Below are positions 1-13,672 of a stretch of DNA of 13,672 nt, one piece after another. The notes below the pieces were generated by a model. That model searched no databases. It saw only the letters and a list, made by a program, of their open reading frames with translations, and was not told the origin of the DNA. Source of the DNA: Acidobacteriota bacterium (lineage in GTDB: Bacteria; Acidobacteriota; UBA6911); NCBI GenBank assembly GCA_031254095.1, contig JAIRVC010000088.1:1-13672 (forward strand), read 5' to 3'. The position numbers and the translations under genes were made by a program. Each line of letters opens with the position of its first letter. Positions within the stretch are counted from its first letter, which is position 1.

Positions 1-430
1 AGCGCGACAATAAATCCGCCAGGAATCCCAGCCGGAAACGCCCCGCCAGGATGCAGAAAAACCCTGTGAACAATGTCAGCGACACCGCCAGCGCATGGTA
101 ATAAGCGCCAACGCCCGCAGCCAGCGGCGCAAGCGTCGCCGTGATCATAGCGCAGGTGGCGGCGTCCGGCCCCACGATCAATTGCCGCGATGAACCGAAA
201 AAAGCGTAAACGATCATCGGCAGAATCGTGCTGTAAAGACCGACCACCGGACTGAATCCCGCCAGCTGCGCATACGCGATGCTGACCGGCAGCGATACCG
301 CCGCCACGGATAATCCGGCGATCAGGTCGCGCTTTAGCGGCTTACGGTTGTAGCTCAACAATTCCGGCAAACCCGGCATCGCGCGGGAAAGCCCGTCCAG
401 AACAAGCGGCGGAATATACATTTTTGGCAT
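1..430 (-). CDS. SulP-family anion transporter, N-terminal part (cut by window edge)
   Basis: My translation of the minus strand from the ATG at 430 gives 143 residues with no stop before the window edge. It is the start of a SulP/SLC26 inner-membrane transporter, a family that carries sulfate, bicarbonate or other anions. A short cytoplasmic N-terminus (PGLPELLSYNRKPLKRD, residues 19-35) leads into the first membrane segments. These hold the family signatures SLPVSIAYAQLAG (46-58) and GSSRQLIVGPDAAT (79-92). Full-length members have about 500-600 residues and usually a C-terminal STAS domain, so most of the gene lies outside. A second in-frame ATG at 421 is possible. An AAGGA is present but about 17 nt before the first ATG. 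The gene is divergent from cstA across a 194 bp gap. The substrate cannot be told from this part. The family call is firm. Confidence 0.87.
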   Translation of the reverse strand, partial: MPKMYIPPLVLDGLSRAMPGLPELLSYNRKPLKRDLIAGLSVAAVSLPVSIAYAQLAGFSPVVGLYSTILPMIVYAFFGSSRQLIVGPDAATCAMITATLAPLAAGVGAYYHALAVSLTLFTGFFCILAGRFRLGFLADLLSR

Positions 431-431
431 A

Positions 432-455
432 GGTTTTTATCAGTGTTTCCTTAAA
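432..455 (-). repeat. Copy of a short dispersed non-coding motif
   Basis: Read on the minus strand this contains TTTAAGGAAACACTGATAAA just before the SulP start codon. It resembles sequences at 2291-2338, 8957-8976 and 9545-9568 (core GGAAACRCTGATTAA). Function is unknown. It could be a repeat remnant or a binding site. Confidence 0.35.
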
Positions 456-624
456 CGATAACGTCCTTCATGTGATCCGCAACAATCAATCATGTTCGCG
501 CCTCAATATCAGGTAAAAACCTTCCGATGAAGTATACAAAACATACCCGAACGATGTAGTATTAGGATAACAATAATTGGTTTTGATTATTAACCGTTTG
601 TCATGTTGGTAGCGTGTTTGGATT

Positions 625-2310
625 ATGAATGGGTTGCTCTTACTGATTATTTCCGTTGTTGCGCTTACGATTGCCTACCTTTTGTACGGCCGCTACCTTG
701 CGCGCACATGGGGCATAGATCCGGCAAGGAAGACTCCGGCGCATGAATTTGAAGACGGAGCGGAATACGTTCCAACATCTCCGGCGGTGGCGTTCGGCTA
801 TGAATTCGCGTCAATCGCCGGAGCGGGGCCGATCAACGGGCCGATTATCGGGGCTATGTTCGGCTGGGTGCCGGTTCTTTTGTGGCTGCTTTTCGGAGCG
901 ATATTTTTCGGAGCGGTTCACGATTTTGTCGCGCTGTATACCTCTGTAAAAAACAAGGGTAAATCCATCGGCTACCTGATTGAGCTGTATGTGGGAAAAT
1001 CAGGCAAACGCCTGTTTCTGATTTTCGTCTGGCTGTTTTCAATATTAATCTCCGCGGCATTTGCCGACATTGTGGCGGGAACATTTGCCGGCTTTGACGC
1101 GGCCGGCGATGGCATTAAGACAAATGCCTCGGTAGCGACAACCTCGATGCTTTTTATTCCGGCGGCAATAGGACTGGGGTTTCTTATACGCAAGCGAAAA
1201 ACCTCCGATCTTGCCAGCGGGATTGTCGCCATCGACGTGTTGATCGTCTGCATAGTTATTGGGATACTTTGTCCACTGTTTCTGCATAAGACCGCCTGGC
1301 TCTACATCATCTACGCGTACATATTCATTTCTTCCGTAATTCCGATATGGACGCTGGGACAGCCCAGGAACTACCTCAATTCGTTTCTGCTTGTCGCAAT
1401 GATCATCGCTGCTTTTGTCGGCGTGGTGTTTACCAATCCGAAAATAGAAATTCCCGCTTTTGTCGCCTTTAACGTCAACGGCAGCTACCTTTTTCCGGTG
1501 CTTTTTGTAACCATCGCCTGCGGGGCGATTTCGGGCTTTCATTCCCTTGTGGCGACCGGAGCCGTTTCCAAGCAGATAAGCAATGAAAAATATATGCTCC
1601 CGATATCATACGGGGCAATGTTGATGGAAACGCTGGTGGCCGTTCTGGCGCTTATAGCGGTTGGCTCTATCGCTTACGGCGGAGTGCTGCCGAAAGAAAC
1701 GCCTCCTGTGGTTTTCGCGACGGCGGTATCCGGTTTCCTCCACAAAATAGGCCTTCCGCTTAATGTTTCTTTCACAATTGTTTCCCTTGCCGTCTCTTCA
1801 TTCATATTAACCACGCTGGATACTGTCGCCAGGCTTGGGCGGCTGTCTTTTCAGGAGCTGTTTTCCATTGAAAACGGCGACGGCAAAGGAAGCGCGATCA
1901 TCTGGATAATGAAATCGAAACCGGCATCCGCCGTTTGCACGCTGACGCCCGCCTGTCTTTTGGCCGTTTTGGGCTACCAGAACATCTGGGCGCTTTTTGG
2001 CGCGGCAAACCAGCTTCTGGCGGCATTGACCCTTATTGCCTGCACCATGTTTTTTAGAAAAACAGGCCGCCGTATCGTAATGCTGCTGATCCCCACGATT
2101 ATCATGTTGATAATTACCTTTTCTTCACTTGTCATTATTATCAAGGATCGGGCGATACTGGTTTTGCAGGGCAATGCCGCCACCACGATTCCGTATCTGC
2201 AAATGGGCATTGCGGCATTGCTGCTGATCCTTGGAATCATGGTGGCGTTTTCCTGCGCGGCAAAAATAATGGAAAAAACAGAACAATTCCCTCAAGAAAC
2301 CGCTGATTGA
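625..2310 (+). CDS. cstA: CstA-family carbon starvation / peptide-pyruvate transporter
   Basis: A 561-residue polytopic membrane protein, hydrophobic along nearly all its length. It carries the CstA hallmark FGYEFASIAGAGPINGP (57-73), followed by many predicted membrane helices and a short charged C-terminus. CstA/BtsT proteins import pyruvate or peptides during carbon limitation in enterobacteria; the substrate here is inferred from family only. It is shorter than E. coli CstA (about 700 residues) but fits the compact group found in many anaerobes. The ATG at 625 has no clear Shine-Dalgarno sequence. An ATG at 603 is out of frame, so 625 remains the best start. I found no convincing -35/-10 pair in the upstream 194 bp. 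The sensor kinase gene follows 42 nt downstream on the same strand, which suggests cotranscription. Confidence 0.92.
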   Translation: MNGLLLLIISVVALTIAYLLYGRYLARTWGIDPARKTPAHEFEDGAEYVPTSPAVAFGYEFASIAGAGPINGPIIGAMFGWVPVLLWLLFGAIFFGAVHDFVALYTSVKNKGKSIGYLIELYVGKSGKRLFLIFVWLFSILISAAFADIVAGTFAGFDAAGDGIKTNASVATTSMLFIPAAIGLGFLIRKRKTSDLASGIVAIDVLIVCIVIGILCPLFLHKTAWLYIIYAYIFISSVIPIWTLGQPRNYLNSFLLVAMIIAAFVGVVFTNPKIEIPAFVAFNVNGSYLFPVLFVTIACGAISGFHSLVATGAVSKQISNEKYMLPISYGAMLMETLVAVLALIAVGSIAYGGVLPKETPPVVFATAVSGFLHKIGLPLNVSFTIVSLAVSSFILTTLDTVARLGRLSFQELFSIENGDGKGSAIIWIMKSKPASAVCTLTPACLLAVLGYQNIWALFGAANQLLAALTLIACTMFFRKTGRRIVMLLIPTIIMLIITFSSLVIIIKDRAILVLQGNAATTIPYLQMGIAALLLILGIMVAFSCAAKIMEKTEQFPQETAD

Positions 2311-2338
2311 AACCAATGAAATGCTGATTAAAACCAAA
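2296..2338 (+). repeat. Imperfect tandem duplication (about 21 bp) over the cstA stop codon
   Basis: Two similar units lie side by side: GAAACCGCTGATTGAAACC (from 2296) and GAAATGCTGATTAAAACC (from 2318). The first contains the cstA stop codon (TGA, 2308-2310); the second lies in the gap before the kinase gene. Both match the dispersed GGAAACRCTGATTAA-like motif seen elsewhere in this window. Confidence 0.45.
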
Positions 2339-2352
2339 ACGGCAGGACAAAG

Positions 2353-4548
2353 ATGAAACTTGCGAAGGATACGATTTTTTCCCTGTTGACCAGCGGAAAA
2401 TATACGGGGATACACGACGAAAAGGATATGGATGCGGTAATCCGCCTTATCGTGCTTAATATCACCTATACCATCGTATCGGTTCTGATTATCTGCATCG
2501 GAGTTTCCGATATGCGAAGCCGCCTCGTTGAACAGGGGCTGACGCAATTGATAATCGGGTTCCTTATTTTTTTGAATCTGCTGCTCCTGCGCACCGAGCT
2601 TCCATTCAAAGTGGGGGGCTTCATCGTTATAGCGGTATACGGCGTTTTTTGCGGAACGTCGATTTTCGCCCAAAGCCAGCTTGATGGATTTGGAGGCCTG
2701 TGGATATTTTCATACCCGCTTATGTCGATTTTTACCCTGGGGCTGACATCGGGACTCATTCCCGCCCTGCTTTTATTCGTGGTTGTCATCGTCGGCACCT
2801 TTTCCACTGGCCTGACAAGCCATAATTACACATTCGGCGAGGCTGTGATTGTATGCGGAGTTTATTTTTTTGTTCTTGCGCTGACCGCTATTTATGAATA
2901 TGTCCGTTCAATGAAGGATCGCTGGCTCTCGCGCCAGGACAGCTACATGAACATGGTTTTTGAAAACAGCCCGGATATCATTTTGCTTTTGGACAAGAAC
3001 GGCGGGCTTGTATACTGCGCCGACATTTTTCTTCAAAAATTAAATATTCACAGCTTTGACAGCATACGCAAGCTGCACTATACCGAGGTATTTTCAAAAT
3101 TTTGCGAGCCGGCCCTGCTTGACGAAATAATCCGCTTTTTCAAAACCTCGGAAACGGAACAAATTCCTGTTGTTTTTGAGAGAGCAATGGATCTGGGACG
3201 CGAGGGGAAGGAGCATCATTACGAAATTCACTTTACGCCGATGCACGATGAAGCGAATGTCTTTCAGGGCGCTTTTATCCTGTTCCACGACACGACCGAG
3301 ATCACCAAAACAAAGCAGTACCTGGAACAGGCCAGCATGGCAAAATCCAATTTCCTCGCAAATATGAGCCATGAAATCCGAACTCCCCTGAATGCGATCA
3401 TCGGCATGGCCACAATTGCCGCCAACGCTGAGGATTTGAAGCGAAAGAACTATTGCCTTGATAAAATCAACGGCGCTTCCAACCAGTTGCTGGGCGTCAT
3501 AAACGACATACTCGACATGTCAAAAATCGAAGAAGGCAAATTAGAGCTTTCATGCACTGAATTTGACTTTTCCGCCATGATGCAGAGAATCGCGAATCTT
3601 TTTGAATTCCGCCTGGGTGAAAAAAATCAGAGTCTCGCGGTAAACATCGATCCGCTGGTTCCCGCGCGCGTCATTACCGACGAACAGCGGCTTACGCAGG
3701 TTATCACCAACCTTGTCGGCAATTCGATCAAATTTACTCCCAACGGAGGAAGAATCGGCCTTGAAGCGAAACGCCTCGATGGCAACGGGGAGAATGACAC
3801 ATGCGTTATGGAACTGCGCGTTACCGATACGGGCATCGGCATTTCCGAAGAACAGCAAAGCAAGCTCTTTCAGTCGTTTGTCCAGGTTGATTCGAGCATC
3901 TCACGCAAGTTCGGCGGCACGGGGCTTGGACTTGCAATCTCGAAAAAGATAGTGAAAATGATGCGCGGCAATATCCGCGTCGAGTCAAAGGAAGGCCGGG
4001 GATCGGCGTTTATATTTACCATAAAGGCGGAATTGCCCCGGGAAGGCGCGAAACACAGCGCGTCCGGAGACAAAGCGGTCTATAACATTAATGACGCCAA
4101 AGAGGTTTGCGCGGGCAAGCGGCTGCTGCTTGCCGAAGATGTAGAGATTAACCGGGAGATTGTTATAGCGCTTCTGGCGGATTTCAGGATGGATATAATT
4201 GAGGCTGAGGACGGGAAACAGGCGCTGGAAAAATTTGCCGCCGACCCGGAAAAATTCGATCTGATTTTCATGGACATACACATGCCCGGCATGGACGGCT
4301 ATGAATCCACCAGGCTTATCCGCGCCCTTGATCATACCTGCGCAAAAACCGTTCCGATTATCGCGATGACCGCCAACGTGTTCAAGGAAGACATCGACCG
4401 GTGTTTCACGGCGGGCATGAACGAACATATTGGAAAACCGCTGAACTTTAATGAAATGACGACGGTTTTGAAAAAGTATTTCAGCAGCAGCCGCGAGGCG
4501 GATACGGAAAGGCGGCAGCCGGAAAACTCTACCTTGAAAGGTTTATAA
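2353..4548 (+). CDS. Membrane hybrid sensor histidine kinase (6 TM - PAS - HisKA - HATPase - receiver)
   Basis: This is a 731-residue inner-membrane sensor. About six hydrophobic segments occupy residues 30-182 (roughly 30-50, 62-80, 87-105, 115-133, 134-152, 162-182). A PAS-like domain follows (about 197-315) with a short helical linker. The HisKA H-box SHEIRTPLNAIIGM has phospho-acceptor His340. The ATPase domain shows N457 in the N-box, DTGIGIS (from D492) and GTGLGL (522-527). A C-terminal receiver has acidic E595/D596, phospho-acceptor Asp641 in FMDIHMPGMDGYE and Lys695 in GKPL. There is no output domain and no separate regulator nearby, so it should feed a phosphorelay through an Hpt protein encoded elsewhere. 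A GGCAGGA lies just before the ATG. It follows cstA by 42 nt, so it may sense the transported nutrient (inference). Its 3' end overlaps convergent holB by 20 bp. Confidence 0.93.
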   Translation: MKLAKDTIFSLLTSGKYTGIHDEKDMDAVIRLIVLNITYTIVSVLIICIGVSDMRSRLVEQGLTQLIIGFLIFLNLLLLRTELPFKVGGFIVIAVYGVFCGTSIFAQSQLDGFGGLWIFSYPLMSIFTLGLTSGLIPALLLFVVVIVGTFSTGLTSHNYTFGEAVIVCGVYFFVLALTAIYEYVRSMKDRWLSRQDSYMNMVFENSPDIILLLDKNGGLVYCADIFLQKLNIHSFDSIRKLHYTEVFSKFCEPALLDEIIRFFKTSETEQIPVVFERAMDLGREGKEHHYEIHFTPMHDEANVFQGAFILFHDTTEITKTKQYLEQASMAKSNFLANMSHEIRTPLNAIIGMATIAANAEDLKRKNYCLDKINGASNQLLGVINDILDMSKIEEGKLELSCTEFDFSAMMQRIANLFEFRLGEKNQSLAVNIDPLVPARVITDEQRLTQVITNLVGNSIKFTPNGGRIGLEAKRLDGNGENDTCVMELRVTDTGIGISEEQQSKLFQSFVQVDSSISRKFGGTGLGLAISKKIVKMMRGNIRVESKEGRGSAFIFTIKAELPREGAKHSASGDKAVYNINDAKEVCAGKRLLLAEDVEINREIVIALLADFRMDIIEAEDGKQALEKFAADPEKFDLIFMDIHMPGMDGYESTRLIRALDHTCAKTVPIIAMTANVFKEDIDRCFTAGMNEHIGKPLNFNEMTTVLKKYFSSSREADTERRQPENSTLKGL

Positions 4549-5581
4549 AAAGAGCCTCGAGGGCGATCTGACGGTTCACGTTATAATGCAGATCCGTTTG
4601 CAGTTTGCGCATGGCCTCAATTGCGCGGACAAGATGGGAATGCCGCGTGTTTTGCCGAAGTACCCGCAATTTTTCGATGAGATCACTCTGGCCGACCCGT
4701 CCGGCCGCCACGCCGGAATAATAAACGTCGCGCAAAAGCGCCGAAGCCGATTCCATCCATGTGCGGAAAACATCTTTATCCTTCGCGGCGACAGCGGCCA
4801 GGGCGCTGGCGCGTGTAAACGATCCGCAGCACAAAAGCAGCTTGACGAATTCGAGCGCGGATTCACGCGCGTCACGGTATTCCGCCGTGTTGAAATCAAG
4901 CGCCGCGCCCAGGCTCCCGCCGCTGAGCGCCGCGGCCAAACGCGCGTCCGGCCCGGATTTTCCTTCGTTTTGCGTCAGGTATTGAGCGATCTGCCCGGAG
5001 GGAATCTCGCCAAAAGGAAGAATGCGGGCGCGAGAGCGAATGGTTTCGAGCAGCAGGTACGGATTTGTCGCGATTAAAATCATGATCATACGGCTTGGCG
5101 GCTCTTCCAGCGTTTTCAACAGGCTGTTCTGCGCCTCGACGCGCATCTGGTCGGCGGGATCAAGTATCACCACGCGATACCGCGCCTCAAGCGGCTGAAA
5201 AGCCGTTTCGGCTATGACATCCCTGATTTGATTGATGCTTATGGTCGTTCTTTCTTCCGGTTCCACAAGGAGCATGTCCGGATGCCGCCGGTTCCGCGCC
5301 TGACAAACGGAGCAGACGCCGCAAGCGGAACTTTCGCCGTTGACGCATTCTTTATGGCGGCTTTCGACGTAAGCCATAATGCGCCTGCAGGCGGCACACC
5401 GCCCGCAGGCATTGCCGTCTTGCGGCGTCAGGCAGTTCAACGCCTGGGCGGTCAACAATGCCAGCGTGCATTTTCCCACGCCGGACGGCCCGGCAAAGAT
5501 CATGGCATGAGGCAGCCGATCCTGTTCGATGGCCTTTTTCAGAATATTTACGGCGCGGCGATTGCCTATGAAGTTATCCAT
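4529..5581 (-). CDS. holB: DNA polymerase III clamp-loader subunit delta' with a duplicated zinc knuckle
   Basis: A 350-residue AAA+ protein of the replication clamp loader, which opens the beta clamp and loads it on primed DNA. It has a P-loop GPSGVGKC (31-38), where Cys replaces the usual Ser/Thr; delta' P-loops are commonly degenerate. It also has VVILDPADQM (137-146), NSLLKTLEEPP (152-162) and a sensor/SRC-like IRSRA. Cysteines 50, 59, 62 and 65 match the spacing of the zinc site in E. coli delta'. A second set follows (79, 87, 90, 93) before the HPD motif (100-102), where other members normally have only one set. The ATG at 5581 overlaps the last 8 bp of tmk, so translation is probably coupled. 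The gene ends with TAG inside the convergent kinase gene. Product call is firm; the effect of the extra cysteines is unknown. Confidence 0.92.
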   Translation of the reverse strand: MDNFIGNRRAVNILKKAIEQDRLPHAMIFAGPSGVGKCTLALLTAQALNCLTPQDGNACGRCAACRRIMAYVESRHKECVNGESSACGVCSVCQARNRRHPDMLLVEPEERTTISINQIRDVIAETAFQPLEARYRVVILDPADQMRVEAQNSLLKTLEEPPSRMIMILIATNPYLLLETIRSRARILPFGEIPSGQIAQYLTQNEGKSGPDARLAAALSGGSLGAALDFNTAEYRDARESALEFVKLLLCCGSFTRASALAAVAAKDKDVFRTWMESASALLRDVYYSGVAAGRVGQSDLIEKLRVLRQNTRHSHLVRAIEAMRKLQTDLHYNVNRQIALEALFINLSR

Positions 5582-6206
5582 AAATCCATTGATCGATCAA
5601 AGCGGCAATACGGGCGAAAACCACATCGGGCTCGTCCGCCGCTGAAATAACGCAAAATCTTTGCGGGTACGCTTCGGCAAGATCCAGATACGCCCGCCTG
5701 ACACGCGCGTGAAAAGCCATATCCTCATCTTCAAAACGCCCCTCGGCGGCCGCGGCGGGGTCAAGCGAGTTCCGCCGCCGCGCGCGGCGAAGTCCGGCTT
5801 CGGGATCAAGATCGAGCAGAATCGTCTTTGCCGGTTCGATGACGCCCAAAAGCCGCGACACATCCTCGATCGCGTCCGGCGCAATGCCGCGCGCCGCGCC
5901 CTGATACGCGCGCGTGGCGTCCTGATACCGGTCGCAAAGCACAATTTCACCGCGCGCGAGCGCCGGTTCGATCACTTCCTTCAGATGCTGATGTCTGTCC
6001 GCCAGGTAAAGGAGCAGTTCGCTCCAGGGTTCACGCGCCGCGCCGCCCGGACGCAACAGCACTTCGCGGAGTTCCCGTCCGAAACCGGTTCCGCCGGGTT
6101 CACGCGTCAGCAGGCAGGAACGCCCTTTTTTCAGCAAATATTCATGGGCGCGGACGATCTGTAAACTTTTTCCGGACCCTTCAATCCCTTCAAATGTAAT
6201 AAACAT
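5574..6206 (-). CDS. tmk: Thymidylate kinase (dTMP kinase)
   Basis: A 210-residue cytosolic kinase that converts dTMP to dTDP with ATP in the dTTP pathway. It has the P-loop EGIEGSGKS (6-14), the substrate-binding LTREPGGTGFGRELRE segment (33-48) and the family DRY motif (92-94, in CDRYQDATRAYQG). An arginine-rich LID-like region lies around RRARRRNSLDP. Length is normal for the family (about 200-215). The ATG at 6206 has AAGGA 4-5 nt upstream, which fixes the start. Its stop overlaps the holB start by 8 bp (ATGGATAA), so the pair is an operon linking dTTP supply with the replication clamp loader, an order seen in many bacteria. No strong promoter stood out in the 145 bp upstream. Confidence 0.95.
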   Translation of the reverse strand: MFITFEGIEGSGKSLQIVRAHEYLLKKGRSCLLTREPGGTGFGRELREVLLRPGGAAREPWSELLLYLADRHQHLKEVIEPALARGEIVLCDRYQDATRAYQGAARGIAPDAIEDVSRLLGVIEPAKTILLDLDPEAGLRRARRRNSLDPAAAAEGRFEDEDMAFHARVRRAYLDLAEAYPQRFCVISAADEPDVVFARIAALIDQWIYG

Positions 6207-6285
6207 TGTTCCTTATCCAAAGAGCCTTAATCCGGATTGCGGATTTTTAATGTACGCGTCAAGAGCGCGATGTCAAAACGTGGTT

Positions 6286-6337
6286 AAGCCGGGGGCGCAC
6301 GCATAAAACATGTAAAACACGTCTTGGCCTCCGGCTT
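6286..6337. other. Hairpin-forming inverted repeat downstream of the pRiA4b-like gene
   Basis: AAGCCGGGGGC (6286-6296) pairs with GCCTCCGGCTT (6327-6337): 11 bp including one G-T wobble, with a 30 nt loop. It lies 15 nt beyond the stop of the minus-strand gene at 6352-6942 and upstream of tmk. It could attenuate or end transcription, but the loop is long and only a TTTT follows some 6 nt further on. Confidence 0.35.
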
Positions 6338-6351
6338 GGCATCGCGAATAA

Positions 6352-6942
6352 TTATGCGCCGCGCGGCGTGGTCGTTTTCTTTGGTTTGACTGGTTTGACG
6401 CCCAGCATCTTGTTGACTCTGGCGAGATCGAAATGATCGGGATCGTATTTGCCGCCGTACCATTCTTTCAACATGCGATGTTCCTGATGTTTCTTGTCCG
6501 CTATTGCCTCACAGAAATTCATGTATCCGGGAACTCCTCCGCAATCTTCCGGCGGGCAGGCGCAAGCGCCTTCAATGCAGTAAACCGGGTAAGGCCAGTC
6601 CGGGTTCGAATATTTGGTGTTTTCAACTACAATTTCGTGATCCCAGCCATCGCCGAAGTCATACTCGTAATGAATCTTTGAGCCTTTTTTTGTAGCGATA
6701 TCGGCAAGCGAATATTTTTCTTCCGGAAGAAGATCGTCGAAAAAAACATCGCGGTCGGAACCGTACCGCTTTTGCCCTGCGGTAAAAGCGTGGAGGTGAC
6801 AATTATGCCATCCCATGACGGCTTGAAGAACTTCATGTAATTCGTCCAACATAATATCGGACGGCACGACAAATCGCCGCCAGATCGCATTCGGCACGTA
6901 CTTGAGCGTGACTTTCAGAAGGTATGCTGTTGGGTTTGACAT
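6352..6942 (-). CDS. pRiA4b ORF-3-like (IS1096 TnpR-related family) protein
   Basis: A 196-residue soluble protein of the plasmid pRiA4b ORF-3-like family, whose molecular role is not established. Typical features are the N-terminal LKVTLKYVPNAIWRRFVVP (9-27), GWHNCHLHAF (44-53), YDFGDGWDH (94-102) and a cysteine cluster CIEGACACPPEDCGG (Cys122, 127, 129, 134), which may bind a metal. The C-terminus is lysine-rich and probably disordered. The ATG at 6942 has GGAGG close upstream, which supports this start. It stands alone: divergent from the methyltransferase-like gene and separated from tmk by 145 bp containing a hairpin. The family occurs on plasmids and as passenger genes of some transposons, but no inverted ends or transposase are seen here. 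Family call is firm; function is unknown. Confidence 0.85.
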   Translation of the reverse strand: MSNPTAYLLKVTLKYVPNAIWRRFVVPSDIMLDELHEVLQAVMGWHNCHLHAFTAGQKRYGSDRDVFFDDLLPEEKYSLADIATKKGSKIHYEYDFGDGWDHEIVVENTKYSNPDWPYPVYCIEGACACPPEDCGGVPGYMNFCEAIADKKHQEHRMLKEWYGGKYDPDHFDLARVNKMLGVKPVKPKKTTTPRGA

Positions 6943-6982
6943 GGCGCCTCCATCCGTTTTGTTTATTAACCAAATCAGGCGT

Positions 6983-7011
6983 ATTCTAGCAGGGCATTGC
7001 GTTTTTTTAAA
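6983..7011 (-). promoter_or_regulatory. Putative sigma70-type promoter with extended -10 for the pRiA4b-like gene
   Basis: On the minus strand TTTAAA (7011-7006) is followed after 17 nt by TAGAAT (6988-6983), preceded by TGC to give an extended -10 (TGCTAGAAT). Transcription would begin near 6976, leaving a leader of about 34 nt before the GGAGG and ATG at 6942. Confidence 0.5.
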
Positions 7012-7110
7012 GATAAAGCATTTTATGCGCTCGCCCTGATTGTTCTTGACTGTTTAGATCAATTCCAAACGCCGATGTAGTTGACCGGGGAAGAGAAGAT
7101 CAGTTATGCT

Positions 7111-7854
7111 ATGGCCGTAAAAATGGAAAATCCTGAAAAAATACAAAAAGAATTTGATTTTTCATCGCCGAGGCCGCGTGCGTTCGTTGCGGGTCTTCCC
7201 GCGCGCATTGACGACTACGAAGAAGGCGTCGCGCGCTTTTTTCATTGGAAAACAGGACTGGATTATTACCACGTAATAGACAGCATAATTGATTTCGTTA
7301 TCAGTTCTGAACGAATGAAAATCGTTGATCTGCTTGCCGACACGGCGGTCTTCCCGCTGCGCCTGGCGGAACGCAAGGCTTTTAACGGCCACATATATTC
7401 AATTGACAGCAATGTTACTCTGCTCGAGCGCGCCAGACAGCGCGCGGCGCAGCTGAACCTTCAAAAAACCATTGAATTTAAACAGGTTCTACAGGAAGCG
7501 AATATTCCGTTGCCGGATGGTTTCGCCGAAGCCGCCGTTTCAATTTTCGATCTGCAAAGACACGCCATCCGCCAGTATCTCTCTGAAATAATGCGGCTCC
7601 TTGTGCCGGAAGGACTTTTTATTATCGGCGTACATACGGAGCCGAAAGCCGCAATTCCGCACAGGCTCTGGCGATGGATCAACCTTAAATATATCCGCAA
7701 AAATCCGACGGAAGCCGATACTGTTTATCCCGACAGGGAAGACCTTGTAAAATCGCTTTTCAGCGCCGGTTTTCGACAAGTTATTGTTCAGGAACTGAAT
7801 TCTCCGACGACGCTTCGGCCCGGAGTATTCAGTTTGATCGCGGCGACAAAATAG
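7111..7854 (+). CDS. Class I SAM-dependent methyltransferase-like protein with eroded motif I
   Basis: About 247 residues with a Rossmann methyltransferase pattern. There is a helical N-terminus, then KIVDLLADTAVFPLRLA where motif I (normally DxGxGxG) should be, GHIYSIDSN with an acidic residue at the motif II position, and MRLLVPEGLFIIGV near the end of the fold. The glycine-rich SAM loop is missing, so SAM binding is doubtful; it could be a divergent enzyme or a non-catalytic relative. An earlier in-frame TTG (7081) exists but has no ribosome site. The ATG at 7111 is preceded by GGGGAAGAGAAG, and an ATG at 7123 is also possible. The exported beta-propeller gene starts 12 nt after the stop, so the two are an operon. 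Fold call is moderate; substrate unknown. Confidence 0.65.
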   Translation: MAVKMENPEKIQKEFDFSSPRPRAFVAGLPARIDDYEEGVARFFHWKTGLDYYHVIDSIIDFVISSERMKIVDLLADTAVFPLRLAERKAFNGHIYSIDSNVTLLERARQRAAQLNLQKTIEFKQVLQEANIPLPDGFAEAAVSIFDLQRHAIRQYLSEIMRLLVPEGLFIIGVHTEPKAAIPHRLWRWINLKYIRKNPTEADTVYPDREDLVKSLFSAGFRQVIVQELNSPTTLRPGVFSLIAATK

Positions 7855-7869
7855 GAGGAAAATGCAGTG
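7853..7869 (+). promoter_or_regulatory. Ribosome site selecting a GTG start over a nearer decoy ATG
   Basis: AGGAGG (7853-7858), overlapping the upstream stop codon, lies 8 nt before the GTG at 7867. An ATG at 7862 is closer but reads ATG CAG TGA, a two-codon frame. Only the GTG opens the long frame with a signal peptide. Confidence 0.75.
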
Positions 7870-8820
7870 AAGATTCGACACAGCGTTATTTTTCTTTTCA
7901 TGGCCCTCACGCTTGCGCCGGTCTTCGGATCCACGCCTGTGCGCATAAATAAGGTAGGCAAAGCGCCCAACTTTTTTATGCTCAGCCGGGACGGTTCCAG
8001 GGCTTATGTGACTTCCTTTTCCGACGGCCGTTTTCTGGAAGTGGATTTGCAGCGCAGAGTTGTGTCAAGAAACGTTTTTATCGGCGGCTCGCCGCTGGGC
8101 TTTGCGCTCTCCTACGATGAAAATCTCGCGCTGATCGCCTGCCGCGACGCGGGAAGAACTACTATAGTCGATCTGGAAACTTTTAATATCGTTGCCGACG
8201 TAAGCACGGGAACAAGGCCGAATACCGTAGCTGTCGATCCGCGCGGATACTTTGCTTATGTGGTTGATTCAGGACGCACCAATACGGGAATACTCCACAT
8301 CCTGGATATCAGGGAACGGAGCGTGACCGGAACGGTCAGACTGGGAGCCTCGCCGTTTGGAATAGCGGTTTCTCCCGTTTCGGAACAGGTTTTTGTTTTA
8401 ATGGGCGGAACCAATGAAGTCTGGATCATAGATCCCGGCAAGCAGGCGGTTGTCGGAAAAATTTCCGTTGGCGACGGGCCGGATGGAATCGCCGTCACTC
8501 CGGACGGCAAGCGGGTGTTTGTAGCGAACAGTCGCACCGGCGACCTGACGGTGATTGACGCGGAAGCATTGCGGGCGCAAATCACAATTCCTGTCGGGAA
8601 GATGCCGTTCGGCGTTGCGGTGAGCCCGGACGGCAAACACGTTTTTGTAGTAAATACGGGATCCCGTTCGCTGACGATGCTTCCCGCTGATCTTGGCGAC
8701 CTTTCCGGCGAAGTCTTTGCGATCGACAAAGGATCCACCGACGTTAAAGTAAGTCCGGACAACAAGACGGTCTATGTACTGAGCGAATCGGAAAATTCCA
8801 TACGGATTATCAGCCCTTAA
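7867..8820 (+). CDS. Exported seven-bladed YVTN-type beta-propeller protein
   Basis: A 317-residue protein starting at GTG. The N-terminus (MKIRHSVIFLFMALTLAPVFG) is a signal peptide: basic start, hydrophobic core, likely cleavage after G21. The rest is seven repeats of about 40-45 residues built on the pattern VGxxPxGIAVSPDGKxVFVxN...VIDxxxxxVxxxIx; the clearest are LGASPFGIAVSP, VGDGPDGIAVTPDGKRVFVAN and VGKMPFGVAVSPDGKHVFVVN. This makes a closed seven-bladed propeller, expected in the periplasm or outside the cell as a binding scaffold. There is no lipobox cysteine or membrane anchor. It is translated right behind the methyltransferase-like gene (12 nt gap). A palindromic element begins 7 nt after its stop. 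Structure class is firm; ligand and role are unknown. Confidence 0.88.
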   Translation: MKIRHSVIFLFMALTLAPVFGSTPVRINKVGKAPNFFMLSRDGSRAYVTSFSDGRFLEVDLQRRVVSRNVFIGGSPLGFALSYDENLALIACRDAGRTTIVDLETFNIVADVSTGTRPNTVAVDPRGYFAYVVDSGRTNTGILHILDIRERSVTGTVRLGASPFGIAVSPVSEQVFVLMGGTNEVWIIDPGKQAVVGKISVGDGPDGIAVTPDGKRVFVANSRTGDLTVIDAEALRAQITIPVGKMPFGVAVSPDGKHVFVVNTGSRSLTMLPADLGDLSGEVFAIDKGSTDVKVSPDNKTVYVLSESENSIRIISP

Positions 8821-8825
8821 CTTGT

Positions 8826-8950
8826 AAGGAACCTCTAAAAACTCCAAAATTAAGGCTTGCGACTGGGAGAAAAGCGAAGTTTGCATTTATGTAAACGAGC
8901 ATTTTGGATCGGCCGTATAACGCAGAGTTTGGGGGTTTTAGAGGTTCCTT
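8826..8950. repeat. Palindromic element, copy 1 (about 121-125 bp, long terminal inverted arms)
   Basis: AAGGAACCTCTAAAA (8826-8840) is the perfect reverse complement of 8936-8950. Past one mismatch (8841/8935) pairing resumes to 8848/8928. The interior shares blocks with copy 2 at 13173-13296: AAGGCTTGCGACTG, AAAAGCG, CATTTTG and TAACGCAGAGTTTGGGG. A small inner hairpin forms from GTTTGC (8879-8884) and GTAAAC (8891-8896). No long frame lies inside. It sits between the propeller stop and the nitroreductase. It could be a MITE-like element, a structured RNA or a terminator. Confidence 0.8.
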
Positions 8951-8956
8951 TTAATA

Positions 8957-8976
8957 TTTATTAGTGTTTCCCTGGG
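8957..8976 (-). repeat. Copy of the short dispersed motif
   Basis: The minus strand reads GGGAAACACTAATAAA, like the GGAAACRCTGATTAA motif found at 432-455, 2291-2338 and 9545-9568. It lies between palindromic copy 1 and the nitroreductase ribosome site (GGGAGGA, 8974-8980). Confidence 0.3.
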
Positions 8977-8983
8977 AGGAATT

Positions 8984-9496
8984 ATGGATTTTGAAAAGCT
9001 TGCGGCGGCGCGCTATAGCGTCCGAGCGTACAAAAATGACCCGGTGCCCGATGAAATTCTGAACAGGATTCTTGATGCCGCACGAAACGCTCCGACGGCG
9101 GGCAACAAGCAGCCTTTCAGAATTATCGTGATTCGCACCGCCGGACGGCAGGAGGAACTTGGCCGCGTCTACGGCCGCGAATGGTTCACGCAGGCCCCGC
9201 TGGTTATCGCGATCTGCGCGGTTACGGACGAAGCATGGGTAAGGAAATTCGATGACAAATGCTACTCCTTCGTGGACGCGGCGATTGTTTTCGACCACCT
9301 GATTCTGGCCGCGGCCGATCTTGGTCTTGGAACATGCTGGATTGCCGCGTTCGATCCGGCTGCCGCCCGTGAAGTTCTCGTTTTGCCGGAAGGCGTCGAA
9401 CCGGTCGCTTTCACGCCGCTGGGATATGCGGCCGATGAGCTTAAACCGAAACAGCGAAAGGAACAGGCAGTTTTAATAAAATACGAGCACTGGTAG
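8984..9496 (+). CDS. Small nitroreductase-family FMN oxidoreductase
   Basis: A 170-residue protein of the nitroreductase superfamily, cytosolic FMN enzymes that use NAD(P)H to reduce nitro groups, quinones, flavins or related compounds. The N-terminus RYSVRAYKNDPV (10-21) with its arginines is the usual FMN phosphate-binding start. ARNAPTAGNKQPF supplies the next FMN contact, and the C-terminal half has LAAADLGLGTCWIAAF, typical of the family. It is compact compared with NfsB-type enzymes (about 215), matching the short group common in anaerobes. GGGAGGA just before the ATG confirms the start. It stands alone: palindromic copy 1 separates it from the propeller gene, and 105 bp separate it from hydC. 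The physiological substrate cannot be predicted. Confidence 0.88.
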   Translation: MDFEKLAAARYSVRAYKNDPVPDEILNRILDAARNAPTAGNKQPFRIIVIRTAGRQEELGRVYGREWFTQAPLVIAICAVTDEAWVRKFDDKCYSFVDAAIVFDHLILAAADLGLGTCWIAAFDPAAAREVLVLPEGVEPVAFTPLGYAADELKPKQRKEQAVLIKYEHW

Positions 9497-9544
9497 AAGT
9501 GGTATCGCGGCTTGGGGCTGTTTGAAATTTGAAAACAGGGATGC

Positions 9545-9568
9545 CCTTGAGGAAATACTGATTAACCC
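9545..9568 (+). repeat. Copy of the short dispersed motif upstream of the hydrogenase operon
   Basis: CTTGAGGAAATACTGATTAA (from 9546) resembles the sequences at 432-455 (minus), 2291-2338 and 8957-8976 (minus). It lies about 35 nt before the hydC start, so it may be in the operon leader or promoter region. No clear -35/-10 pair could be assigned here. Confidence 0.35.
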
Positions 9569-9601
9569 GGATGCTTAAAATACAGAAAGGTAGCGAGAAG
9601 A

Positions 9602-10111
9602 TTGAAAACGGAATTTACGGCACAAACCGAAATCACCCCGCAGTTGGAAAAAAAGATCGTTGCCATTGCCGAACGGTACCATAAAGAACCGCATCAGCTC
9701 ATGCGGATTTTATTGGATATCCAGAAGGTGACGTCAAACGCGATCCCCCGGGAGGTCGCAATCGTGGTCAGCCGCGTGACCGGCATTCCGGAAGCAAAAC
9801 TTTACGGATTCGTCAGCTTTTACGCGATGATTTCCCCGGCGCCCCGCGGGAAATACGTCATTCGTATGTGTGAAAGCGCTCCCTGCCACGTAACCGGCGC
9901 CGTGGCGGTCATGGAGTCAATTATAAAAACGCTGGGCATACAGCCGGGAGAGACCAGCAGGGACGGCCGCTTCACACTTGAATATTGCCAATGCCTTGGC
10001 GTTTGCGAATCTTCTCCGGCCATACTGGTTAACGACATGATCTACAAAAACCTCACGCCCGGTCGCGCCGCGACCCTGATAGAGGATTACATGAGAGGGG
10101 ATGTAAGTTAA
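9602..10111 (+). CDS. hydC: NuoE-like [2Fe-2S] subunit of trimeric [FeFe] hydrogenase
   Basis: A 169-residue homologue of NuoE (24 kDa complex I subunit), called HydC in trimeric hydrogenases. It relays electrons between the FMN/NADH subunit and the rest of the enzyme. The thioredoxin-like domain binds one [2Fe-2S] cluster through Cys90, Cys95 (CESAPC), Cys131 and Cys135 (CLGVC). Cys129 is extra and precedes the second pair. The helical N-terminus with LMRILLDIQKV (33-43) and YGFVSFYAM is typical. The start is a TTG preceded by AGAAAGG about 11 nt away; no earlier in-frame start follows the stop at 9563. Its TAA shares one base with the hydB ATG, so the two are translationally coupled. Confidence 0.93.
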   Translation: MKTEFTAQTEITPQLEKKIVAIAERYHKEPHQLMRILLDIQKVTSNAIPREVAIVVSRVTGIPEAKLYGFVSFYAMISPAPRGKYVIRMCESAPCHVTGAVAVMESIIKTLGIQPGETSRDGRFTLEYCQCLGVCESSPAILVNDMIYKNLTPGRAATLIEDYMRGDVS

Positions 10112-11370
10112 TGCTACAGGAAACCAGAATTGTGCTGCGGAATGTCGGCGAGATCAATCCGGTCAGCGTGGAGGATTATCGCAAAAGGGGCGGATACGAG
10201 TCCCTGCGCAAGGCTTTAACCATGCCGCCGGAAGACGTGATTGCCGAGATCGAAAAATCCAGGCTGCGCGGTCGCGGCGGCGCGGGATTCCCAACGGCCA
10301 GAAAATGGAGCTTTGTCCTTAAAGCGGAATCCGAACAAAAATATGTGATCTGCAACGCGGATGAAGGGGAACCGGGCACGAATAAAGACCGCATTGTGCT
10401 CTCCAATGATCCGAACAGCGTTTTTGAGGGTATGGCCATCGCCGCGTGGGCGGTGGGCGCGGACAGAGGCTTCCTTTATCTGCGTTTCGAATACCCCTAC
10501 GTTTTTCCCATTCTTGAACAGGCGCTGCAAAATGCCCGTGACGCCGGCTGCCTGGGCAAAAACATTTTTGGAACCGATTTTAACTTCGATATCACTGTGG
10601 TTTCCGGCGGCGGCGCTTATGTCTGCGGAGAGGAAACCGCGTTGATTGAGTCCATTGAGGGCAATCGCGGAGAGCCGCGCTTTAAGCCGCCATATCCGGG
10701 CATATCGGGGCTATACGGAAAACCCACGGTGGTCAACAACGTTGAGACGCTTGCGAATATCCCTGTCATTATGGACAAGGGCGGCGAGTGGTTCAGCAAG
10801 ACAGGAGTGCCTTCATGCACGGGAACGAAGGTGTTTACCCTCTGCGGAAATATTGCGCAAAAGGGCGTATTTGAATATCCCATGGGCACCAATCTGCGGG
10901 ATATTTTTGAAACGCACGGCGGCGTGAAAGACAACAGGGATCTGCGCGGCTTCATGCTGGGCGGCCAATCGGGCAACCTTATAAACGCGTCGCAAATTGA
11001 TCTGCCGATGGATATAGATTCCTGCCAGCAGGCGGAGTCCGTGCTCGGCACCGGCACGATCATGGTTATAGACGACTACACGGAAATTCTGGATATCGTT
11101 GAAAACATCATGAAATTCTTCATCGAGGAAAGCTGCGGAAAATGCACCCCTTGCCGGGAAGGCAATATCCGCATCTATGAGGTCATTCAGCGAATCAACC
11201 GCGGCGAAGGCAAGATGGACGACATGATTCTACTGGAGGAACTTGCCGAAACCATGAATATAGCCTCGCTCTGCGGATTGGGACAGAATTCATCGGTGGC
11301 GGTCATTACGAGTATGCATAATTTCCGTGAAGATTATCTCAAGGCTATTGAAAGGGGAAGGCGGGCGTGA
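10111..11370 (+). CDS. hydB: NuoF-like FMN/NADH-binding subunit of [FeFe] hydrogenase (short form)
   Basis: A 419-residue NuoF-type flavoprotein that oxidises or reduces NAD(H) at FMN and passes electrons to Fe-S clusters. Key parts are the NADH/FMN loop LRGRGGAGFPTARKW (52-66), CNADEGEPGTNKDR (81-94), GGGAYVCGEETALIESIEG (167-185), an SLBB region, and one [4Fe-4S] site from Cys342, Cys345, Cys348 (SCGKCTPC) and Cys388 (SLCGLGQ). HydB of the bifurcating Thermotoga enzyme is over 600 residues, with an extra N-terminal [2Fe-2S] domain and a C-terminal two-cluster ferredoxin domain. Both are absent here, so it is nearer NuoF in size. An AGAGGGG precedes the ATG. The last 4 bp overlap hydA (GTGA). 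Confidence 0.94.
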   Translation: MLQETRIVLRNVGEINPVSVEDYRKRGGYESLRKALTMPPEDVIAEIEKSRLRGRGGAGFPTARKWSFVLKAESEQKYVICNADEGEPGTNKDRIVLSNDPNSVFEGMAIAAWAVGADRGFLYLRFEYPYVFPILEQALQNARDAGCLGKNIFGTDFNFDITVVSGGGAYVCGEETALIESIEGNRGEPRFKPPYPGISGLYGKPTVVNNVETLANIPVIMDKGGEWFSKTGVPSCTGTKVFTLCGNIAQKGVFEYPMGTNLRDIFETHGGVKDNRDLRGFMLGGQSGNLINASQIDLPMDIDSCQQAESVLGTGTIMVIDDYTEILDIVENIMKFFIEESCGKCTPCREGNIRIYEVIQRINRGEGKMDDMILLEELAETMNIASLCGLGQNSSVAVITSMHNFREDYLKAIERGRRA

Positions 11371-13097
11371 GCAAAGTAAAACTGACTATTGACGGGCTCC
11401 CCGTCGAAATAGAAGAAGGCGCGACGATTCTGCGGGCGGCGGATGAACTTGATATCTATATTCCTACGCTCTGCTACCATCCGGATCAAAACGTGAAGGC
11501 GAACTGCCGCATCTGTGTCGTGGAGGTTGTGGGCATGAAACTCCTGGTTCCCGCCTGCTCCTATCCCGCAACGGAAGGCATGGCCGTTCTTACACATTCC
11601 CAGCGCGTGCGTACGGCTCGCAGAAACATACTGGAGCTGATCCTTGCCCGCCACGCGCAGGACTGCCTGCATTGCGACCGCAGCGGTTTCTGCGAGTTGC
11701 AGAAGGTTTCGGAGGAGATGCATTTTCTGCGCACGCCGCGCTATCCATATGTGGCGCGTTCCGACTACTGGGACGATTCATCTCCTTCAATTGTGCGCAA
11801 TTCGCAGAAGTGCGTCGCCTGCGGACGGTGTGAATACGTTTGCTCAAATATACAAACGGTACACGCCCTGTCCAAGGTCGGGCGCGGTTTTGAGGTCAAC
11901 TTTGAACCGGCCTACGGCAAAAAGCTCGGCGACAGCGTTTGCATCAACTGCGGACAATGTATTCAGGCCTGCCCCACGGCCGCTTTGACCATTTACGATT
12001 ACACTTTGCGCGTCTGGCGCGCTTTTGCCGACCCGCAAAAAACTGTCGTCGCGCAGGTCGCGCCCGCTGTGCGCATCACCCTGGCGGAGGCATTGGGCGA
12101 GGCGCCCGGAACCATCAGCACAGGCCGCCTGGTTACCGCGTTGAAGCGCGTCGGTTTTGACGTCGTATTCGACACCGATTTCACCGCCGACCTGACTATC
12201 ATGGAAGAAGGCACGGAACTGCTTGGCCGCATTAATAACGGCGGCGTCCTGCCTATGATTACTTCCTGTTCACCCGGCTGGATTAAATTCTGCGAGACTT
12301 ATTACCCGGATCTCATTCCAAATCTTTCGACCTGTAAATCTCCGCAGGCCATGTTCGGCGCGCTGATTAAAACTTTCTACGCAAAGCAGATTCGCAAGGT
12401 TCCAAGCGATATTTTCAGCGTTTCTATCATGCCCTGCACCGCGAAGAAATTCGAAGCCCAGCGTCCGGAGATGGGGCGCAACGGATACAGGGATGTGGAC
12501 GTGGTTATATCCGTACAGGAAATCGCGCGCATGATCCGCAGCGCGGGCATCAATTTTTCCAACCTTCCGGAGACGCCCTTCGATAGTCCTTTTGGCCTGG
12601 GCTCAGGCGCGGGCGAAATCTTCGGCGCGACCGGCGGCGTCATGGAAGCGGCGCTGCGCACCGTTTATGAAATCGTTACAGGCAAGGAGCTTGACAGCCT
12701 CGACTTTGAATCGGTGCGCGGCTTTGAAGGCATCAAGGAGGCGTCCGTAATGGTTGGCGATATAAAGGTGAAAGTCGCCGTTGCGCACGGGCTTGGAAAC
12801 GCCCGCAAGCTGATGGACGCCATACGCGCCAAAGAGGCGGACTACCACTTCATAGAAATCATGGCCTGTCCTGGCGGTTGCATCGGCGGCGGCGGCAATC
12901 CCATCAAGAACTGGCGCAAAATGGGGCCGCGGCTCGAAGCGGTCTATCGCGAGGACAAGAACATGCCGCTGCGCAAATCCCACGAAAATCCTTATGTAAA
13001 AAAGCTGTATGAAGATTTCCTTGGCGAGCCGAACAGCCATAAATGTCACGAACTGCTTCACACGCGCTATGTTGACCGGAGTTATTTACTGCGGTAG
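11367..13097 (+). CDS. hydA: [FeFe] hydrogenase catalytic subunit (H-cluster)
   Basis: A 576-residue catalytic subunit for H2 production or uptake. Modules in order: N-terminal [2Fe-2S] (Cys36, 47, 50, 64); a His-Cys3 [4Fe-4S] site (His96, Cys100, 103, 109); two ferredoxin-type [4Fe-4S] clusters (Cys149/152/155/159 and 192/195/198/202); and the H domain with TSCSPGW (299-305), MPCTAKK (355-361) and MACPGGCIGGGG (499-510). This is the layout and length of Clostridium CpI (574), with no C-terminal [2Fe-2S] extension. Proton-path residues fit a +2 offset from CpI: E281, E284, R288, C301, S321. The L1 motif has Ser302 where TSCCP enzymes have the second Cys. The start is GTG overlapping the hydB stop, with AAAGGGGAAGG upstream. 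Maturases HydE/F/G are not in this window. Expected location is cytosolic: no signal peptide. Confidence 0.95.
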   Translation: MSKVKLTIDGLPVEIEEGATILRAADELDIYIPTLCYHPDQNVKANCRICVVEVVGMKLLVPACSYPATEGMAVLTHSQRVRTARRNILELILARHAQDCLHCDRSGFCELQKVSEEMHFLRTPRYPYVARSDYWDDSSPSIVRNSQKCVACGRCEYVCSNIQTVHALSKVGRGFEVNFEPAYGKKLGDSVCINCGQCIQACPTAALTIYDYTLRVWRAFADPQKTVVAQVAPAVRITLAEALGEAPGTISTGRLVTALKRVGFDVVFDTDFTADLTIMEEGTELLGRINNGGVLPMITSCSPGWIKFCETYYPDLIPNLSTCKSPQAMFGALIKTFYAKQIRKVPSDIFSVSIMPCTAKKFEAQRPEMGRNGYRDVDVVISVQEIARMIRSAGINFSNLPETPFDSPFGLGSGAGEIFGATGGVMEAALRTVYEIVTGKELDSLDFESVRGFEGIKEASVMVGDIKVKVAVAHGLGNARKLMDAIRAKEADYHFIEIMACPGGCIGGGGNPIKNWRKMGPRLEAVYREDKNMPLRKSHENPYVKKLYEDFLGEPNSHKCHELLHTRYVDRSYLLR

Positions 13098-13115
13098 CCG
13101 ACGGTTACGGAAACG

Positions 13116-13155
13116 TTAATTGCGTGCGGGATAATATTGTCTCGCACGCAATTAA
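13116..13155 (+). terminator. Palindromic terminator hairpin after the hydrogenase operon
   Basis: TTAATTGCGTGCG (13116-13128) is perfectly complementary to 13143-13155, extended by three more pairs (one wobble) around the 8 nt loop TAATATTG. It begins 18 nt after the hydA stop. Flanking A/T bases on both sides would let it act in either direction, although the following T run is short. Confidence 0.7.
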
Positions 13156-13172
13156 TCAGCGGGGAACCTCTG

Positions 13173-13296
13173 GGCAACCTCCGAAAACCCCAAAATCAAG
13201 GCTTGCGACTGAGGCAAAAGCGGAGTTTACATATTTAGGTAAATGATCATTTTGCCGCAAGGAGTAACGCAGAGTTTGGGGTTTTCGGAGGTTGCC
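13173..13296. repeat. Palindromic element, copy 2 (124 bp, 22 bp perfect inverted ends)
   Basis: Positions 13173-13194 and 13275-13296 are perfect 22 bp inverted repeats (outer end GGCAACCTCCGAAAA). The centre folds further: CTTGC (13202-13206) with GCAAG (13257-13261), GGCAAAA (13213-13219) with TTTTGCC (13250-13256), then a small inner stem. TCTG occurs on both sides (13169-13172 and 13297-13300), as a target duplication might. It lies between the hydA terminator and the Uma2 gene, 5 nt from the Uma2 stop. See copy 1 at 8826-8950. Confidence 0.85.
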
Positions 13297-13301
13297 TCTG
13301 G

Positions 13302-13672
13302 TTATTCTTCAAATACGTCTTTCAGGCCGATTACGCAGCCGTCCAGTACGTGAACCGGGACGGTATCGGTATCAGTGTCGCCGTACATTGTAGTGACGTA
13401 TTTTCCGTTTTCGAGTATGCAGACCTGTACCGTTTTGGTTTCCGGATCAACTATCCAGTATTCACGCACGCCGGCTTTTTGATACAGGTGAAATTTTACA
13501 AGCTTGTCATGCCGTCCCGAAGACGGCGACAATATTTCTATTATCATATCGGGCACGCCGACGCAGCATTTGCCGTCCGGCTTGGAACGATCGCAGACGA
13601 CAAGCAGATCAGGCTGCACTACCGTATCATCATAGGTATCCGCGTTAAGCCTGACGTCAAAAGGAGCGATAA
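13302..13672 (-). CDS. Uma2-family (DUF820) PD-(D/E)XK nuclease-fold protein, C-terminal part
   Basis: The minus-strand frame is open to the window edge and ends with TAA at 13302, giving 123 codons of a gene whose start lies outside. My reading begins IAPFDVRLNADTYDDTVVQPD and continues LLVVCDRSK, then VPDMIIEILSPSSGRHDKLVK and YQKAGVREYWIVDPE. These are the Uma2 core: an acidic residue after VQP, the IEIxSPS strand and a downstream Lys, consistent with the restriction-endonuclease-like fold. Full members have about 180-210 residues. The GTG inside (13619) is not a likely start, because conserved sequence continues upstream of it. Uma2 proteins are often multicopy and their role is unclear; nuclease activity is unproven for most. 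It converges on the hydrogenase operon, with a terminator and palindromic copy 2 between them. Confidence 0.85.
   Translation of the reverse strand, partial: IAPFDVRLNADTYDDTVVQPDLLVVCDRSKPDGKCCVGVPDMIIEILSPSSGRHDKLVKFHLYQKAGVREYWIVDPETKTVQVCILENGKYVTTMYGDTDTDTVPVHVLDGCVIGLKDVFEE

Follow-up and report, generated by a model that had tools for sequence, protein, structure and literature searches.

Bacterial MITEs such as MITEAba12 are described, in passages of PMC6382973 and PMC10969869, as short non-coding elements with terminal inverted repeats and a target duplication, which occur in high copy number and mostly outside reading frames. REPINs likewise form hairpins and reach high copy numbers, and an excerpt of PMC3116915 reports that compensatory changes on both sides of the hairpin are frequent among them. 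For imperfect palindromes, excerpts of PMC7202029 (template-switch mutation at quasipalindromes of E. coli) and PMC8794818 (template switching that maintains RNA hairpins) describe multi-base changes that match the other arm and bring the palindrome closer to perfection. The elements analyzed in this work are alike to all three systems in these respects. Two of them lie in a 13,672-nt stretch of DNA, referred to here as the window, on contig JAIRVC010000088.1 of an Acidobacteriota MAG of 2.09 Mb. We consider it quite probable that both are copies of one family of non-autonomous DNA transposons (MITEs) with a palindromic interior, and that the excess complementarity between the arms of single copies in this family results from template-switch correction of quasipalindromes.

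An earlier note on the window had placed two palindromic elements at 8828-8948 and 13173-13296. Both had been located correctly, and copy 1 is best extended by one base on each side. The features of the two copies in window coordinates are the following.

8827..8949, + strand: copy 1, a palindromic MITE of subfamily A, 123 bp (from the sequence, the inverted-repeat listing and genome matches)
8827..8848, + strand: left terminal inverted repeat of copy 1 (inverted-repeat listing)
8928..8949, + strand: right terminal inverted repeat of copy 1, with two non-Watson-Crick places (inverted-repeat listing and sequence)
8823..8826, no strand: TGTA, left half of the decayed 4-bp target duplication of copy 1, matching at 3 of 4 positions (sequence and the 4-bp rule of the family)
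8950..8953, no strand: TTTA, right half of the same decayed duplication (sequence and the 4-bp rule of the family)
13173..13296, + strand: copy 2, a palindromic MITE of subfamily B, 124 bp (from the sequence, the inverted-repeat listing and genome matches)
13173..13197, + strand: left terminal inverted repeat of copy 2 (inverted-repeat listing)
13272..13296, + strand: right terminal inverted repeat of copy 2 (inverted-repeat listing)
13169..13172, no strand: TCTG, left target duplication of copy 2, exact (sequence)
13297..13300, no strand: TCTG, right target duplication of copy 2, exact (sequence)
13162..13172, + strand: GGGAACCTCTG, an arm-like relic overlapping the left TCTG of copy 2 (by eye, with similar solitary arms elsewhere)

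Judging from its sequence, the relic GGGAACCTCTG appears to be the site into which copy 2 inserted. The neighbours of copy 1 are genes for a beta-propeller protein and a nitroreductase; those of copy 2 are the [FeFe]-hydrogenase gene and a Uma2-like gene. The direct repeat formed by the two copies is the longest listed in the window (77% over 78 nt, with a second stretch of 90% over 29 nt), and their two inverted repeats top the window's inverted-repeat list, with arms that are 96% and 91% complementary. None of 200 dinucleotide shuffles reached the DNA hairpin stability of either copy (z = -4.6 and -9.8).

The surroundings of copy 2 have features of their own. Between the hydrogenase gene, which it follows immediately, and the nearby start of copy 2, another inverted repeat is present at 13116-13155, TTAATTGCGTGCGGGATAAT / ATTGTCTCGCACGCAATTAA (90% complementary), perhaps a terminator. 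The region 9602-13097 of this Acidobacteriota contig contains three adjacent genes encoding a multi-subunit [FeFe]-hydrogenase, with Pfam assignments to 2Fe-2S thioredoxin-like, NuoF-like and hydrogenase large subunits. For a protein encoded on the same contig, the best relatives carrying an organism name, ranked below matches without one, were P0022 (74%) and P0023 (85%), both from Acidobacteriota MAGs.

Two base pairs had been noted as differing between the copies while remaining paired within each, and both were read correctly: 8836 T/8940 A corresponds to 13182 C/13287 G, and 8837 A/8939 T to 13183 G/13286 C. These differences mostly define subfamilies A and B and thus do not represent two independent compensations in place. 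In the two window copies, just one compensated change is not shared with other copies, namely the outermost pair of copy 1 (A-T, as against G-C in the family), and alone it is weak evidence. The C-G pair 13175/13294, which had been regarded as additional in copy 2, occupies the place of the G-C pair 8829/8947 of copy 1. The earlier statement that each arm matches its partner holds incompletely, as the outer arm of copy 1 has two non-Watson-Crick places (A.G at 8841/8935 and T.G at 8843/8933).

The family as a whole is characterized by a length of about 123 bp, terminal inverted repeats of 22-25 bp (GGGAACCTCTAAAAACTCC in subfamily A and GGCAACCTCCGAAAACCCC in subfamily B), a palindromic interior and AT-rich target duplications of 4 bp. 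A sequence-only search model was built from 31 copies and applied with up to 150 candidates scored per genome. The source MAG, which on the earlier reading should hold further copies, yielded 136 matches; there were at least 150 in one congener (G004), at least 149 in the Prevotellaceae MAG Cd354_bin66 (G080), 41 in the Tannerella MAG Iy174_bin48 (G081), and none in each of eight other congeners. Nucleotide searches of the source MAG (G000), with 40 candidates scored each and opposite-strand matches of the palindrome counted in, returned at least 42 matches to copy 1 and at least 56 to copy 2. The arm pattern at no more than one mismatch gave 139 matches, compared with 8 for the reversed-pattern control. 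Both ends were recognizable in 153 of 165 copies, which were kept as full; their lengths of 107-136 bp leave no room for a transposase gene, and 140 of them lie outside any mechanical reading frame of at least 100 codons.

Identical 4-bp sequences were present on both flanks of 65 of the 153 full copies, while 2000 within-genome shuffles gave a mean of 7.0 and a maximum of 17. Flanks matching over 3 bp or 5 bp were counted in 8 and 3 copies, moving the left boundary gave 0-8, and the commonest duplication was TAAA (19/65). An exact target duplication with long matching ends is a mark of DDE transposons. Movement would be carried out by a cut-and-paste transposase, and the consensus sequences suggest that subfamilies A and B are distinct and went through separate amplifications. 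The same data bear on whether the elements could be REPINs, that is, palindromic REP pairs moved by RAYT, a single-strand HUH enzyme. Although the elements are high-copy hairpins outside long reading frames and share with REPINs the common compensatory changes mentioned in PMC3116915, their exact 4-bp duplication and matching ends of 22-25 bp do not fit, and the ends read GGGAACC or GGCAACC instead of the GTAG/CGTC tags given in a portion of PMC3733652; we regard the chance of this reading as close to negligible.

Aberrant forms were also observed. Five loci of the congener (L138, L140, L144, L150 and L162) are miniatures of 62-66 bp that keep both arms and have lost most of the interior, and three loci of the Prevotellaceae MAG (L068, L069 and L197) are 134-bp variants in which the apical segment is enlarged and partly duplicated (AGTAAATGAGCGCAGTAAATGAGCA in L197). 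Solitary arms of 11-16 bp without the element interior, possibly deletion or excision relics, occur in both the source MAG and the congener (L139, L147, L148, L161 and window 13162-13172), and the one at L148 was seen by eye to overlap the end of a reading frame at its stop codon.

The search for an autonomous partner covered four transposase Pfam families in fragmentary MAGs; a partner transposase gene would be bounded by GGGAACCTCTAAAAAC. The assessment of IS families and of the rules for their ends drew on general knowledge. None of the PF01609 loci examined in G000, G004 and G080, and none of the PF05598, PF13546 and PF13701 loci examined in these and G081, has the ends of the family in the right orientation. 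An automated end scan detected no inverted ends at nine transposase loci, yet it missed the ends of an IS1380-type gene in the source MAG (G000:C313) that are visible by eye, and it is therefore a weak test; the ends of that gene are different, TAGTCCTAAA. A transposase reading frame of the Prevotellaceae MAG (G080:C53) was rejected as a partner since the solitary arm beyond the frame points the wrong way. Twelve solitary arms with other inward sequence were read by eye, and no recognizable transposase was found there.

Diverged versions of the element occur in one of nine other congeners and in the two Bacteroidota MAGs, which, judging from their isolate names, may originate from termite guts. 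A 34-nt pattern matched 21 stretches in named genome contigs, a set that may omit the window's own genome, and these comprised 20 in the Prevotellaceae MAG and one in the Tannerella MAG. Copy 2 matched only the source MAG and the congener among 80 genomes consisting of its own and relatives, the exact 17-nt arm was found only in the Prevotellaceae MAG among 393 genomes of its order, and viral contigs contained no match to the 22-nt arm pattern. A TonB receptor encoded on an element-bearing contig of the Prevotellaceae MAG has its relatives in Bacteroidota, which argues, for this contig at least, against a contamination by Acidobacteriota DNA.

The consensus sequences of A and B are 84% identical to each other, 88-89% identical to that of the Prevotellaceae family (P), and 69-75% identical to that of the congener's family (G4). 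Subfamily B is nearer to the Prevotellaceae version (89%) than to that of the congener (69%), which points to transfer across phyla. In an approximate, midpoint-rooted tree, 59 copies of the source MAG formed one clade (support 0.81), as did 39 of 40 congener copies (support 0.66), whereas the 52 Prevotellaceae copies formed no single clade, their largest pure clade containing 37, and had the source clade among them; a joint clade combined the 59 source copies with six Prevotellaceae copies and one Tannerella copy (support 0.81). As the simplest reading of these sequences, the source elements would derive from a lineage that they share with the Bacteroidota elements and not from that of the congener, followed by amplification in each genome. 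Interior bases in AAAAGCG.AG.T and GTAAA..TTTT, including unpaired positions, are invariant in 31 aligned copies from the source MAG, the congener and the Prevotellaceae MAG, and this conserved core may be a putative binding site needed for transposition.

To test for compensation within copies, each left arm was paired with the right arm of its own copy or of another copy in the family, using 5000 shuffles. The tests included 151 copies (A 42, B 17, P 52, G4 40), the two Tannerella copies being excluded, and a filtered set of 143 from which eight badly aligned rows had been removed. In the filtered set there were 59 double complementary changes, 36 of them distinct, compared with 18.6 in the shuffles (69 vs 20.7 before filtering). 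The numbers of shuffles reaching the observed paired cells and double changes were 0 and 0 in A, 0 and 0 in B, 0 and 7 in P, and 3 and 3 in G4, and sliding the partner by 1-3 columns left 0-7 double changes per family, compared with 11-18 in register. Before filtering, at least one compensated pair was present in 15 of 42 copies of A, 6 of 17 of B, 11 of 52 of P and 18 of 40 of G4, counts in which the five compensated pairs of the misaligned G4 row L138 are artefacts.

Within-copy compensation is therefore real but partial. Further copies with uncompensated arm changes, which the earlier note had regarded as evidence against its reading, are indeed common: the filtered set has 511 one-sided cells vs the 59 compensated ones, and at least one outer pair is broken in 111 of 143 copies. 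That objection applies in part, and the excess of one-sided changes indicates that correction is rare or slow. Double changes that a single copy has to itself in both arms number only four, and so much of the signal was inherited within subfamilies; pair 36/87 of L045, for example, is common to L149 and L141. This raises the question of whether the compensation is wholly inherited, with source copies having changed both ends jointly because the transposase must recognize both, and the present copies reflecting subfamily membership plus ordinary decay. Such a history would account for the subfamily-wide arm differences of the window copies, the paired intermediates CTCTG/CAGAG in B (L066 and L091) and the compensated pairs that groups of copies have in common (G4 41/82 and 57/66), as well as for the small number of private double changes. 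On the other hand, even these four exceed the 0.37 expected, compensation is also seen in inner-stem pairs distant from the ends (36/87 and 37/86 in L034, 48/74 in L043), and the inner arms of four A copies fit their own other arm and not that of the family. We therefore consider wholly inherited compensation unlikely.

Evidence for templating comes from these four copies. The consensus inner arms of subfamily A, GCGGCCGGGACAAAA and TTTTGGATCGGCCGC, do not fully match, while in L034, L041, L045 and L242 all 15 inner positions of the right arm complement the left arm of the same copy; the remaining 38 of the 42 A copies have 2-7 inner-arm mismatches. The left arms carry the variants GGGAC, GTGAC, GAGAC and GGGAC, in that order, and each right arm follows its own left arm, taking one of three forms (TCCC, TCAC or TCTC). 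Runs of at least 11 own-arm matches were absent from B, P and G4. The right-arm sequence GATC is also present in some G4 copies, which suggests that GATC is older and the left arm was the template, a polarity that we infer for all four block cases. The four perfect inner arms could also represent an older, perfect subfamily, an interpretation that still needs matched double changes in L034 and L041.

Compensation in excess of the shuffles and matches along the whole inner arm are both observed directly, and a replication mechanism may be the simplest account of them. The imperfect palindrome would form a hairpin during replication, and one arm would now and then be rewritten with the other as the template, that is, by quasipalindrome correction through template switching. 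A block of one arm that matches its own other arm is what such correction predicts according to parts of PMC7202029 and PMC8794818. Template switching should also leave loop inversions, and none was noticed in the copies inspected by eye, which for family P were part of the set. The suggestion in the earlier note of a non-autonomous mobile element with arm-to-arm conversion is thus supported by the target duplications, the copy number and the self-complementary inner arms of the four subfamily A copies.

The earlier note had also offered selection for a folded RNA, in which case the element would be transcribed and selection would act on its fold, which might serve as a hairpin in regulation or processing. 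RNA tolerates a G.U intermediate and not A.C, whereas on DNA the two are mirror images. Across the four families, distinct one-sided events comprised 78 G.U and 69 A.C (p = 0.51); by cells the numbers were 161 and 191, a count in which shared events weigh heavily. Family A leans toward G.U (54 vs 26 cells, 31 vs 19 distinct), and this, together with the stable fold and the interior that is invariant even at unpaired positions, agrees with a functional RNA, but family P leans the opposite way (36 G.U vs 113 A.C cells). Orientation was counted for 90 of the 140 copies, those flanked on each side by a reading frame of at least 100 codons. The two frames were codirectional around 48 copies, 28 of them sense and 20 of them antisense (p = 0.31); they were convergent around another 21 and divergent around 21. 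The window had no Rfam match at gathering score, and the rewritten copies are without the family's internal loop. RNAalifold on a mixed alignment of 87 copies gave a poor consensus (-4.6 kcal/mol) and was discarded in favor of single-sequence folds of the family consensuses. Nothing in these sequences consistently indicates a transcript, and a functional RNA, set aside on the G.U/A.C balance and the orientation, appears very improbable.

Compensatory changes in hairpins are often read as strong evidence of functional RNA, and this family displays the signal without a consistent RNA signature; it is thus a warning against relying on covariation alone. It also documents a small, high-copy mobile element in two phyla and provides a dense natural dataset on template-switch correction in uncultured bacteria. 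We tentatively suggest, at somewhat less than even confidence, that a MITE family crossed between Acidobacteriota and Bacteroidota while keeping its interior, unpaired bases included, conserved between the phyla, and that its hundreds of copies form a natural record of template-switch arm correction whose rates and direction can be read from sequence alone.

In the literature, as far as titles and the openings of abstracts tell, neither this element family nor template-switch compensation in bacterial MITEs was found. On present evidence the family is new in the sense of being unrecognized by the comparisons made here, which did not include ISfinder, and the mechanism is known from elsewhere. 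As an observation, compensation in bacterial palindromes is not new either, since the REPIN changes in the cited part of PMC3116915 precede it. Compared with described bacterial MITEs, no parental insertion sequence was found for the window family, and its interior is palindromic and partly conserved between phyla. Unlike REPINs, it duplicates 4 bp of its target and is bounded by long terminal inverted repeats, with no REP tag seen at its ends. The studies of template switching concern reporter assays (PMC7202029) and RNA genes (PMC8794818) in the portions cited, whereas the window family is dispersed mobile DNA that lacks a consistent RNA signature. Overall, this is a mobile element of an ordinary kind whose host range is unusual and in which copying from arm to arm has left a record that is clear but partial.
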